Positions 1-64,000 of a stretch of DNA of 64,000 nucleotides are shown piece by piece. Under the pieces are notes generated by a model. It was not told the origin of the DNA. It did not search any database and saw only the letters and a program-made list of their open reading frames with translations. Positions within the stretch are counted from its first letter, which is position 1; each line of letters begins with the position of its first letter. The stretch lies in assembly GCF_900108955.1 (NCBI RefSeq), contig NZ_FNYA01000001.1, forward strand, positions 1 through 64,000. Reading direction: 5' to 3'. A program made the translations under genes and the position numbers. This DNA is from Flavobacterium terrigena (GTDB lineage Bacteria > Bacteroidota > Bacteroidia > Flavobacteriales > Flavobacteriaceae).

Positions 1-477
1 AGTTGTACGCAATTGGAAGTATGGAACTTGATAAATAGTCGAAAAATTTTGTGGAAAAGCTTGAGTTAAGAAACGGAAAAATGGATTTGTTTTTCGTCAA
101 GCCTTGCAAAAGAAATTTGCTGAAAATGTATTTTCAAAGCGAAGTCGCTAAAAGGCTTGCCAAAGTTATAAGAAAAAAATGACAAAGTCAAATGTTTTTT
201 ATTGTAACTGTTTTAACTCTAGTGTTTAGCGAAATTTTTAAGACTGAGATTTAAAAAAACTGCGCCTATCATTACGGTCTGATAGGAGTCAATATTTTAA
301 AATCATTTATCTAACTTTCTTAACATTCCAACTGTAACTGTTATTTCTTATCTTAGCCGACAAGAAACAACAGCGCACAACAGCGGTTAACCGCAATCCT
401 GCCCAAAAAGGCAGCACTGCGGTTAGCCGCAAAACGTTGTAGGCAATTATTTTGCGACCGACACAAATCAAACTTAA
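1..477. other. Non-coding left edge with inverted repeats
   Basis: I find no convincing gene here. The stretch contains an 8-bp inverted repeat (CAAGCCTT at 98-105, AAGGCTTG at 152-159) and a larger hairpin at 383-430. It ends in an AACGTTGTAGGCAATT word just upstream of the next gene. Such words and hairpins are common around accessory genes in Bacteroidota. A gene ending within the first 40-70 bases cannot be excluded, because the window is cut there. Confidence 0.5.
383..430. repeat. Large two-tier hairpin before a hypothetical gene
   Basis: The outer arms (383-395 and 418-430) pair over 13 bp with one G-T wobble, and each arm is itself close to palindromic. An inner CTGCC/GGCAG hairpin sits in the loop. 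The AACGTTGTAGGCAATT word follows directly. There is no U-tract, so an ordinary terminator is unlikely. It may be a mobile or recombinogenic repeat, but that is inference. Confidence 0.6.
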
Positions 478-1305
478 ATGGAAAATAATTCTGAATTTCT
501 TAAACCAACGCTTATCAAATTAGAAAGAGCAAGAAAACAACTACTCGAAATTTATGATTTCAACAAAAATTTATGGAAAGAAAATAAAATTCAGATTACT
601 CCCAAACTTTGTGTTGATAAAAAAGGTTATGAATTCTATACAAATAACTATACTGAAGATAATTTACTAGAAGAAATTAGTTTAAGAATTGGTGAATACA
701 TACACAACTTAAGGAGCACATTAGATAATCTCATATTTGGTTTTGCTCGAATAAAAACTAATCCACCAACAAAGCCAATTAAATTAAGTTTTCCCATTTT
801 TGAAAATGAAAATTATTTCGTAAAAGATACAAAAGAAATATTTAATCAAATTCCAGAAATTTTAAAAAATGAAATAATAAAATATCAGCCTTATAACGTA
901 AGAAAAAACAATCCTAAATCGGAAAATAGTTTATACAGTTTATCTATTGTTCAAACTTTAAATAATATTGATAAGCATAGAGTTCCAATAATATTGGTTG
1001 CTAACCTTAATGAAATAAAATTTGATGGTTCATTTGAATTTGACAACGAAGATTTTACAAACATTATTGATGAAAAAAATGGATTTTGTAATTTTTATAA
1101 AGTTCTTCCTAATTCTAAAATTTTTGAATTTCGAACTCTTGAAAAAATAGAAAAAATGAATATGAATTTCGATGTTAGTGTTGATATTGCTATTGATTAT
1201 CCAAACCAAAATTTAAACATTGACATTCTAAAAAATCTTTACAATGATATTGCATTACTAATAAATGATCTTATTTTAGTAGTTAAAAAGACTGAAGAAA
1301 AGTAA
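478..1305 (+). CDS. Conserved hypothetical protein with HNLRSTLDNL and NNIDKHR motifs
   Basis: This 275-residue soluble protein has no signal peptide or membrane segment. It contains GEYIHNLRSTLDNL near residues 72-85 and LNNIDKHR near residues 161-168. I recall these two motifs as hallmarks of a widespread unnamed family whose members read HNLRSALDHL and NNIDKHR; no function is known to me. The gene stands alone between the AACGTTGTAGGCAATT hairpin region and an AGCGCGGATT-type repeat 28 bases after its stop. This looks like an accessory, cassette-like insertion. The ATG at 478 is the first in frame and no Shine-Dalgarno sequence is visible. Confidence 0.75.
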   Translation: MENNSEFLKPTLIKLERARKQLLEIYDFNKNLWKENKIQITPKLCVDKKGYEFYTNNYTEDNLLEEISLRIGEYIHNLRSTLDNLIFGFARIKTNPPTKPIKLSFPIFENENYFVKDTKEIFNQIPEILKNEIIKYQPYNVRKNNPKSENSLYSLSIVQTLNNIDKHRVPIILVANLNEIKFDGSFEFDNEDFTNIIDEKNGFCNFYKVLPNSKIFEFRTLEKIEKMNMNFDVSVDIAIDYPNQNLNIDILKNLYNDIALLINDLILVVKKTEEK

Positions 1306-1333
1306 AATAAATATTACAACTGCTTACAAACCA

Positions 1334-1386
1334 GATAGCGCAGATTTGCTCACGAGTAACAGCAAACTGACAAAGTAAATCCGAGC
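1334..1386 (+). repeat. AGCGCGGATT-type dispersed repeat, copy L
   Basis: This is about 53 bp matching two copies at the right edge of the window (63544-63596 and 63924-63977). Shared words are GATAGCGC, GATTTG, CACGAG, AAACTGACAAAG and AATCCG. The ends can pair (AGCGCAGATT with AATCCGAGC, imperfectly). All three copies lie in the same orientation just after the stop codon of a small accessory gene. Confidence 0.75.
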
Positions 1387-1485
1387 CATCAAACCATCAA
1401 ATTATACAACTTTAAAACAGAATTCTGAAACTTTTCCGAAATGTTTCCTCTTAACTTTGTAATATAACTAACTATAATCTGTTGT

Positions 1486-2424
1486 ATGCGCAAAATCCTC
1501 TACATATTTGGTCTTTTCTTTTTCCTTTCAAGCTGTACTATTTTTAAGAAAAACAAATACAATGATTTGGTTTTCAAAAGTCGTGCGGAAAGATCACATT
1601 ACATTAGCGCGTATAACAAATCGTTAGCCTTATGGAAAATACCCTACTCGGAAGAAGATGTTAAAACGAGTTTTGGTACGGCACATGTGATTCTAAGCGG
1701 TCCAAAAGACGCGCCTGCTCTAGTATTACTTCACGGTATGAATGCCAGTTCAACTATGTGGTTCCCCAATATTGAAGCCTTATCAAAAAACAGAAGAGTG
1801 TACGCAATTGACTTTTTAACCGAGCCAGGCAAATCGGTTTCAATGGGTAAAACACTTTCAAAAGAAGAGATAGTGTTGTGGTATAACGAGATTTTTAAAC
1901 ATTATAAACTTAATAATTTTGAAATAATTGGCGCTTCCGCAGGAGCATGGTATGGCGTATTACTAGCTATTCAGGACGATAGTAAAATTAAAAAATTGGT
2001 GTTGTTAGGACCTGCTCAGACTTTCGAAAATATTGATGAAAGAGGAAAATCTACTCCCGCAATACTAATGAAATTTTTCCCTAGCAAGAAAAAATGGGAT
2101 AAAACACTGGAGAATTTTTCCACCGATCCGAAGAAGATTCCAATGGTATTCAAAAGACAATCGTATTTGGCATATAAAACTAAAATAGGTTCTAATTTTT
2201 GGAAAATGCAGCCTTTTTCTAATGACGAACTTAAGAAGATTAACATCCCTGTTTTAGTGTTAACAGGCGATAAAGATATAATCAATTCAGAATCCGGACA
2301 TAAAAAGGCTAAAGAAACGCTGTCAAACTACAAGGGAGAAGTTATTCCTAATGCTGGGCATTTCCTTACCATTGACCAAAAGGAAATCGTAAATAAAAAG
2401 ATTATTGCTTTTCTAGGTAAATAA
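1486..2424 (+). CDS. Alpha/beta hydrolase, lipoprotein
   Basis: This 312-residue alpha/beta hydrolase is probably anchored as a lipoprotein. The signal peptide ends in the lipobox LSSC with Cys17. HGMNASS near residue 83 gives the oxyanion region. The nucleophile elbow GASAG places Ser151. TGDKD near 260-264 supplies the acid and NAGHF places His292, completing the triad. A TAACTTTG -7 element lies about 30 bases upstream of the ATG. Substrate cannot be deduced; esterases, lipases and haloperoxidase-like enzymes share this fold. The gene is monocistronic and lies just downstream of the left-edge repeat. Confidence 0.85.
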   Translation: MRKILYIFGLFFFLSSCTIFKKNKYNDLVFKSRAERSHYISAYNKSLALWKIPYSEEDVKTSFGTAHVILSGPKDAPALVLLHGMNASSTMWFPNIEALSKNRRVYAIDFLTEPGKSVSMGKTLSKEEIVLWYNEIFKHYKLNNFEIIGASAGAWYGVLLAIQDDSKIKKLVLLGPAQTFENIDERGKSTPAILMKFFPSKKKWDKTLENFSTDPKKIPMVFKRQSYLAYKTKIGSNFWKMQPFSNDELKKINIPVLVLTGDKDIINSESGHKKAKETLSNYKGEVIPNAGHFLTIDQKEIVNKKIIAFLGK

Positions 2425-2530
2425 GCTATCGAATATCAAAGCACAAAACATTTTAGCTTCATTATTAATTTCGTAACTTTATTATTGAAAACACACTCGA
2501 TAACAAAGATTTTAATAATTAGATAAAGAC

Positions 2531-2845
2531 ATGATTATGAAAAAATTTTATGAATTATCTTCAGCCGATTTTACTCAAATCTTAACAGATAAAAAAGAAG
2601 TGGAAATACTTATAGATTATGATACGCTGCATGTTGAGCATTTAAAATTAATGCCAATTGACAATACAGAAGTTGTTATTAATCCGACTATTTTAGATGA
2701 AGATAATTACAACCTCCTTTTAATTGATGCTCTACAGTCGAACGATATGTTTATGGCGAGTTTATTAGGATGGCAGAAAGCAAATGCAACCGTTTTTTGT
2801 AAAAAATATAATGACGATTTATATAAACTGAGATTAGTTTTTTAA
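2531..2845 (+). CDS. Small hypothetical protein
   Basis: This 104-residue acidic soluble protein is unfamiliar to me. There is no signal peptide, membrane helix or metal motif. The sequence alternates short hydrophobic stretches with acidic residues and contains one Cys near residue 94. The first ATG (2531) is followed two codons later by another (2537), and either could start the protein. It is followed by a palindromic repeat and a terminator, so it is probably transcribed alone. Its length and clean end support a real gene, but function is unknown. Confidence 0.65.
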   Translation: MIMKKFYELSSADFTQILTDKKEVEILIDYDTLHVEHLKLMPIDNTEVVINPTILDEDNYNLLLIDALQSNDMFMASLLGWQKANATVFCKKYNDDLYKLRLVF

Positions 2846-2863
2846 ATCCGCACTATCAAAGCA

Positions 2864-2896
2864 AGACCTGACAGGTTTCAAAAACCTGTCAGGTCT
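2864..2896. repeat. Perfect 15-bp inverted repeat (GACCTGACAGG type)
   Basis: The arms AGACCTGACAGGTTT (2864-2878) and AAACCTGTCAGGTCT (2882-2896) pair perfectly around a 3-base loop. There is no T-tract, and a separate terminator follows. I recall this type of palindrome recurring between genes in Flavobacterium genomes. Confidence 0.8.
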
Positions 2897-2906
2897 AAAC
2901 CACAAA

Positions 2907-2936
2907 TAAAAAGCGAGATCACTGTCGCTTTTTTAT
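2907..2936 (+). terminator. Rho-independent terminator
   Basis: AAAAAGCGA pairs with TCGCTTTTT around a short loop and is followed by T residues. It ends transcription of the small gene at 2531. Confidence 0.75.
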
Positions 2937-2960
2937 TTATAGCTTACGATATATACATCT

Positions 2961-3248
2961 GGAAAGTCTAAAAACGCATCGGAAACTTCATAATACGTAT
3001 CGGAAAGTTCTAAAAACACGTGGGAAACTTCTAAACATGCATGGGAAAGTTCTAAATACGCATGGGAAAGTTCTAAAAACACGTGGGAAACTTCTAAACA
3101 TGCATGGGAAAGTTCTAAATACGAATGGGAAAGTTCTAAAAACACGTAGGAAACTTCTAAACATGCATGGGAAAGTTCTAAAAACGCTCCGACAAAGTCT
3201 AAAAACGTCCCGACAACTTCATAATACGCTCCGACAAACTCTATAATA
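2961..3248. repeat. Tandem array of 14 21-bp units with 63-bp higher-order period
   Basis: Units start at 2961, 2981, 3002, 3023, 3044, 3065, 3086, 3107, 3128, 3149, 3170, 3191, 3212 and 3233. The core is GGAAAGTTCTAAAAACACGTG. Units 3-5, 6-8 and 9-11 form a 63-bp triplet repeated almost three times (3002-3190). The last units drift to GACAAAGTCTAAAAACG. Because 21 is a multiple of three, several frames stay open on both strands and translate as heptads. I do not call these genes: no promoter or other coding support is seen, and the array sits between the terminators of two convergent genes. Confidence 0.9.
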
Positions 3249-3283
3249 AAAAAGCTACTTAGAAATTTCTAAGTAGCTTTTTT
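3248..3283. terminator. Bidirectional terminator, 36-bp palindrome
   Basis: AAAAAAGCTACTTAGAAA (3248-3265) is followed by its exact reverse complement (3266-3283). A-tract and T-tract flanks let it work in both directions. It closes the minus-strand OMP gene that ends at 3306. Confidence 0.85.
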
Positions 3284-3305
3284 ATATTATGTTATTCTAT
3301 AAAAT

Positions 3306-3965
3306 TTATTTAATAAAATTATATCCTAAATTAATTGAGAAAACACTGTTATCCATTAACTTATCCGCGGGTTCAGTGCCACCAAATGCATAATTATATT
3401 TAAATCCAACATTGAACTTATTTGTAATATTATAATCCACTCCAAAATTTAAAAGTGCTGCAAATTTGTTTTTACTGTCAGATTTACTTTCGTATGAAAA
3501 ACTACTAGTATCTCCAGTAGCGTATTCATAATAAGTTTCTGTTACATTTCTGATACTTGAAAAATTATAACCTAATGAAGGTCCAATTTCTATTCCAACT
3601 TTATCTTTTATTAAATATCTAAAATTTAGTGGAAACAATAAAATATTAGATGAATATTCTTTTAATCTAGTAACTTGAACATCTGAATATCCCTTTTCTA
3701 CATCAGTTTCATTAGAATTCACTTTCATATATAAAACTTCAGGTTGAAATGAAAAATTTGATTTACCTAAAGGCAAATTTACCAAACCTCCTATTTGATA
3801 TCCAACTCCTAAATCACTTGAATGATTCTCATAATTAGAGCCTTTTAAAAAATTTAAACCCGCTCTAACACCAAAATAAGAACTTTTTTTTGTGACCTCT
3901 TCTTCTTGTGCAAATGAATTAAAACTCAAAAATAATACACAAATAATTAAACTAATTTTTCTCAT
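3306..3965 (-). CDS. Outer membrane beta-barrel protein (PorT-like)
   Basis: This 219-residue protein has a Sec signal peptide (MRKISLIICVLFLSFNSFAQ, cleaved near residue 20). It then has alternating amphipathic strands such as YFGVRAGLNF and FNVGFKYNYAFG, and ends NLGYNFIK with a penultimate aromatic strand. This pattern fits the small porin-like beta-barrel family common in Bacteroidota (outer membrane beta-barrel, PorT type). It starts two bases after the murA stop on the same strand, so it is probably the last gene of the DUF493-DUF4290-murA operon. Ligand and role are unknown. Confidence 0.8.
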   Translation of the reverse strand: MRKISLIICVLFLSFNSFAQEEEVTKKSSYFGVRAGLNFLKGSNYENHSSDLGVGYQIGGLVNLPLGKSNFSFQPEVLYMKVNSNETDVEKGYSDVQVTRLKEYSSNILLFPLNFRYLIKDKVGIEIGPSLGYNFSSIRNVTETYYEYATGDTSSFSYESKSDSKNKFAALLNFGVDYNITNKFNVGFKYNYAFGGTEPADKLMDNSVFSINLGYNFIK

Positions 3966-3967
3966 TC

Positions 3968-5278
3968 TTATACTCTTACGATGTTCGCGCCTAAAGCTCT
4001 TAATCGTTCGTCAATTCTTTCGTAACCTCTATCAATTTGTTCGATATTTTGAATAGTACTTGTTCCCTTTGCAGAAAGTGCTGCAATTAATAACGAAATA
4101 CCAGCTCTAATATCTGGTGAACTCATAATTGTAGCTTTTAGTTGCGATTTGAAATCGTGTCCCATAACCACAGCTCTGTGCGGATCACATAACATAATTT
4201 TCGCACCCATATCAATTAGTTTATCCACGAAGAACAAACGGCTTTCAAACATTTTTTGGTGAATTAAAACATCTCCTTTTGCTTGAGTTGCTACCACTAA
4301 AATGATACTTAATAAGTCAGGCGTAAATCCTGGCCATGGTGCATCAGAAACCGTTAAAATAGATCCATCAATGTCGGTTTTAATTTCATACCCATCCTTG
4401 TGAGCAGGAATATAAATATCATCACCTTTTTGTTCTAAAGTAATTCCAAGTTTTCTGAATACATTCGGAATTTGTCCTAAATTTTCCCAACTAACATTTT
4501 TGATTGTAATTTCACTTTTTGTCATAGCCGCTAAGCCAATCCAAGAACCAATTTCAATCATATCTGGTAAGATTCTGTGCTCACAACCACCTAAAGATTC
4601 TACACCTTCGATAGTTATTAAGTTAGACCCAATTCCAGTAATTTTCGCACCCATTGAATTCAACATCTTACATAATTGTTGTAAGTAAGGTTCACAAGCT
4701 GCATTGTATATTGTAGTAATTCCTTCCGCTAAAACAGCAGCCATTACGATATTAGCCGTTCCTGTAACTGAGGCTTCGTCTAATAACATGTAAGCCCCTT
4801 TTAAACGACCTTCGTTTTCAACACCATAAAAATGGTCTTCTCTATTGTATCTGAATTTCGCACCCAAATTGATGAAACCTTCAAAATGCGTATCTAAACG
4901 ACGTCTTCCAATTTTATCACCACCTGGTTTCGGAATAAATCCTTTTCCAAAACGAGCCAATAATGGTCCAACAATCATAATAGAACCACGTAAACTTCCA
5001 CCCTCTTTTTTGAAAGCTTCTGTTTCTAAATAACCAACATTTACTTCATCAGCTTGAAACGTATAATCTCCAGGTCCATTTTTCTGAATCTTAACACCTA
5101 AATTACCTAATAAAGTAATTAGTTTATTTACATCAATAATGTCAGGAATATTCGTTACTCTTACTTTTTCTGAAGTTAATAAAACAGGACATAAAACCTG
5201 TAACGCTTCGTTTTTGGCACCTTGTGGTTGCACATTTCCTTTTAAGGGCTTACCGCCTTCAATTTTGAATGTTCCCAT
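3968..5278 (-). CDS. murA: UDP-N-acetylglucosamine 1-carboxyvinyltransferase MurA
   Basis: MurA transfers enolpyruvate from PEP to UDP-GlcNAc, the first committed step of peptidoglycan synthesis, in the cytosol. The 436-residue length is normal for the inside-out alpha/beta barrel. KNEA at 22-25 holds the conserved Lys22-Asn23 pair. The loop GPLLARFGKG leads into KPGGDKIGRRRLD, where Asp121 replaces the catalytic Cys115 of E. coli MurA. Asp in this place is known in naturally fosfomycin-resistant MurA proteins. The start abuts the DUF4290 stop with no gap, indicating an operon. Confidence 0.97.
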   Translation of the reverse strand: MGTFKIEGGKPLKGNVQPQGAKNEALQVLCPVLLTSEKVRVTNIPDIIDVNKLITLLGNLGVKIQKNGPGDYTFQADEVNVGYLETEAFKKEGGSLRGSIMIVGPLLARFGKGFIPKPGGDKIGRRRLDTHFEGFINLGAKFRYNREDHFYGVENEGRLKGAYMLLDEASVTGTANIVMAAVLAEGITTIYNAACEPYLQQLCKMLNSMGAKITGIGSNLITIEGVESLGGCEHRILPDMIEIGSWIGLAAMTKSEITIKNVSWENLGQIPNVFRKLGITLEQKGDDIYIPAHKDGYEIKTDIDGSILTVSDAPWPGFTPDLLSIILVVATQAKGDVLIHQKMFESRLFFVDKLIDMGAKIMLCDPHRAVVMGHDFKSQLKATIMSSPDIRAGISLLIAALSAKGTSTIQNIEQIDRGYERIDERLRALGANIVRV

Positions 5279-6124
5279 TTATATTGTATTATTATTGTTT
5301 GGATTATTTGGATTATTTTTTGGCTTAAAGTTTTTACCACCTTTATAATTTGGATTATTTAAGTTGGCTTTTGTATTATCTGGCGAACTCGGTTTTGCAT
5401 TTGTAGGTGCATTCGGATTTCTATTGGTATTTTGCGGTCTGTTTTGATTTGACGGCGGTCTACTTGGATTTCTATTCGTGTTAGACGTTTCATTTTTAGT
5501 AAAAAACTGCGTCTTATTCGACTGCTTCTTGTTTACTTTCAATAAATTCTGAGACGTAGAAAGCTCTTCTTTCATAGACGTTAAGTTCAACTCACCATTA
5601 GATAATTCTAACAAATGATTGAAAATAACTTCATCCGTAACCGTATCTTTATTCCAACTTAAAAAACACTTTTTCATGTGATTCGCAATCACAATAATCA
5701 ATGCGTTTTTCAACTCACCTTCTTCCCATTTACGAGCCACATCAATCATATATTTGATGTTGTTTCCGTAAAATCTGTATTTAGGAAAATTCTGTGGATA
5801 AGGTAAACGTTCTGGTTTTAGCTGAACTACTTCTCTAGTCGGAATTGGGTATGGAGAATCGATATCTAATTTAAAATCAGACATAATAAACAATTGATCC
5901 CAAAGCTTGTGCTGAAAATCGGGTACGTCACGCAAGTGCGGATTCAAATTTCCTAAAACAGAAATTACATATCTGGCACCTTTATTACGTTTTTCTCTAT
6001 CTTCAATAGCCGTAATTTGATTAATTAATTTCTGAACATATCTTCCGTATTCTGGAATAATTAAGTGTTCGCGTTGCGAATTATATTCTAGATAATTAAT
6101 CGATTCTTCGTTTCTATATGACAT
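5279..6124 (-). CDS. DUF4290 family protein
   Basis: The N-terminal 200 of 281 residues match my memory of DUF4290, a Bacteroidota family regularly encoded next to murA (EYGRYVQKLI near 24-33 and PHLRDVPDFQHKLWDQL near 57-73). The last 80 residues are low-complexity, rich in Asn, Pro, Lys and Thr, and probably disordered. No catalytic motif is visible. Two bases separate it from the DUF493 gene and none from murA. The neighbourhood suggests a link to envelope synthesis, but the function is unknown. Confidence 0.85.
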   Translation of the reverse strand: MSYRNEESINYLEYNSQREHLIIPEYGRYVQKLINQITAIEDREKRNKGARYVISVLGNLNPHLRDVPDFQHKLWDQLFIMSDFKLDIDSPYPIPTREVVQLKPERLPYPQNFPKYRFYGNNIKYMIDVARKWEEGELKNALIIVIANHMKKCFLSWNKDTVTDEVIFNHLLELSNGELNLTSMKEELSTSQNLLKVNKKQSNKTQFFTKNETSNTNRNPSRPPSNQNRPQNTNRNPNAPTNAKPSSPDNTKANLNNPNYKGGKNFKPKNNPNNPNNNNTI

Positions 6125-6126
6125 AT

Positions 6127-6411
6127 TTATAATGAAATAATTCCTTCAATGGTTGATAATTCTTGGTATTTTTCAATAACTTTATCTGCGTTTTGCATTG
6201 TAACGTTAATAGAAATACTCGTATATTTTCCTGTTTTAGAAGAATGTGTTTGTATAACGGCTCCCATATTATTAAACGTATTTTCAACTAAATTAATGTT
6301 AGTTTCATTAGTTGGAACAATAAATTTATATAAGTATACAGCGGGCCAAGTTGTTGATTCTTCTAATTCTGATTTAAGTCTAATGTAAAAATCTTCTGTC
6401 TTCTTATCCAT
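6127..6411 (-). CDS. DUF493 (YbeD-like) family protein
   Basis: This 94-residue protein matches the DUF493/YbeD family, small alpha-beta proteins resembling regulatory ACT domains. It reads YLYKFIVPTN, then VENTFNNMGAVIQTHSSKTGKYTSISINVTM, then the closing helix with QELSTIEGII. YbeD in E. coli sits near lipoate genes; here the partner is DUF4290-murA. It is the first gene of the four-gene operon. On the minus strand a TATATTTG -7 box (6435-6442) lies about 24-31 bases upstream of the ATG. Confidence 0.85.
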   Translation of the reverse strand: MDKKTEDFYIRLKSELEESTTWPAVYLYKFIVPTNETNINLVENTFNNMGAVIQTHSSKTGKYTSISINVTMQNADKVIEKYQELSTIEGIISL

Positions 6412-6530
6412 GTAAATTTAAGCTAATAAAACAACAAATATACATTTATAATGTTTCATTTAAAAATATAAATAATTAAGATTTTCAAAATAAAAAAAAT
6501 GATAGTACATTTGAACTTTTAAGACACAAA

Positions 6531-7067
6531 ATGAACAAAAAAATTATACTGCTAATTGGTGGACCAAGCTCTGGAAAAACAACTTTAATTAACCATTTAG
6601 AGAATGAAGGACACATTTGTTACCCTGAAATTTCAAGACAAGTAATTTTGGATGCTCGAGCTGATGGTGCTGAATTTTTATTTTTAGAAAACCCTATGTT
6701 GTTTAGTGAAAGACTTTTAGAAGGCAGAATTAAACAATATGAAAATGCTATTGCTGAAGAAAAAATGGTTTTTATAGATAGAGGAATTCCTGATGTTGTG
6801 GCGTATATGGATTTTATTGGAGATACTTATCCTGAAAAATTTATTGAAGCTTGCGAAAAATATAAATACGATACTATTTTCTTATTACCACCTTGGGAAG
6901 AAATTTATACTAGCGATGATACACGTTATGAAAGTTACGAAGAAGCCAGTAAAATTCACCAGTTTTTAGTTGATACCTATAAAAAATACGGATACGATTT
7001 ACACGAAGTTCCAAAAACAACTGTTGAAGAAAGATATCAATTCATTATCAATCGTTTAAAAGACTAA
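6531..7067 (+). CDS. AAA_28-type P-loop ATPase/kinase
   Basis: This 178-residue protein opens with a Walker A motif (GGPSSGKTT near residues 9-17) and FIDRGIPDVVAYMDF, which supplies a Walker B-like Asp. The arrangement fits the AAA_28 family, related to the NadR ribosylnicotinamide kinase domain. The substrate cannot be fixed; nucleoside or small-molecule kinase activity is plausible. A TACATTTG -7 element (6506-6513) precedes the ATG by 17 bases. recQ starts 9 bases after the stop, so the two are co-transcribed. Confidence 0.8.
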   Translation: MNKKIILLIGGPSSGKTTLINHLENEGHICYPEISRQVILDARADGAEFLFLENPMLFSERLLEGRIKQYENAIAEEKMVFIDRGIPDVVAYMDFIGDTYPEKFIEACEKYKYDTIFLLPPWEEIYTSDDTRYESYEEASKIHQFLVDTYKKYGYDLHEVPKTTVEERYQFIINRLKD

Positions 7068-7076
7068 TTCGCTTTA

Positions 7077-8960
7077 ATGAACCAACCACTAGATGTATTA
7101 AAAGCGCACTGGAAACACGATGCTTTTAGACCAACTCAGGAGGAAATTATCAACTCTGTTTTGTCCGGAAAAGATACTTTTGCCTTGTTGCCAACTGGTG
7201 GTGGAAAATCTATTTGTTTTCAAATCCCAGCACTTATTAAGCCTGGAATTTGTTTAGTTATTTCTCCGCTAGTCGCTTTAATGAAAGACCAAGTCGAAAA
7301 TCTAAAAATAAAAAACATAAAAGCAATTGCCTTAACGGGAGGGATTTCCTTCGAAGAAACCAATAATTTACTAGATAATTGTGCGTTTGGCGGCTATAAA
7401 TTTCTATATGTTTCACCAGAACGTTTACAACAAGATTGGGTTTTAGAAAGAATTAAAAATCTAAATGTAAATTCAGTCGCTATTGACGAAGCACATTGCA
7501 TTAGTCAATGGGGTCACGATTTTCGTCCAGCCTATTTAAAAATTGCGACGCTAAAAGAATATTTTCATGTTCCTTTTATTGCTTTAACCGCCACTGCTAC
7601 TCCACGAGTTCAAAACGATATTTGTAGTTTATTACATCTTGAAAATCCTGCGATTTTTAAAAATTCGTTTGCACGAGAAAACTTGGGTTATCACATTATT
7701 AAAACCGAAGACAAACTCGGCAAACTGAAACAAATTTTCTTAAAAAATCCAGAACCATCAATCGTTTATGTAAAAAACAGAAAGGCATGTGTAGAATTCA
7801 GTAAAACATTTAACGATTTAGGTTTTACATCAACCTATTATCACGGCGGATTATCAACGAAAGATAAAGATAAAAATATGAAACTTTGGTTGGAAGAAAA
7901 AGCACAAGTAATAGTCGCAACCAACGCTTTCGGAATGGGAATTGACAAACCGAATGTAAAAACAGTTGTCCATTTACAAATTCCAGATAATATTGAAAAC
8001 TATTACCAAGAAGCCGGAAGAGCTGGTAGAAATGGGAATAAATCGTTTGCTTTATTATTGACTCCAGAAATAAATTCAGAGAACTTAAAGAATTACTTCC
8101 TATCGAATTTACCAAATAAAGAATTTCTGCATTTGGTTTACAAAGACTTAAATAATCATTTTCAAATTGCTTATGGCGAAGGCTTTCAAGAGATTTTCTA
8201 CTTGAATTTGAATCAGTTTTGTGCGAAGTTTAATTTATCTGTAACCAAAACTTTTGCATGTTTACAATTTTTAGATCGACAAGGAATTATTACACTTAAC
8301 AACTTAATTAGCAACAAAGCGAGTTTGCAATTTTTAATTGAAAGCAGAGAAATAATTAGATATTGCAGTTTGAATGTTAAAGACGCAGCGGTTATTGAAA
8401 CTATTTTACGAAATTATACGGGTGTTTTCGAACAAGTTACGATTATCAACATAGCATTAATAGCAACAAAATCTGGTGCTTCAGAAGATAAAGTAATTAA
8501 AGTCTTGAATAAATTACATGCTCAGGAAATCATTGAATTGAAACTACAAAGCAATGACATTTCTATTTTATATAATGAACCTCGAGAAGACAGTTATACG
8601 ATAAATCGTGTCGTGAAAATTCTAGAAAATCAGAATCAGATTAAAATAGAGCAATACTCTCAAATGCTGAATTTTGTTTCAGATAATTCAACTTGTAAAT
8701 CGGTTTTAATTTCGAATTATTTCGGAGAAGAGAATGCTAAACCTTGCGGAATTTGTTCGTATTGTAATTCTAAAAATAAATCGGAACCCAAATCTGTTTT
8801 AGAAAGTATTCAAAATCTATTAAAAAAAGGCGCTTTATCTTCAAATGAAATAGAAAACACACTTACATTTTCAACAGAAGAAATTATCTTTGCCCTACAA
8901 AACTTATTAGAAAACGATGTGATTTATCTTAACGTCAATAATAAGTATCAAATTAAGTAA
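7077..8960 (+). CDS. recQ: RecQ-family ATP-dependent DNA helicase
   Basis: This is a 3'-5' superfamily 2 helicase for recombination and repair. The 627-residue protein has Walker A (LLPTGGGKS, ending at residue 45), DEAH at 137-140, and the aromatic-rich loop SQWGHDFRP just after it. Motif VI is QEAGRAGRNG. A RecQ zinc module with Cys residues in NSTCKSVLISNYF and AKPCGICSYC and a winged-helix region follow. The C-terminus resembles a further winged helix rather than a clear HRDC domain. The start is 9 bases downstream of the ATPase gene. Confidence 0.95.
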   Translation: MNQPLDVLKAHWKHDAFRPTQEEIINSVLSGKDTFALLPTGGGKSICFQIPALIKPGICLVISPLVALMKDQVENLKIKNIKAIALTGGISFEETNNLLDNCAFGGYKFLYVSPERLQQDWVLERIKNLNVNSVAIDEAHCISQWGHDFRPAYLKIATLKEYFHVPFIALTATATPRVQNDICSLLHLENPAIFKNSFARENLGYHIIKTEDKLGKLKQIFLKNPEPSIVYVKNRKACVEFSKTFNDLGFTSTYYHGGLSTKDKDKNMKLWLEEKAQVIVATNAFGMGIDKPNVKTVVHLQIPDNIENYYQEAGRAGRNGNKSFALLLTPEINSENLKNYFLSNLPNKEFLHLVYKDLNNHFQIAYGEGFQEIFYLNLNQFCAKFNLSVTKTFACLQFLDRQGIITLNNLISNKASLQFLIESREIIRYCSLNVKDAAVIETILRNYTGVFEQVTIINIALIATKSGASEDKVIKVLNKLHAQEIIELKLQSNDISILYNEPREDSYTINRVVKILENQNQIKIEQYSQMLNFVSDNSTCKSVLISNYFGEENAKPCGICSYCNSKNKSEPKSVLESIQNLLKKGALSSNEIENTLTFSTEEIIFALQNLLENDVIYLNVNNKYQIK

Positions 8961-9026
8961 AAAAATAAAAACTTAGCGTCTTAGTGTCTTCGTGGCAAAA
9001 CAAATCGCTTAGCAACATACAATAAC

Positions 9027-9974
9027 ATGGAAAAATTAAGAATCGTATTTATGGGAACACCCGACTTTGCAGTTGGTATTCTCGACACCATATATAATAG
9101 TCAATTTGAAATTGCGGCTGTTATTACAGCACCAGACAAACCAGCTGGGCGTGGACAAAAAGTTTCTGTAAGCGCAGTAAAGACTTACGCTTTAGAAAAA
9201 AACTTACCAATTTTACAACCAACTAATTTAAAAAACGAAGAGTTTTTAGCTGAATTAGCGAGTTATAATGCGAATTTACAAATTGTTGTCGCTTTTAGAA
9301 TGTTACCAGAAGTGGTTTGGAAAATGCCAAAATTAGGAACATTTAATCTTCACGCTTCTTTGTTACCTAATTATAGAGGCGCTGCTCCAATTAACTGGGC
9401 TATTATTAATGGAGAAACAGAAACAGGTGTAACTACTTTCTTTATTGATGATAAGATTGATACTGGTGCGATGATTTTAAATAAGAAAATTGCTATCGAT
9501 TCAAATGAAAATGTGGGACAACTACATGACAAGTTGATGCATTTAGGTTCTGAGACAGTCATTGAGACTTTAGAACTGATTGAAAAAGGAAATGTGACTA
9601 CTACGATACAAACAGAAAATTCAGAGTTAAAAACTGCTTATAAACTTAATAAAGACAACTGTAAAATTGATTGGACAAAATCTGGAATAGAAATTTACAA
9701 TCAAATTAGAGGTTTATGTCCTTATCCTGCAGCTTGGACATATATTAAAGATGGCGAAAACGAATGGAATGTCAAAATTTACGATTCAAAATACATTGAA
9801 GAAGCACATACCTATTCTATAGGAACAATTATTTCTGGAAAAAAAGAAATGAAGATTGCAGTTGCGAATGGATTCATACAAATAGAGAGTTTACAGTTTC
9901 CTGGAAAAAATAAAATGCAAATTCATGAACTGTTAAATGGAACGCAAATTAGCTCTGAAGCCTTTGTTAAGTGA
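9027..9974 (+). CDS. fmt: Methionyl-tRNA formyltransferase
   Basis: Fmt formylates initiator Met-tRNA with 10-formyl-THF. The 315-residue length is normal. The N-terminus RIVFMGTPDFAV begins the Rossmann-like formyltransferase domain. LHASLLPNYRGAAPINWAI contains the conserved hydrophilic catalytic stretch (Asn and His before SLLPxYRG), and DTGAM follows. The C-terminal OB-like domain begins near residue 210 (INQIRGLCPYPAAWT). It follows recQ after 66 bases that contain a CTTCGTGGCAAAAC word seen elsewhere between genes. Confidence 0.97.
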   Translation: MEKLRIVFMGTPDFAVGILDTIYNSQFEIAAVITAPDKPAGRGQKVSVSAVKTYALEKNLPILQPTNLKNEEFLAELASYNANLQIVVAFRMLPEVVWKMPKLGTFNLHASLLPNYRGAAPINWAIINGETETGVTTFFIDDKIDTGAMILNKKIAIDSNENVGQLHDKLMHLGSETVIETLELIEKGNVTTTIQTENSELKTAYKLNKDNCKIDWTKSGIEIYNQIRGLCPYPAAWTYIKDGENEWNVKIYDSKYIEEAHTYSIGTIISGKKEMKIAVANGFIQIESLQFPGKNKMQIHELLNGTQISSEAFVK

Positions 9975-10064
9975 CATTTTAACTAAAAAATAGACTTTAA
10001 AAAGGTACTTTATTAACATTTAGACTTATTTATTAACATTTTTAACGAAAATAGTAGGAAAAAC

Positions 10065-10094
10065 TTGCACAGTTCAAGGATACGTATAAATTTG
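10065..10094 (+). promoter_or_regulatory. Promoter of the HU gene
   Basis: TTG at 10065-10067, a 19-base gap and TAAATTTG at 10087-10094 fit the Bacteroidota sigma-ABfr consensus. The start codon lies 42 bases further on. Confidence 0.65.
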
Positions 10095-10136
10095 TATTAA
10101 GAAAAATATGTTTAATCAATTAAATAACTATCAATT

Positions 10137-10412
10137 ATGAACAAATCAGAATTAATCGATGCAATGGCAGCAGCTTCAGGAATTACTAAAGCAGCAGCTA
10201 AATTAGCTTTAGAGTCATTTTTAGGAAGTGTAGAAGGTACATTACAAAAAGGTGGAAGAGTTTCTTTAGTAGGTTTCGGATCATGGTCAATCTCTAAAAG
10301 AGCGGCTAGAGATGGAAGAAATCCTCAAACTGGAAAAACTATCAAAATTGCTGCTAAAAACGTAGTAAAATTTAAAGCTGGTGCTGAATTAGACGGAGCT
10401 GTAAACAAATAA
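10137..10412 (+). CDS. HU-family DNA-binding protein
   Basis: This 91-residue histone-like protein opens MNKSELIDAMAAASGITKAAA and contains the family signature VSLVGFGSWSISKRAARDGRNPQTG. That signature forms the DNA-binding beta arm with the Pro that intercalates in the minor groove. It packages and bends the nucleoid. Codon use is dominated by frequent codons, as expected for an abundant protein. It has its own promoter and a strong terminator, so it is monocistronic. Confidence 0.95.
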   Translation: MNKSELIDAMAAASGITKAAAKLALESFLGSVEGTLQKGGRVSLVGFGSWSISKRAARDGRNPQTGKTIKIAAKNVVKFKAGAELDGAVNK

Positions 10413-10430
10413 TATATATTTGATTTATTT

Positions 10431-10459
10431 AAAAGCCTCTTCTAGTAAGAGGCTTTTTT
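10431..10459 (+). terminator. Terminator of the HU gene
   Basis: AAAAGCCTCT pairs with AGAGGCTTTT over a short loop and is followed by a T run. Confidence 0.85.
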
Positions 10460-10559
10460 TATACCCAATGTAATTCTTTTGTGATAAAATTAACATTTCA
10501 CCGATTTTATTTGTTCAATAAAATTATTTTTTTTAAATTCAATTAAAATTAGTTGGCTT

Positions 10560-11120
10560 ATGATATCAATGTTACCCAAAAAAGGTTGTTTACTCGTAGC
10601 TGAACCAACAATCTCAAACGACATGTCTTTTAACAGATCTGTAATCTTGTTAACTGAACATACAAAAGATGGAAGTGTAGGTTTTATTTTAAACAAACCA
10701 CTATCCTATTCTATCAATGAATTAATTCCTGAAATTGATGCTAATTTTATGGTATACAATGGCGGACCCGTTGAACAAGACAATTTGTATTTTTTACACA
10801 ATGTACCAGAATTAATTCCGGAAAGTGTGGAAATATCTTATGGTTTGTATTGGGGTGGCGATTTTGAAACCACTAAAAATTTAATCAATGAAGGTAAAAT
10901 TTCTAAAGAGAATATTCGTTTTTTCCTTGGATATAGTGGTTGGGATACCAATCAATTAGACGAAGAATTAGAAGATAATTCTTGGATAATTGTGGAGAAT
11001 GAACTGCAAAACAAAATTATTGGCAAAAACAGCCAAAACTTTTGGAAAGAAAAATTAAACGAAATTGGTGGCGAATATATTTACTTTTCAAATTCGCCAG
11101 AAAATCCTACGCTTAATTAA
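10560..11120 (+). CDS. YqgE/AlgH family protein
   Basis: This 186-residue protein fits the YqgE/AlgH (UPF0301) family. It opens with KKGCLLVAEPTISNDMSFNRSVILL and continues GFILNKP, YNGGPVEQDNLYFLH and GYSGWDTNQLDEEL, the usual family landmarks. The biochemical role is not settled; AlgH was linked to alginate regulation in Pseudomonas. Its 3' end overlaps the tail of the convergent aminotransferase gene by 8 bases. Confidence 0.93.
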   Translation: MISMLPKKGCLLVAEPTISNDMSFNRSVILLTEHTKDGSVGFILNKPLSYSINELIPEIDANFMVYNGGPVEQDNLYFLHNVPELIPESVEISYGLYWGGDFETTKNLINEGKISKENIRFFLGYSGWDTNQLDEELEDNSWIIVENELQNKIIGKNSQNFWKEKLNEIGGEYIYFSNSPENPTLN

Positions 11121-11946
11121 TAGAGTTATTTAATAATTCTGTTATTTCTTTAGATAATTCTGAAGTAAATTCTTTTTTTCTATATTTTGTAATTGGTTGA
11201 ATTCCAGAAATTACATTCGAAATAAACAATTCATCTGCTTTTTGTAAATCAAAAGGTGAAATGCTTTTTTCAATCATTTCAATGTTTTCCATTTTATTTG
11301 CAATAGCAATAATTTGCTTGCGCATAATTCCGTTTAAACATGCATCTGAAATTGGAGGCGTAATCAATTGATTACCCATTTTCATGAATATATTGCCATT
11401 TATAGCTTCCACTACATTTTTATCATCGTTAATTAAAAGGCAGTTTTCAAACCCGTTTTCTTTTGCAAAAACACTTGCCACCACATTAATCATCTTGTTA
11501 TTGGTTTTTAATGTTGACAATAAATGTTTAGAAACATGAAAATCTTTAAACAATTCCACTTCATAATTTAAAGGTAAAACTATATATTTTTCTGAAGTTA
11601 ATCCAGTACAAGTAATAACAAACTGAACATCATTTGAAGTAGGATTATACAATCCGTCAGCATTTCTAAAAACGGCAAAACGAATTCGATTACTCACTTT
11701 ATTCGCTTGTAATTCAATTAGTTTCAGAATTTCTTCTTCCATAAATTCCATCGTAAAATTCATAGGAATTTCCATTCTACAAATTCTCATCGAAGCCATT
11801 AATCGTAAATAATGTTCTTCTAAAAATAAAATTTTAGCTCCATTTACTTTTATGGTTTCAAAAATGGCATCGCCAAAAAGAAATCCTCTATTGTTTTCGA
11901 TAGCAATATTGCTAGTGTCTTGTATGTTTCCGTTAAAATTAATCAT
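11113..11946 (-). CDS. Class IV PLP-dependent aminotransferase / aminodeoxychorismate lyase-like
   Basis: This 277-residue fold-type IV PLP enzyme opens with NRGFLFGDAIFETIKV, the class signature. The PLP lysine is probably the Lys in LLSTLKTNNKM. SNVISGIQPIT matches the C-terminal cofactor-binding loop. The family includes branched-chain and D-amino-acid aminotransferases and 4-amino-4-deoxychorismate lyase (PabC). Length and sequence suggest a PabC-like member, but specificity cannot be settled by eye. The START-like gene lies 50 bases upstream on the same strand. Confidence 0.85.
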   Translation of the reverse strand: MINFNGNIQDTSNIAIENNRGFLFGDAIFETIKVNGAKILFLEEHYLRLMASMRICRMEIPMNFTMEFMEEEILKLIELQANKVSNRIRFAVFRNADGLYNPTSNDVQFVITCTGLTSEKYIVLPLNYEVELFKDFHVSKHLLSTLKTNNKMINVVASVFAKENGFENCLLINDDKNVVEAINGNIFMKMGNQLITPPISDACLNGIMRKQIIAIANKMENIEMIEKSISPFDLQKADELFISNVISGIQPITKYRKKEFTSELSKEITELLNNSIN

Positions 11947-11996
11947 AAAAAAATGCCCTGAAATTTATTCAGGGCAAATATACTTATTTATTAAAA

Positions 11997-12389
11997 TTAA
12001 ACCGAACCAATCACGTGTTTTAAATCGGAAACTAAACTTTCCCACAATAATTTTGATTCAGGTAATTCATCTTCCTCCGAAAAGTCTACAACAATTAAAG
12101 AAACGTCATTTGTAATTTCATCAACTTGAATTTTTAATTCAAAGAAATACTCAGTTTCTTTATTATTTTCATCAAGCCATTTAAATTTTACTTTTTCTCC
12201 AGATTTTTTTGAAGCTAATTTCGCATTTTCTTCAGAATCGTCCCAAATAAAAGTATAAAATTCACCTCTTGAATTTACGTTATCCGCAAACCATTCAGAC
12301 AAACCAGACGGCGTTAAAATATATTGATATAATAATTGAGGCGAAGAATGTATGGGGAATTCTAGTTCGTACTTGATTTTTTGTTTCAT
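11997..12389 (-). CDS. START-like (SRPBCC/AHSA1-type) domain protein
   Basis: This 130-residue single-domain protein reads MKQKIKYELEFPIHSSPQLLYQYILTPSGLSEWFADNV, the typical opening of START/SRPBCC helix-grip domains. Conserved features are the LSEWFAD and FIWDDSEE stretches. I recall this as a conserved Bacteroidota protein of unknown role, possibly binding a hydrophobic ligand. Its 5' leader carries one of three copies of a structured RNA element ending 24 bases before the ATG. A TATTTTG-like -7 lies farther upstream. Confidence 0.85.
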   Translation of the reverse strand: MKQKIKYELEFPIHSSPQLLYQYILTPSGLSEWFADNVNSRGEFYTFIWDDSEENAKLASKKSGEKVKFKWLDENNKETEYFFELKIQVDEITNDVSLIVVDFSEEDELPESKLLWESLVSDLKHVIGSV

Positions 12390-12413
12390 GTGTTTAATTT
12401 TGATTTTTTAGTT

Positions 12414-12480
12414 GTGACTTATGGTATTGCATTTTTGTTTTGGGAATTTGCTTTACAAACTTTTTAATTTTGGCAACCTA
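12414..12480 (-). ncRNA. Structured 5'-leader element, copy C (before the START-like gene)
   Basis: Read on the minus strand, GTTGC (12477-12473) pairs with GCAAT (12430-12426) as the outer stem. GTTTG (12460-12456) pairs with CAAAT (12450-12446) as the inner hairpin, with loop TAAAG. TCCCA follows the hairpin and ACCATAAGTCAC (12425-12414) is the 3' tail. The same architecture occurs at 20088-20154 and 62056-62121 on the plus strand. Compared with those copies, the C-G pair inside the outer stem is replaced by T-A, a compensatory change. The element ends 24 bases before the start codon. Confidence 0.7.
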
Positions 12481-12590
12481 AATCTTTTTTATAAATTTTT
12501 CAGCAAAATATAAAAAATATTGATACCACAACTATATTTTACTGGTTTTTTTTGCACCAATTTTTTAATTGAATTTTTTATAAATATTTT

Positions 12591-12621
12591 TTTGGAAAGA
12601 AAGTATTTATTTATATATTTG
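12591..12621 (+). promoter_or_regulatory. Promoter of tRNA-Met
   Basis: TTTG (12591-12594), a 19-base gap and TATATTTG (12614-12621) match the Bacteroidota consensus exactly. The tRNA begins 33 bases after the -7 element. Confidence 0.8.
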
Positions 12622-12653
12622 CACCCGCATTGAGAGATGCAAAACTAATTAAT

Positions 12654-12727
12654 GGCGAGATAGCTCAGTCGGTTAGAGCGCAGGATTCATAACCCTGAGG
12701 TCACGGGTTCAACTCCCGTTTTCGCTA
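12654..12727 (+). tRNA. tRNA-Met (anticodon CAT)
   Basis: This 74-base cloverleaf has acceptor GGCGAGA pairing with TTTCGCT (a G-T wobble at 1-72), D stem GCTC/GAGC, anticodon loop TTCATAA, and T arm ACGGG-TTCAACT-CCCGT. The CCA end is not encoded. The anticodon is CAT. It lacks the three G-C pairs of an initiator, so it is an elongator tRNA-Met, or possibly an Ile2 tRNA read after lysidine modification. Position 31-39 is A opposite C, not a Watson-Crick pair. A consensus promoter and a terminator flank it. Confidence 0.95.
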
Positions 12728-12731
12728 CAAC

Positions 12732-12771
12732 AAAACCCTAACTTCTTATAATCAAGATGTTAGGGTTTTTT
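12732..12771 (+). terminator. Terminator of the tRNA gene
   Basis: AAAACCCTAAC and GTTAGGGTTTT pair around a 16-base loop and are followed by T residues. It also faces the end of the convergent protease gene at 12787. Confidence 0.8.
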
Positions 12772-12786
12772 AATTCAATTCATTTG

Positions 12787-14106
12787 CTAAATTTCTTCTT
12801 CTAGGAATAATTCAGCGATGAATTTTTTTCCTTTTCGTTCTACTTCAATGGTTATTGTTTCATTTGCGCTTTTTTGAAGCATTTCCATAATTTCGGTAAT
12901 TCTATAATTAATTGCCTTCTTTCCATTGATTGAAATTATTCTATCGTCTACTTTTAATCCTGCTTTATCTGCTACTGAATTTTTTCTAATGTTAGAAATT
13001 TCAATTCCTGGTTTCAGTACATATTTAAAATTTACCTTCGAATTATCATAAAGTAATTCTGTTACATTGGTTGCTCCAGTTGGTAAATCGGTCTCAATTT
13101 TTTCTTCAATAACTTCTACTCCGTTATGATGAATATTAAATCCAGCCATATTGTAATAGAATTTATTATTAAAATAACTATTTTTATCTAAATACATTAT
13201 CTGCTTATTATAATTAAAAATTACATTAAATCGTTTTAAAATTTCACCACCAACAGATCCATCGCGCTGATTTAATATATTTTTTTTAAGAAATGAAATG
13301 GTATCGGGCATAGAAATTATAGGTTCTTTAAATTCATAATCTGAAAAAATAATATTTTTAAATCGTACTCTTTTTCCATAAACATTTCCGCCAATTCCAG
13401 CTCCCAAATAATCATCTATTTGCTTTTTATTTTTGACATCTAATTCTTTTTCAAAAATCCATAAACCATCAGACAATCCGGTATCCACTAAAAGCTCTAA
13501 ATTCTCTATTTTCTTATCCTCAATATTAATAGTAACTGGAATGTAAGGTTTTTTATCTTTAAGAATGAACGGAAGTTGTTTGTAATTTATAATTTTACTT
13601 TCATACCTATTTGTCACTTTTCTGTACACCACAATTCGTTTGGTATCGTATTGAATTTCGACAATATTATCCATAAAAAAATCGGCTCCTAAAATTCCGT
13701 GAATTGGAATTCCTACAGAAGTTGTAAAGCTGTATTTATCTTCCAACATTAAAACAACATCTAATTTTTTTGAAGAAAGACTTTTAAATTCAATTTTATT
13801 GTTTTTTGAAATATAAGCATCAATAGGCTCATCCATTCCAGGACCAGTAATTTTAATTTTAGAGGTATTATTAAAGGCAATACTGTCTTTTTCTGGAAAA
13901 GCAAAAAGAATATTATAACCAGAACCTGTATCTAAAATGAGATTTAATTGTATATCATTTACTTTTGGCTGTACAATAATACTATTATTAAGTAATTGAA
14001 AAGGGATAACAATTTTATTTTTATTTTGAGAAAAATCCCAAATATTCTGAGAAAATGCATTTGTACTCAAAAATAAAAGAATGAAATATCTTAAAAACAG
14101 ATTCAT
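12787..14106 (-). CDS. Secreted aspartyl protease-like protein with PDZ domain
   Basis: The 439-residue protein begins with a Sec signal peptide (ending FSQ near residue 20). Two retropepsin-like halves follow, with LNLILDTGSGYN near residues 54-65 and LELLVDTGLSDG near 203-214. GILGADFF near 138-145 and GGEILKRF near 287-294 match the second conserved segments of each half. A PDZ domain covers about 360-430 (SVADKAGLKVDDRIISINGK). The two-domain aspartyl protease plus PDZ layout is known in Bacteroidota, but substrates are not. Both DTG triads are intact, so activity is plausible. The gene stands alone, convergent with the tRNA. Confidence 0.85.
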   Translation of the reverse strand: MNLFLRYFILLFLSTNAFSQNIWDFSQNKNKIVIPFQLLNNSIIVQPKVNDIQLNLILDTGSGYNILFAFPEKDSIAFNNTSKIKITGPGMDEPIDAYISKNNKIEFKSLSSKKLDVVLMLEDKYSFTTSVGIPIHGILGADFFMDNIVEIQYDTKRIVVYRKVTNRYESKIINYKQLPFILKDKKPYIPVTINIEDKKIENLELLVDTGLSDGLWIFEKELDVKNKKQIDDYLGAGIGGNVYGKRVRFKNIIFSDYEFKEPIISMPDTISFLKKNILNQRDGSVGGEILKRFNVIFNYNKQIMYLDKNSYFNNKFYYNMAGFNIHHNGVEVIEEKIETDLPTGATNVTELLYDNSKVNFKYVLKPGIEISNIRKNSVADKAGLKVDDRIISINGKKAINYRITEIMEMLQKSANETITIEVERKGKKFIAELFLEEEI

Positions 14107-14222
14107 AATTTATAAAGGTTTCCATAAATGTACGATTTTTATTATTTACATGTAATTTTTCACTAAATTATTATTACAAAATCCTTATTTTTTTGCACTT
14201 TTGCAAAGCAAAAATTTAAGTT

Positions 14223-15413
14223 ATGCCAAAAATTTCAAACAAAGGGATTCAAATGCCCGAATCGCCAATTAGAAAATTAGTTCCTTACGCGGAAGGAGCA
14301 AAAAAAAGAGGTACAAAAGTGTACCACTTAAACATTGGTCAACCAGATATTAAAACGCCAGAAGTGGCATTACAAGCCGTGAAAAATTTCGATATTAAAG
14401 TTTTAGAATACAGTCACAGTGCTGGTTTCGAAAGCTATAGAAATAAACTTTCTGCTTACTACAAAAATCAAGGCTTACCTGTTGATACTAAAGACATTAT
14501 TATCACTACTGGTGGTTCTGAAGCACTTATGTTTGCTTTAGGTTCTACTTTAGATAACGGTGACGAAGTTATTATACCTGAGCCGTTTTACGCAAATTAT
14601 AATGGTTTTGCTACAGCAAGTGGTGTAAAAGTCGTTCCTGTAATTTCAGGAATTGAAACTGGTTTTGCTTTGCCTCCAATGGAAGCTTTCGAAAAACTAA
14701 TTACACCAAAAACAAAAGCAATTATGATTTGTAATCCAGGAAATCCAACTGGATATTTATACTCTGAAGCGGAGATTAACAAATTAGCTGAAATTGTAAA
14801 AAAACACGATTTGTTTTTAATTGCTGATGAAGTGTATAGAGAATTTGCTTACGATGGTTTAAAACATTATTCAGTATTAAACGTACCAGGTTTAGAACAA
14901 CATGCTATTATGATTGATTCGGTTTCGAAAAGATTTAGTATGTGTGGCGCTAGAATTGGTTGTGTAGTTTCTAAAAACGAAGAATTTATGGCAACAGCTA
15001 TGAAATTCGCACAAGCACGTTTGAGCCCACCTACATACGCTCAAGTAGCGAGTGAAGCAGCTTTAGATACGCCACAAAGTTATTTTGATGAAGTAATTAC
15101 AGAATATGTAGACAGAAGAAATACTTTGGTTCAAGAAATGCAAAAAATTGAAGGTGTTACTATTGCTAACCCTAAAGGTGCTTTTTATTGTATTGCAAAA
15201 TTACCAGTAAAAAATGCAGATGATTTTGCACAATGGCTTTTAGAAGAATATGATTTCAATGGTGAAACGGTTATGGTAGCTCCGGCAGCGGGCTTCTACT
15301 CTACTCCAGGTGTTGGTTTAGACGAAATCCGTATTGCTTATGTATTGAAAAAAGAAGATTTAATTAAATCTGTAGAAATATTAAAAGAAGCTTTAAAAGT
15401 TTATAAGAATTAA
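14223..15413 (+). CDS. Class I PLP-dependent aminotransferase (aspartate aminotransferase-like)
   Basis: This 396-residue fold-type I enzyme has the landmarks of the AspC/PatA-type family. NIGQPDIKTPE lies near the N-terminus. TTGGSEALMFAL is the phosphate-binding turn, ICNPGNPTGYLY holds the conserved Asn, LIADEVYREF the Asp and Tyr, and SVSKRFSMCGARIG the PLP Lys plus the phosphate-binding Arg. It probably transaminates aspartate or another dicarboxylic or aromatic amino acid. The gene is followed by its own terminator. Exact substrate is uncertain. Confidence 0.93.
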   Translation: MPKISNKGIQMPESPIRKLVPYAEGAKKRGTKVYHLNIGQPDIKTPEVALQAVKNFDIKVLEYSHSAGFESYRNKLSAYYKNQGLPVDTKDIIITTGGSEALMFALGSTLDNGDEVIIPEPFYANYNGFATASGVKVVPVISGIETGFALPPMEAFEKLITPKTKAIMICNPGNPTGYLYSEAEINKLAEIVKKHDLFLIADEVYREFAYDGLKHYSVLNVPGLEQHAIMIDSVSKRFSMCGARIGCVVSKNEEFMATAMKFAQARLSPPTYAQVASEAALDTPQSYFDEVITEYVDRRNTLVQEMQKIEGVTIANPKGAFYCIAKLPVKNADDFAQWLLEEYDFNGETVMVAPAAGFYSTPGVGLDEIRIAYVLKKEDLIKSVEILKEALKVYKN

Positions 15414-15443
15414 AAGTTATAAAAGATAAATTAATCATAATTT

Positions 15444-15478
15444 AAAAACCGTTTTGAAATTTCAAGACGGTTTTTTTT
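15444..15478 (+). terminator. Terminator of the aminotransferase gene
   Basis: AAAAACCG with its continuation pairs with CGGTTTTT around a stem reading TTGAAATTTCAA, and an 8-T run follows. Confidence 0.8.
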
Positions 15479-15509
15479 ATATATTAGCAAATAATTTCAT
15501 TAAATCACA

Positions 15510-16640
15510 TTGGAAAACTATCAAGCAATACTAATACATCCCGACGTAAAAGGCGGAAGAATTTCTGGAAATTTATCAATAAAAAATAATTGCATTTATT
15601 TCGAAAACGAAGAACTGACTCATCAAATAAACTTTATTAATCTTACAATTAATACTGGTGGCGCTTCCAACCGATTTATCTTTTTTGCAGACAAAACAAA
15701 TACCGAAATTTCAATATATACTTCAGATAAAAAAGTATTAAAAAACAATCTTTTAGCTTCAAATAAAAATTTTAAATCTGAAATTTCTAAATCAAAATCC
15801 GATTTACGAAAAACTTTAAAAGGTGTTCTTATAGCTATAGCACTTGTCGGAATTTTTATTACTGGATTGTATCTTGCAAAAGATAAAATGGTAGAAAAAA
15901 TTGCCGATCAGGTTCCTGCATCATGGGAAAAAGAAGCTGGAGACAAATTATTTTCCACGCTTTCTTTGCAATATAAATTTATTAAAAACGATTCTTTAGA
16001 AAAAGAATTTTTAAAAGTCGCACAACCTTTATTAAAACAAATTGAAAAAGACGGATTTAAAGTCGATTTATATTTCGTTAAAGATCCAACTATAAACGCA
16101 TTTGCTTTACCTGGCGGAAAAGTCATAATTCAAACTGGATTAATTGAAAATGCAAAATCTTGGGAAGAAGTTATGGGTGTGGTGAGTCACGAATTATCAC
16201 ACGTAACGCGTCGTCATCATATCAGAGGAATTATCAATAATTTAGGAATCTTTACGATTTTATCTGCTGCATTTGGCGATGTAAGTGCTTTAGCTGGAAC
16301 ATTTTTAAATGTTGGTGGCGAATTGGCTTCTTTATCAAATAGTAGAGATTTTGAACACGAAGCAGATGAAACTGGTTGGAAATATTTGGTTCAAGCTAAA
16401 ATAAATCCGAAAGGTTTAATTACCTTTTTCGAAACTTTAAGTAAAGAAGAAAAAGCGAATGAAATCAAATCTAAAGTTGACGAAACAATTGATTTGTCAT
16501 TTTTATCTACTCATCCCAATACAAAAGACAGAATTAGTGCTTTAAAAGAAAAACTAAAAGGCGATAAATCTGCTTATATTAAGTTACCAGATAACTTTGA
16601 AAAATTTAAAATCGAACTCTTAAAACAAAAAATAAATTAG
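15510..16640 (+). CDS. M48 family metallopeptidase with N-terminal PH-like region
   Basis: The 376-residue protein has a beta-rich N-terminal region (1-95) resembling the PH-like domains found before some M48 peptidases. A single membrane helix follows at about 105-123, then the M48 peptidase domain. The zinc motif HELSH lies at 227-231 and the third ligand is the Glu of NSRDFEHEADETGW. M48 enzymes (HtpX, BepA, Oma1) act in membrane-protein quality control. The reading frame opens with TTG at 15510 (TAA stop 9 bases upstream, no in-frame ATG until residue 127). It leads an operon with three AIM24 genes. Confidence 0.87.
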   Translation: MENYQAILIHPDVKGGRISGNLSIKNNCIYFENEELTHQINFINLTINTGGASNRFIFFADKTNTEISIYTSDKKVLKNNLLASNKNFKSEISKSKSDLRKTLKGVLIAIALVGIFITGLYLAKDKMVEKIADQVPASWEKEAGDKLFSTLSLQYKFIKNDSLEKEFLKVAQPLLKQIEKDGFKVDLYFVKDPTINAFALPGGKVIIQTGLIENAKSWEEVMGVVSHELSHVTRRHHIRGIINNLGIFTILSAAFGDVSALAGTFLNVGGELASLSNSRDFEHEADETGWKYLVQAKINPKGLITFFETLSKEEKANEIKSKVDETIDLSFLSTHPNTKDRISALKEKLKGDKSAYIKLPDNFEKFKIELLKQKIN

Positions 16641-16645
16641 TACAA

Positions 16646-17308
16646 ATGGAAATTAAAACAGAAGGAAAACCAGCATTTGCCTACGTAATGGTTACGTTAG
16701 CACCTGGTGAAACCATGATTGCAGAATCGGATGCGATGTCTAGCATGTCTGCAAATCTAGATATGGTTGCCAAATTTAATGGCGGACTATTTGTAGGCTT
16801 ATTGAAAAAATATTTGGGTGGTGAAAGTTTGTTCATCAATCATTTTACAAACAATACCAATGAAACCTTAAACTTACATTTAACACAACCAACACCTGGT
16901 GATATTGAAGTGAAAGAATTAGATGGAACATCTAGCTATTGCATTCAAAACGGTTCTTATATTGCTTCTGAAAAAGGAGTAAAATTGGGTGTAAAATGGG
17001 CTGGATTAGGTTCGTTAATTGGTGGTGAAGGTCTTTTTAAATTAGTTGTTTCTGGAAAAGGAAAAGTAATTTTTGGAGCTTACGGCGGATTAATTGAAAA
17101 AGAAATTAATGGCGAATATATTGTAGATACTGGACATTTAGTAGCTTACGAACCAAACATGAAATTGAAACCACAATTAGCTGGCGGAATTTTCAGTAGC
17201 CTTTTTGGTGGCGAAGGATTTGTAACTCGTGTAGAAGGTAAAGGAAAAATTTATATTCAAACTCGTAATATTTCCGGATTAGCATCTTGGTTAAATAGAC
17301 AATTATAA
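16646..17308 (+). CDS. AIM24/TIGR00266 family protein, paralogue 1
   Basis: This 220-residue protein belongs to the AIM24 (DUF124, TIGR00266) family, seen in the core GEYIVDTGHLVAYEP and repeated glycine-rich strands such as GGESLFINHF and GGEGLFKLVVSGKGKV. Bacterial members form trimeric beta structures and the yeast namesake affects inner mitochondrial membrane organisation; the biochemical role is unknown. It starts 5 bases after the M48 gene. It is more divergent at the N-terminus than paralogue 2 but keeps all core strands. Confidence 0.9.
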   Translation: MEIKTEGKPAFAYVMVTLAPGETMIAESDAMSSMSANLDMVAKFNGGLFVGLLKKYLGGESLFINHFTNNTNETLNLHLTQPTPGDIEVKELDGTSSYCIQNGSYIASEKGVKLGVKWAGLGSLIGGEGLFKLVVSGKGKVIFGAYGGLIEKEINGEYIVDTGHLVAYEPNMKLKPQLAGGIFSSLFGGEGFVTRVEGKGKIYIQTRNISGLASWLNRQL

Positions 17309-17316
17309 TTTTAGAT

Positions 17317-18030
17317 ATGGAAACATTAAATATAGAACATAAAGCTACAAGTTTAGATGTAAATTTAAGAATGCGACCAGGTTCAACTGCTGCAGAAATA
17401 ACTTTACAACCTGGACAAGAATTTACAGCTGAAGCTGGTGCCATGATAGCCATGAGTCCAACAGTTTCAATGACAACTACAACTTACAAAAAGAATTCTG
17501 GTGGGATTTTTAAAGGTTTAAAAAGAGTGCTTTCTGGAGAAAGTTTTTTCTTAAATCATTATACTGCTGGAAGTCAACCTGGAACAGTTTGGTTAGGAAC
17601 AACTCATGCTGGTGACATGATGACAAAAGAATTAAACGGAGAAGGAATTATTATTCAAGGAGGTTCTTATGTGGCGAGTTCACCAGATATTGAAATTGAT
17701 TTAAGCTTTCAAGGTTTTAAATCATTAATTTCTAAAGAAAGTTTATTTTGGCTAACGGCTAAAGGAAAAGGAACTGTTATTTTCAATTCTTTTGGTTGTA
17801 TTTACCCTATTCAGATTAATGGTGAATATATTGTAGATACAGGACATATTGTGGCTTTTGAAGAAAACTTAAACTTCACTTTATCTAAAGCTGGAAAAAG
17901 CTGGATGAGTTCGTTTTTAGGCGGAGAAGGATTAGTATGTAAGTTTAAAGGTCAAGGAACAGTTTGGGTGCAATCTCATAATACGGGTTCATTCGGAGCG
18001 ATTTTAGGACCAAAATTAAAACCAAGATAA
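17317..18030 (+). CDS. AIM24/TIGR00266 family protein, paralogue 2
   Basis: This 237-residue AIM24 protein reads MRPGSTAAEITLQPGQEFTAEAGAMIAMSP, the classic family opening. The core repeats GEYIVDTGHIVAFEEN and GGEGLVCKFKGQGTVWVQS. It is the middle gene of a tandem trio, 8 bases after the first and 3 before the third. The N-terminal extension of about 15 residues and the preserved family motifs make it the most typical of the three. No signal peptide is seen; the product is probably cytosolic or membrane-associated. Confidence 0.92.
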   Translation: METLNIEHKATSLDVNLRMRPGSTAAEITLQPGQEFTAEAGAMIAMSPTVSMTTTTYKKNSGGIFKGLKRVLSGESFFLNHYTAGSQPGTVWLGTTHAGDMMTKELNGEGIIIQGGSYVASSPDIEIDLSFQGFKSLISKESLFWLTAKGKGTVIFNSFGCIYPIQINGEYIVDTGHIVAFEENLNFTLSKAGKSWMSSFLGGEGLVCKFKGQGTVWVQSHNTGSFGAILGPKLKPR

Positions 18031-18033
18031 GAT

Positions 18034-18720
18034 ATGGAAGTTCAAGATAAAAAAGGATTTAATTATAAAATGGATTGTAAGCCAGATTTCGGTTTCGTAA
18101 CCGTTACAATTCCATCAGGCGAAAAATTAAAAGTTGAAGCCGCTGCTATGGCAACAATGGATACAAATATTGAAATGAAAACAAGTTTAAAAGGTGGTTT
18201 TGGAAGGTTTTTAACTGGAGAATCATTATTTCTTAACGAATTTTCAGCAAAAAACGGAAGTGGAGAAATTCAAATTGCACCAGCTTGTCCGGGCGATGTG
18301 GAACATATTTACTTGCAAAATGAAGTTATTTATTTACAAAACACAGCCTTTTTAGCTTCAGGAATTAATGTCGCTACAGAAAGTAAATTTCAAGGATTAG
18401 TAAAAGGATTCTTTTCTGGAGAAAATTTATTTTTAATCAAATGTTCAGGTGAAGGCGATTTATGGTTTAACTCGTATGGTGGCATTATGGAAATTAATGT
18501 AGAAGACGGTTATGTTGTAGACACAGGACATATTGTAGGATTCACTGAAGGCTTAACGTATGACATTTCTAGAGTTGGCGGTTACAAATCGTTATTCTTT
18601 TCTGGAGAAGGTTTAGTGTGTAGATTTAGCGGAAGCGGAAAAGTTTGGATTCAAACTAGAAAAATTGTTCCATTTGCGAATTGGACATTCCCATTCAGAC
18701 CAACGAAAAATAATAAATAA
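18034..18720 (+). CDS. AIM24/TIGR00266 family protein, paralogue 3
   Basis: This 228-residue AIM24 protein has the landmarks GFVTVTIPSGEKLKVEAAAMATM, GESLFLNEFSAKNGSGE, GYVVDTGHIVGFTEG and SGEGLVCRFSGSGKVWIQTR. It is the last gene of the M48-AIM24-AIM24-AIM24 operon and is followed by a strong terminator shared with the convergent gene. Three paralogues in a row suggest a hetero-oligomer or specialised copies. That is inference. Confidence 0.92.
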   Translation: MEVQDKKGFNYKMDCKPDFGFVTVTIPSGEKLKVEAAAMATMDTNIEMKTSLKGGFGRFLTGESLFLNEFSAKNGSGEIQIAPACPGDVEHIYLQNEVIYLQNTAFLASGINVATESKFQGLVKGFFSGENLFLIKCSGEGDLWFNSYGGIMEINVEDGYVVDTGHIVGFTEGLTYDISRVGGYKSLFFSGEGLVCRFSGSGKVWIQTRKIVPFANWTFPFRPTKNNK

Positions 18721-18726
18721 TAAAAC

Positions 18727-18762
18727 AAAAATCCCGTCTTTTAACAAGACGGGATTTTTTTT
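18727..18762. terminator. Bidirectional terminator
   Basis: AAAAATCCCGTCTT and AAGACGGGATTTTT pair perfectly around a 6-base loop. It closes the AIM24 operon and the convergent gene ending at 18761. Confidence 0.9.
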
Positions 18763-19066
18763 ATTCTTCTACTCCTTTTCTAATAACATAGGTATAAAAC
18801 CAGGTAATTGTAAAAGTTGGAATAATATCTGTAAAAGGAATTAACTCTTCAATCGTACCGAACAAACCAGCAATTTTACCAACTGTTCCTTTGTACATCA
18901 GTACTAAAAGGATTCCAGAAATTGGCGCCCAAACGACATCAATTGGTTCTGCGAAAACAGGAACTATATAAGATAACATCCCAATTCCATCAAAAATTAG
19001 ACTTAAAATCAGTTTGTTTTTTTTATCGCTTTTCTTTACAACTGTTGGTTGTGGTTCTTCTATCAT
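18761..19066 (-). CDS. Small hypothetical membrane protein
   Basis: This 101-residue protein has a charged N-terminus (PQPTVVKKSDKKNK) followed by hydrophobic stretches at about 19-37 (LILSLIFDGIGMLSYIVPV), 45-57 (WAPISGILLVLMY) and 76-95. Two to three helices are likely. I recall similar small membrane proteins in Flavobacteria but no function. It lies 86 bases upstream of the msrA stop on the same strand side and could be read from msrA or its own promoter. Confidence 0.7.
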   Translation of the reverse strand: MIEEPQPTVVKKSDKKNKLILSLIFDGIGMLSYIVPVFAEPIDVVWAPISGILLVLMYKGTVGKIAGLFGTIEELIPFTDIIPTFTITWFYTYVIRKGVEE

Positions 19067-19152
19067 TTAATTGTAATTTATAATTGTTTGGAACACTAAT
19101 GTACAAATTAAATGCCAGTATTAAATTTCAAGATTTAAAAGATTTCTAAAAT

Positions 19153-19803
19153 CTATTTTAACTTACTCTTATAATACTTTCTCAATTTATCTAATTTCGG
19201 AGCAATCACATATTCGCAATACCCTTGTTCTTTATTCTGATTGTAATAATTTTGATGATAGTCTTCCGCTAAATAAAAAACTCCAGCTTCTTCAATTTGT
19301 GTCACAACCGGATTCGGATATAATTTTTCTTTCTCAATCAATTGAATATAATTCTCCGCTTTTGCTTTTTGTTCTGGCGAATGATAAAAAATAGCACTTC
19401 TGTATTGCGTTCCAATATCTGCACCTTGTTTGTTCAATGTTGTTGGATCATGAGTAGCGAAAAATATTTCTAATAAATCTTCATAAGCCACTTCTTTCGG
19501 ATTAAAAGTAATTTGAATTCCTTCAGCATGACCAGTAGTTCCGTTACAAACTTCGCGATAAGCAGGATTTTTAATGAATCCACCAGTGAAACCTGAAACC
19601 ACTTTTTCTACTCCTTTTACTTCTAAAAAAACCGCTTCTGTACACCAAAAACAACCTCCGGCAAATGTTGCCAATTGTACACTATCATTCATAATTTCCC
19701 TTTTATTTTCTATTTTATTTTCTGATTTTTTTTCAACAGTTTGCGATTTGCTTCCACAAGAAAACAAACTTAAAAACGAGCTTAATAATACAATGTAGTT
19801 CAT
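19153..19803 (-). CDS. msrA: Peptide-methionine (S)-S-oxide reductase MsrA, lipoprotein
   Basis: MsrA reduces methionine S-sulfoxide in damaged proteins. The signature GGCFWCTEAVF places the catalytic Cys at residue 51 and a second Cys at 54. GTTGHAEGIQITF and DPTTLNKQGADIGTQYRSAIF are family landmarks, and the tail has the resolving region KEQGYCEYVIAPK. The extra N-terminus is a lipoprotein signal with FSC at residue 16, so this copy is exported and membrane anchored. That fits repair of envelope proteins. Confidence 0.95.
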   Translation of the reverse strand: MNYIVLLSSFLSLFSCGSKSQTVEKKSENKIENKREIMNDSVQLATFAGGCFWCTEAVFLEVKGVEKVVSGFTGGFIKNPAYREVCNGTTGHAEGIQITFNPKEVAYEDLLEIFFATHDPTTLNKQGADIGTQYRSAIFYHSPEQKAKAENYIQLIEKEKLYPNPVVTQIEEAGVFYLAEDYHQNYYNQNKEQGYCEYVIAPKLDKLRKYYKSKLK

Positions 19804-20087
19804 CTTTTTTTATCAAATTTAGTTAATATTCTTTCAATCATATACGTTTTAACTTTACTTTTAGATTTGTGTATAAATAATCTTTGCCACGAATTCACGA
19901 TTTTTTTTTCTTTTTTTTACTGTGTAATTTTAATTCGAATTAATTATCGACGTTGTCGATACAAATTTTGTTTGTCAAAATTTTTAATTCGATAATTCGT
20001 GGCAAAAATTAAATTATTTAACTTTCATTTGTGTTTCAAACATTTTAATATTCACTATTTCTTTGTTTCTTTGTACAAATTGATGTT
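19804..20087. other. Long AT-rich intergenic region with an inverted repeat
   Basis: No gene is seen. TTTGCCACGAATT (19883-19895) is an exact inverted match to AATTCGTGGCAAA (19994-20006). Inside lie TATCGAC-GTT-GTCGATA and AATTTTG-TTTGT-CAAAATT palindromes. The outer word resembles CGTGGCAAA near 8992 and looks like a family of dispersed intergenic repeats. The region ends at the leader element before the lolD-type gene. Confidence 0.7.
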
Positions 20088-20154
20088 ATGAAATCGCAAC
20101 ATAAACTTGTTTGTGTGAACAAACACCTTTAAAATAATGCGATACCATACGACC
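20088..20154 (+). ncRNA. Structured 5'-leader element, copy A (before the lolD-type gene)
   Basis: ATCGCA (20093-20098) pairs with TGCGAT (20138-20143) as the outer stem. GTTTG (20109-20113) and CAAAC (20120-20124) form the inner hairpin with loop TGTGAA. ACC follows the hairpin and ACCATACGACC (20144-20154) is the 3' tail. The ATG of the downstream gene is 25 bases further on. Copies C and B share all conserved positions and show compensatory changes in the outer stem. I do not recognise a characterised riboswitch class in it. Confidence 0.75.
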
Positions 20155-20179
20155 TTTAAAAATCAATGAAAATTTACAG

Positions 20180-20848
20180 ATGATTAGAGCAACGAATATA
20201 AATAAACATTATGGCGATTTACAGGTTTTAAAAAACGTAAGTCTGCATATAAATAAAGGTGAAATTGTATCCATAGTTGGCGCTTCTGGTGCTGGAAAAA
20301 CTACGCTATTACAAATTTTAGGAACCTTAGATTTATTGGATAAAAAAGATAATGTTTCGAGTTCATTAACAATCAATGATACTTCGATAATTAATTTGAA
20401 AGATAAAGAATTGTCGAAATTTAGAAATTTGAATTTAGGATTCATCTTTCAGTTTCATCAATTATTACCTGAATTTACAGCTTTAGAAAATGTTTGTATT
20501 CCAGCATTTATTGCGAACAAACCTAAAAAAGAAGTCGAGATTGAAGCTAAAAAACTATTGGATTATTTAGGATTATCACACAGAATCAATCACAAACCAA
20601 GCGAACTTTCCGGTGGAGAACAACAACGTGTTGCGGTGGCAAGAGCTTTAATTAATAAGCCTGCCGTTATCTTTGCTGATGAACCTTCAGGAAATTTAGA
20701 TCATACAACTGCCGAAAATTTACACCAATTGTTCTTTAAATTGCGTGACGAATTTGGACAAACTTTCGTAATTGTCACACACAATGAAGAATTGGCAAAT
20801 ATGGCTGATAGAAAATTAGTGATGATTGATGGAGTTTTACAAAATTAG
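20180..20848 (+). CDS. lolD: ABC transporter ATP-binding protein, LolD-type
   Basis: This 222-residue ABC ATPase has Walker A GASGAGKT (34-41), Q-loop [16 protein letters not shown], signature LSGGEQQ (143-149), Walker [12 protein letters not shown] (Asp167-Glu168) and the switch His in VTHNEEL. The Q-loop and ALENV sequence place it in the MacB/LolD group, which powers lipoprotein release or efflux with a membrane partner. No partner permease is adjacent, which is common for lolD in Bacteroidota. The symbol is by similarity. Its leader carries the structured element. Confidence 0.88.
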
Positions 20849-20947
20849 AAGCAGACGAATCGTTTTTCAATTCACTTTTTGTCCCGCTTTCCGCACTACA
20901 TGGTAGTTTGCTGCAATCGGGGCTAATAAACACAAATCTATTTTCAG
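20849..20947. repeat. Intergenic repeat of the CCCGCTTTCCGC...GCAATCGGGG type
   Basis: GTCCCGC and GCAATCGGGGC flank CTTTCCGC and CTACATGGTAG words over about 50 bases. I recall very similar strings between genes in many Flavobacterium genomes. The ends can pair weakly (CCCG with CGGG). No function is evident. Confidence 0.5.
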
Positions 20948-21712
20948 ATGAACTTTACCGAATTAAAAGAATTTTTAGACGAAAAAGTCGTTTTATACAA
21001 CAATAAAAATTTTATTGATTCTGATCCTGTTCAAATTCCGCATTTGTATTCTCAAAAAGAAGATATCGAAATTGCTGGATTTTTAGCCGCAACAATTGCT
21101 TGGGGAAATAGAAAAATGATTATCAATAATTCACATAAATTGATGCAAATTATGGGAAATTCACCTTATGATTTTGTGATGAATCATAAAGAAATTCACT
21201 TAGAAAAACTATCAAATTTCGTTCACAGAACTTTTAATGCGACTGATGCTGTCACGTTTATAAAGGCTTTACAGCATATTTATACAACCAATCCCGATTT
21301 AGAAAGTCTATTTTCTAAACATATTGAAAATAACTCTACTCAGAAAAGCATATCTGAATTTAAGAAAACCTTTTTTGAAATTCCACATTTACAAAGAACT
21401 CAAAAACACATTTCCGATCCATTAAATGGTTCGGCAGCCAAAAGAATCAACATGTATTTACGTTGGATGGTTCGAAATGATAACAATGGTGTCGATTTAG
21501 GAATTTGGAAAACCATCCCTACTTCTGCTCTATCTTGTCCGTTAGATGTACATTCAGGAAATGTAGCTCGTAAATTAGTATTGTTAACTCGAAAACAAAA
21601 TGATGCCAAAGCTTTATTTGAATTAGATTCGAACTTACGACTTTTAGATGCTAATGATCCAGTGAAATATGATTTTGCGCTGTTTGGATTAGGCGTTTTT
21701 GAAGGGTTTTAA
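20948..21712 (+). CDS. TIGR02757/DUF2400 family protein
   Basis: This 254-residue protein matches TIGR02757 (DUF2400). Landmarks are EDIEIAGFLAATIAWGNRKMIINNS, FVHRTFNATDAV, GSAAKRINMYLRWMVR and PLDVHSGNVARKLVLL. The RxxxYLRWMVR region recalls a DNA-glycosylase-like helical fold, but activity is unproven. It is co-directional with the ABC gene 99 bases upstream and ends at a terminator. Confidence 0.9.
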   Translation: MNFTELKEFLDEKVVLYNNKNFIDSDPVQIPHLYSQKEDIEIAGFLAATIAWGNRKMIINNSHKLMQIMGNSPYDFVMNHKEIHLEKLSNFVHRTFNATDAVTFIKALQHIYTTNPDLESLFSKHIENNSTQKSISEFKKTFFEIPHLQRTQKHISDPLNGSAAKRINMYLRWMVRNDNNGVDLGIWKTIPTSALSCPLDVHSGNVARKLVLLTRKQNDAKALFELDSNLRLLDANDPVKYDFALFGLGVFEGF

Positions 21713-21718
21713 ATAAAA

Positions 21719-21742
21719 AAAAGAGCTCTAAAAGAGCTCTTT
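21719..21742. terminator. Terminator between convergent genes
   Basis: AAAGAGCTC pairs with GAGCTCTTT. The A-tract on the left gives a U-tail for the minus-strand gene ending at 21762. Confidence 0.75.
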
Positions 21743-21761
21743 CCTAACTTTGTAAAAGTTG

Positions 21762-22109
21762 TTAGTTACTTTTTGTAAAATTAATTTTAATTGAATAATT
21801 TTTACCTACAAATAAATTGGCTTCCTCAATTTTCAATGAATTTAATGTCGATTTTATATAATTCTTAATTTCAATATCATTTGTTTTTACATTTAATATT
21901 ACTAATTCATTATCTGAATTAACTGTAAAAATAACATCGACTAAAGCTTCGTTTTCAAATTCGAAATTTTCCAAATTCTTTTTTATCATTTCTGACATGA
22001 CCTTCACTGCTTTTGGTAAATCTTCCTCGAAAGAATTAGCATTATTAGCAGACACACTAAAAGTTGTTAATAATAAAACAACTAAAACTAAGTTGATGAT
22101 TTTTTTCAT
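21762..22109 (-). CDS. Small secreted hypothetical protein
   Basis: This 115-residue protein has a clear Sec signal peptide (MKKIINLVLVVLLLTTFSVSA). The mature part contains VDVIFTVNSDNELVILNVKTND followed by a helix, which recalls the beta-alpha-beta of TonB C-terminal domains. It lacks a membrane anchor or proline linker. A TAGATTTG -7 element on the minus strand (22135-22142) lies 26 bases upstream. I call it hypothetical, periplasmic. Confidence 0.75.
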   Translation of the reverse strand: MKKIINLVLVVLLLTTFSVSANNANSFEEDLPKAVKVMSEMIKKNLENFEFENEALVDVIFTVNSDNELVILNVKTNDIEIKNYIKSTLNSLKIEEANLFVGKNYSIKINFTKSN

Positions 22110-22486
22110 TTTTTGATTTTTAAATTTTACATGACAAATCTATGTCGTAATTCATTTAAAATAAAGCAAATAAATAAGCTTAACCATCATTTAAAATTGG
22201 AAACAGATTGAATTATTGAATTTCGATTAAATGCTGCAGAAAATTACATTTAATTAAAATATTCGGTGGAAATTATATCAAATTCAAAAATAGCATTTCA
22301 TAGTAAATTTACATTGGAGAAATAAAAAGTTTTCAATTAACATTTTATCAATCAGCACAATAGAAATAATTTGATATAAAGTTCTAAAATTAATTGAATT
22401 GATAGGATTTATGAAAGTCAAATAATAAATAACAAAAAAAATCCCGATTTTCATCGGGATTCAAATATATAAAATATTTTACTTTC
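22110..22486. other. Intergenic region between a secreted protein gene and sucC
   Basis: This AT-rich stretch holds the minus-strand promoter of the secreted protein gene (-7 at 22135-22142) and the sucC terminator. Short partial inverted repeats around TTGATATAAA/TTATATCAA are visible. I see no gene or RNA I can support. Confidence 0.5.
22440..22461 (-). terminator. Terminator of sucC
   Basis: AATCCCGAT and ATCGGGATT pair around a 4-base loop. On the minus strand a U-tract follows (22439-22433). Confidence 0.85.
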
Positions 22487-23683
22487 TTATTTTGATAATG
22501 CAGCTTTAACTTGGTCTGCAGCTTCTTGAAACTGAACAGCTGATAAAATTGGCATTCCAGAATTATCAATTAATTCTTTAGCAATTTCTGCATTTGTACC
22601 TTGTAAACGAACAATGATTGGCACTTTAATTGCATCACCCATGTTTTTGTAAGCGTCTACAACACCTTGTGCTACTCTATCGCAACGTACAATTCCACCA
22701 AAAATGTTAATTAAAATTGCTTTTACGTTAGGATCTTTTAAGATAATACGGAAAGCTGTTTCAACACGTTTAGCATCTGCAGTTCCACCAACGTCTAAGA
22801 AGTTTGCAGGTTCAAAACCAGCATATTTAATTAAATCCATAGTAGCCATTGCTAAACCAGCACCGTTTACCATACATCCAACAGTTCCATCTAAATCAAC
22901 ATAATTTAAACCAACTTCTTTTGCTTCAACTTCAATAGGATTTTCTTCACGAACATCACGCATTTCAGCTAATTCTTTATGACGGAATAATGCATTATCG
23001 TCTAAATCAACTTTAGCATCAACTGCAATAATTTTGTTATCTGAAGTTTTTAATACTGGATTAATTTCAAACATTGTAGCGTCTGAACCAATGTAAGCTT
23101 TATATAACGCATCAATAAATTTTACCATTTCTTTGAATGCTTCACCTGATAAACCTAAATTAAAAGCAATTTGTCTTGCTTGAAATCCTTGTAAACCAAC
23201 AGAAGGGTCAATTTCTTCAGTGAAAATTAAATGTGGTGTGTGTTCAGCAACTTCTTCAATATCCATTCCACCTTCAGTAGAATACATAATCATGTTACGA
23301 CCTTTACCTCTATTTAATAATACAGAAACATAAAATTCTTTAGTTTCTGATTCACCTGGATAATAAACATCTTCAGCGATTAAAACTTTATGAACTCTTT
23401 TACCAGTTGGAGGCGTTTGAGGCGTAATTAAATCCATACCAATAATTTGACCAGCAATTTCTTTTACTTGATCTAAATTTTTAGCTAATTTAACTCCACC
23501 ACCTTTTCCACGACCACCAGCGTGAATTTGTGCTTTTATAACATGCCAACCTGTACCAGTTTCTGCAGTTAATTGTTTTGCTTTTTCAACAGCCTCGTCA
23601 GCATTGTTTGCAACATGACCACGTTGTATGCGCACGCCATAGCTTGCTAATATTTCTTTACCTTGATATTCGTGTACGTTCAT
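22487..23683 (-). CDS. sucC: Succinate-CoA ligase (ADP-forming) subunit beta
   Basis: SucC, with SucD, makes succinate and ATP from succinyl-CoA in the TCA cycle. The 398-residue form begins MNVHEYQGKEILASYGV, the conserved start of the ATP-grasp domain. KAQIHAGGRGKGGGVKLA, FEINPVLKT and the C-terminal NIFGGIVRCDRVA are landmarks. An in-frame GTG at 23719 would add 12 residues unlike the family, and it overlaps a TATTTTTG -7 element (23719-23726). I therefore choose the ATG at 23683. sucD is not adjacent. Confidence 0.96.
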   Translation of the reverse strand: MNVHEYQGKEILASYGVRIQRGHVANNADEAVEKAKQLTAETGTGWHVIKAQIHAGGRGKGGGVKLAKNLDQVKEIAGQIIGMDLITPQTPPTGKRVHKVLIAEDVYYPGESETKEFYVSVLLNRGKGRNMIMYSTEGGMDIEEVAEHTPHLIFTEEIDPSVGLQGFQARQIAFNLGLSGEAFKEMVKFIDALYKAYIGSDATMFEINPVLKTSDNKIIAVDAKVDLDDNALFRHKELAEMRDVREENPIEVEAKEVGLNYVDLDGTVGCMVNGAGLAMATMDLIKYAGFEPANFLDVGGTADAKRVETAFRIILKDPNVKAILINIFGGIVRCDRVAQGVVDAYKNMGDAIKVPIIVRLQGTNAEIAKELIDNSGMPILSAVQFQEAADQVKAALSK

Positions 23684-23848
23684 AATTAAGTATGAGTTAA
23701 TCTTGTTTAAAAGTGGCACAAAAATAATAAAGTAATTCTTAAATGACTAATTTTTACACTTCTTTTTAGATTTATAATTAAAATGTTAATTCACTTTTTG
23801 TTATAAAAACAACAGATTGTTATTTTTATATTTTATTTGTGTAATTAT

Positions 23849-23880
23849 TTTGTTTTTTTGATATAACTTAAATATATTTG
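23849..23880 (+). promoter_or_regulatory. Promoter of lysA
   Basis: TTTG (23849-23852), 20 bases, then TATATTTG (23873-23880) match the Bacteroidota consensus. The lysA ATG follows 16 bases later. Confidence 0.75.
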
Positions 23881-23896
23881 CAGAAAATTATTTAAA

Positions 23897-25102
23897 ATGC
23901 AAAATTCAGATTTATTACAAGTAGCACAAAATTATGGTTGTCCGTTATATGTTTATGACGCTGACAAAATTGTTTCACAATACAACCGATTAGTAAAGGC
24001 CTTTAACAAAATTGAAAATTTTAAGGTTCATTATGCCGTTAAAGCACTTTCTAATGTAAACATCTTGAAGCTCTTAAAAAATGAAGGTTGTGGTTTAGAT
24101 ACAGTTTCAATTGAAGAAGTATTATTAGGATTACATGCTGGATTTGATCCTTCAGAAATTATGTATACACCAAACGGAGTTTCATTTGAAGAAATTGAAA
24201 GAGTAGCTCAAATGGGTGTTCAAATTAATATTGATAACCTTTCTATTTTAGAACATTTTGGCGCAAAATACCCAACAGTTCCAGTATGTATCAGAGTTAA
24301 TCCGCACGTTATGGCTGGTGGAAATGCAAATATTTCTGTTGGACATATTGATAGTAAATTCGGAATTTCGATTCATCAAATGCCACATATATTAAGAATT
24401 GTAGAAAATACTAAAATGCATATTAACGGAATCCACATGCATACGGGTTCTGATATTTTAGATGTAGAAGTATTTTTATACGCAGCAGAAATTTTATTTG
24501 AATCGGCAAAACAATTCAAAACACTAGATTTTATTGACTTTGGTAGTGGATTTAAAGTGCCTTACAAAAAAGGTGATATTGAAACTGATATTGAAGAATT
24601 CGGAAGAAAACTAAGCAAAAGATTTTTAGCATTCGAAAAAGAATACGGTAGAAGTTTAACTTTAGTATTTGAACCAGGAAAATTCTTAGTGAGTGAAGCA
24701 GGTTCATTTTTAGCGAAAGTAAATGTAGTAAAACAAACAACATCAACTGTTTTTGCTGGAGTTGACACAGGTTTCAATCATTTAATCAGACCAATGCTTT
24801 ATGGCGCTGAACATCACATTGAAAACATTTCAAATATAAAAGGTAAAGAGCGTTATTACTCTGTTGTGGGATACATTTGTGAAACAGATACTTTTGCCAC
24901 AAACAGAAGAATTTCAGAAATTCATGAAGGTGATATTTTAAATTTTAAAAATGCTGGAGCGTATTGTTTTTCAATGGCTTCGAATTATAATTCGAGAACA
25001 AAACCTGCAGAAGTTTTATGGAGAAACGGAGCAGCTGTATTAATAAGAGAAAGGGAAACCTTTGAAGATATCTTGAGAAATCAAGTAGAGATTGATATTT
25101 AA
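23897..25102 (+). CDS. lysA: Diaminopimelate decarboxylase
   Basis: LysA converts meso-diaminopimelate to lysine using PLP, the last step of lysine synthesis. The 401-residue fold-type III enzyme has the PLP Lys in HYAVKALSN, GCGLDTVS, HMHTGSDI, DFGSGFKVPY and EPGKFLVSEAG, and a C-terminal GYICETDTFA with the active-site Cys. The GAYCFSMASNYNSR stretch supplies the Tyr of the substrate pocket. It has its own promoter and a terminator shared with the convergent phosphatase. Confidence 0.95.
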   Translation: MQNSDLLQVAQNYGCPLYVYDADKIVSQYNRLVKAFNKIENFKVHYAVKALSNVNILKLLKNEGCGLDTVSIEEVLLGLHAGFDPSEIMYTPNGVSFEEIERVAQMGVQINIDNLSILEHFGAKYPTVPVCIRVNPHVMAGGNANISVGHIDSKFGISIHQMPHILRIVENTKMHINGIHMHTGSDILDVEVFLYAAEILFESAKQFKTLDFIDFGSGFKVPYKKGDIETDIEEFGRKLSKRFLAFEKEYGRSLTLVFEPGKFLVSEAGSFLAKVNVVKQTTSTVFAGVDTGFNHLIRPMLYGAEHHIENISNIKGKERYYSVVGYICETDTFATNRRISEIHEGDILNFKNAGAYCFSMASNYNSRTKPAEVLWRNGAAVLIRERETFEDILRNQVEIDI

Positions 25103-25142
25103 TAGTATATTCATTAAATATTTTTTGTTTAGTAGCAAAAAT

Positions 25143-25171
25143 AAAAAGCTCATCGTTATGATGAGCTTTTT
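25143..25171. terminator. Bidirectional terminator
   Basis: AAAAAGCTCATC and GATGAGCTTTTT pair around a short loop, between lysA and the convergent phosphatase gene. Confidence 0.88.
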
Positions 25172-25179
25172 TGTTTTTA

Positions 25180-26787
25180 TTATTTATTTAAAACTTCTTC
25201 TAAAACTTCAGATTGCGTACCGTTTGGCATTGTAATTCTTAGTTTCTGAGCTAAAGTTGGAGCAATTTGTGTGATGGTTTTTTTATTAAATGACTCTCCT
25301 TTTTTAATTTTCCAGCCATAAAACAAACAAGGAACGTGCGTATCATAAGAATAAGGTGAACCGTGTGTTGTTCCTGTAGAAGAATATTCCATAAATCCTG
25401 GCTTAAATAATAAGACTAATTCACCATTTTGCTTTGGATCATAACCATTTGCTACAATTTCTAAAATAGGATTACTTGAACTAGCATTTTGAATTTCTTC
25501 TTCCGTAAACACATTACTAATAAAGTTCTGCATCATTAAAAACTCTTTCAATTGTTGCTTAACTTTATTCAATTCTAAACCTTTTTGTTTAACTTTTTCT
25601 TTATTGATAAAAACATTAAAGTTTGAATAATCTAACAATATATTTTCTCCAAAATTTTTCTGAGAAAACTCAATAATACTTTGTTGTAAATTTTTAGAAT
25701 TTAAACTCTCAACTGCGTATTTATTATCTTTTAAATATGTCGCGTTTTCAGCTCCAGCATGATCAGCCGTTAAAAAAACTAAATAATTTCCTTTGCCAAC
25801 TGTTTTATCTAAATAAGTTAAGAAGTCAGCAATAGTTTCATCTAAACGCAAATAAGTATCTTGTAATTCAATAGAACGTGGTCCTAAAAGGTGTCCAACA
25901 TAATCCGTTGCAGAAAAACTCATCGTAAGAAAATCTGTAATTTCATCTGCTCCCATTTTCTCATTTTCAATGGCGCTTTTAGCAAAATCTGCAACTAAAT
26001 TATTTCCGTAAGGTGTTGTTCTTAAAACTCCTGCGTCGTTATTATTAAACATTTCCTTCATGTCGTAGGGAAAGAACGGCGTTTTCTTAAATAACTTTCC
26101 TTCATATGGGTTATTATCGTTTAAACTTTCGTTGTATGTTTCTTTCGATTTTAATAAATCCCAACCTTTTTCGATGTATTTCAAATAGTTTTTTTCTCCA
26201 TTAAATTGAGTTGCCCAATCTGGTAATTTCTGACCATAGAAAGAACTTGAAATAAAATTTCCTGTTTTCGTATACCAAAACGCCCAATCTGCAAAATGTC
26301 CAGCTGGTAAAATCGCACCTCTATCTTTAATACTAATTCCAATTACTTTACTTTTAAAATTAGTTGCCAATTTCAATTCGTCAGTAATTGTAGTACTAAA
26401 AAGGTTTTTAGGAGACATTTTCCCTTCAGATTCTGTTCCTTCTACTAAAGTTATAACTGATTCATCATCTGTACAATACATATCTTTCCCAGTAGCCTTA
26501 TTAAACCACTCATTACCTACAATTCCATTTACGTTTGGCAAGGCGCCCGTAAAAATTGCTGCATGTCCAGGAGCGGTATATGTTGGCATATAGTTATAAT
26601 GCATGTTGTGAAACGTGAATCCTTTATTCATTAATTTCTTAAAACCATTGTCTGAAAAATCATTTGAAAAACGATACAAATATTCCATTTTCATTTGATC
26701 TACCACAATTCCAACCACTAATTTTGGTTTGTCTTGCGCATTTAAAAATGTACTAAAAACTAAAAATCCTAAAATCAGTTTTTTCAT
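25180..26787 (-). CDS. pafA: PafA-like alkaline phosphatase
   Basis: The 535-residue secreted phosphatase has a signal peptide ending LNAQ. Metal and catalytic residues match PafA of Elizabethkingia. VVDQM gives Asp30, PTYTAPGH gives the Thr71 nucleophile, GNEWF gives Asn92, IKDRGAILPAGH the Lys and Arg, TDYVGHLLGP an Asp and His, TADHAG another Asp-His pair, and GTTHGSPYSYD the last His. PafA-type enzymes hydrolyse phosphomonoesters in the periplasm and are not repressed by phosphate. pcm lies 18 bases upstream on the same strand, so they share a transcript. Confidence 0.9.
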   Translation of the reverse strand: MKKLILGFLVFSTFLNAQDKPKLVVGIVVDQMKMEYLYRFSNDFSDNGFKKLMNKGFTFHNMHYNYMPTYTAPGHAAIFTGALPNVNGIVGNEWFNKATGKDMYCTDDESVITLVEGTESEGKMSPKNLFSTTITDELKLATNFKSKVIGISIKDRGAILPAGHFADWAFWYTKTGNFISSSFYGQKLPDWATQFNGEKNYLKYIEKGWDLLKSKETYNESLNDNNPYEGKLFKKTPFFPYDMKEMFNNNDAGVLRTTPYGNNLVADFAKSAIENEKMGADEITDFLTMSFSATDYVGHLLGPRSIELQDTYLRLDETIADFLTYLDKTVGKGNYLVFLTADHAGAENATYLKDNKYAVESLNSKNLQQSIIEFSQKNFGENILLDYSNFNVFINKEKVKQKGLELNKVKQQLKEFLMMQNFISNVFTEEEIQNASSSNPILEIVANGYDPKQNGELVLLFKPGFMEYSSTGTTHGSPYSYDTHVPCLFYGWKIKKGESFNKKTITQIAPTLAQKLRITMPNGTQSEVLEEVLNK

Positions 26788-26805
26788 TTATGTAAATTTG
26801 AGTGA

Positions 26806-27447
26806 TTAATTTTTATTTTCTAAAAGTGGCACAAATCTGAAATCACCAAATTCGGTTTTTTCAAATTGCGTTTCATTTTTTCTAACTAATAAAGTCATAA
26901 TTTGAATATCATCTCCAACAGGAATCACTAATCTTCCTCCTATTTTCAATTGCGATAATAAGGCTTGGGGAATTATTGGAGCACCTGCCGTTACAATAAT
27001 ACTATCAAAAGGAGCTTCTTTTTCCAAACCAATATAACCATCGCCAAAAACAAATAATTTTGGTCTGTAGCCTAAAGTTGGTAATAATCTGGAAGTTTTT
27101 TTAAACAATTCGTTTTGTCTTTCAATAGTGAACACTTTCGCACCTAAAGTCACTAAAACTGCGGTTTGATAACCACTGCCCGTTCCTATTTCTAAAACTT
27201 TATGATCTTTTTCTACTTGTAATAATTCACTCTGAAAAGCCACAGTATAAGGTTGAGAAATGGTCTGTCCAGCTCCAATTGGAAATGCTTTATCTTGATA
27301 AGCAAAATCTACAAAACTAGAATTCAAAAATAAATGTCGTGGTATTTTTTTAATAGCATCTAACACGTTTTTATCTGTAATTCCTTTTTCTTGTAATTGC
27401 TTTGCAAGCTGATTTCTAAGCCCTTGATGTTTATTAGTATCTTTCAA
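26806..27447 (-). CDS. pcm: Protein-L-isoaspartate O-methyltransferase
   Basis: Pcm methylates isoaspartyl residues in aged proteins using SAM. The 213-residue protein has the family stretch DKAFPIGAGQTISQPYTVAFQSELL, the SAM motif VLEIGTGSGYQTAVL and FDSIIVTAGAPIIPQALLSQL. It heads a two-gene unit with the PafA-like gene. The start (27447) faces the divergent oxidoreductase gene across about 80 bases holding both promoters. Confidence 0.95.
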   Translation of the reverse strand: MKDTNKHQGLRNQLAKQLQEKGITDKNVLDAIKKIPRHLFLNSSFVDFAYQDKAFPIGAGQTISQPYTVAFQSELLQVEKDHKVLEIGTGSGYQTAVLVTLGAKVFTIERQNELFKKTSRLLPTLGYRPKLFVFGDGYIGLEKEAPFDSIIVTAGAPIIPQALLSQLKIGGRLVIPVGDDIQIMTLLVRKNETQFEKTEFGDFRFVPLLENKN

Positions 27448-27500
27448 TTGTTGTGGTAAATTATTGATGTAAAATTAGATTTAAAATTTCAAAATGCAAA

Positions 27501-27532
27501 TTGAAATTTTTATTATTTAATTACTATTTTTG
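27501..27532 (+). promoter_or_regulatory. Promoter of the oxidoreductase gene
   Basis: TTG (27501-27503), a 21-base gap and TATTTTTG (27525-27532) fit the consensus. The position puts the transcription start downstream of the TTG and ATG at 27530 and 27533, so translation probably starts at 27548. Confidence 0.65.
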
Positions 27533-27547
27533 ATGAAATTTATTTTT

Positions 27548-28513
27548 ATGTTAAAAGTCGGAGTTTTAGGTGCTGGTCACTTAGGAAAAATACATTTACG
27601 ATTACTTAATCAGTCAGAAAAATACGAATTAGTTGGTTTTTTTGATCCTTTCGAAGAAAATGCTACTAAAGTCGCAGCCGAATTCGGTTATAAAAAATTT
27701 GATTCTATAGAAAGTTTACTTGCTGAAGTTGATGTGGTAGATATAGTTACACCAACAATTCAACATTTCGAATGTGCCAAAATGGTCATCGAAGCTGGTA
27801 AACATATTTTTATAGAAAAACCAATCGCTACAACTGTTGAAGAAGCGGAAGAAATCGTTGCTTTGGCAAATAAATATAACGTAAAAGGTCAAGTTGGACA
27901 TGTGGAACGTTTCAATCCAGCTTTTACTGCTGTGAAAAATAAAATTAACAAACCAATGTTTATAGAAACGCATCGTTTGGCTGAATTTAATCCACGTGGT
28001 ACTGATGTTCCTGTGGTTTTAGATTTAATGATTCACGATATTGATGCAATTTTAAGTGTAGTAAAATCGAAAGTAAAAACGGTTAATGCGAGTAGTGTTG
28101 CGGTTATTTCCGATTCTCCAGACATTACCAATGCGCGTTTAGAATTTGAAAATGGTTGTGTAGCGAATATTACAGCGAGTAGAATTTCTATGAAAAACAT
28201 GCGTAAAAGTCGTTTCTTCCAAAAAGACGCTTACATTTCTGTAGATTATTTAGACAAAATTTGCGAAGTAGTTCGTATGCAAGATGCTCCAGAAATTCCT
28301 GGTGATTTTGATATGATTTTACAAAATGCAGAAGGTGTGAAAAAACAAATCTATTTCGATAATCCGAATGTAAATCCGAATAACGCCATTTTAGACGAAT
28401 TAGAATCGTTTGCAGACGCTATCAATAACAATACAACACCAGTTGTAAGTTTAGAAGACGGAACAGAAGCATTACGCGTAGCATATCAGATTATTGATTG
28501 TATTGGAAAATAA
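27548..28513 (+). CDS. Gfo/Idh/MocA family oxidoreductase
   Basis: The 321-residue NAD(P)-dependent oxidoreductase opens LKVGVLGAGHLGKIHLRLL, a Rossmann fold. IEKPIATTVEEAEEIV is the conserved EKP stretch, and DLMIHDIDAILSVV holds the active-site Asp-His. The family oxidises sugars or related compounds, and the substrate is unknown. Earlier in-frame starts (TTG 27530, ATG 27533) overlap the promoter, so I use 27548. It is followed at 38 bases by the 3-hydroxyacyl-CoA dehydrogenase gene. Confidence 0.9.
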   Translation: MLKVGVLGAGHLGKIHLRLLNQSEKYELVGFFDPFEENATKVAAEFGYKKFDSIESLLAEVDVVDIVTPTIQHFECAKMVIEAGKHIFIEKPIATTVEEAEEIVALANKYNVKGQVGHVERFNPAFTAVKNKINKPMFIETHRLAEFNPRGTDVPVVLDLMIHDIDAILSVVKSKVKTVNASSVAVISDSPDITNARLEFENGCVANITASRISMKNMRKSRFFQKDAYISVDYLDKICEVVRMQDAPEIPGDFDMILQNAEGVKKQIYFDNPNVNPNNAILDELESFADAINNNTTPVVSLEDGTEALRVAYQIIDCIGK

Positions 28514-28551
28514 AGAATTAGACAAAATAACAACAAACATATAAACACAAG

Positions 28552-29442
28552 ATGAAACAAATTGCCGTAATAGGATCAGGAACAATGGGTAACGGAATTG
28601 CTCATACATTTGCACAAGCAGGTTTTACTGTAAAATTAATTGATATTTCTGAAAAATCATTAGAAAAAGGAATGGCAACAATTGCCGCTAACTTAGACAG
28701 AATGGTGACTAAAGGAAGCATCACGGAAGATGACAAACACAAAACAATTTCAAACATTATTACTTACACAGATATTAAAGATGGTGTAGTTGGTTGTGAT
28801 TTAGTTGTGGAAGCTGCAACAGAAAACGTAACGTTGAAAATGAATATCTTTAAGCAATTAAGCGATATTTGCGATCATAACGTAATTTTAGCAAGTAATA
28901 CTTCTTCTATTTCTATTACTCAAATTGGCGCACAAGTTGTTCATCCAGAAAGAGTTATTGGAATGCATTTTATGAATCCAGTGCCGATTATGAAATTAGT
29001 TGAAATTATCCGTGGTTATTCTACTTCAGATGAGGTGACTAAAATCATCATGGATTTATCTATAAAATTAGGAAAAACACCAACGGAAGTAAACGATTAT
29101 CCAGGTTTCGTTGCAAATAGAATTTTAATGCCAATGATTAACGAATCTATTGAAACGTTATATAATGGTGTTGCTGGAGTTGCTGAAATTGATACAGTTA
29201 TGAAATTAGGAATGGCTCATCCAATGGGACCATTACAATTAGCTGATTTTATTGGACTTGACGTTTGTTTATCAATCTTAAACGTAATGTACGACGGTTT
29301 CAAAAATCCAAAATATGCTCCTTGTCCGTTATTAGTAAACATGGTTATGGCTGGAAAATTAGGAGTAAAATCTGGTGAAGGTTTCTACGATTATTCAGAA
29401 AGCAAAAAAGCAGAGAAAATCTCTAAACAGTTTGCGAAGTAA
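28552..29442 (+). CDS. hbd: 3-hydroxybutyryl-CoA dehydrogenase
   Basis: The 296-residue NAD-dependent enzyme oxidises 3-hydroxyacyl-CoA. It starts MKQIAVIGSGTMGNGIAHTFAQAGF (dinucleotide fold). It has NTSSISITQIG, the catalytic His in GMHFMNPVPIMKLVEII, and DYPGFVANRILMPMINE. This is the single-domain form used for short-chain substrates. It is probably co-transcribed with the oxidoreductase upstream. An inverted repeat built on CAGTCGCAGT follows before the DUF1015 gene. Confidence 0.94.
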   Translation: MKQIAVIGSGTMGNGIAHTFAQAGFTVKLIDISEKSLEKGMATIAANLDRMVTKGSITEDDKHKTISNIITYTDIKDGVVGCDLVVEAATENVTLKMNIFKQLSDICDHNVILASNTSSISITQIGAQVVHPERVIGMHFMNPVPIMKLVEIIRGYSTSDEVTKIIMDLSIKLGKTPTEVNDYPGFVANRILMPMINESIETLYNGVAGVAEIDTVMKLGMAHPMGPLQLADFIGLDVCLSILNVMYDGFKNPKYAPCPLLVNMVMAGKLGVKSGEGFYDYSESKKAEKISKQFAK

Positions 29443-29446
29443 ACAG

Positions 29447-29498
29447 TCACAGTTTTCAGTCGCAGTAAAACTGATAACTGCGACTGAGACTGAAAACT
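29447..29498. repeat. Inverted CAGTCGCAGT repeat
   Basis: GTTTTCAGTCGCAGT and the downstream ACTGCGACTGAGACTGAAAAC pair over about 14 bp with a 5-base insertion in one arm. It fills nearly the whole gap between two co-directional genes. It lacks a U-tract. Confidence 0.65.
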
Positions 29499-29506
29499 TA
29501 TAAAAT

Positions 29507-30724
29507 ATGTCAAAAATAATCCCTTTTAAAGCGGTTCGTCCCACAGCAGATAAAGTAGCTTTGGTAACTTGTAGAACGTATGACGATTATAGTTCGGCTG
29601 AGCTTGCGGCTTGGTTAAACTTTAATCCGTATTCGTTTTTACACGTGATTCATCCTGCGTATGCCAATACTCAAAAAATCACTATCGACAAGCGTTTTAA
29701 AGGGGTTTTACATAAATATCAGGATTTTAAAAACGAAAATATTTTAGTTTCTGAAGATAAACCTGTGTTTTATTTATACGAAATTCAGGCAAAACATCAG
29801 ACTTTTACCGGAATTATCGCAGGAACTTCTGTAGAAGATTATCAGCAAAATATCATTAAAAAACACGAAGATACGTTACAATATCGTGTGGAATTATTTA
29901 AAGATTATTTACATCAAACGGGTTTTAATACCGAACCTGTTTTGATTACTTATCCTGATTCTGTTGAGATTAACACGTTTATTTCTTTACGAAAAAAAAG
30001 CGAACCGATTTATGCGTTTGCCACTCCAAATAAGGAAAAACATACGTTGTGGAAAATTGATACCCAATCGGAAATAGATTGGCTACAAGAACATTTTGAA
30101 AACATTCCGAATTTATACATTGCAGACGGACATCATCGTTCGGCTTCTGCGGAATTGTTATATGAACAAGACAAACATTTAGGCAACAAAAACCTGAATT
30201 ATTTTATGAGTTTTTTAATTGCCGAAAGCAATGTGAAAATTTATGAATTCAACAGAATTATCCGTGATTTAAACGGATTAACCAAAGACGATTTCATCAA
30301 AAAATTAGCGGAAAATTTCATTATCAAAACCAAAGATCAAGAACTGTGGAAACCACAAAATAAGTTCGAATTTGGAATGTATTTAGATGGAAGCTTTTAT
30401 GCACTTTTCTACAAGCAAAATCAAAAAGAAACTTCTGTTTTAGAAAACTTAGATGCACAAATTTTATACGATACAGTTTTGAATCCATTATTAGGAATTG
30501 AAGATTTACGTAACGATGAACGCATTGACTATATTCCAGGAAAACAAAGTGTTTCTGTCATTAAAGATTTAATTGACGAAGGCGAATATGAAGTCGGTTT
30601 CATGCTCTACCCTACCAATATTTCAGAAATTAAAACCATCGCCGATAATAATCTAATTATGCCTCCAAAATCAACATATATTGAACCAAAGTTTAGAAGT
30701 GGTTTGGTGGTTTATGAGTTATAA
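29507..30724 (+). CDS. DUF1015 family protein
   Basis: The 405-residue protein matches DUF1015. It opens with IIPFKAVRPTADKVALVTCRTYDDYS, then FYLYEIQAKHQTFTGIIAG, HEDTLQYRVELFKDYL, YIADGHHRSASAELLYEQ and ERIDYIPGKQSV. Some relatives are annotated as phosphatases or SpoIIE-linked proteins, but no activity is established to my knowledge. It is encoded after the hbd gene in the same direction. Confidence 0.9.
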   Translation: MSKIIPFKAVRPTADKVALVTCRTYDDYSSAELAAWLNFNPYSFLHVIHPAYANTQKITIDKRFKGVLHKYQDFKNENILVSEDKPVFYLYEIQAKHQTFTGIIAGTSVEDYQQNIIKKHEDTLQYRVELFKDYLHQTGFNTEPVLITYPDSVEINTFISLRKKSEPIYAFATPNKEKHTLWKIDTQSEIDWLQEHFENIPNLYIADGHHRSASAELLYEQDKHLGNKNLNYFMSFLIAESNVKIYEFNRIIRDLNGLTKDDFIKKLAENFIIKTKDQELWKPQNKFEFGMYLDGSFYALFYKQNQKETSVLENLDAQILYDTVLNPLLGIEDLRNDERIDYIPGKQSVSVIKDLIDEGEYEVGFMLYPTNISEIKTIADNNLIMPPKSTYIEPKFRSGLVVYEL

Positions 30725-30808
30725 TTTACGATTTACAATTTTTGATTTACGAAGTTTAACTACAATCTTGCTTTTATAACTTTGTCTAGAATCTCATACT
30801 ATTTGACC

Positions 30809-31555
30809 ATGAAAAAAATATTTAAGTCTATATTCATAATTTCATTTTTATTAATTAGTTGTGAAAATTCTAAAAAAGAAGAATCATCTACAAAAGAGGA
30901 TTCTACCGAAATTAAAAAAGAGGAAATTGCAACTACAATTTCAGATACGATTCCTAAAAATAAAACTTCGGATTTTATTCCAAAAGGATTTAAACTTTTA
31001 GAAGAAATAAAAGGCGATTTAAATAAAGATGGAATTGATGATTGTATTTTACTTATTAAAGAAATCAACAAAGAAAATATAGTTCAACATGAATTTCGTG
31101 GAGAATTAGACAGAAATCGTAGAGGAATTATTGTACTTTTAAATGAAAATGGCAATTACAAACAATTTTTAAAAAATATAGATTGCTTTTCATCTGAAAA
31201 TGAAGAAGGTGGTGTTTATTATGCTCCAGAATTATCTGTAGAAATTAAAAAAGGAAATTTATATATTCATTATGCACATGGTAGATATGGATATTGGAGC
31301 TATACGTTTAGATTAAAAAATTCAGATTTTGAACTAATTGGTTATGATTCAAGTGATAATAATGGTGCAGTTATTAATAGTGAACTTAGTATCAATTTTT
31401 TATCCAGAAAAAAAATAATAAGAACTAATACGAATGAAAATGCAGATTCTGGTGAAGAAGTCTTTGAAGAAAGAATTGTCTATATTGAAAAAACAAAATC
31501 ATTAGGTAAACTTTCTGAAATCAAAGATTTTGATGATTTAGAATTGTTTCAATAA
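30809..31555 (+). CDS. Hypothetical lipoprotein with FG-GAP-like motif
   Basis: The 248-residue product begins MKKIFKSIFIISFLLISCEN, a lipoprotein signal with lipobox LISC. A linker rich in Glu, Ser, Thr and Lys follows. The mature domain has GDLNKDGIDDCILL, a calcium-loop-like Asp-rich motif as in FG-GAP/VCBS repeats, then YYAPELSVEIKKGNLYIHYAHGRYGYWSYTF. The open frame extends to a TTG at 30782, but a TAACTTTG -7 element covers it (30777-30784), so I use the ATG at 30809. Role unknown. Confidence 0.8.
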   Translation: MKKIFKSIFIISFLLISCENSKKEESSTKEDSTEIKKEEIATTISDTIPKNKTSDFIPKGFKLLEEIKGDLNKDGIDDCILLIKEINKENIVQHEFRGELDRNRRGIIVLLNENGNYKQFLKNIDCFSSENEEGGVYYAPELSVEIKKGNLYIHYAHGRYGYWSYTFRLKNSDFELIGYDSSDNNGAVINSELSINFLSRKKIIRTNTNENADSGEEVFEERIVYIEKTKSLGKLSEIKDFDDLELFQ

Positions 31556-31575
31556 TAATTGAAAAAGTAAAAAAA

Positions 31576-32244
31576 ATGTCAATAGCTCAAAACCTTACCG
31601 AAATAAAATCCCAACTTCCAGCTCACGTTACTTTGGTTGCGGTTTCTAAAACCAAACCCGTTGCTGATTTGATGGAAGCGTATACTGCTGGTCAACGTAT
31701 TTTTGGAGAAAACAAAATCCAAGAAATGACCGAAAAATGGGAACAAATGCCAAAAGATATCGAATGGCATATGATTGGTCACGTACAAACCAATAAAGTC
31801 AAATTTATGTCGGAATACGTGAGTTTGATTCATGGTGTGGATAGTTTGAAATTGTTAGAAGAAATCAACAAACAAGCCCAAAAACACAATCGAGTTATTG
31901 ATTGTTTACTTCAAGTTCATATTGCGGAAGAAGAAACCAAATTCGGATTAAATGAAGAAGAATTGAATGAGATTTTATCTTCTGAAGATTTTAAAAATTT
32001 AGAAAACATAAGAATTGTAGGCTTAATGGGAATGGCAACATTTACAGAAAACCCAACTCAAATTGAAAAAGAATTCAAACATTTGAGAACAATTTTCGAC
32101 AAACATAGTCAACTTGAAACTTCAAACTTGAAACTTCAAACCCTTTCTATGGGGATGTCTGGCGATTATCAACTCGCAATTTCATGCGGAAGTACAATGG
32201 TTCGAATTGGAAGTAGTATCTTTGGCAATAGAAATTATCAATAA
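31576..32244 (+). CDS. YggS/PROSC family PLP-binding protein
   Basis: The 222-residue YggS-type protein keeps PLP in balance and is not itself a known enzyme. VTLVAVSKTKPV holds the PLP Lys, and FGENKIQEMTEKW, WHMIGHVQTNKVKFM, VHIAEEETKFGL and LSMGMSGDYQLAISCGSTMVRIGSSIFG are all present. Just before LSMGMSGD the coding sequence holds an exact 14-bp tandem duplication (32112-32125 and 32126-32139), read in two frames as LETSN and LKLQ. This place varies in the family. Confidence 0.93.
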   Translation: MSIAQNLTEIKSQLPAHVTLVAVSKTKPVADLMEAYTAGQRIFGENKIQEMTEKWEQMPKDIEWHMIGHVQTNKVKFMSEYVSLIHGVDSLKLLEEINKQAQKHNRVIDCLLQVHIAEEETKFGLNEEELNEILSSEDFKNLENIRIVGLMGMATFTENPTQIEKEFKHLRTIFDKHSQLETSNLKLQTLSMGMSGDYQLAISCGSTMVRIGSSIFGNRNYQ

Positions 32245-32305
32245 GCAGTTTAAATGTCCCAAAAATTTCAAACTGAAAACTATAAACTGAACACTGAATA
32301 CTGAT

Positions 32306-33667
32306 TTGTACACAATAATCGACATAGAAACCACTGGCGGACAATACAATGAAGAAGGTATTACTGAAATTGCCATTTATAAATTTGATGGTCATGAAGT
32401 AATCGACCAATTCATTAGTTTGGTGAATCCGGAAAAACCAATTCAGCCTTTTGTTGTAAAATTAACAGGTATTAATAGTGCCATGCTTCGTAGTGCTCCA
32501 AAGTTTTATGAAGTTGCGAAACGTATTATTGAAATTACCGAAGGCACGATTCTTGTCGCACACAATGCAAGTTTTGATTACCGAATTTTACAAACAGAAT
32601 TTAGAAGATTAGGTTACGATTTTAAAAAACCTACACTTTGTACAGTAGAATTAGCCAAAAAAATCATTCCCGATTTACCTTCCTATAGTTTAGGAAAATT
32701 AGTGCGTTCACTAGGAATTCCTATGGCTGACAGACACAGAGCAAGTGGTGATGCCATGGCAACTGTGAAGTTATTCAAAATGCTAATGGCGAAAGATTTA
32801 ACTAAAGAAATTGTCAAAAGCTTCATAAAAACAGAAATAAAAGCAGGATTGTCGCCAAAATTACTTGATATTGCAGAGAAATTACCTTCAAAAACAGGAA
32901 TTTACTACGTTCATAATGAAAAAGGCGATTTAATATATATTGGTAAAAGTAAAAACATTAAAAAACGTGTGAACCAACATTTTACGGGTGTTAATTCGAA
33001 AAGTAAAAAAATTCAACGTGATGTTTATGCCGTAACTTTTGAAGAAACCGGAAGCGAATTAATTGCTTTGCTGAAAGAATCAGAAGAAATTAAAATCAAC
33101 AAACCCATTTATAACCGATCGCAACGTAAAAGTATTTTCAATTTTGCTATGTATTCGCATTTGGATGAAAATGGATATATAGCTTTAACCATTGAAAAAG
33201 CAGACGGTAGAAAAAAAGAAATCACTTCATTTGTAAGTTTACAAGAAGGGAAAAATATGCTTTTCAAAGTAACTTCTGATTATAATTTATGTCAGAAAAT
33301 AAACGGATTATACGAAACGAAAGCAGCTTGTTTTCAATACAAAATTAAAGAATGTTTTGGTGCCTGTATTCAAGCTGAAAGTCCAGAATTATATAATGCT
33401 CGCGTACAAAATTTCATCAAAGAAATTCAGTTTGAAAACAACAATTTAATTGTGGTCGACAAAGGTAGAACTATTGAAGAACGCAGCGCTGTTGTCATTG
33501 AAAATGGTATTTATAAAGGTTATTGTTTTTTCGATTTAAATTATCAAATTACGAATATCGAAATTCTGAAAAACATTTTAATTCCAATGCAAAATAACCG
33601 TGATACTACTGCAATTATTAAGAGCTATATCAGAAAAAATAGAGTGATGAGAATAATGAAGTTTTAA
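32306..33667 (+). CDS. DnaQ-like exonuclease fused to a GIY-YIG endonuclease domain
   Basis: The 453-residue protein joins a DEDDh exonuclease (about 1-165) to a GIY-YIG domain as in UvrC/Cho (about 195-275). The exonuclease has Asp6 and Glu8 in DIETTGG, NASFDYRIL and HRASGDA. The GIY-YIG part has GIY at 198-200, YIG at 211-213, then RVNQHF and a Glu in SELIALLKESEEI. The remaining C-terminus reads CFGACIQAESPELYNARV, resembling UvrC. Fusions of this type are known in bacteria; repair incision with resection is the likely role. The start codon is TTG. Confidence 0.88.
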   Translation: MYTIIDIETTGGQYNEEGITEIAIYKFDGHEVIDQFISLVNPEKPIQPFVVKLTGINSAMLRSAPKFYEVAKRIIEITEGTILVAHNASFDYRILQTEFRRLGYDFKKPTLCTVELAKKIIPDLPSYSLGKLVRSLGIPMADRHRASGDAMATVKLFKMLMAKDLTKEIVKSFIKTEIKAGLSPKLLDIAEKLPSKTGIYYVHNEKGDLIYIGKSKNIKKRVNQHFTGVNSKSKKIQRDVYAVTFEETGSELIALLKESEEIKINKPIYNRSQRKSIFNFAMYSHLDENGYIALTIEKADGRKKEITSFVSLQEGKNMLFKVTSDYNLCQKINGLYETKAACFQYKIKECFGACIQAESPELYNARVQNFIKEIQFENNNLIVVDKGRTIEERSAVVIENGIYKGYCFFDLNYQITNIEILKNILIPMQNNRDTTAIIKSYIRKNRVMRIMKF

Positions 33668-33672
33668 TAATC

Positions 33673-34599
33673 ATGAACTATTTAATCACAATTATCGGAC
33701 CAACAGCAATAGGAAAAACTTCCTTAAGCATTGCTTTGGCGCAACATTTTGGTTGTGATATTATTTCCTGCGATAGTAGACAATTTTTTAAGGAAATGAC
33801 AATTGGAACTGCTGTTCCGTCTGAAGAAGAATTGGCTTCGGCTCCACATCATTTCATTCAAAATAAATCGATTTTTGAGAATTATTCTGTGGGAGATTTT
33901 GAAAAAGAAGCGTTAGAAAAATTAGAGGAACTTTTTGCTAAAAAAAACATCCAGATTATGGTTGGTGGTTCTGGATTATATGTAGATGCCGTTTTAAAAG
34001 GATTCGACGAATTTCCAGATATTGATGAAAGTGTTCGTTCTGAAATCAACTCCAAATTTGAAGAATTAGGTATCGAATTTCTACAACAAAAATTACAAGA
34101 ATTAGATATCGACTATTATAAAAAACTAGAAACTGAAAATCCGCAAACCTTACAAAATCCGCAACGTATGAAACGCTTTGTAGAAGTTTGTTTAGGAACC
34201 GAACTTCCCTATTCTAGCTTTATTGGCAAACGAAAAAACAAACGTAACTTCACTCCTATTGTTATTGGTTTAGAAGCAAATAGAGAAATTATGTACAGCA
34301 GAATTAATCAGCGTGTTGATATTATGTTGGAACAAGGTTTATTGGAAGAAGTTGAAAATTTATTTCCACACAAAGAACGTAATGCTTTGCAAACCGTTGG
34401 TTACCGAGAATTATTTGATTTTTTTGAAGATAAAACTACTTTTGAATTTGCTATAGAACAAATCAAACAAAACACACGTCGATTTGCAAAACGTCAAATG
34501 ACTTGGTTCAAACGTACTGAAAATGCAACTTGGTTTGATTTTGAAACGGATAGAAATGAAATTATTAAAAGTATCACTTCAAAAATCCAAAATTCGTAA
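33673..34599 (+). CDS. miaA: tRNA dimethylallyltransferase
   Basis: MiaA prenylates A37 of tRNAs reading UNN codons. The 308-residue protein has the P-loop IIGPTAIGKTSLSIALAQ, DIISCDSRQFFKEMTIGTA and APHHFI, MVGGSGLYVDAVLKGF, NPQRMKRFVEVCL, and TVGYRELFDFFE with the C-terminal QIKQNTRRFAKRQMTWFKR. It starts 5 bases after the nuclease gene. The thioesterase gene follows after 28 bases containing CGTAAATCGTAAATAC words. Confidence 0.96.
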   Translation: MNYLITIIGPTAIGKTSLSIALAQHFGCDIISCDSRQFFKEMTIGTAVPSEEELASAPHHFIQNKSIFENYSVGDFEKEALEKLEELFAKKNIQIMVGGSGLYVDAVLKGFDEFPDIDESVRSEINSKFEELGIEFLQQKLQELDIDYYKKLETENPQTLQNPQRMKRFVEVCLGTELPYSSFIGKRKNKRNFTPIVIGLEANREIMYSRINQRVDIMLEQGLLEEVENLFPHKERNALQTVGYRELFDFFEDKTTFEFAIEQIKQNTRRFAKRQMTWFKRTENATWFDFETDRNEIIKSITSKIQNS

Positions 34600-34627
34600 A
34601 TCGTAAATACAAAATCGTAAATTAATC

Positions 34628-35350
34628 ATGCCCGTTTCTCTAGACTTTACTTCTATTTATACTCAAAATTTCGAAATTGGTTTTCAACATTGCTATCCAA
34701 ATGGCTCTTTGAAACATACCGAAATTTGCAATTTATTTCAGATTGTAGCTGGTAATCACGCCGATTTAGGTGGTATTAGTTATTTAGATATGCAACAACA
34801 TCATCAAGCTTGGGTATTGAGTAGAATGCGAATTGAAATTACGAAATTACCGAAATGGAAAGATGTTATTACGATTAAAACTTGGATTAAAACCTTAGAA
34901 AACTCGCGTTCTATTCGTTGTTTAGAAATGTATTTGAATGAGGAGAAAATTGTAGGTTGCGAAACATTTTGGGTGGTAATTAATACCAAAACCAGACGAC
35001 CAGATATTTTGGCATTACCACATGCTCACTTTGAAAAATTTGATACAGATAGTATTTCTAATCCAATTCAGAAAATAAATATTCCAGAAGAATTTACATT
35101 TAAAAACGAAAAAACCATCCAATTATCTGATATTGATATCGTGAATCACGCTAATAATGTCAAATATTTAGAATGGTGTTTGGATGTTACAAATGCTGAA
35201 ACTGTCTTGAGTAACAAAATTAAAGCGCTAAACTTAAATTATTTACAAGAGTTGAATTATAATGATACAATTGAAATTCAGCATACAACAACTTCTTTCT
35301 TAATTACTAAAGAAGGAAAAAGCTGCTTTGCTTTGGAAGTTGAAATTTAA
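34628..35350 (+). CDS. Acyl-ACP thioesterase-like double hotdog protein
   Basis: The 240-residue protein fits the acyl-ACP thioesterase family of bacterial type. ARYs seen in order are YTQNFEIGFQHCYPNGSLKH, GGISYLDMQQHHQAWVLSRMRIEI, WIKTLENSRSIRCLEMY, and the second hotdog with DIDIVNHANNVKYLEWCLD. Such enzymes release fatty acids from ACP. It ends one base before the convergent threonine aldolase stop, with no terminator hairpin between them. Confidence 0.87.
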   Translation: MPVSLDFTSIYTQNFEIGFQHCYPNGSLKHTEICNLFQIVAGNHADLGGISYLDMQQHHQAWVLSRMRIEITKLPKWKDVITIKTWIKTLENSRSIRCLEMYLNEEKIVGCETFWVVINTKTRRPDILALPHAHFEKFDTDSISNPIQKINIPEEFTFKNEKTIQLSDIDIVNHANNVKYLEWCLDVTNAETVLSNKIKALNLNYLQELNYNDTIEIQHTTTSFLITKEGKSCFALEVEI

Positions 35351-35351
35351 A

Positions 35352-36377
35352 TTAAAAACTAATTTTACTTAAAGTTTCCATTACATAATCGTGCATTACT
35401 TGCTTGTAATCCAGATGAGTAACCATTCGCAATTTACCTTGACCCATATTGCTAATATTGATGTTTTTCTCTTTCAATTTATCAATAAATTGCGTTTCAT
35501 TCACATCAGATTTCAACGTAAAAATAACAATATTCGTTTCAATTGGTTCTACTTTATAAATGAAAGGTAAAGTTGTTAAAATCTCACCTAACTCTTTCGC
35601 TTTTCTATGATCTTCTTCTAAACGAGAAATATTATTTTGTAACGCATACATTCCTGCAGCCGCTAAATATCCAGCTTGACGCATTCCGCCACCAAATATT
35701 TTTCGGATTCGAAGTGCACGTTTTATATCTTCTTTTGAACCAATTAGTACTGAGCCAACTGGAGCACCTAAACCTTTAGATAAACAAACAGAAATCGTAT
35801 CAAACAATTCTCCATAAATTTTTGGATGTTGTTTTTTAGCTACTAAAGCATTCCAAATACGAGCGCCATCTAAATGATATTTTAAATTATGTTTCGTACA
35901 AACGTCTTTAATTTTTCTTAAATCTTCAATCTCATAACAAGCCCCACCACCTTTGTTTGTTGTATTTTCGACACAAACTAACTTCGTCATTGGCGCATGA
36001 TAAAATTCTGGATCGTTAATAGCATTTTCAACTTGTTCCGCTGTAATCATTCCTCGATTTCCATCGATCAAATTACAAGAAACACCACTATTAAACGCTA
36101 CTCCACCCGCTTCATATAAAAAAACGTGACCCCATTTATCGCAAATTAATTCATCGCCAGGATTGGTATGCAATTTTATAGCCGTTTGATTGGCCATTGT
36201 ACCCGATGGAAAAAACAAAGCCGCCTCTTTACCAAATAAATCGGCCAAAGTTTCTTCTAATTCATTAACTGTTGGATCTTGTTTAAAAACATCATCGCCC
36301 ACTTTGGCGTTAAACATGAATTGCAACATTTCTTGAGTGGGTTTGGTAACCGTATCGCTGAATAAATTAATTTCCAT
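35352..36377 (-). CDS. Threonine aldolase (beta-eliminating lyase family)
   Basis: The 341-residue fold-type I PLP enzyme cleaves threonine or allo-threonine to glycine and acetaldehyde. It starts MEINLFSDTVTKPTQEML. GDDVFKQDPTVNELEETLADLFGKEAALFFPSGTMANQTAI and HLDGARIWNALVA are family landmarks, and the PLP Lys is in VCLSKGLGAPVGSVL. The open frame runs 62 codons upstream across the start of divergent prfB, but those codons give no family-like sequence, so I use the ATG at 36377. Confidence 0.92.
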   Translation of the reverse strand: MEINLFSDTVTKPTQEMLQFMFNAKVGDDVFKQDPTVNELEETLADLFGKEAALFFPSGTMANQTAIKLHTNPGDELICDKWGHVFLYEAGGVAFNSGVSCNLIDGNRGMITAEQVENAINDPEFYHAPMTKLVCVENTTNKGGGACYEIEDLRKIKDVCTKHNLKYHLDGARIWNALVAKKQHPKIYGELFDTISVCLSKGLGAPVGSVLIGSKEDIKRALRIRKIFGGGMRQAGYLAAAGMYALQNNISRLEEDHRKAKELGEILTTLPFIYKVEPIETNIVIFTLKSDVNETQFIDKLKEKNINISNMGQGKLRMVTHLDYKQVMHDYVMETLSKISF

Positions 36378-36423
36378 AAATCGTTTTAAAAGTCTATTTT
36401 TGTTGTGTAAAACTACAAATAAA

Positions 36424-37522
36424 ATGGTAAATACCGAACAAATTAAAGACATTATTAATCGCCTTGGTGCGTTAAGGAGGTATCTTTGACGTTGATGCCA
36501 AGCTTGTCGAAATAACGAATCAGGAAGAAAAGACCTTTGCGCCAGACTTTTGGAATAACGCAAAGCAAGCAGAAATTATTGTGCGTAATTTACGTTCGAT
36601 AAAAAAATGGGTAGATGATTATACTCGCTGCGAAGATTTAGCCGAAGAATTGCAACTAACTTATGAATTTTATAAAGAAAATGCTGTTTCTGAAGAAGAA
36701 TTAGATGCCATTTTTGATAAAACCATCACAAGTATTGAAGATTTAGAGTTCAGAAATATGCTTTCGGAAGAAGGTGATAATTTAAGTGCCGTACTTCAAA
36801 TTACTGCTGGTGCTGGTGGAACAGAAAGTTGCGATTGGGCGAGCATGATGATGCGAATGTATTTGATGTGGGCCGAAAAGCAAGGTTATAAAGTTAAAGA
36901 ACTGAATTATCAGGAAGGTGATGCTGCTGGAATTAAAACTGTAACCTTAGAAATTGAAGGCGATTTTGCTTTTGGATATTTAAAAGGAGAAAATGGTGTA
37001 CATCGTTTGGTACGAATTTCGCCTTTTGATAGTAACGCCAAACGTCATACTTCATTTGCTTCAGTTTATGTGTATCCGTTGGTGGATGATACTATTGAAA
37101 TTGAAATTAATCCTGCTGATATTGAAATCACAACGGCTCGGTCAAGTGGTGCTGGTGGACAAAATGTCAACAAAGTGGAAACTAAGGTTCAATTATTTCA
37201 CAAACCTTCAGGAATTCAAATTCAATGTTCCGAAACGCGTTCACAACATGATAACAGAGCTCGTGCTTTACAAATGTTGAAATCACAATTGTACGAAATT
37301 GAACTAAAAAAACAATTGGCACAACGTGATGATATTGAAGCCGGAAAAATGAAAATTGAATGGGGTTCGCAAATTAGAAACTACGTTTTACATCCTTATA
37401 AATTAATTAAAGATGTACGTTCCGGATTTGAAACTTCCGATTCTGAAGCCGTTTTAAACGGAGAAATTGATGGTTTCTTGAAAGCTTATCTAATGATGAT
37501 GGGACAAAAAGAAGAAGATTAA
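36424..37522 (+). CDS. prfB: Peptide chain release factor 2, with programmed +1 frameshift
   Basis: RF2 releases peptides at UGA and UAA. The ATG at 36424 opens 21 codons ending ALRRYL, then an in-frame TGA (36487-36489). Shifting +1 at CTT TGA C continues as [12 protein letters not shown] and joins the main frame, giving about 365 residues. AGGAGG at 36475-36480 lies 3 bases before CTT, exactly the E. coli arrangement. [12 protein letters not shown] holds the GGQ motif and [15 protein letters not shown] the SPF recognition motif. A translation begun at the internal GTG (36581) would miss the N-terminal domain. Confidence 0.96.
36475..36490 (+). promoter_or_regulatory. prfB programmed frameshift site
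   Basis: AGGAGG-TAT-CTT-TGA-C: an internal Shine-Dalgarno, a slippery CTT and a weak UGA C stop. Low RF2 favours slippage into the +1 frame, giving autoregulation. This mechanism is established in other bacteria. Confidence 0.92.
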
Positions 37523-37549
37523 ATATTATTATATTAACTAAACAAGAAA

Positions 37550-38779
37550 ATGAAAATTAAATTAAGTTATCTATTATTTCTAACAGCATTTTTATCATTC
37601 GCACAAAACAAGTTTGAACCAGGTTATTATATTGATAATTCAGGCATAAAAACAGAATGTTTAATTAAAAATTATGATTGGAAAAACAACCCAACAAGTA
37701 TTGAAACAAAAAACACAAGTGATGATAAAACAATAACAAAAACTATAGAAGAAATTCAAGAATTTGGAATAATAAACAAATCCAAATTTGTTAAAGCTAC
37801 TGTTAAGGTTGATGAATCTTCTCCAAATCTTATTACTCTAACAAATAGCCCAAGTCCAAAATTTATTGAGAAAACTGTATTACTTAAAATTTTAGTTGAA
37901 GGAAAATCTAACTTGTACTATTTTGAAAGTGAAGACTATGATAGATTTTTTTATACTGTAAATAATAAAATTGAACAATTAGTATATAAGCAATATAATA
38001 ATTCTGAAGGAAATATATCTACAAACGATGCTTTTAAACAACAACTTTTTGTGAATTTTAAATGTAATAACGATCAAAAATCGATTATTGCATTAAAATA
38101 CAATAATAATGACTTGGTAGATTATTTTATAAAAACGAACAATTGTATTTCTGGAAATACTGAAACTAAAGCAATATCTGAAAAAAGAAAATTTGAAACT
38201 AATTTTAAAGTAAATTTTTTATTGAACAGTATTAATTCAACTATTATTATACCAAACGGAAATATTAGTGGAAATTATGAAACTGACAAAAGAAATGCTG
38301 TGAGTTTTGGATTTGAAGTTGAAGTTCTTTTACCTTATAATAACAAAAATTGGTCTTTTATATTTGACCCTTCATATATTCAAAATAAAGAGTCACTAAA
38401 AATTTACAAGCCTCAATTTATTAATCCAGATGAAACCTTATTTAATGATATTTTTACTTTAAGATTGCCATTAGGATTAAGAAGATATTTCAAAATGAAT
38501 AAGATTAGTAGTTTATTTGCTAATGCTTCATTTTCTATTAATGCTAATAAAGCAAATATTCATACTTATAATCCTTTTAACAATACTACTATAGTAATTG
38601 CAGACGAAATGTATTTATCTTCAAATTTTGCGTTAGGAGCCGGATATCAATACAAAAAATATTCTGCCGAAATTAAATTTAACACTAAAACACCTTATTA
38701 TTCTGTTTTAGTTAGTGATAAAGAGCATAAATATAGTTTAAACCAAATTTCTTTAAAATTAGGTTATAAATTATTTTAA
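37550..38779 (+). CDS. Secreted outer membrane beta-barrel-like protein
   Basis: The 409-residue protein has a Sec signal peptide (MKIKLSYLLFLTAFLSFAQ). The middle third is beta-rich and charged. From about residue 215 strands such as NAVSFGFEVEVLLPY, LRLPLGLRRYFKM and SSNFALGAGYQYKKYSAEIKF suggest a C-terminal barrel ending GYKLF, with a terminal Phe typical of outer membrane barrels. The N-terminal half (FEPGYYIDNSGIKTECLIKNYDWKNNP) recurs in Flavobacterium hypothetical proteins. It follows prfB by 27 bases and ends at a strong terminator. Confidence 0.75.
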   Translation: MKIKLSYLLFLTAFLSFAQNKFEPGYYIDNSGIKTECLIKNYDWKNNPTSIETKNTSDDKTITKTIEEIQEFGIINKSKFVKATVKVDESSPNLITLTNSPSPKFIEKTVLLKILVEGKSNLYYFESEDYDRFFYTVNNKIEQLVYKQYNNSEGNISTNDAFKQQLFVNFKCNNDQKSIIALKYNNNDLVDYFIKTNNCISGNTETKAISEKRKFETNFKVNFLLNSINSTIIIPNGNISGNYETDKRNAVSFGFEVEVLLPYNNKNWSFIFDPSYIQNKESLKIYKPQFINPDETLFNDIFTLRLPLGLRRYFKMNKISSLFANASFSINANKANIHTYNPFNNTTIVIADEMYLSSNFALGAGYQYKKYSAEIKFNTKTPYYSVLVSDKEHKYSLNQISLKLGYKLF

Positions 38780-38794
38780 AAAAAATAAAGAATA

Positions 38795-38829
38795 AAAAAA
38801 GCCTTCCAGAAATTCTGGAAGGCTTTTTT
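38795..38829. terminator. Bidirectional terminator
   Basis: AAAAAAGCCTTCCAGAA pairs with TTCTGGAAGGCTTTTTT. It lies between convergent genes ending at 38779 and 38847. Confidence 0.9.
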
Positions 38830-38846
38830 ATTTGCAATAAATTATA

Positions 38847-41387
38847 TTATCTATTCGGATTTAAAGCTTTGTCAATTCTTGCTACTAAATCTGCAATATG
38901 AAATTTACTTAATCTGTCTGTTGCTAAAGCATTAGCCGCTTTTAACTGACCTCTTAATTCAATTAAATGTCCACGAGCAATTGAAGGTAAATCGGTATCA
39001 GCGATAACAATTCTTCTACCGTTAAAGTTCGCAGCAGCATTTCTATCTAAACTAATTGCATCAATTAATTTCGTCACAAAAGCTTTTTGTAAATTTCTTC
39101 TGTAAACATCAATTGCAGTGTTAGTTCTTAATTCAGAGAAAATACCACGTTTTAAATCGCTTAATAATTCGTCAATAGAATAATTTGCTTTGTTCATAGA
39201 AGAAGTTTCCATTAAACGCGCCATTCTATCTAAAGATAGCAAACTAGATAACGTTCCATCTTGAATACCTTTCATTAATTCAACACCATTATCTGGGTTA
39301 ATTTTAGCCAAAACATTTTGATCTAATAACCAAGTTGGCGTTTTGAATAATTGCTCGTTTAAGAAAGCAACCGCTTCATTTTGAATCGCAGAAGGAACAA
39401 TTTCGTATTCGTTTCCTTCCATGTCATACGTTTTAGGATTTTCGTAAATACCACCAACGTTTTTAGTCACGTGACCCATATATCTACGGAATTGACCTAC
39501 TAAAGAATTATATAAACCTTCTAATTCAGAATAATCTTCTCCATTTTCTTTACTCCATTCGATTAAATTTGGTAAAATTCTTTTTAAGTTTTTAATACCA
39601 TATTCTGAAGCTTTCATCGAATTATCTCCTAAATCTTCTGTTTGAAAACGAGGATCATAAGGACTAGTTTCTGTACCAAAATGTAATCTTTTATTTTTGT
39701 AAGCTTCTTTTGTCATATTATTTAATAATGCTTTTTCTGCTTCTTCAGATTTCGCATCATTAAAATAAGAATAACCCCATTTGATTGCCCATTTGTCGTA
39801 ATCTCCAATTCTTGGAAATAAATCTGTTACGCCGTCTTCAGGTTGTGCTACATAATTGAAACGTGCATAATCCATAATTGAAGAGGTATGTCCGTTTTTC
39901 TTTTGGAATGCTGGATCACGTAACATTTCAACCGGAGTTGCATTACTTGCTCCCATGTTGTGACGTAAACCTAATGTATGACCAACTTCGTGAGCCGCCA
40001 CAAAACGAATTAATTCGCCCATTAATTTATCATCTAATTTTTTATTTCTCGCTTTCGGATCAACTGCAGCAGTTTGAATTAAATACCAATCACGTAATAA
40101 ACTCATAATATTATGGTACCAACCGATGTGAGATTCCATAATTTCTCCAGTTCTTGGATCGTGAACGTTTGGTCCGTAAGCATTTTGAATTTCAGCAGCG
40201 AAATATCTTAAAACAGAAAAACGTGCATCTTCTAAACTCATTGATGGATCATTTTCTGGCCAATATTCACCACGAATAGCATTTTTCCAACCTGCAAATT
40301 CGAAAGCCACTTGCCAATCGTCAATACCTTGTTTGATAAAAGGTTTCCATTTATCTGGTGTTGCTGGATCTAAATAATAAACAATTGGTTTTTTAGGTTC
40401 AATTAATTCTCCTCTTTTTTGTTTTTCAGCGTCTTCTGCATTTTTAGGTTCTAAACGCCATCTCACAGCAAAAATATCTGTTTCTGATTTTTGAGAATCT
40501 TCTTCAAAAACTTCATAACCATTTGCAAAATAACCTACTCTTTTATCGAAAGTACGTTTACGCATTGGGTTTTCTGGCAATAAAATAAATGAAGTATTTA
40601 ATTCCATTGATACCACACCAGCATCTAATCCAGCAGGTAAATCAACTCCGATTTTTGGTGTTGGATTTCTTGAAATTTGAGGAGCAACAGTTGTAAATGT
40701 TTTAGTTGTTCTAATTTCTGTATTGATTGGGAAACTTTTTACAAATTGGATAAACGATTTGTCCTTTTGAAAAGCCTGAATACTCAATAATTGCTTGTTG
40801 ATAGAATTCAAAGAGAACGTTTGTAAATCTGAATCGAAAGCAGATGTCATATCAATTACACTTGACACATTTTCTTTACCTGATTCATCTTTTTTATAAG
40901 CCAAAATATCGTAAATCCCGATAATTGGATCCGCATTTGAATTTTTAACCGATTTTGTAATGGGTTTGTCTTCATCTGGCGTCATAATTACATAGGTAAT
41001 AGAACGTAAAATCATCGTATTATTCATTCCTTTTTCGAAACGAACTACTTGACGATTAATTTCTTCACCACCAAATATTCCTCCACCAGCAGGTGTTTTA
41101 GAATATCTTGTGATAGTCATTATTTCTTTTCCTATTAATGATTCTGAAATTTCAAATAAATATTTATCTGCAACTTTGTGAACATCAATTAGTCCTTTTT
41201 GTGTAATCGCAGTAGAATCGATTACTTTTTTATAAGGTTTTGGTTCTTTTTTTGCGTCTGGTTTTTTAGTTTCAGCTGCAGTTGGAGGTTCGTTTTTCTT
41301 ATTTTTTTTGTCTTTCTTTTGTGCAAAACTTTCTGCACTTGTTAATAGAAAAAAGCAAAAAAGAATCTGAAGTGATTTTTTGAGCAT
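38847..41387 (-). CDS. Secreted zinc-dependent metalloprotease (DUF5117/DUF4953 type)
   Basis: The 846-residue exported protein has a signal peptide ending SFAQ, then a Lys/Pro/Glu-rich linker to about residue 55. Residues 60-340 form the domain I know as DUF5118/DUF5117. The metzincin zinc motif HEVGHTLGLRH lies at 466-476, followed by SIMDYARFNYVAQP, the Met-turn. This architecture is typical of large Bacteroidota proteases annotated as zinc-dependent metalloproteases. Substrate unknown; periplasmic or cell-surface action is likely. Confidence 0.9.
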   Translation of the reverse strand: MLKKSLQILFCFFLLTSAESFAQKKDKKNKKNEPPTAAETKKPDAKKEPKPYKKVIDSTAITQKGLIDVHKVADKYLFEISESLIGKEIMTITRYSKTPAGGGIFGGEEINRQVVRFEKGMNNTMILRSITYVIMTPDEDKPITKSVKNSNADPIIGIYDILAYKKDESGKENVSSVIDMTSAFDSDLQTFSLNSINKQLLSIQAFQKDKSFIQFVKSFPINTEIRTTKTFTTVAPQISRNPTPKIGVDLPAGLDAGVVSMELNTSFILLPENPMRKRTFDKRVGYFANGYEVFEEDSQKSETDIFAVRWRLEPKNAEDAEKQKRGELIEPKKPIVYYLDPATPDKWKPFIKQGIDDWQVAFEFAGWKNAIRGEYWPENDPSMSLEDARFSVLRYFAAEIQNAYGPNVHDPRTGEIMESHIGWYHNIMSLLRDWYLIQTAAVDPKARNKKLDDKLMGELIRFVAAHEVGHTLGLRHNMGASNATPVEMLRDPAFQKKNGHTSSIMDYARFNYVAQPEDGVTDLFPRIGDYDKWAIKWGYSYFNDAKSEEAEKALLNNMTKEAYKNKRLHFGTETSPYDPRFQTEDLGDNSMKASEYGIKNLKRILPNLIEWSKENGEDYSELEGLYNSLVGQFRRYMGHVTKNVGGIYENPKTYDMEGNEYEIVPSAIQNEAVAFLNEQLFKTPTWLLDQNVLAKINPDNGVELMKGIQDGTLSSLLSLDRMARLMETSSMNKANYSIDELLSDLKRGIFSELRTNTAIDVYRRNLQKAFVTKLIDAISLDRNAAANFNGRRIVIADTDLPSIARGHLIELRGQLKAANALATDRLSKFHIADLVARIDKALNPNR

Positions 41388-41486
41388 AAAATATAGTTTA
41401 GTTAATTATTAACTAATCTGTCTGAAAAATATTTTTATGTTACTTTAAATCAGAAACTTTAAGTTTAATTTAACAATTGAATACAT

Positions 41487-41526
41487 AAAAAAACGCCAAT
41501 CTTCTTGTGAAAATTGGCGTTTTTTT
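41487..41526. terminator. Terminator downstream of the porin gene
   Basis: AAAAAAACGCCAAT pairs with ATTGGCGTTTTTTT around a 12-base loop. It works for the minus-strand porin gene ending at 41546. Confidence 0.85.
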
Positions 41527-41545
41527 AATGTAATATGAATTGAAA

Positions 41546-42760
41546 TTATATTCCGATTTCTACTTGAAAACGTAAATACCAATTATTTTTTGTTGTACCA
41601 TCAACATAATCCAAAGTATCAAAAGAGATTTCACTTTGTAATTTAAAAGTATGTTGCCAAATATATCTTGTGACCCCGAAAGATAATTGTTTAGAATTTG
41701 GTGCGAATTCTCTAATATCTTTTCCAACTTTTTGAATAGAATATCTCGTAATGAATTCGTAATTTGATTTTGTATTATAACTCAATTGATAATCGAAACC
41801 ATTACCAACAAAAGCATAATTAAAATTTGTGATATCGTCTGGATCAAAAGTAACCGCATTTTTTGTAGTTGTTCTCGACATATAACTCGACATAGCTGCC
41901 CAACCATTATATTTGAACATCGCATCTAAAAGCACCGATTTCATAGTTCTTTTTTCGAATAAATCGTTACCTAATTGACCTTGCGTTCTTCTAGCATGGT
42001 TATTTTGTTGGAAAGCTCCAGAAAACATTAATTTTGGTTTTTTCTCACGTATGATATCACCTTCAAAATAAGTTCCATCTTTAGAAAAAGCTCCTAATGG
42101 CAATATCTCAATTTTACCTGTAACTGCAACTCCATCATCTGGTTTTTCAGTTGAATTTCTTCCTTCTCCAGTAGAAACAGCTCCTTTAAAATTATATGAA
42201 AACTTATCTTTAAACTCATTCATATTATGAAGTTGAATTCCAAAATCTCTATCAATTGTAAATTTACCATTATTTATAGTTCTGTCAGTTAATTGCAAAC
42301 CTCCAGAAGAATTGACACGTTGTCTGTTTCCAGGTAATTTGGTTTGACCAAAACTAATATTCCATCTATTATTTGGACGATACATAAAAACCGCATCTCT
42401 AATAATGTTTATGTTTTCACCATCTTTTATTTCTCCAACATCACCAGGAGCAAATGATAATTGAATCGCATATAAGAATTTTGGATTTATTACATAACCG
42501 TCAAATCGTAATCGAAGTCTTCTGATTTGTGCATCATATCCTCCATTTTCACCATCGTTTTCAATGTAAGTTACTCTGTTTTGCATTCTAAATCTAAGGT
42601 TCAATTGGTATAAACTATCCGGTGAAGTTATTCCAATTCCTTTACCTGTACTGAAGTATGGTAACGTTGATAATTTAATATCATTTGTTGGTTTGTCCTG
42701 AGAAAAAACTATCCCAGAAATTAAAAAAACAAATAATTGAAGATAAATTAATTTTTTCAT
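41546..42760 (-). CDS. Phosphate-selective porin (OprO/OprP family)
   Basis: The 404-residue outer membrane protein has a signal peptide (ending VFSQ) and aromatic-flanked strands throughout. LNLRFRMQNRVTYIENDGE, AQIRRLRLRFDGYVINPKFLYAIQLSFAPGD and NRWNISFGQTKLPGNRQRV match the phosphate-selective porin O/P family. It ends WYLRFQVEIGI. The gene lies directly downstream of the PiT-DUF47 genes on the same strand with its own promoter, which fits phosphate uptake across the outer membrane. Confidence 0.87.
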   Translation of the reverse strand: MKKLIYLQLFVFLISGIVFSQDKPTNDIKLSTLPYFSTGKGIGITSPDSLYQLNLRFRMQNRVTYIENDGENGGYDAQIRRLRLRFDGYVINPKFLYAIQLSFAPGDVGEIKDGENINIIRDAVFMYRPNNRWNISFGQTKLPGNRQRVNSSGGLQLTDRTINNGKFTIDRDFGIQLHNMNEFKDKFSYNFKGAVSTGEGRNSTEKPDDGVAVTGKIEILPLGAFSKDGTYFEGDIIREKKPKLMFSGAFQQNNHARRTQGQLGNDLFEKRTMKSVLLDAMFKYNGWAAMSSYMSRTTTKNAVTFDPDDITNFNYAFVGNGFDYQLSYNTKSNYEFITRYSIQKVGKDIREFAPNSKQLSFGVTRYIWQHTFKLQSEISFDTLDYVDGTTKNNWYLRFQVEIGI

Positions 42761-42812
42761 TAGTTTTCGTGTTGCTGTGTTAAGAATTAGTTGTTGTTTC
42801 GTTTTGTTAGTG

Positions 42813-42870
42813 CAAATTTAATGTTAAGAATCAGAGTATTAATACATCTTGTATTAAGTTATCTTTAAGT
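42813..42870 (-). promoter_or_regulatory. Porin promoter with Pho-box-like repeats
   Basis: On the minus strand the -7 element TAAATTTG (42820-42813) is preceded directly by CTTAACAT (42828-42821). Further upstream two CTTAA words lie 11 bases apart (42870-42854). CTTAACATT recurs twice in the promoter of the DUF47-PiT genes. The resemblance to PhoB-type direct repeats is inference. Confidence 0.5.
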
Positions 42871-42919
42871 ATTTGCAACTATAATTTACAATTTCTTAAC
42901 AATTGAATTTTTGACAAAA

Positions 42920-42951
42920 AAAAATCCGCCCCAATATCTTGAGACGGATTT
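42920..42951 (-). terminator. Terminator of the PiT gene
   Basis: AAATCCG pairs with CGGATTT around an imperfect stem, and on the minus strand a U-run follows. It separates PiT from the porin gene. Confidence 0.65.
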
Positions 42952-42975
42952 AAAATTTTATATAACTAACTTATT

Positions 42976-44655
42976 TTACACAAACAAAGTAGTAACGTAA
43001 TATAAGATTGCTGCAATAATTGCTGAAACTGGAATAGTTAAAACCCAAGCCCATAATAAACTAATGGTTACTCCCCAACGAACAGCACTTAAACGTTTCG
43101 TGGCTCCTACTCCAATAATTGATCCAGTAATTGTGTGAGTTGTAGAAACTGGTACTCCCATTTGAGAAACTGTAAATAAAGTTAAAGCTCCAGCTGTTTC
43201 AGAACAAACTCCTTCTAATGGTGTTACTTTGGTAATTTTAGTTCCCATCGTTTTTACGATTTTCCAACCGCCCATTAAAGTTCCCATTCCAATCATTAAG
43301 TAACATCCAAAAGCAATCCATGTTGGCATTGTATCTTTAGTTACTTTAGTTTCTAATTTATGACCTTTTAAAAGTTTACCATCTTTATCAAGATATTTTG
43401 AGAAAATTTTGGCATATCTATACTTTGGATTTATTGTCTTATCTGTAAAAATAACTTCGTTAGTAACAACGTCTTTTATTTCTTTTTTATCCGAATATAC
43501 TTCTAACTTAGTAAGTGGATGACTCGATTTATTTTCCTTTGATTTTCTTTCTAATTTTTTTTCTGTACTAACAATCTCACTGAAATTATTAACATCAACA
43601 CCTTCTCTTTTTAAATGATTAATAAAAGGGTTGTCATTAGAAACTTTTGAGTTTAATTTCTCATCCTCATAAATTTTCTCTCCTGTTGTTAAGTCAAAAA
43701 TATTTTTACCATCAAGATAAACTGTATCTTTTCCGAATACACCAACAGATGGTTTGAATTTCTTAATATTACCTTCGTCATTTTTATAAACTACTTGCAG
43801 CACTTCCGTTGTGTTTAACAAGTTGTATTCTTTTACAAATTCTGGCATATTTTTATCAGGGCTTGTTCTGTATCCGTTTGCGTAAACAATACAAGCAGCA
43901 CAAATAATACCCATTACTTTTTGTGAATCGGCACCACCATGTCCTAATGAAAAGGCTGCTGAAGATAACAATTGTAATTTTTTGTACATATTTCCTTCTT
44001 TAGTATGCGAAGGATTTTTTCCATGTACTAATTCATACCAACAGTATACTACAATAAATAAACCTAAAAGCACACCAATAATCCAAATCATAATTGGTTT
44101 AATATCTAAACTATCTTTTAAGGCATAAGTAACATAAACAGTTAGTACTGAAATAGCTATAGAAATACTTATTTTTTTAGCGAAATTTCTTTGAATAGTC
44201 ACCAAGGCAATAAAGAACGAAATAATTCCTCCAATAAATGGTGCTAAGAAGATAAATATAACCGTAAGTCCAATAGACTCTAAATTCAATACCCCGAAAC
44301 CTGCATGTGCTACGGCTGCTCCTGCAAAACCACCAATTAAAGTATGTGAAGATGATGAAGGAATACCTAATTTCCAAGTTAATAAATTCCAAATAGTTGC
44401 TGCTAATAATCCAGATAAAATTACCCAAAGATTAATTACAGAACCATCTACTGTTTTGGCAACGGTATTTCCCACACTCATATCGAAAACCCAATAGGCG
44501 ATAAAGTTGAAAAATGCTGCCCAAATTACAGCTTGTGTAGGTGTTAAAACCTTTGTAGAAACTACTGTTGCAATTGAATTGGCAGCGTCATGAAATCCGT
44601 TTACCAAGTCAAACAACAATGCAATGACTATAATTACTATTAATAATGTAAACAT
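42976..44655 (-). CDS. pit: Inorganic phosphate transporter, PiT family, with a large internal insert
   Basis: PiT carriers import phosphate with a cation. The family repeats DLVNGFHDAANSIATVVSTK (residues 16-35) and GVPVSTTHTITGSIIG near the C-terminus are present, with SLGHGGADSQKVMG (236-249) in the middle. The 559-residue length exceeds usual PiT proteins because a hydrophilic segment of about 180 residues (264-443) interrupts two membrane helices. It holds two similar pieces, TVYLDGKNIFDLTTGEKIYE and EVYSDKKEIKDVVTNEVIFT. The DUF47 gene ends 10 bases upstream. Confidence 0.92.
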   Translation of the reverse strand: MFTLLIVIIVIALLFDLVNGFHDAANSIATVVSTKVLTPTQAVIWAAFFNFIAYWVFDMSVGNTVAKTVDGSVINLWVILSGLLAATIWNLLTWKLGIPSSSSHTLIGGFAGAAVAHAGFGVLNLESIGLTVIFIFLAPFIGGIISFFIALVTIQRNFAKKISISIAISVLTVYVTYALKDSLDIKPIMIWIIGVLLGLFIVVYCWYELVHGKNPSHTKEGNMYKKLQLLSSAAFSLGHGGADSQKVMGIICAACIVYANGYRTSPDKNMPEFVKEYNLLNTTEVLQVVYKNDEGNIKKFKPSVGVFGKDTVYLDGKNIFDLTTGEKIYEDEKLNSKVSNDNPFINHLKREGVDVNNFSEIVSTEKKLERKSKENKSSHPLTKLEVYSDKKEIKDVVTNEVIFTDKTINPKYRYAKIFSKYLDKDGKLLKGHKLETKVTKDTMPTWIAFGCYLMIGMGTLMGGWKIVKTMGTKITKVTPLEGVCSETAGALTLFTVSQMGVPVSTTHTITGSIIGVGATKRLSAVRWGVTISLLWAWVLTIPVSAIIAAILYYVTTLFV

Positions 44656-44664
44656 AGTACTTAA

Positions 44665-45309
44665 TTAAGAATGTTTAACAGCTACTGCTTCTAATACTCT
44701 TGCAACAGATTTACATTTATCTGACGCTTTATCTAATGACGCTAAAACTTCTTTATATTTAATAACATTTTTGGCATCTGTTTCATTTTCAAAAATATCA
44801 GCTACAGCTTTTTCAAAAACTGAATCCGATTTTCTATCTAATTTGTTGATTTTCTTTACAGAATCAAAAATATTTTTAAAATTCTTCATGTCTTTCAATT
44901 CCATTACAGATTTTGCAATGTGACCACAAGCTTCTAAATTAATTTCAGTAATTTTTCTGATAGATTTTGTAATTTTTTCTACTTGATACATTCTAATTCT
45001 GTTAGAAGCTTCTTGTAAATTACTAGCCACATCTTCAATTGTAGTCATTAATGCGTGAATATCTTCTCTGTCAAAAGGAGTAATAAAGTTTTTACTCAAT
45101 TCAATATTCATTTTGTGAGAAATTTTCTCAATGCTTTCAAATAACTCGTCAATCTTTTTAAAATAACTTTCTCTATCTGATTTTGAAGCATTTACACCCT
45201 CATGTAACGCATCAGACATTTTTGTTAACTTGTTTGTAGCTTCCTCGAATAATGGGAAAAAAGTTTTGTCTTTTGGAGAGAAAAAATTTAAAATGTTTTT
45301 AAAGGCCAT
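44665..45309 (-). CDS. DUF47 (PhoU-like) family protein
   Basis: The 214-residue all-helical protein reads FFPLFEEATNKLTKMSDALHEGV, FDREDIHALMTTIEDVASNLQEASNRIRMY and KINKLDRKSDSVFEKAVADIF, which match DUF47 (TIGR00153), relatives of PhoU. These are regularly encoded with PiT carriers and thought to regulate them. It heads the DUF47-PiT operon. A TACTTTTG -7 box (45334-45341, minus strand) lies 25-32 bases upstream of the ATG. Confidence 0.92.
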   Translation of the reverse strand: MAFKNILNFFSPKDKTFFPLFEEATNKLTKMSDALHEGVNASKSDRESYFKKIDELFESIEKISHKMNIELSKNFITPFDREDIHALMTTIEDVASNLQEASNRIRMYQVEKITKSIRKITEINLEACGHIAKSVMELKDMKNFKNIFDSVKKINKLDRKSDSVFEKAVADIFENETDAKNVIKYKEVLASLDKASDKCKSVARVLEAVAVKHS

Positions 45310-45333
45310 CTTTTAGTTTGTTTAAATTACGGT

Positions 45334-45369
45334 GCAAAAGTAGAAACCCAATGTTAAGTTAATGTTAAG
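45334..45369 (-). promoter_or_regulatory. DUF47-PiT promoter with tandem CTTAACATT repeats
   Basis: On the minus strand CTTAACATT occurs twice about one helical turn apart (45349-45369). The -7 element TACTTTTG (45341-45334) follows the last repeat after 7 bases. No TTTG stands at -33, so the repeats occupy that position. This is how PhoB boxes replace the -35 element in other bacteria; PhoB binding here is inference. Confidence 0.55.
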
Positions 45370-45427
45370 TAATTAATAATAGTAGATTAATTGTTAACTA
45401 AATATTAATAAAACGTGAAGAAAAAAA

Positions 45428-45740
45428 TGCAGACCTATAAGCCGGATTCTGTACTCCGATAAATCGGAGTCCTTATCATTTATCTAGCTCCGAAATTACT
45501 CTCGGAATCAATCTTTCTACCCTTCAGCAACGGACGAGAAACCCTTAAATGCTGATATACTTGAAATTTCACCGCATAGAGTTTACCTGGTTTCACTACA
45601 GCATTACCTGTACATACTTTCTGTTGCACTTGTCCTATCCCGATAAATCGGGATGACGGGTGTTACCCGCTATGCTTCTCTTTGGTGTCCGGACTTTCCT
45701 CCCTCCTATAAATAAGACGACGATAAGGCGGTCTGCGGGG
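45428..45740 (-). ncRNA. rnpB: RNase P RNA component
   Basis: RNase P RNA processes tRNA 5' ends. Read on the minus strand it starts near CCCCGCAGACCGCCTTAT and ends near CCGGCTTATAGGTCTGC, so GCAGACC and GGTCTGC pair as helix P1. GGAGGAAAGTCCGGAC near the 5' end (reverse of 45695-45714) is the universally conserved P4 5' strand. The length of about 313 nt is normal for type A. Two peripheral helices are capped by CCGATTTATCGG. A TATCTTTG -7 element (45741-45748) sits close to the 5' end. Confidence 0.93.
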
Positions 45741-45934
45741 CAAAGATAAATTAAAGTTAGAAGTTTGGAGTTAGAAGTTAGAAGTTTTTTATAGAAAAGA
45801 TATTTTTTTCTTAAAATGATTTTTTTTTAAATTTTTGTGATATTTAAAATTTTTTGTGACATTTCTACAAAACCAACATTATGTGGTTGTTACTACTATA
45901 CTTTTGCTATCAAAATAATTTAACTTAAGAACCG
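45741..45934. other. AT-rich gap with simple repeats and a surface-protein promoter
   Basis: GTTAGAAGTTTGGAGTTAG-like words repeat at about 45755-45786. A TACTTTTG -7 element (45899-45906) precedes the plus-strand gene by about 28 bases. The minus-strand -7 of rnpB is at the left end. No further gene is seen. Confidence 0.5.
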
Positions 45935-47443
45935 ATGACCCCTATTTTTTTTAAAATAACTTCGAGACTATTCATTTGTCTCTTATTATTATCAACTAAG
46001 CTAAATGCACAAGTTGGAATTGGAACTACCAATCCAGATGCAAGTTCTATTTTGGAACTAACATCTACAACTCAAGGATTATTAACTCCTCGAATGACAA
46101 CTCTACAAAGAACAGCTATCGCATCACCAGCTAATGGATTGATGGTTTATGATACAGATCTTAATGCATTTCACCATTATGATTCTTCAATTTCTGCTTG
46201 GTCAAAAGTACAAACTAATAGTAGATTAAAATTTAAACGTATAAAATCTACTGATGTTCTAGCAACGGTTTTAGCTGAAGAGAAAACAGCTGGAGGAGGA
46301 AGTAAATACCTTTTAGATTCTTCTACTTTATATGAGATTAATGGTTTAATTTCTGTAGACTTACCAATAGAATTAAACAACGCATGCATTTCTGGATTGG
46401 ACACTTCTGACGATAAATTAGTAAAAACATCTGGGGATCTTTTTACTGGAACTACTGGTGGAAATATTCGTCTAGTAACTATAAATGTAACAGGAGGAGG
46501 AAAAGCTTTTAATCTTCTAGGAACAGGAATTCAGACCTTAAATTTGAGAGATGCTATCGTTAGCGGATGTAATAATGTTGGAACTATTGAAAACTTTTTT
46601 TATGTTTTTAATTCTATAGTTTTGTATACTGGCAATACAACAGGAATAGTGTATAAAAATATTAGTAAATTACTATTAAGTAATACGGCTTGGTTTTCAA
46701 CTAACACAGGTACTTTTGAAAAATTAGAAGGTACTTTCGAAACTGTAATAAAACAAGGTGGTTTTTCCGAAGTAACAGGAAGTGCAATAGGGTTTGACGT
46801 ATCTTCAAATCCAATCGTAACTGAAGCTGTTATGGAAACAGTAGTATTTAAAGGTACGCTTACTACTGGAAAATATGTAAATCCTTACACAGTTGGAGGC
46901 TATACCAATTATAATTTTAATAACAATTGGACAATTAGATGTACGGGAATTCCAACAGAAGGTGACGCTCAAGCAACAGGGAATTTATATTTTGATAGAA
47001 CTCAAGTATCACCTACTGTAACACCTAATGCTACAAATGCTGCAACTCCTTATTCTAAAGTTCCAGGTACAACAATTGCAACAAACTTATTTCGCATGGG
47101 AACTGGTACTAGTCCAGTTTCCTCAGCTAATAATAGATTGCAATATGTTGGTAAAAAACCAAGAACTTTTGCATTAAATGCAACAATTTCATTTGTTACT
47201 AGTGGTATATTTAATTCCGATCATGTGTTCTTTTTTGTAAAATTTAACTCCAGCGGTGTTGCAACGGTACTTAGTTCTTCAGAAACGTTTGTGAGTACCG
47301 ATTCAACTAATGCATTGAATCTTTCATTGGCAGGAACTGTTCAAATGAATTCTGGAGATTATGTAGAATTACATGTCGCTAGAATTGCTGGAGAATCAAG
47401 TAAAGATTTGACTATAAAATCTTTTAATATAGCCATGGACTAA
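45935..47443 (+). CDS. Secreted surface protein, VGIGTTNPDA type
   Basis: The 502-residue protein has a signal peptide ending LNA. The mature N-terminus reads QVGIGTTNPDASSILELTST, then GLLTPRMTTLQRTAIASPANGLMVYDTD. I recall this opening in many Bacteroidota surface proteins; it is also tail-fibre-like. The rest is Thr/Ser/Gly-rich beta sequence with QTLNLRDAIVSGCNNVGTIENFF and a LYFDRTQVSPTVTPNATNAATPYSKVPGTT stretch. No Por secretion-system C-terminal sorting domain is clear. Function unknown; cell surface or extracellular is likely. Confidence 0.78.
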   Translation: MTPIFFKITSRLFICLLLLSTKLNAQVGIGTTNPDASSILELTSTTQGLLTPRMTTLQRTAIASPANGLMVYDTDLNAFHHYDSSISAWSKVQTNSRLKFKRIKSTDVLATVLAEEKTAGGGSKYLLDSSTLYEINGLISVDLPIELNNACISGLDTSDDKLVKTSGDLFTGTTGGNIRLVTINVTGGGKAFNLLGTGIQTLNLRDAIVSGCNNVGTIENFFYVFNSIVLYTGNTTGIVYKNISKLLLSNTAWFSTNTGTFEKLEGTFETVIKQGGFSEVTGSAIGFDVSSNPIVTEAVMETVVFKGTLTTGKYVNPYTVGGYTNYNFNNNWTIRCTGIPTEGDAQATGNLYFDRTQVSPTVTPNATNAATPYSKVPGTTIATNLFRMGTGTSPVSSANNRLQYVGKKPRTFALNATISFVTSGIFNSDHVFFFVKFNSSGVATVLSSSETFVSTDSTNALNLSLAGTVQMNSGDYVELHVARIAGESSKDLTIKSFNIAMD

Positions 47444-47480
47444 TAATTAAAATATCCAAATTAGTAATATGATACTAAAT

Positions 47481-47526
47481 CAAATCGGAGTTATAAAGAT
47501 ATTTTTATAACTCCGATTTGTTTTTT
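47481..47526 (+). terminator. Strong terminator after the surface protein gene
   Basis: CAAATCGGAGTTATAAA (47481-47497) and TTTATAACTCCGATTTG (47504-47520) pair perfectly over 17 bp, and a T run follows. Confidence 0.9.
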
Positions 47527-47544
47527 ATATTTTGAGATTTGAGA

Positions 47545-47576
47545 TTTGCATTTTGATATTTAAACATATATATTTG
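47545..47576 (+). promoter_or_regulatory. Promoter of dnaX
   Basis: TTTG (47545-47548), a 20-base gap and TATATTTG (47569-47576) match the consensus. The -33 lies in a TTTGAGATTTGCATTTTGATATTT word that resembles one at 27485-27512. Confidence 0.72.
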
Positions 47577-47592
47577 CTATCGATAATTACCT

Positions 47593-49328
47593 ATGGAACA
47601 ATTTATAGTATCAGCCCGAAAATACAGACCTCAAACATTTAAAGATGTTATTGGGCAGCAGGCTATTACCAATACTTTACTACACGCCATAGAAAATAAT
47701 CACTTAGCACAAGCCTTACTTTTTACAGGTCCACGTGGCGTTGGAAAAACAACTTGTGCGAGAATTTTAGCTCGAAAAATTAATCAAGAAGGTTATGATG
47801 ACCCAAATGAAGATTTTTCATTCAATGTTTTCGAATTAGATGCCGCATCAAATAATGGTGTAGATGATATTAGAAGTATTATCGACCAAGTTCGAATCCC
47901 ACCACAAACTGGAAAATATAAAGTATATATTATCGACGAGGTTCACATGCTTTCAACTTCTGCATTTAATGCATTTTTGAAAACTTTAGAAGAACCACCA
48001 AAACATGCAATTTTCATATTAGCAACAACTGAAAAGCATAAAATTCTTCCTACTATTCTATCTCGTTGTCAAATTTTCGATTTTAAACGAATTACGATTA
48101 ACGACACTAAAGAATATTTAATGGAAATTGCACAAAATCAAAATGTGCAGTTTGAAGAAGAAGCTTTACGTATTATTTCTCAAAAAGCTGATGGTGCAAT
48201 GCGTGATGCTTTGTCTATTTTTGACAGAGTGGTTTCATATTGTGGCAACAACTTAACACGTCAAGCTGTTGCAGAAAATTTAAACGTTTTAGATTACGAT
48301 TACTATATTAAGGTAACCGATTTAATTTTGGAAAACAACATTCCAGAATTACTATTAACTTATAATGATATTTTAGCAAAAGGATTTGACGGACATCATT
48401 TTATTGCTGGTTTAGCTTCACACTTTAGAGATTTATTGGTTTGTAAAAACCCAATCACACTTTCTCTATTAGAAGTAAGCGAACAAACCCAACAACAATT
48501 TGCCATTCAAGCACAAAAAGCTTCTCAAGCGTTTTTATTAGCTGGAATTGAAACCGCAAACGATTGTGATTTAAAATATAAAGTCAGTCAAAATCAACGA
48601 CTTTTTGTGGAATTAACTTTAATGCAATTGGCTTCATTAACACATGATGCCGAAAAAAAAAAGCTAAATACTTTATAATTCCTTCTAATTTCTTTCATAA
48701 AGCGAAAGAAATTCAATCTTCAACACCTTCCATTCAACCGGAAATAGTTTCAAAACCTGAAACGCAAATTGCTCCTGTAGAAACAATTCAAAAAGTTGAA
48801 GAAAAAGTTGAGGAGAAAATCGAACAAATTCAGAAAAAGCTTACGCCTAGTATTTCAATTGATCCAAGTAAAAGAGTTTCTTCTTTATCTATAAAAGGAT
48901 TAAGGCAAAAAGCGGATATTTCCAACCAAGCAAAAACGGAAAGTGTAGCAGTTGGTGAGCATTTAGCCGATCCGTTTACACAAGAAGATGCCATAAAACA
49001 TTGGAACGATTATATCGAAATCTTAGAAACCAAAGGTAAAAAGCTTTTTTGTAGCTATATGAGATTAAGCAAACCGGTTTTAATGGGAACAAATATTTTG
49101 TTAGAATTCCCAAACCAAGGTTCGAAAGAAGATTTTGAAAACACCAATTCGGATTTAATTGGTTACTTAAAAACGAATTTGCGCAATTACGATATCAAAA
49201 TTAAAATTACAGTTATAGAAACCTATAAACCAAAAGTAATTTATACCAACGAAGAAAAATACAAACATTTTAAGGAGTTAAATCCTGCCATAGAATTATT
49301 TAGACAAACCTTTGAATTAGATTTATAA
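47593..49328 (+). CDS. dnaX: DNA polymerase III subunit gamma/tau with A10 slippage site
   Basis: DnaX is the clamp-loader motor. Frame 0 gives 361 residues (47593-48678) with Walker A TGPRGVGKT (45-53), DEVHMLS and LSRCQIF. It hits a run of ten A plus G at 48653-48663, after which frame 0 stops 4 codons past the AAG. A -1 shift continues through IQSSTPSIQPEIV and a charged linker to 49328, giving about 578 residues, normal for tau. Programmed frameshifting or transcriptional slippage would make both; a homopolymer error is the alternative. The usual four-Cys zinc module after Walker A is absent. Confidence 0.9.
48653..48663 (+). promoter_or_regulatory. dnaX slippery run (A10G)
   Basis: The run reads GAA AAA AAA AAG in frame 0. 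A -1 move at AAA AAA AAG restores the tau frame. An 8-bp stem (48689-48696 with 48704-48711) lies 26 bases downstream, too far for a typical stimulator. Confidence 0.7.
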
Positions 49329-49351
49329 ACAACCTACTAGAACATTAAAAA

Positions 49352-50980
49352 ATGGACATTAATTTCAACAAAAACGAAGATCATAACAAATTGTTAGTTT
49401 CAGACATGCTACAAAAATTTGCGAAAGTAAAATTAGGTGGCGGACAAAAACGTATTGACAAATTACATGCAGAAGGCAAAATGACTGCTCGTGAGCGTAT
49501 TGATTATTTATTAGATGACAAAGCTAAAAGTATTGAAATTGGAGGATTTGTTGGAGATGGGATGTACGAAGAACATGGTGGTTGTCCATCTGGCGGTGTG
49601 GTTGTAAAAATGGGATATATCAAAGGAAAACAATGTATTGTTGTTGCCAATGATGCTACTGTAAAAGCGGGTGCTTGGTTTCCAATTACGGCTAAGAAAA
49701 ACCTAAGAGCACAAGAAATTGCTATGGAAAACAGATTGCCAATTATTTACTTGGTAGATTCTGCTGGTGTGTATTTACCAATGCAAGATGAAATTTTCCC
49801 AGATAAAGAACATTTCGGACGAATTTTCCGCAATAACGCTATTATGAGCAGCATGGGAATTACTCAAATTGCTGCAGTTATGGGAAGTTGTGTTGCTGGT
49901 GGTGCGTATTTACCAATTATGAGTGATGAAGCTTTAATCGTAGATAAAACAGGAAGTATTTTCTTAGCAGGAAGTTATTTAGTAAAAGCCGCAATTGGTG
50001 AAACAATTGATAATGAAACTTTAGGTGGAGCAACAACGCATTGTGAAATTTCTGGTGTGACCGATTTTAAAGCCAAAGATGATGCGGCAGCTTTAGACAG
50101 AATTAAAAGTATTGTTTCTAAAATTGGTGATTATGACAAAGCAGGTTTCAATAGAGAAACGCCTGCAAAACCAGCATTAGAGCAAAAAGATATTTACGGA
50201 ATTTTACCAAAATTACGTACCGATCAATATGATATGAATGAAATTATCAAACGTTTAGTTGATAATTCGGAATTTGATGAATATAAAGCCGGTTATGGAC
50301 AAACGATTATTACTGGTTATGCCAGAATTGATGGTTGGGCTGTAGGAATTGTTGCCAATCAGCGTTTGGTTTCTAAAACTAAAAAAGGAGAAATTCAATT
50401 TGGTGGTGTAATTTATTCTGAAAGTGCAGATAAAGCCACTCGATTTATTGCAAATTGTAACCAAAAGAAAATTCCATTAGTGTTTTTACAAGACGTTACT
50501 GGATTTATGGTAGGAAGCAAATCAGAACATGGCGGAATCATTAAAGATGGTGCCAAAATGGTAAATGCAGTTTCTAATTCAGTTGTACCTAAATTTACAG
50601 TTGTAGTAGGAAATTCATACGGTGCTGGAAATTACGCAATGTGTGGAAAAGCATACGATCCAAGATTAATTTTTGCTTGGCCAAGTGCCGAATTAGCCGT
50701 TATGGGTGGAACGCAAGCTGCAAAAGTATTAGCACAAATTGAAGCAGCATCTTTAAAAAATAAAGGAGAAGTGGTAGATGAAGCGGTAGAAAAAGAATTA
50801 TTCGATAAGATAAAAGCCAAATATGATGCACAAGTTTCACCATATTATGCTGCTTCTCGTTTATGGACAGATGCCATCATTGATCCGTTAGATACAAGAA
50901 CTTGGATTTCTATGGGAATTGAAGCAGCGAACCACTCACCTATTTTAAAACCATTTAATTTAGGTGTGATTCAGGTATAA
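49352..50980 (+). CDS. Acyl-CoA carboxylase carboxyltransferase (beta) subunit
   Basis: The 542-residue carboxyltransferase moves CO2 from biotin to an acyl-CoA. GGGQKRIDKLHAEGKMTARERID, GGVVVKMGYIKGKQCIVVANDATVKAGAWFP, DSAGVYLPMQDEIFPDKEHFGRIF and GNSYGAGNYAMCGKAYDPR match the propionyl/methylcrotonyl-CoA carboxylase beta group. The biotin subunit is not nearby. The QDEIFPD stretch suggests a methylcrotonyl-like member, but substrate cannot be fixed. It begins 23 bases after dnaX and ends before a terminator. Confidence 0.92.
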   Translation: MDINFNKNEDHNKLLVSDMLQKFAKVKLGGGQKRIDKLHAEGKMTARERIDYLLDDKAKSIEIGGFVGDGMYEEHGGCPSGGVVVKMGYIKGKQCIVVANDATVKAGAWFPITAKKNLRAQEIAMENRLPIIYLVDSAGVYLPMQDEIFPDKEHFGRIFRNNAIMSSMGITQIAAVMGSCVAGGAYLPIMSDEALIVDKTGSIFLAGSYLVKAAIGETIDNETLGGATTHCEISGVTDFKAKDDAAALDRIKSIVSKIGDYDKAGFNRETPAKPALEQKDIYGILPKLRTDQYDMNEIIKRLVDNSEFDEYKAGYGQTIITGYARIDGWAVGIVANQRLVSKTKKGEIQFGGVIYSESADKATRFIANCNQKKIPLVFLQDVTGFMVGSKSEHGGIIKDGAKMVNAVSNSVVPKFTVVVGNSYGAGNYAMCGKAYDPRLIFAWPSAELAVMGGTQAAKVLAQIEAASLKNKGEVVDEAVEKELFDKIKAKYDAQVSPYYAASRLWTDAIIDPLDTRTWISMGIEAANHSPILKPFNLGVIQV

Positions 50981-51002
50981 TCTTGAATTTAAATAAAATC
51001 AT

Positions 51003-51034
51003 AAAAAATCTACTAAATACGAGTAGATTTTTTT
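51003..51034 (+). terminator. Terminator after the carboxylase gene
   Basis: AAAAAATCTACT and AGTAGATTTTTT pair around a 7-base loop. The T-tract runs directly into the first operator-like repeat. Confidence 0.85.
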
Positions 51035-51115
51035 ATACCATTTTTTTGGTATAATTTATAATTATACCATTTTTTTGATATAATTATAAATTATACCATT
51101 TTTTTGATATATTTG
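51034..51115 (+). promoter_or_regulatory. Three 29-bp-period operator-like repeats overlapping the satD promoter
   Basis: TATACCATTTTTTT begins at 51034, 51063 and 51092. The first copy is a perfect palindrome TATACCA-TTTTTT-TGGTATA; the others end TGATATA. The third runs into TATATTTG (51108-51115), the -7 element, and the ATG follows 20 bases later. No TTTG at -33 is seen. The position suggests repressor sites. SatD itself has a C-terminal helix-turn-helix and could be the ligand, by inference. Confidence 0.7.
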
Positions 51116-51135
51116 TAATACAAAAAAAATGAATT

Positions 51136-51735
51136 ATGATAGCAATATTAACTGGCGATATAATCCGTTCTAAAAAAATAGCAGCCGAAATTTGGTTACC
51201 TATCTTAGAAAAATCTTTGTCTAAATTTGGGGAAAAACCAAAATTTTGGGATATTTATAGAGGAGATAGTTTTCAATTAGAAACCAATATCGAAAACGCA
51301 TTAATTGCAACATTATCAATAATTGCATCTATAAAGCAAGTTCCGAAAATTGATGTCCGTATTAGTATTGGAATTGGAGAAAAAGAATATCAAGGAGAAA
51401 GTATTACTACATCAAACGGTAGTGCATTTGTAAATTCTGGTGAATCTTTTGAAGATTTAGGAAAAAAGAAATTAGGCATAAAAACCCCTAAAACAAACAC
51501 TACTAATCAACTGCAAACTGAATTACAATTAGTTCGTGCATTAACAGAAAAATGGACAAGTAATATGTGTGAAACTATATCTTGTTTGTTAGAAAATCCA
51601 AAACTAAACCAAACAGAAATTGCGGAAATTTTAAAAAAACCCCAAAGTCACATTAGTAGAGAATTAAAAGCGGCATCCTATTATGAAATTATGGAATATG
51701 TAAAATTAGCCAACCAAAAACTACAAAACATATGA
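51136..51735 (+). CDS. SatD family protein with C-terminal HTH
   Basis: The 199-residue protein opens MIAILTGDIIRSKKI, a SatD-family feature, then WDIYRGDSFQLE and VRISIGIGEKEY, like a degenerate nucleotidyl-cyclase or phosphodiesterase fold. From about residue 130 it has KLNQTEIAEILKKPQSHISRELK, a helix-turn-helix. Its stop overlaps the DUF3307 start by 4 bases (ATGA). SatD-DUF3307 pairs recur in Bacteroidota. Three promoter repeats suggest autoregulation. Confidence 0.87.
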   Translation: MIAILTGDIIRSKKIAAEIWLPILEKSLSKFGEKPKFWDIYRGDSFQLETNIENALIATLSIIASIKQVPKIDVRISIGIGEKEYQGESITTSNGSAFVNSGESFEDLGKKKLGIKTPKTNTTNQLQTELQLVRALTEKWTSNMCETISCLLENPKLNQTEIAEILKKPQSHISRELKAASYYEIMEYVKLANQKLQNI

Positions 51736-52457
51736 TATTGTTTATACTAAAATTACTAATTGTGCATTTTTTAGGGGATTTTACTTTCCAACCGAATAAA
51801 TGGATAAAAAAACGAAATAAAAAAGGCATCGCCTCTAAGTATTTGTACTATCATATGTTAGTTCATTTTGTTTTGTCATTATTGTTTTTTATAACGGAAC
51901 TCCAAAAATATTTTCCAGGAATAGTAGTCATAATACTACTGCATTATGCGATTGATGTTGTCAAAATTTATGTATGTAATAAAGAAGTTTTATCGGAATT
52001 TAAATTGTTTTTAATTGATCAATTTCTTCATGTTTTAACCATAATTTTAGTTTGTAACTATTATTTCCCTTTTGAATTTAAATTTCAAGATTTGGTATCA
52101 GAAAAAATATTATTAATAATAACTACAACAATTTTAATTGTCTCTGTAACACCAATAATAATTAAAGTTTTTTTTCAGCGTTGGGAAAACGATATGAATT
52201 TTGACAGCAAAGAATCTTTAAAAAATGCGGGATTATATATTGGAATTATAGAGAGAATATTTATAGTCTTATTTATAAATATAAATTTTTATGAAGGAAT
52301 TGGCTATTTGTTAGCTGCAAAATCAATTTTCAGATTTGGCGATTTAACCAATGCGAAAGACAAAAAACTAACCGAATACATACTATTAGGAACTTTACTT
52401 AGCTTTATCCTAGCAATAGTAATTGGTCTGATTTTAAAACAAACTTTAAACTCGTAA
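51732..52457 (+). CDS. DUF3307 family membrane protein
   Basis: The 241-residue protein matches DUF3307. LLIVHFLGDFTFQPNKWIKKRNKKG lies at the N-terminus and a His in LYYHMLVHFVLSLLFF. HYAIDVVKIYV, FLIDQFLHVLTIILVCNYYF and four more hydrophobic segments indicate about six membrane helices. Translation is coupled to satD by a 4-base overlap. Function is unknown. A terminator hairpin follows directly. Confidence 0.87.
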   Translation: MILFILKLLIVHFLGDFTFQPNKWIKKRNKKGIASKYLYYHMLVHFVLSLLFFITELQKYFPGIVVIILLHYAIDVVKIYVCNKEVLSEFKLFLIDQFLHVLTIILVCNYYFPFEFKFQDLVSEKILLIITTTILIVSVTPIIIKVFFQRWENDMNFDSKESLKNAGLYIGIIERIFIVLFININFYEGIGYLLAAKSIFRFGDLTNAKDKKLTEYILLGTLLSFILAIVIGLILKQTLNS

Positions 52458-52465
52458 CAAAAAAC

Positions 52466-52497
52466 AAAAATCTACTACTAATTAGTAGATTTTTTTT
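52466..52497 (+). terminator. Terminator/attenuator directly before a tiny ORF
   Basis: AAAAATCTACTA and TAGTAGATTTTT pair around a 5-base loop with eight Ts. The last T is next to the ATG of the 42-residue ORF, so readthrough is needed to express it from the satD promoter. Confidence 0.85.
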
Positions 52498-52626
52498 ATG
52501 GAAACAGAAAACAAACCAAGCAAATATGAATGGCTTTCACATCCGAGAGCATTTTCTCTTTTTCTTTTAATTATAATTTTAATTTGGAAATTATTTTTAC
52601 GAGATTTATACTTTAAATATTTTTAA
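52498..52626 (+). CDS. Tiny single-pass membrane protein (42 aa)
   Basis: The ORF METENKPSKYEWLSHP... continues into a hydrophobic helix (AFSLFLLIIILIWKLFL) and ends RDLYFKYF. Its stop is 1 base before the M1 peptidase ATG, the layout of a translationally coupled pair. The charged N-terminus plus one helix suggests a membrane protein or helper of the peptidase. No homologue is recognised. Start at the terminator edge is odd, and I rank it likely rather than certain. Confidence 0.6.
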   Translation: METENKPSKYEWLSHPRAFSLFLLIIILIWKLFLRDLYFKYF

Positions 52627-52627
52627 A

Positions 52628-54253
52628 ATGAAAAAAATACTTTTATTCTCCATTTCACTTTTGGGTTTCAATCAAATTGAAGCGCAAAATTTTTCTCGTA
52701 AAGATTCTTTACAAGGCGGTTTACGTGAAGAACGCACGTGTTATGATGTAATGCGATATAACTTAGATATCAAAATTAATCCAACTGAAAAATCAATTGT
52801 TGGATTCAATGAAATCATCTTTAAAGTAGATGATAACACGTCAAAAATTCAAGTGGATTTGTTTGAAAACATGAAAATTGAATCTATCATTTGGAAGAAT
52901 AAAAAGTTAACTTACAAAAGAGAATTTAACGCTGTTTTTATAGATTTTCCAGAAGAATTAAAAAAAGGAACAACTCAAACCATAACTTTCAATTATTCTG
53001 GAAACCCAGTAATTGCTAAAAACGCACCTTGGGATGGAGGATTTGTTTTCACAAAAGACAAAAAAGAAAATCCATGGATTGGTGTAGCTGTACAAGGAAC
53101 TGGAGCGAGTTTATGGTATCCATGTAAAGATTCTCAAACAGATGAACCAGATAATGGCGCAAGTATGAAAGTGGCTGTGCCAAACGGATTAATGAATGTT
53201 TCTAACGGGAGATTTTTAGGCTCTACTGATTTAAAAGATGGTTACACACGTTGGGATTGGGAAGTAAAAAATCCAATCAACAATTATGATATTACAGTGA
53301 ATATTGCTGATTATGTTCACATTCACGACAATCATGAAGGTTTAGATTTAGATTATTATGTGTTGCGTTATAATGAAGAAACTGCGCGTAAACATTTTGA
53401 TAATGATGTAAAACCTATGATGAATTGCTTCCAATCGAAATTTGGAAAATATCCTTTCCACGAAGATGGCTATAAATTAGTTGAAACGCCTTATTTAGGT
53501 ATGGAGCATCAAAGTGCTGTGGCTTACGGCAATAAGTATAAAAAAGGATACTTAGGTAATGATTTATCTGGAACAGGTGCTGGAATGTTTTTCGATTATA
53601 TTACGATTCATGAAACAGGTCACGAATGGTTCGGAAACAGTATCACAAGTAAAGATATTGCCGATATGTGGATTCACGAAGGATTTACAACTTACACTGA
53701 AACTGTTTTTATTGAATGCGTAAAAGGTTATGATGAAGCGATAAGATACATAAATGGAAGCAAGTTTAATGTTCGAAATGATCGACCAATTATTGCACAA
53801 TTTGGTGTAAACAAAGAAGGTAGCGGTGATATGTATGCCAAAGGTGCTCTCCTACTTAATACCATTCGCCATATTATAAATGACGATGAAAAATGGTGGA
53901 AATTATTATACGATTATTCTGAAACGTATAAAAAACAAATTATTGATACCAAAACCGTAATTGATTTCTTCAACAAAGAGAGTAACATGGATTTAACTCC
54001 CGTTTTTGAGCAGTATTTAACAACTACAAAAATTCCAAAATTAGTTTTATCAAAATCTGGAGGTAAATTAAGTTACAATTGGGAAAATGTGAAGGATACT
54101 TTTAAAATGCCGGTAGATATAGTGGTAAATGAAAAAACAATCCGTTTACATCCCACTACTTCAAAACAAGAAATGAAAATTGATAAAAAAATTGAATTGG
54201 AAAATATTGAAGTAAAAACCAAACAGTTTTTTATTAAAATTGAAAAGAAGTAA
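52628..54253 (+). CDS. M1 family aminopeptidase-like metallopeptidase
   Basis: The 541-residue exported protein has a signal peptide (ending IEAQ). An N-terminal beta domain (about 40-220) precedes the gluzincin domain. Zinc ligands are H328-E-T-G-H332 and E351 in MWIHEGF. YLGMEHQSAVAYGN plays the part of the GAMEN exopeptidase motif. The C-terminal M1 HEAT-like region is short, as in many Bacteroidota M1 proteins. It is co-directional with the tiny ORF before it. Confidence 0.92.
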   Translation: MKKILLFSISLLGFNQIEAQNFSRKDSLQGGLREERTCYDVMRYNLDIKINPTEKSIVGFNEIIFKVDDNTSKIQVDLFENMKIESIIWKNKKLTYKREFNAVFIDFPEELKKGTTQTITFNYSGNPVIAKNAPWDGGFVFTKDKKENPWIGVAVQGTGASLWYPCKDSQTDEPDNGASMKVAVPNGLMNVSNGRFLGSTDLKDGYTRWDWEVKNPINNYDITVNIADYVHIHDNHEGLDLDYYVLRYNEETARKHFDNDVKPMMNCFQSKFGKYPFHEDGYKLVETPYLGMEHQSAVAYGNKYKKGYLGNDLSGTGAGMFFDYITIHETGHEWFGNSITSKDIADMWIHEGFTTYTETVFIECVKGYDEAIRYINGSKFNVRNDRPIIAQFGVNKEGSGDMYAKGALLLNTIRHIINDDEKWWKLLYDYSETYKKQIIDTKTVIDFFNKESNMDLTPVFEQYLTTTKIPKLVLSKSGGKLSYNWENVKDTFKMPVDIVVNEKTIRLHPTTSKQEMKIDKKIELENIEVKTKQFFIKIEKK

Positions 54254-54363
54254 AATATAGTAATGTCCTTTTTAACGAAGTGAGAAAAATAAAAATTTCA
54301 AAAAAATAATTCATAATTAATTAATTTTTAGTAACTTAGATTATAATTTTAAATCTATTATCT

Positions 54364-54789
54364 ATGGCTACTAGTATTAAACAATTGAACAAATGGGCAA
54401 ACGCGCACACGTCTTATCCATTAGATTTGTTAAGAATTGCATTAGGTGTGTTTTTATTTATTAAAGGCGTAACATTTATTACCAACAAACATTATTTAAG
54501 CGAAATTTTAAGTTCTGTTAGAGGTTATGGAGGCGAAATGATGATTATTCATTATGTAGCTATGGCACATATGATTGGTGGATTTATGATTGTTCTTGGC
54601 TTCTTTACCAGATGGTCAATTTGGTTTCAATTGCCAATTGTTTTATGCGCCGTGCTAATTAATTTCTTTGGAGAATTTAATCTTGCAAATTTTATACAAG
54701 CCAGCATTGCCCTATTATTATGTGTCTTTTTCTCCTTCTATGGTAGTGGAAAACATTCATTAGATTACAATTTCAAAATGGAACATTAA
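54364..54789 (+). CDS. DoxX family membrane protein
   Basis: The 141-residue protein has four membrane helices (about 20-34, 60-80, 84-103 and 105-125). LDLLRIALGVFLFIKGVTFI and HMIGGFMIVLGFFTRWSIWFQLP match the DoxX fold. DoxX proteins are linked to thiosulfate or redox functions in some organisms, but the role is mostly unknown. It stands alone with a TAACTTAG-like -7 element upstream. Confidence 0.85.
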   Translation: MATSIKQLNKWANAHTSYPLDLLRIALGVFLFIKGVTFITNKHYLSEILSSVRGYGGEMMIIHYVAMAHMIGGFMIVLGFFTRWSIWFQLPIVLCAVLINFFGEFNLANFIQASIALLLCVFFSFYGSGKHSLDYNFKMEH

Positions 54790-54889
54790 AAAAATTAACG
54801 AAAAGTTTGTGTAATTAATAAATAATTAATAAATTTACTTCTCTTTTCGAAACAACTTAAACTATTAATTAGTTATAAAGTATTTATTT

Positions 54890-54962
54890 AGTGTCATACT
54901 GGAAAAAAATCTGCAAAAGAAGAATTTAATTACAAAACAAGATTTTTTATTAGTGTGACACT
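54890..54962. repeat. Pair of AGTGTNAYACT palindromes between convergent genes
   Basis: AGTGTCATACT (54890-54900) and AGTGTGACACT (54952-54962) are near-identical and self-complementary around the central base. They also pair with each other around 51 bases. The right copy is followed by seven Ts. They may form a large terminator stem. Confidence 0.55.
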
Positions 54963-54966
54963 TTTT

Positions 54967-55998
54967 TTATGCCCTTTTCTCAAGGGTTTTCTTTCTGTTG
55001 ATTTTATTGGTTTCCGTTTCTATGAATTTATCAATAAATACAATTTCTTTCGGAATTTGATATTTTGATAAATCCGAAAATAAGATAGTATCAATTTCAA
55101 ATGGATTGCCTTCAACAACTAAAATTACTTTTTCTCCAAATTTCTCATCAGGAAAACTTGCTATAAAAAAGGGTATTGAAATATATTTAGCTAACTTTTC
55201 TTCTATTTCCTCTGGGAAAATTTTCACACCACCAGAATTAATAACATTATCAATTCGTCCTTTTAAAATAAATTGGGTTTCATTTAAAATTTCTACAATA
55301 TCATTTGTAATAATTTTATCTGGCGATAGCTCTAAGGCTTCGATAACCAAACAATTTCTTTCATCTACAGAAATATTCACATTTGGTAAAACAGTGAACT
55401 GCTTCGCTCCTATTTGCTTAATAGCAATGTGTGAAATCGTTTCCGTCATTCCATACGATTCAAAAGCTTTACAATTCGTTTTCAAAATACTTTCCGCTAA
55501 TTGATAACTGACTTTTGTTCCACCAATTAGTAGCGTTTCAACCAAATGCAATTGCTCTAAAGAATTTGCCACTTGCATTGGAACCATCGCTACAAAATTG
55601 TACTTTTTATTTGCTAACGGATTGCTAATCGGTTCCGTTGTATCTAAATGTAATCCTAAAGTTATTGCACGAATTAACATCATTTTTCCAGCAATATAAT
55701 CTGCTGACAAACATAATAAAGCGGTACTTTTTGGTTGTAAATTAAAGAATGAACCTGTGGCTTTCGCCGAAGCAATCATCGCGTTTTTTTGCAACACAAT
55801 TTGTTTGGGTTTTCCTGTAGAACCAGAAGTCTGAACAAAAACAAACGATTCGTTATTGAGCCATTCTAAAAGAAATTTTCCAATACGTTTTTCGAATAAT
55901 TGTCCGTTTTCTTTTAAATATAAAGCTTCCGATAAAAGTTCGATGTAAGAAAAACTCTTTCCGTTTAATTTAAAATCGGGATGAATAAATTGATTCAT
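54967..55998 (-). CDS. menE: o-Succinylbenzoate-CoA ligase-like (AMP-binding)
   Basis: The 343-residue protein is a short adenylate-forming enzyme. The P-loop is FVQTSGSTGKPKQI near residues 53-66. SYGMTETISHIA and LKGRIDNVINSGGVKIFPEEIEEKL give the A5 and A8 motifs. MenE activates o-succinylbenzoate for menaquinone synthesis, and this short version is typical of Flavobacteria. The symbol is by similarity. The CPBP protease gene overlaps by 1 base at its start, on the same strand. Confidence 0.85.
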   Translation of the reverse strand: MNQFIHPDFKLNGKSFSYIELLSEALYLKENGQLFEKRIGKFLLEWLNNESFVFVQTSGSTGKPKQIVLQKNAMIASAKATGSFFNLQPKSTALLCLSADYIAGKMMLIRAITLGLHLDTTEPISNPLANKKYNFVAMVPMQVANSLEQLHLVETLLIGGTKVSYQLAESILKTNCKAFESYGMTETISHIAIKQIGAKQFTVLPNVNISVDERNCLVIEALELSPDKIITNDIVEILNETQFILKGRIDNVINSGGVKIFPEEIEEKLAKYISIPFFIASFPDEKFGEKVILVVEGNPFEIDTILFSDLSKYQIPKEIVFIDKFIETETNKINRKKTLEKRA

Positions 55999-56921
55999 TA
56001 GTCTCTTTCAATTGATTCAAATTCTTTAACTTCAATTGGTTTTATAGTTCCGAAAAGTTTTTCTTTCCAATTGCTCCATTTGTATTTTATCGCGAAAATG
56101 TAGAGTAGAATTGGGAAAATTACCAAAATTGGAATGAATATTTGAAAATTTGCACTTGGTTCTGAAACATCTTTTAAAATCGAATGTGTTTGAAAAGCCG
56201 ACCAATCTGAAGTGACTAGCAAAGCGCCAACTAAATTATTTGCCGCGTGAAAACCTAAAGCTAATTCTAAACCTTCATCCATTAAAGTCAAAATCCCTAA
56301 AAATAAACCTGTTCCAATATAATAAAACATAATTACCATTCCTAATTTGTCTACTTCCGGATTGGCAATATGCATAATTCCGAATAAAAATGAAGTAACT
56401 ACAAGTGGAATCCATCTTGTTTTTGTAGCCAATCCTAAACCTTGCAACATATGAGCGCGAAACAAGTATTCTTCAAAACTAGTTTGTAAAGGAACAAATA
56501 ATATTGCTAAAATTACAAAAACGGTAAATTTTTCAGGTTTAAAATTAACAACAAAATCTTCTGGAGCTGCGTAATAACTCACAACTGTAGTAACAATTGT
56601 GAACAAACTCCAAAGTCCGAAAGAGAAAAAAACGCGTTTCCAATCGATTTTTGATCGTGAAGTAGTTAAAATTCTAATCGTATTATTTTGAATGAATTTA
56701 TTATAAAACAAAACGATTAATAACATTAATGCAAGCGGACTAACCAAAGCTACGAAAGTTCCATTTACGCCAATTAATTTGGTCATGTCTTTCATCATAG
56801 CTACTGTGTCAACGCCTTCAGTAGAAATATAATTATAAATCATTAAACCTAAAAAAAGACCAGGAATAACTAAATATGTCCACAAATTAATCTTGAATTT
56901 TTGTAATTGCTCTATATACAT
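55998..56921 (-). CDS. CPBP family intramembrane metalloprotease
   Basis: The 307-residue membrane protein has about eight hydrophobic segments. The CPBP/CAAX motif FEEYLFRAHMLQGL holds the EExxxR, SFLFGIMHI and GFHAANNL the later His and Asn. Related proteins act on prenylated or bacteriocin-like substrates, and function here is unknown. Its tail overlaps the menE-like start by one base, so both are in one operon. Its own upstream region is shared with arsC. Confidence 0.88.
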   Translation of the reverse strand: MYIEQLQKFKINLWTYLVIPGLFLGLMIYNYISTEGVDTVAMMKDMTKLIGVNGTFVALVSPLALMLLIVLFYNKFIQNNTIRILTTSRSKIDWKRVFFSFGLWSLFTIVTTVVSYYAAPEDFVVNFKPEKFTVFVILAILFVPLQTSFEEYLFRAHMLQGLGLATKTRWIPLVVTSFLFGIMHIANPEVDKLGMVIMFYYIGTGLFLGILTLMDEGLELALGFHAANNLVGALLVTSDWSAFQTHSILKDVSEPSANFQIFIPILVIFPILLYIFAIKYKWSNWKEKLFGTIKPIEVKEFESIERD

Positions 56922-56979
56922 TTTATGTTTTTTTAAAGTCCACTAAAATACAATTATTACCTTTGCAAAAAAAATATTT

Positions 56980-57321
56980 ATGATAACCATTTATCACAAC
57001 AACCGTTGTTCAAAATCGAGAGAAGGACTTTGCTTTTTAGAAAATATAAATCAACCATTTGAAGTCATCAATTATTTAGACAACGTTCCTACTTTTAACG
57101 AATTAGAAACAATCATAAAAAAACTAAATATCAAACCGATTGAATTGGTTAGAGTTAAAGAAAAAGATTGGACAGAAAACTTTAAAGGTAAAACTTTATC
57201 TGATAAAGAAATTATTGAAGCGATGATTCAATTTCCGAAATTAATCGAAAGACCAATTGTAATTAATGGCAACAAAGCTGTAATTGCAAGACCAACGGAA
57301 TTGATTAATGAAATTTTGTAA
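56980..57321 (+). CDS. ArsC/Spx-family reductase
   Basis: The 113-residue thioredoxin-fold protein begins MITIYHNNRCSKSREGLCFLE, with the single catalytic Cys followed by Ser-Lys-Ser. RPIVINGNKAVIARP near the C-terminus is also diagnostic. It matches arsenate reductase (glutaredoxin) or YfgD-type members. No ars operon is nearby, so arsenic resistance is not certain. Its stop abuts the convergent DUF1275 gene. Confidence 0.88.
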   Translation: MITIYHNNRCSKSREGLCFLENINQPFEVINYLDNVPTFNELETIIKKLNIKPIELVRVKEKDWTENFKGKTLSDKEIIEAMIQFPKLIERPIVINGNKAVIARPTELINEIL

Positions 57322-58029
57322 TTATTTTACTTTATATAATTTCACATTAATATAATCAACGAATAAACCAACAATAAGTATTATTGAAGCAATTAGCAAT
57401 GTTTTCATTTTGTATGTTGAGAAAAATAATCCAGCCATAATACCACCAATAAAAAATGTTGTGATAATCGTTAATCTTAACTTTATTGATGAAAAAAGTT
57501 TTGTTCTTTGTTCATCTGATTTATAAAAGAAAAGCTGAGATATTTCAATTCCTAAATCAGTAAACAAACCTGTTAAATGCGTAGTTCTGACAACTGAATT
57601 AGAAATAGTTGTCACTAGTGAATTCTGCAAACCCATCGCAAATAACATAGAACAAGCTATTAAATTTGGATTGTTAAGGATAAAATTATAATTCAATAAA
57701 GCAACGCTCATTAAGAGAAGCGCTTCAATTAATACTGGAATTATAAATATATTCTTATCCGTAACTTTTTGCGTAATTTCAATTATAAAGTTGGAAAAAA
57801 AAGCACCAAATAAAAAGAAAAAAATATAAATAAAATAAAAAAATGATTGACTAAAATTGAGCGAAAATGCTTCTTCAACCATAAATGCAAAATGTCCAGT
57901 AACATTTGTGGTAAGTTTTTGAACGGCCAAAAAACCAACAACATTAACAATACCCGCAACAAAAGACAATAAAGAAGCAATTCCGATATTATGCTTTAAA
58001 TTTCTTGTTTTACCTTTATGTCTAAACAT
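57322..58029 (-). CDS. YoaK (DUF1275) family membrane protein
   Basis: The 235-residue protein has about six membrane helices. LSFVAGIVNVVGFLAVQKLTTNVTGHFAFMVEEAF, GLQNSLVTTISNSVVRTTHLTGLFTDLGIEIS and FFIGGIMAGLFF match DUF1275 (YoaK). The TTHLTGLFTDLG motif is conserved. Function is unknown. The gene is convergent with arsC and no terminator hairpin is visible between them. Confidence 0.88.
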   Translation of the reverse strand: MFRHKGKTRNLKHNIGIASLLSFVAGIVNVVGFLAVQKLTTNVTGHFAFMVEEAFSLNFSQSFFYFIYIFFFLFGAFFSNFIIEITQKVTDKNIFIIPVLIEALLLMSVALLNYNFILNNPNLIACSMLFAMGLQNSLVTTISNSVVRTTHLTGLFTDLGIEISQLFFYKSDEQRTKLFSSIKLRLTIITTFFIGGIMAGLFFSTYKMKTLLIASIILIVGLFVDYINVKLYKVK

Positions 58030-58218
58030 TTATTTTAAAATTTAAATATTTTATATTTTTCCTATTATTACTAAAGATAGCATTTCTTTTGCAAAATTTA
58101 ATTGATTTTATTCAAAATTAAAAACACACTAACAAAGTTTAATAAAATCATTTAACATAGTTTTAATAATTATTTGATTTCCCTAGCACTACATTTGTAC
58201 TGTAAAATGTTATACACT

Positions 58219-60672
58219 ATGTTATTAAAAAAATCATTCTTATTTTTCGCAGTATTACTTGTTAGCGCAAGTGCTTTTTCTCAAGTTTCTTTCAAAAAAG
58301 TAAATGTTACTGGTAAAATAATCGACAAAGAAACTTCATTACCTGTTGAATTTTCAGTAATTACCTTTTCAAAATCAGACACTAAACAAGTTGTAACTGG
58401 TGGATCTGCAGATGCTAATGGAAATTTCAATATCGAAATTAATTCTGGAAATTATGATATCAAATTTGAATTTCCAGGCTATAAAACTCAAGAAAAACTA
58501 AATCAAAATATTTCTGCTGATACCAATTTAGGTAATATCTTATTAGAAACTGAATCGAACCAAATTGAAACAGTTGTTATTCGTAGTGAAAAAACAACAG
58601 TTGATATTAAAATGGACAAAAAAGTTTATAATGTTGGCCAAGATTTAATGGTAAAAGGCGGAACAGTAAGTGATGTTTTAGGAAATATCCCAAGTGTTAC
58701 TGTAGATGCAGAAGGTGCTATTAGTTTAAGAGGAAATGAAAACGTAAAGGTTTTAATTGACGGAAAACCTTCCAATGCTATAAGCGTTAATGATGCTTTA
58801 AAAATGTTACCAGCTGATGCAGTAGATAAAGTTGAAGTTATCACTAATCCTTCAGCGCGTTACGATGCAGAAGGTGGTGCCGGAATTTTAAATATTATTT
58901 TGAAAAAAGGAAAAACGAATGGATTCAATGGAACAGTAATGGCTACAGCAGGAACTCCTGCAAATAATGGTCTTAGTGGGACATTAAATTATAAAACAAA
59001 TCAATTCAATTTATTTACAACTCAAGGATACACTTACAGAAGCAATCCTGGATATTCTAAAGTAAATACAAGATATTTAAACGACGATAATACTACTAAA
59101 AGCTACATTGACGAAGACAGAGAAAACTCTAGAATCAATAAAAGTTACAATGGTGGATTTGGATTCGATTGGTATTTAGATAAATCTACAACTTGGACAA
59201 ATAGTGTAAATTTCAGAAAGAATTCAGGTGATAACGAAGAAAATGTAAATTTCAACAACTTTGATAGTAACAGAAATTTTACATTTTACAGAAATCGTTT
59301 AAACCGCGAAGATCAAAAGGATGAAAACATAGAATATAATACTAATTTGGTTAAAAACTTCAGTAAAACTGGACACAAATTAACAATTGATGGCTCTTTC
59401 TCTGACAGTAAAAACTATAATAATTCTATAATTTTTGACAATTCTACATCAAGTGCTTCAAGCATAGACTTAACTAAAAACAATCAAAAGCAAAATAGAA
59501 ATTTAATTCAAGCTGATTATGTTTTACCTATTGGCGATAAATATCAATTTGAAGCTGGATACCGAGGAAATTTTGTAAATATGAGTACTGATTATGCTGT
59601 ATTAAATAATGGCGTAGTAAACGATGATTTTACTAATGTTTTAGAATACACAGAAAAAGTAAATGCTTTATATACTCAATTTGGTATGAAATTCAACAAA
59701 TTAAGTATGCTTTATGGTTTACGTTTTGAAGATTCAGATATAGATATTGATCAGATCACAAGTGCAGTATATAAAAATAAAAAATACAATAACTTCTTCC
59801 CTAGTGCCTTCTTTACCTATGAATTAACTGATGATACTAATTTATCATTAAATTATAGTAAAAGAATTAACAGACCAAGAGGAAGACAATTAAATCCTTT
59901 TAGTACATATTCAAGTAATATCAATATATTTAGAGGAAATCCTGATTTAAATCCAACACTAACAGATGCAGTTGATTTAGGTTTTTTAACTAAATTAGGT
60001 AAAATTACATTAAGCACTTCAGCTTATTATAATTACACAAAAAATTCTACCCAAATGGTGCGTTATGTACAAGGTTTAAATCCTGATTTTGTGCCAATTA
60101 CTGTTTCTAGTTTTGTTAATATTGGTGAAGAAAACAGAACAGGTTTCGAATTTACTTTAAACTACTCACCTTATAAATGGTGGAAACTTAACAGTAACTT
60201 CAATTTATTTAGAGTACAAACTGTAGGTGATTTCCATTATTCGTACTATGATGAATTTGATAATTTAATTCAAAAAACACAAAACTTTGACAATACAGCT
60301 TCTAGTTGGTTCGCTCGTATAAATTCAAAAATTTCGTTACCATTAAAAATTGATTGGCAAACAAACGCTACTTATAGCGGAGCACAAAAAAATGCTCAAG
60401 GTGGAGTTAAAGGAATGTTTGGTATGAATTTAGGATTTAGTAAAGATGTATTTAAAGATAAAGCTACAATTGCTTTAAATGTAAATGATGTTTTCAATTC
60501 AAGAGTTAGAAGATCATATACTTATAATCCAGGACAAATTGATTCAGAATCAGAATTTCAATGGAGAAAAAGACAAATTACTGTATCGTTTACGTATCGT
60601 TTTAACAAACAAAAAAATGATAAAGAAAAACAACCAAAATCTCAAGATCAAGAAAATGGTGGTGAATTCTAA
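58219..60672 (+). CDS. TonB-dependent receptor, outer membrane beta-barrel family
   Basis: The 817-residue protein has a signal peptide (MLLKKSFLFFAVLLVSASAFSQ). A CarboxypepD_reg-like domain follows (VNVTGKIIDKETSLPVEFSVITF). The plug domain includes IPSVTVDAEGAISLRGNENVKVLIDGKPS and NPSARYDAEGGAGILNIILKKG. A large barrel ends near WRKRQITVSFTYRF. This is the OMP_b-brl_3-type receptor group of Bacteroidota. A TACATTTG -7 element (58190-58197) makes the TTG at 58174 unlikely as a start; ATG 58207 is an alternative. Substrate unknown. Confidence 0.9.
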   Translation: MLLKKSFLFFAVLLVSASAFSQVSFKKVNVTGKIIDKETSLPVEFSVITFSKSDTKQVVTGGSADANGNFNIEINSGNYDIKFEFPGYKTQEKLNQNISADTNLGNILLETESNQIETVVIRSEKTTVDIKMDKKVYNVGQDLMVKGGTVSDVLGNIPSVTVDAEGAISLRGNENVKVLIDGKPSNAISVNDALKMLPADAVDKVEVITNPSARYDAEGGAGILNIILKKGKTNGFNGTVMATAGTPANNGLSGTLNYKTNQFNLFTTQGYTYRSNPGYSKVNTRYLNDDNTTKSYIDEDRENSRINKSYNGGFGFDWYLDKSTTWTNSVNFRKNSGDNEENVNFNNFDSNRNFTFYRNRLNREDQKDENIEYNTNLVKNFSKTGHKLTIDGSFSDSKNYNNSIIFDNSTSSASSIDLTKNNQKQNRNLIQADYVLPIGDKYQFEAGYRGNFVNMSTDYAVLNNGVVNDDFTNVLEYTEKVNALYTQFGMKFNKLSMLYGLRFEDSDIDIDQITSAVYKNKKYNNFFPSAFFTYELTDDTNLSLNYSKRINRPRGRQLNPFSTYSSNINIFRGNPDLNPTLTDAVDLGFLTKLGKITLSTSAYYNYTKNSTQMVRYVQGLNPDFVPITVSSFVNIGEENRTGFEFTLNYSPYKWWKLNSNFNLFRVQTVGDFHYSYYDEFDNLIQKTQNFDNTASSWFARINSKISLPLKIDWQTNATYSGAQKNAQGGVKGMFGMNLGFSKDVFKDKATIALNVNDVFNSRVRRSYTYNPGQIDSESEFQWRKRQITVSFTYRFNKQKNDKEKQPKSQDQENGGEF

Positions 60673-60689
60673 AAAATAATCCTTTACCA

Positions 60690-60720
60690 ACTCCCTCTCC
60701 TTTGGAGAGGACTGGTTGAG
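60690..60720. repeat. CTCTCCTTTGGAGAG hairpin repeat
   Basis: The palindrome CTCTCCTTTGGAGAG stands in an ACTCCCT...GGACTGGTTGAGG word. I recall such words (CCCTCTCCTTTGGAGAGGG) between genes in Flavobacteria. Confidence 0.6.
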
Positions 60721-60730
60721 GCCAAAAATA

Positions 60731-60764
60731 AAAAAATCCCGATTCAAACGAATCGGGATTTTTT
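60731..60764 (+). terminator. Terminator downstream of the TonB receptor gene
   Basis: AAAAAATCCCGATTC and GAATCGGGATTTTTT pair perfectly with loop AAAC. It can act in both directions. Confidence 0.9.
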
Positions 60765-60779
60765 ATTAACCTAAGGAAA

Positions 60780-61022
60780 TTACTTTCCTTGTTCAGCTAA
60801 TTTTTTTGCTTTCTTTTCTTTGTACATTTCTATTAAAGATCCGCCAATCCAATATTGAACAAATCCTACTAAAAAAAACATTAACCAAAAACCTATAGTT
60901 AAAATGGTTAAGAAAAGTATAAAGCCTAAATACTGTTGAAATTCAAACATGTTTTCCGGAATTTTATTTGTGAATTCTGTCCAAAGATAAATCATAAATT
61001 TATTTTTAACAAATAATATCAT
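60780..61022 (-). CDS. Small single- or two-helix membrane protein
   Basis: The product has a hydrophobic stretch QQYLGFILFLTILTIGFWLMFFLVGFVQYWIGG and a charged tail MYKEKKAKKLAEQGK. No family is recognised. The start is uncertain: ATG at 61022 gives 80 residues; ATG at 60995 gives 71; a TTG at 61034 overlaps a minus-strand TAAATTTG -7 element (61032-61039) and is unlikely. The short leader would favour 60995 if that promoter is used. Confidence 0.6.
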   Translation of the reverse strand: MILFVKNKFMIYLWTEFTNKIPENMFEFQQYLGFILFLTILTIGFWLMFFLVGFVQYWIGGSLIEMYKEKKAKKLAEQGK

Positions 61023-61034
61023 TTTTTTAGTCAA

Positions 61035-61199
61035 ATTTATTTAGTCATTTAAATATTTCGTCAGTTCGAGTGTTTCAATGAAGCATGAATGGAAATGTAT
61101 CGAGGACAGGAAATATTCATCACAAAAAATATAATTACCATTTCCATTTGCTATTTAATTATAAAAAACTAAATTTGAAATTAACATATTCTTAAATTT
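61035..61199. other. Intergenic region with GTCAGTTCGAGTG...TATCGAGGAC words
   Basis: The element at about 61069-61112 (CAGTTCGAGTG ... TATCGAGGAC) resembles repeats I recall in Bacteroidota. Near-palindromic ACCATTTCCATT/AATGGAAATG halves lie around 61089 and 61138. No gene is seen. Confidence 0.45.
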
Positions 61200-61979
61200 A
61201 TGATGTCAAATTTCGAAACCAAATTGAATCAAAACAACCCACCTGATATTGGTAGAATAATAGATGAAAGCTTTTCAATTTTCAAAAAAACCGTATGGAT
61301 TTCAGGAGTTTGTGTGTTTTTGTGGTGTCTTTTTATAGTCCCAATTACCTTCATTGTTATTTTCAAATCTTTAGACATTTCTTCGTTGGATGAATTCGTA
61401 AAAATAAGTCCAACTTTAGGTGAAAACATGGATTATATGCTAATTAACGCTGCAGTTGGAATTCCAATGGCAGGATTAACAGCCATAATTACAGCTGGTT
61501 TCTATAAAATTAACCATTTAGCAAAACAAGATAAAGAATTCGGATTAAATAATTTATTCGATTATTTCAAAAGTCCTTACTTAATGAATTTATTTATTTG
61601 TGGTTTCCTTACTGCTTTATATTCAGATATTTTAGGTTTAGGGTTAATTTACTTAAATATACCAATTGGCGCAACAATTATACAAGCATTCATTTCGTTT
61701 TTATTCATTCTATCTATCCCTCTAATCATTTTCGAAAACCAAACTGCTTTGCAAGCTATGTCAAACAGTTCTAAACTAGCAATGAAACATCCATTTACTA
61801 TAATTTTATGTTTAGTATTTGGTATCATCATTGCAATGCTAGGAATTTTCGCTTTATGCATTGGTATATTTTTCACAATTGGTTATATTTATGCTATGAA
61901 TTATACTTTATATAGTCATATTATTCCAATTGAAACTCCAAATGAAAACAAGCATTCAGATGATTTTGGCCAAGAATAA
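61200..61979 (+). CDS. Multi-pass hypothetical membrane protein
   Basis: The 259-residue protein has a soluble N-terminus (NNPPDIGRIIDESFSIFKKTVW). Five to six membrane segments follow, including ISGVCVFLWCLFIVPITFIVIF, AAVGIPMAGLTAIITAGF, and AIIAM-like helices near residues 200-240. The layout recalls glycerophosphoryl-diester-phosphodiesterase-membrane-domain-like proteins of Bacteroidota. I cannot name a function. The start has two ATGs in tandem (61200 and 61203). Confidence 0.75.
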   Translation: MMSNFETKLNQNNPPDIGRIIDESFSIFKKTVWISGVCVFLWCLFIVPITFIVIFKSLDISSLDEFVKISPTLGENMDYMLINAAVGIPMAGLTAIITAGFYKINHLAKQDKEFGLNNLFDYFKSPYLMNLFICGFLTALYSDILGLGLIYLNIPIGATIIQAFISFLFILSIPLIIFENQTALQAMSNSSKLAMKHPFTIILCLVFGIIIAMLGIFALCIGIFFTIGYIYAMNYTLYSHIIPIETPNENKHSDDFGQE

Positions 61980-62055
61980 AAACTAAAAATTCTATTATTA
62001 AGTGTCAGTCTGAGAATAGTCGAAGACTTTTTATAAACAATAAAATTTACATAAT

Positions 62056-62121
62056 ATGAAATCGCTAAAAATAATAGTTTGTGTAAACAAACACCCAATG
62101 AAAAGCGATACCATAATGACC
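62056..62121 (+). ncRNA. Structured 5'-leader element, copy B (before the ypfJ-type gene)
   Basis: ATCGCT (62061-62066) pairs with AGCGAT (62104-62109). Relative to copy A the closing pair A-T is now T-A, a compensatory change. GTTTG (62077-62081) pairs with CAAAC (62088-62092) around TGTAAA. ACCCA follows, and the tail is ACCATAATGACC (62110-62121). The ATG lies 26 bases downstream. A GTCAGTCTGAGAATAGTCGAAGAC word precedes it at about 62003. Confidence 0.75.
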
Positions 62122-62147
62122 ATTAATAAACAATAAATACTTACATT

Positions 62148-63011
62148 ATGAAATGGAGAGATTATAGAAAAAGTGATAACGTTGACGACAGACGTGGCAT
62201 GAGCGGAACTGGCAAAGCCGTTTTAGGCGGTGGTGGAATTATTGGAATTATTGCTTTTTTATTGATAACATTTGGTGGCGAACAAGGACAACAAATTGGA
62301 AACGTAATCAATCAAATGCAACCTGCCCAACAAGAAACAACTGTTGAAGGTGCAAAAGAACTAACACCCGAGCAAAAAGAAATTGGCGATTTTGCCAATG
62401 CTGTTTTCGCCATGACTGAAGATACTTGGACAAAAATATTTCAAGAAGAAAATTTAGGAGAATACCAAAAACCAGAAATGGTTTTATTCACTGGCGGAGT
62501 GGAAACAGCTTGTGGAAGTGCCACTTCGGCTTCTGGTCCATTTTATTGCCCTGGCGACAACAAAGTGTATATGGATTTGGACTTTTTTGAAGAACTAAAA
62601 ACACGTTTTGGAGCGAAAGGTGGCGATTTTGCTATTGCTTATGTAATTGCACACGAAGTAGGTCATCACGTACAAACGGTTTTAGGAACTTCTGCACAAG
62701 TACGAAAAAAACAACAAAGTTTAAGCGAAGAAGACGCTAATAAGTTATCTGTTTGTCAAGAATTACAAGCCGATTTCTATGCCGGTTTATGGGCAAAATA
62801 CAACCAAGACCGAATTGAAGTGGGCGATTTAGAAGAAGCTATTGATGCCGCTCACGCTGTTGGTGATGATGCCATTCAAACTAAAATGCAAGGTCACGTA
62901 CAACCAGAAAAATTTACACACGGAACTTCCGCACAACGTAAAAAATGGTTTACTCGAGGTTTCCAAACTGGCGATTTCAAACAACACAATACGTTCGCAG
63001 AAGAATTATAA
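62148..63011 (+). CDS. Neutral zinc metallopeptidase, YpfJ type
   Basis: The 287-residue protein matches the YpfJ/KPN_02809 neutral zinc metallopeptidase family. It starts MKWRDYRKSDNVDDRRGMSG, then a membrane helix (VLGGGGIIGIIAFLLITFGG). The zinc motif is HEVGHHVQ (His169, Glu170, His173), and SVCQELQADFYAGLWAKY holds a further ligand. LGTSAQVRKKQ and GNDAIQ-like stretches are conserved in the family. It is anchored in the inner membrane with a periplasmic domain. Physiological substrate unknown. Confidence 0.93.
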   Translation: MKWRDYRKSDNVDDRRGMSGTGKAVLGGGGIIGIIAFLLITFGGEQGQQIGNVINQMQPAQQETTVEGAKELTPEQKEIGDFANAVFAMTEDTWTKIFQEENLGEYQKPEMVLFTGGVETACGSATSASGPFYCPGDNKVYMDLDFFEELKTRFGAKGGDFAIAYVIAHEVGHHVQTVLGTSAQVRKKQQSLSEEDANKLSVCQELQADFYAGLWAKYNQDRIEVGDLEEAIDAAHAVGDDAIQTKMQGHVQPEKFTHGTSAQRKKWFTRGFQTGDFKQHNTFAEEL

Positions 63012-63033
63012 TAATATGATTAAAGTTATACAA

Positions 63034-63073
63034 ATAGCGCATATTCATCTCAAAACCAATGAATATGCGCTAT
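63034..63073. repeat. Perfect 15-bp inverted repeat after the YpfJ-type gene
   Basis: ATAGCGCATATTCAT (63034-63048) and ATGAATATGCGCTAT (63059-63073) pair perfectly around ten bases. There is no T-tract, so it may be a weak terminator or mRNA-end stabiliser. Confidence 0.75.
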
Positions 63074-63117
63074 AAATTATTATAAACATAAGGATTAACA
63101 TTTAAAAAACAATATCT

Positions 63118-63525
63118 GTGAAAAAATTTTTTGGAACCATTTTACAATTAATAGGCTTAGTAACAATTATAGTATCAAGTATAGCTACAACTGAATTAGT
63201 TTGTGAAAGAAAAATGCTATATTCTCAAATAAAATCTGAATTAGATTATTCAAATAAAACTCAAATTGATTCACAGGAAATAGCGCTTCTATTTGCGGCT
63301 GCTTTTGGAATAATTCTTTTTGTAATAGGTTTAATTTTATTGATTACGAAAACTAAAAAACAAAGACAATTAGAGGCTGAACTGACAACATTTAAATATA
63401 TTTTAGAAAACGGTGAAGAACAAGATAATGCTATTGGAGATTTGGAAAGATTATTTGAGCTCAAACAAAAAGGTATTTTAACTGAAGAAGAATTTGGAGC
63501 TATAAAAAGAAAACTAATAGAATAA
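63118..63525 (+). CDS. Membrane protein with C-terminal SHOCT domain
   Basis: The 135-residue protein has two membrane helices (about 5-26 and 55-80). A short linker precedes a SHOCT module (IGDLERLFELKQKGILTEEEFGAIKRKLIE), a two-helix oligomerisation motif. The start is GTG (63118); no better ATG is upstream. It is followed after 18 bases by an AGCGCGGATT-type repeat, as is the gene at 63694. Confidence 0.8.
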   Translation: MKKFFGTILQLIGLVTIIVSSIATTELVCERKMLYSQIKSELDYSNKTQIDSQEIALLFAAAFGIILFVIGLILLITKTKKQRQLEAELTTFKYILENGEEQDNAIGDLERLFELKQKGILTEEEFGAIKRKLIE

Positions 63526-63543
63526 AATTAATACTAATAACGC

Positions 63544-63596
63544 AATAGCGCGGATTTATACACGAGCAAAGCGAACTGACATAGTAATCCGTGCTC
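63544..63596 (+). repeat. AGCGCGGATT-type dispersed repeat, copy R1
   Basis: AGCGCGGATT pairs with AATCCGTGCT at the two ends (one G-T wobble). The inner words CACGAG, AAAGCGAACTGACA and TAGTAATCC are shared with copies at 1334 and 63924. Confidence 0.85.
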
Positions 63597-63628
63597 TCAA
63601 AAATTACAAAACACCACTTTTACGTCAA

Positions 63629-63661
63629 GCAGCGTAACGTTAGCGGTCAAATTTCGCCAGA
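63629..63661 (+). repeat. AACGTTAGCGG word before a small gene
   Basis: GTAACGTTAGCGGTCAAATTTCG stands directly before the small gene, as AACGTTGTAGGCAATT stands before the gene at 478. I recall both forms beside accessory genes in Bacteroidota. It lacks clear integron boxes. Confidence 0.5.
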
Positions 63662-63693
63662 TGAGAATATATATAAACAAAACCAAAAAAACT

Positions 63694-63918
63694 ATGAACA
63701 GATTTTTTTACTTCAAAATGACATTTTTATCAATTACTGCTGGACTTTTTGCAGGAATTTTAGTTTACGGATTATTTGATGTTGATTTTTCAAATAGCGA
63801 AGCTTTAACAAAATTATTATTGAGATCTTTTGTAACAGCAATTGGAACTGGATTAATATTGGGAATTTTGAATATGTTTTTTAAAATTGGTAATTTCCAG
63901 AAAAAAGAAAATTCCTAA
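63694..63918 (+). CDS. Small two-helix membrane protein
   Basis: The 74-residue form reads MNRFFYFKMTFLSITAGLFAGILVYGLFD. A loop (VDFSNSEALTKLLLRSFVT) and a second helix (AIGTGLILGILNMFFKIG) follow, with a charged tail. The frame also has an ATG at 63661, which would add 11 polar residues. No family is recognised. It sits between AACGTTAGCGG and an AGCGCGGATT repeat, a cassette-like setting. Confidence 0.65.
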   Translation: MNRFFYFKMTFLSITAGLFAGILVYGLFDVDFSNSEALTKLLLRSFVTAIGTGLILGILNMFFKIGNFQKKENS

Positions 63919-63923
63919 AATCC

Positions 63924-63977
63924 GATAGCGCGGATTTGCACACAAGCGCAAGCGAATTGACGAAGTAATCTGTGTCC
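63924..63977 (+). repeat. AGCGCGGATT-type dispersed repeat, copy R2
   Basis: GATAGCGCGGATTTGCACAC ... AATTGACGAAGTAATCTGTGTCC: a third copy, 6 bases after the stop of the small gene. The ends pair less well (AATCTGTG). Confidence 0.82.
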
Positions 63978-64000
63978 ACAATACCCTACTAACAAAAACA

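Follow-up and report, generated by a model that had tools for sequence, protein, structure and literature searches.

A dispersed RNA-shaped element inserted at start codons in Flavobacterium and related genomes, with a predicted part in translation

Here we describe a structured element of ~100 nt that is scattered through Flavobacterium and related genomes and that comparisons of occupied and empty sites show, at the sequence level, to be an insertion placed exactly at an ATGAA start codon, with the start regenerated. Three leaders noted earlier in the 64-kb window (the whole stretch of DNA that was analysed), before a lolD-like, a ypfJ and a START-like gene, are true copies of it. The element, whose insertion and base pairing are documented below, is probably a mobile, start-codon-capping leader that is predicted to tune translation through competing AUG pairings.

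Copies, anatomy and base pairing

In its 5' half the unit runs from a left ATGAAA through the 5' strand of stem P2 (ATCGCC and variants) and ~11 nt with a TTAAC core to hairpin H (GTTTGC/GCAAAC and variants). In its 3' half, ACACC and an A-rich strand are followed by the P2 3' strand, two bases, X' (CATATATG and variants), GACC with an A/T-rich loop of ~20 nt, and X_right, the motifs being those of alignment A4 (91 copies). X_right is the 3' strand of a second hairpin, and its last bases are the gene's start codon, ATG.

The layout claimed for the three leaders in the initial annotation is present in all three, and the gene types named there agree with Pfam (ABC_tran, Zn_peptidase, START_2). 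Its core, P2 enclosing hairpin H, stands, but the second, start-codon hairpin and the insertion were overlooked. The region it delimited, 20088-20154, is a real element, and the ATG with which it opens (20088-20090) is part of the unit itself; its ACCATA tail is present but actually holds the start of X', the 5' strand of the hairpin that ends in the start codon. The near-constant distance from tail to start codon is also seen more widely: in 90 of 96 copies the first base of X' lies 34-35 nt upstream of the start codon. The features in the window are as follows.

20085-20164, + strand: element copy in the lolD-like leader (sequence)
20088-20090, + strand: left ATG of the lolD unit, the putative pre-insertion start codon position (sequence; analogy with empty sites)
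20093-20098, + strand: P2 5' strand of the lolD unit, ATCGCA (sequence; P2 covariation)
20109-20124, + strand: hairpin H of the lolD unit, GTTTGT-GTGA-ACAAAC (covariation, folding)
20138-20143, + strand: P2 3' strand of the lolD unit, TGCGAT (covariation, folding)
20146-20153, + strand: X' of the lolD unit, CATACGAC; the pair CATACGAC/TACAGATG is decayed (4 of 8 positions)
20180-20848, + strand: LolD-type ABC ATPase (name from the initial annotation), start codon 20180-20182 (Pfam ABC_tran)
62053-62131, + strand: element copy in the ypfJ leader (sequence)
62056-62058, + strand: left ATG of the ypfJ unit (sequence)
62061-62066, + strand: P2 5' strand of the ypfJ unit, ATCGCT (folding)
62077-62092, + strand: hairpin H of the ypfJ unit, GTTTGT-GTAA-ACAAAC (sequence, folding)
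62104-62109, + strand: P2 3' strand of the ypfJ unit, AGCGAT (folding)
62112-62118, + strand: X' of the ypfJ unit, CATAATG; pairs with the start-codon segment, or by its first bases with the left ATG
62144-62150, + strand: X_right, CATTATG, ending in the ypfJ start codon (X' pairing test, folding)
62148-63011, + strand: YpfJ-type neutral zinc metallopeptidase (Pfam Zn_peptidase, E 7.7e-98)
12403-12483, - strand: diverged copy before the START-like gene (R1 match)
12477-12473 and 12430-12426, - strand: P2 of the START copy, GTTGC/GCAAT, a compensated pair, kept
11997-12389, - strand: START-like domain protein (Pfam START_2)

Of these three copies only that of ypfJ has the start-codon hairpin (7 bp); the lolD and START copies are without it, the X'/start hairpin of the latter being decayed (5 of 8 positions).

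The expectation that further copies would be found with a covariance model was borne out within Flavobacterium and in other genera and families. In the own 3.17-Mb genome (18 contigs), searching for the hairpin as a pattern returned 10 matches, and its reversed form 1, nine of the ten being true copies by sequence and one (L006) false, and a P2-stem pattern gave 9 against 0 for its control. Model R1, a covariance model of ten copies, found 34 matches at E<=0.01 in this genome (best 150 candidates scored) and at least one match in at least 38 of 61 sampled Flavobacterium genomes, the own included; within the window its matches at E<=10, among the 150 genome candidates scored, are these three copies alone. 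Occurrence is patchy, from 0 to at least 74 matches per genome, counts that rest on the best 13-150 candidates scored in each. For the taxonomic searches with model R2 the best 13-16 candidates per genome were scored, so that the following are lower bounds: at least 16 of 249 genomes (15 of 235 genera) at the family level, at least 40 of 296 genomes (7 of 90 genera) at the order level, and at least 16 of 296 genomes (3 of 139 genera) at the phylum level, one of these genomes belonging to the same class but not to the order. Twenty loci from other families and from that outside-order genome keep the architecture by eye, some of them decayed. Searches of plasmids, phages and viral contigs, with one query or pattern each, returned no element. 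Copies also turned up in assemblies under the names Limnohabitans, Klebsiella pneumoniae and Chryseobacterium gleum (L237 and other JASGCW01 loci, L294, L260); bins with the first two names seem to be wrongly named or contaminated.

No known class had been recognised at the outset, and comparison with Rfam, including Flavo-1, leads to the same result: an Rfam scan of the window returned only RNase P and one tRNA, with no match on the element, and a scan of ten element loci (E<=5) gave nothing on the element beyond a few bases, as at L008, where a Bacteroid-trp match begins at the element's 3' edge. At that locus (1366-1567, - strand) the element lies immediately 5' of the Bacteroid-trp leader peptide (MKNRIQNTWWW...), and thus two leader RNAs stand in series. 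Flavo-1 (RF01705), which one survey lists as a probable RNA and not as cis-regulatory (PMC2864571), is like the element an RNA motif in Bacteroidetes, but it is excluded here, as none of the ten copies scanned has an RF01705 match. Separately, a sub-threshold Flavo-1 match (34.1 bits against a gathering score of 42) lies just 3' of the lolD-like gene, at 20876-20928 of the window (- strand; L002:2268-2320). No paper describing the element was found in the literature searched, most subscription literature and ISfinder lying outside its reach.

The anticipated covariation was found in a larger alignment, where P2, H and X'/X_right all covary against shuffles. For the X' test, 96 copies were parsed from 121 matches, after removal of 23 without a parsable X' (G016 copies among them), one without a right ATG and one duplicate. 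In 73 of the 96, X' and the segment that closes with the start ATG are complementary at all 8 positions, against a shuffle expectation of 21.2+-3.2 (10,000 shuffles, maximum 35). A4 comprises 91 of these 96, omitting L047, L126 and L130 (decayed hairpins) and L074 and L095 (near-duplicates), and therefore leans slightly towards pairing; in it, 95.9% of cells in the three helices are paired, compared with 88.5+-0.3 after shuffling, 11 pairs carry double changes (6.4 shuffled) and 130 cells are double-changed (32.7 shuffled). Sliding the partner strand by 1-3 columns abolishes pairing, with no shifted register coming close. Pairing of the left ATG with X', on the other hand, shows no covariation (1.848 vs 1.841 matches of 5, 92 copies), and the argument for the left ATG as a switch partner therefore comes from folding. 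A left TATG/CATA "outer stem" likewise shows no covariation, and is kept only as a putative alternative fold.

Some variants of ~115-150 nt have H replaced by a longer internal domain (L128, L133, L231 6485-6600, L200, L285, L302), of the CAATTG...TGAGATAAACACC or ATGAAATTCGCTGAACAC...CAGTGAAG types. Other palindromes, of CCTGCCTG...CAGGCAGG or TCCCGA...TCGGGA type and REP-like by eye, lie inside the X' of copies at L300, L290, L302 (4427-4554) and L316 (around 560-600), which makes X' look like a preferred landing site for a second family of repeats.

Insertion exactly at ATGAA start codons

Five comparisons of occupied with empty sites place the unit at an ATGAA start codon, with ATGAA on both sides: the old ATGAA remains upstream, and the ATG at the unit's right end is the start now used. 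Flank identity is 91-92% for the mnmA pair L040/L290, 95-100% for L101/L050 and 73-76% for L271/L264. In the own genome a unit sits precisely at the rodA ATG, where none of 18 sampled congeneric rodA loci is occupied (model R2 at E<=1 finds the own copy only among the 19 loci); TAT precedes the right ATG and AAA the left. At the near-identical loci L106 and L242, the former has one unit and the latter the same unit plus a second, different one next to the gene. Units are also stacked at L237, L276, L277 (three units), L279 (Kaistella chaponensis) and L302, with further stacks at L216, L211 and in G061 judged from half a unit seen or from neighbouring units; at L277, L279 and L302 decayed units lie upstream and an intact unit at the gene, by eye. 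Upstream of the left ATG the sequence is like that before native starts, with one exception: T at -1 is present in 0.77 of 167 left-ATG flanks and 0.36 of 313 native starts. Precise insertion at a start codon, together with a regenerated start that is usually held in a hairpin, therefore looks like mobile DNA doubling as a switch-like leader RNA.

These observations bear directly on the conserved cis-regulatory RNA (riboswitch or translation-control element) proposed in the initial annotation. What stands of it is a conserved, covarying leader before unrelated genes; insertion, dispersal and pairing with the start codon were missed. A rival reading takes the element for a vertically inherited riboswitch or protein-bound leader of the ordinary kind that serves a regulon. 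The conserved unpaired strands, the covarying helices, the fixed spacing to the start codon and the element's recurrence at the same genes across species (queA and M28; by eye also fabG-, fixH- and M1-like) speak for such an RNA, but relatives have empty sites, unlike copies occur at the same gene in related species (L024/L243, L203/L078) and the downstream genes are functionally incoherent, all of which makes it unlikely.

The element prefers real start codons, though not exclusively. Read from the right ATG, 67 of 77 pattern matches on genome contigs give an ORF that is 50 aa or longer or is cut off by the end of the locus, two others leading into a second unit and eight doing neither; among copies outside that set, 22 of 26 begin an ORF no shorter than 137 aa. 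AAA is the second codon in 70 of 75 copies. As background, 93 of 269 (35%) element-free ATGAAA sites are starts (sites at starts or between genes at 63 loci, elements masked), and 8 of 16 in the window.

In G016, with at least 74 matches (all candidates scored), nine units read lie off start codons, mostly in tandem within a larger intergenic repeat that also exists without element units (L121); at L121 and L123 this repeat, several hundred bases long and with or without tandem element copies, recurs in the stretches read. The X' partners there are segments like CAGCTT, GAGCTT, CAGATT or CATTAA, not a start codon, and the pairing is kept by eye, which argues that it has a role independent of the start codon. 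Two of three copies read in G285 and three of five in G061 lie off-gene, the other two in G061 being cut by contig ends.

In another reading the element is purely selfish DNA with no role in expression, its hairpins and X'/X pairing being recognised as single-stranded DNA during transposition, and start codons being tolerated as sites because the start is regenerated. In the IS200/IS605 family, guide and cleavage-site pairing occurs in single-stranded DNA during transposition. Like these and the REP/RAYT systems, the element is a small, non-autonomous hairpin unit, its left target sequence is repeated at its right end (ATGAA, five pairs) and an internal segment is complementary to the end sequence; unlike them, it has a pairing of ~8 nt and a strong link to start codons. 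The direct ATGAA repeats (possibly carried by the unit rather than arising by target duplication), the patchy copy number, the tandem units, the pairing kept in the non-coding arrays of G016 and the want of a regulon all fit the selfish reading. Against it, however, intergenic ATGAAA sites that are not starts are as common as starts, or twice as common, yet hold few copies, 9 of 16 same-gene pairs preserve the element better than their silent sites (see below), and none of three candidate mover families tracks the element. Y1 transposase (PF01797) occurs in 10 of 16 genomes with the element and in 11 of 15 without it, the six element-bearing genomes that lack the transposase being G012, G030, G011, G038 and, in a further departure from IS200/IS605 and REP/RAYT, G000 and G016, the two richest in matches; RVT_1 was found in 9 of 16 and 8 of 15. 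Neither is therefore retained as a candidate mover, and PF02371 (IS110-type), in 4 of 16 and 0 of 15, is too rare to argue from. At 30 Y1 loci the best R2 match had an E of 0.14 and none was convincing as a copy, and no halves of an autonomous copy were seen flanking a gene, 32 unmatched left ends being mostly copies missed by the strict right-end pattern, plus long-loop variants. A Y1-type mover may since have been lost, or may act from elsewhere. On balance we regard the selfish reading as doubtful.

As far as MITEAba12 (PMC6382973) exemplifies them, MITEs are like the element short, non-coding, multicopy, patchy and inserted. The element differs in its conserved internal RNA-like fold, in the regenerated start codon and in its ends, which are a direct ATGAA repeat with no terminal inverted repeat seen (A4 by eye and base composition at the ends). 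For every class tested, MITEs aside (where the ends were judged by eye), at least one defining feature is missing from the element.

Conservation, downstream genes and predicted effect on starts

In 9 of 16 same-gene pairs the elements share at least 90% identity, against 20-87% at four-fold sites; at L072/L074, for instance, 92 of 93 element positions are identical and 67 of 128 four-fold sites, and at L253/L292 91 of 92 and 56 of 96. This excess over silent sites suggests that the element is used in place. In the other seven pairs the elements are just 75-83% identical, as if replaced rather than constrained. In single cases judged by eye, L055 and L086 differ by compensated changes in H and P2, and L058 and L114, which have a common upstream flank, by a compensated change in the start hairpin. 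The 16 pairs were chosen from a longer listing and are not all independent, and in some same-gene pairs the flanks are likewise conserved.

Of the proteins behind copies in the own genome, 30 of 33 were scanned with Pfam and 26 gave a match: ABC_tran, Zn_peptidase, START_2, GldH, RodA, QueA, OsmC, ketoacyl synthase, HMGL-like, CoA_binding, shikimate dehydrogenase, FMN_red, LolA, HTTM, GcvH, TyrS, MnmA (tRNA_Me_trans), aminotransferase V, HPPK/dNK, E1_dh, AA permease, M28, rhodanese, LpxK and NamZ, with a glycosyltransferase that is bshA-like by eye. No regulon is evident among the 30. The shared envelope signal suggested earlier is accordingly unsupported, since the genes are unrelated (tyrS, mnmA, queA, gcvH, rodA, lpxK, PDH E1 and a trp leader among them). 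Nor is an envelope or secretion signal apparent in the proteins: hydrophobic N-termini amount to 62% against 56% with the second codon matched and 30% in the own genome, no clear enrichment in a comparison that merges several species and whose background includes genes near elements. Genes linked to one ligand, a trait of translational riboswitches, appeared neither in the own-genome Pfam assignments nor in the N-terminus comparison; of other riboswitch features, the core and the start hairpin covary and the left-ATG/X' alternative does not.

Folding predictions point to an effect on initiation. The right ATG is predicted to be less accessible than other starts, the mean unpaired value at 37 C being 0.23 over 165 leaders and 0.43 over 150 controls, and the start hairpins are weak, with a predicted mean of -3.4 kcal/mol at 37 C. 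The ypfJ leader is predicted to adopt two folds of ~-14 kcal/mol, one hiding the left ATG and one the real start; of the other four leaders folded, those of lolD and queA favour the left pairing, and those of rodA and L079 the start hairpin. From folds with X' on either AUG we infer a weak translation gate in which two AUGs compete for X'.

Weak, A/T-rich hairpins at start codons also raise the idea of an RNA thermometer that melts with temperature, and predicted start accessibility, 0.17 at 10 C, does reach 0.23 at 37 C. This rise is small, however, native starts climb alike (0.34 to 0.43), and the Pfam-scanned genes of the own genome include no heat- or cold-related set, so a thermometer is very unlikely. 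Still further from the data is a leader peptide, in which the left ATG would begin a small upstream reading frame (MKSPLTTSLRKQTPINKK...) that, once translated, opens the start hairpin. In 23 of 92 copies such a frame does stop 11 nt upstream of the real start, but stops occur at many other places and the spacing from left to right ATG falls in all three frames (42, 25 and 25 copies); with no conserved upstream reading frame among the 92, an attenuator of this kind is rejected, and the peptide reading as a whole is highly improbable.

Translational leaders such as riboswitch platforms and thermometers occlude the start codon in a hairpin, with alternative pairing possible. The element likewise holds the start codon in a hairpin and has a possible alternative pairing; unlike such leaders it has no regulon that we could see, and the unit is inserted and stackable.

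A candidate start-codon-capping leader and its implications

The preferred reading, that of a mobile leader capping start codons, combines these findings as follows. A unit of ~100 nt inserts exactly at an ATGAA start codon, and the ATG at its right end, which in most copies closes the 3' strand of a covarying hairpin with X', becomes the gene's start. In the mRNA, X' would then choose between the left, superseded AUG, which frees the real start, and the real start codon, which closes it, so that an inserted copy would become a weak, tunable translation gate. Once the gene depends on the new start codon, selection would keep the unit, while older, upstream units would decay. By analogy, the element may work like a non-autonomous insertion element that is a small hairpin transposon as DNA and a start-codon-occluding leader as RNA. 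More tentatively, it could represent a new kind of mobile element: an RNA-shaped unit of ~100 nt that homes to live translation start codons, carries a replacement AUG together with an anti-start (CAU...) strand and gates the genes it captures, its stacks recording successive captures. We hold this wider claim to be possible, at somewhat less than even chances.

Repeats just upstream of start codons have a precedent in the TAACTGA repeats of Beggiatoaceae, some Bacteroidetes and Cyanobacteria, for which a translational role was proposed (PMC4679880). As described there, these are like the element dispersed, and in one genome mostly near putative starts of unrelated genes, but they are heptamer direct repeats and not a structured unit holding the start codon.

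According to one report, mRNA structure and base identities tune initiation in F. johnsoniae (PMC6847099), and thus the effect of the element is directly testable. The findings also carry a warning, that a common leader structure need not mean a regulon. If the preferred reading is right, mobile elements would spread by start-codon capture without killing genes, including the usually essential tyrS and rodA, and dozens of unrelated genes would receive one RNA gate, which would offer a route to wholesale translational control in a lineage without Shine-Dalgarno starts.
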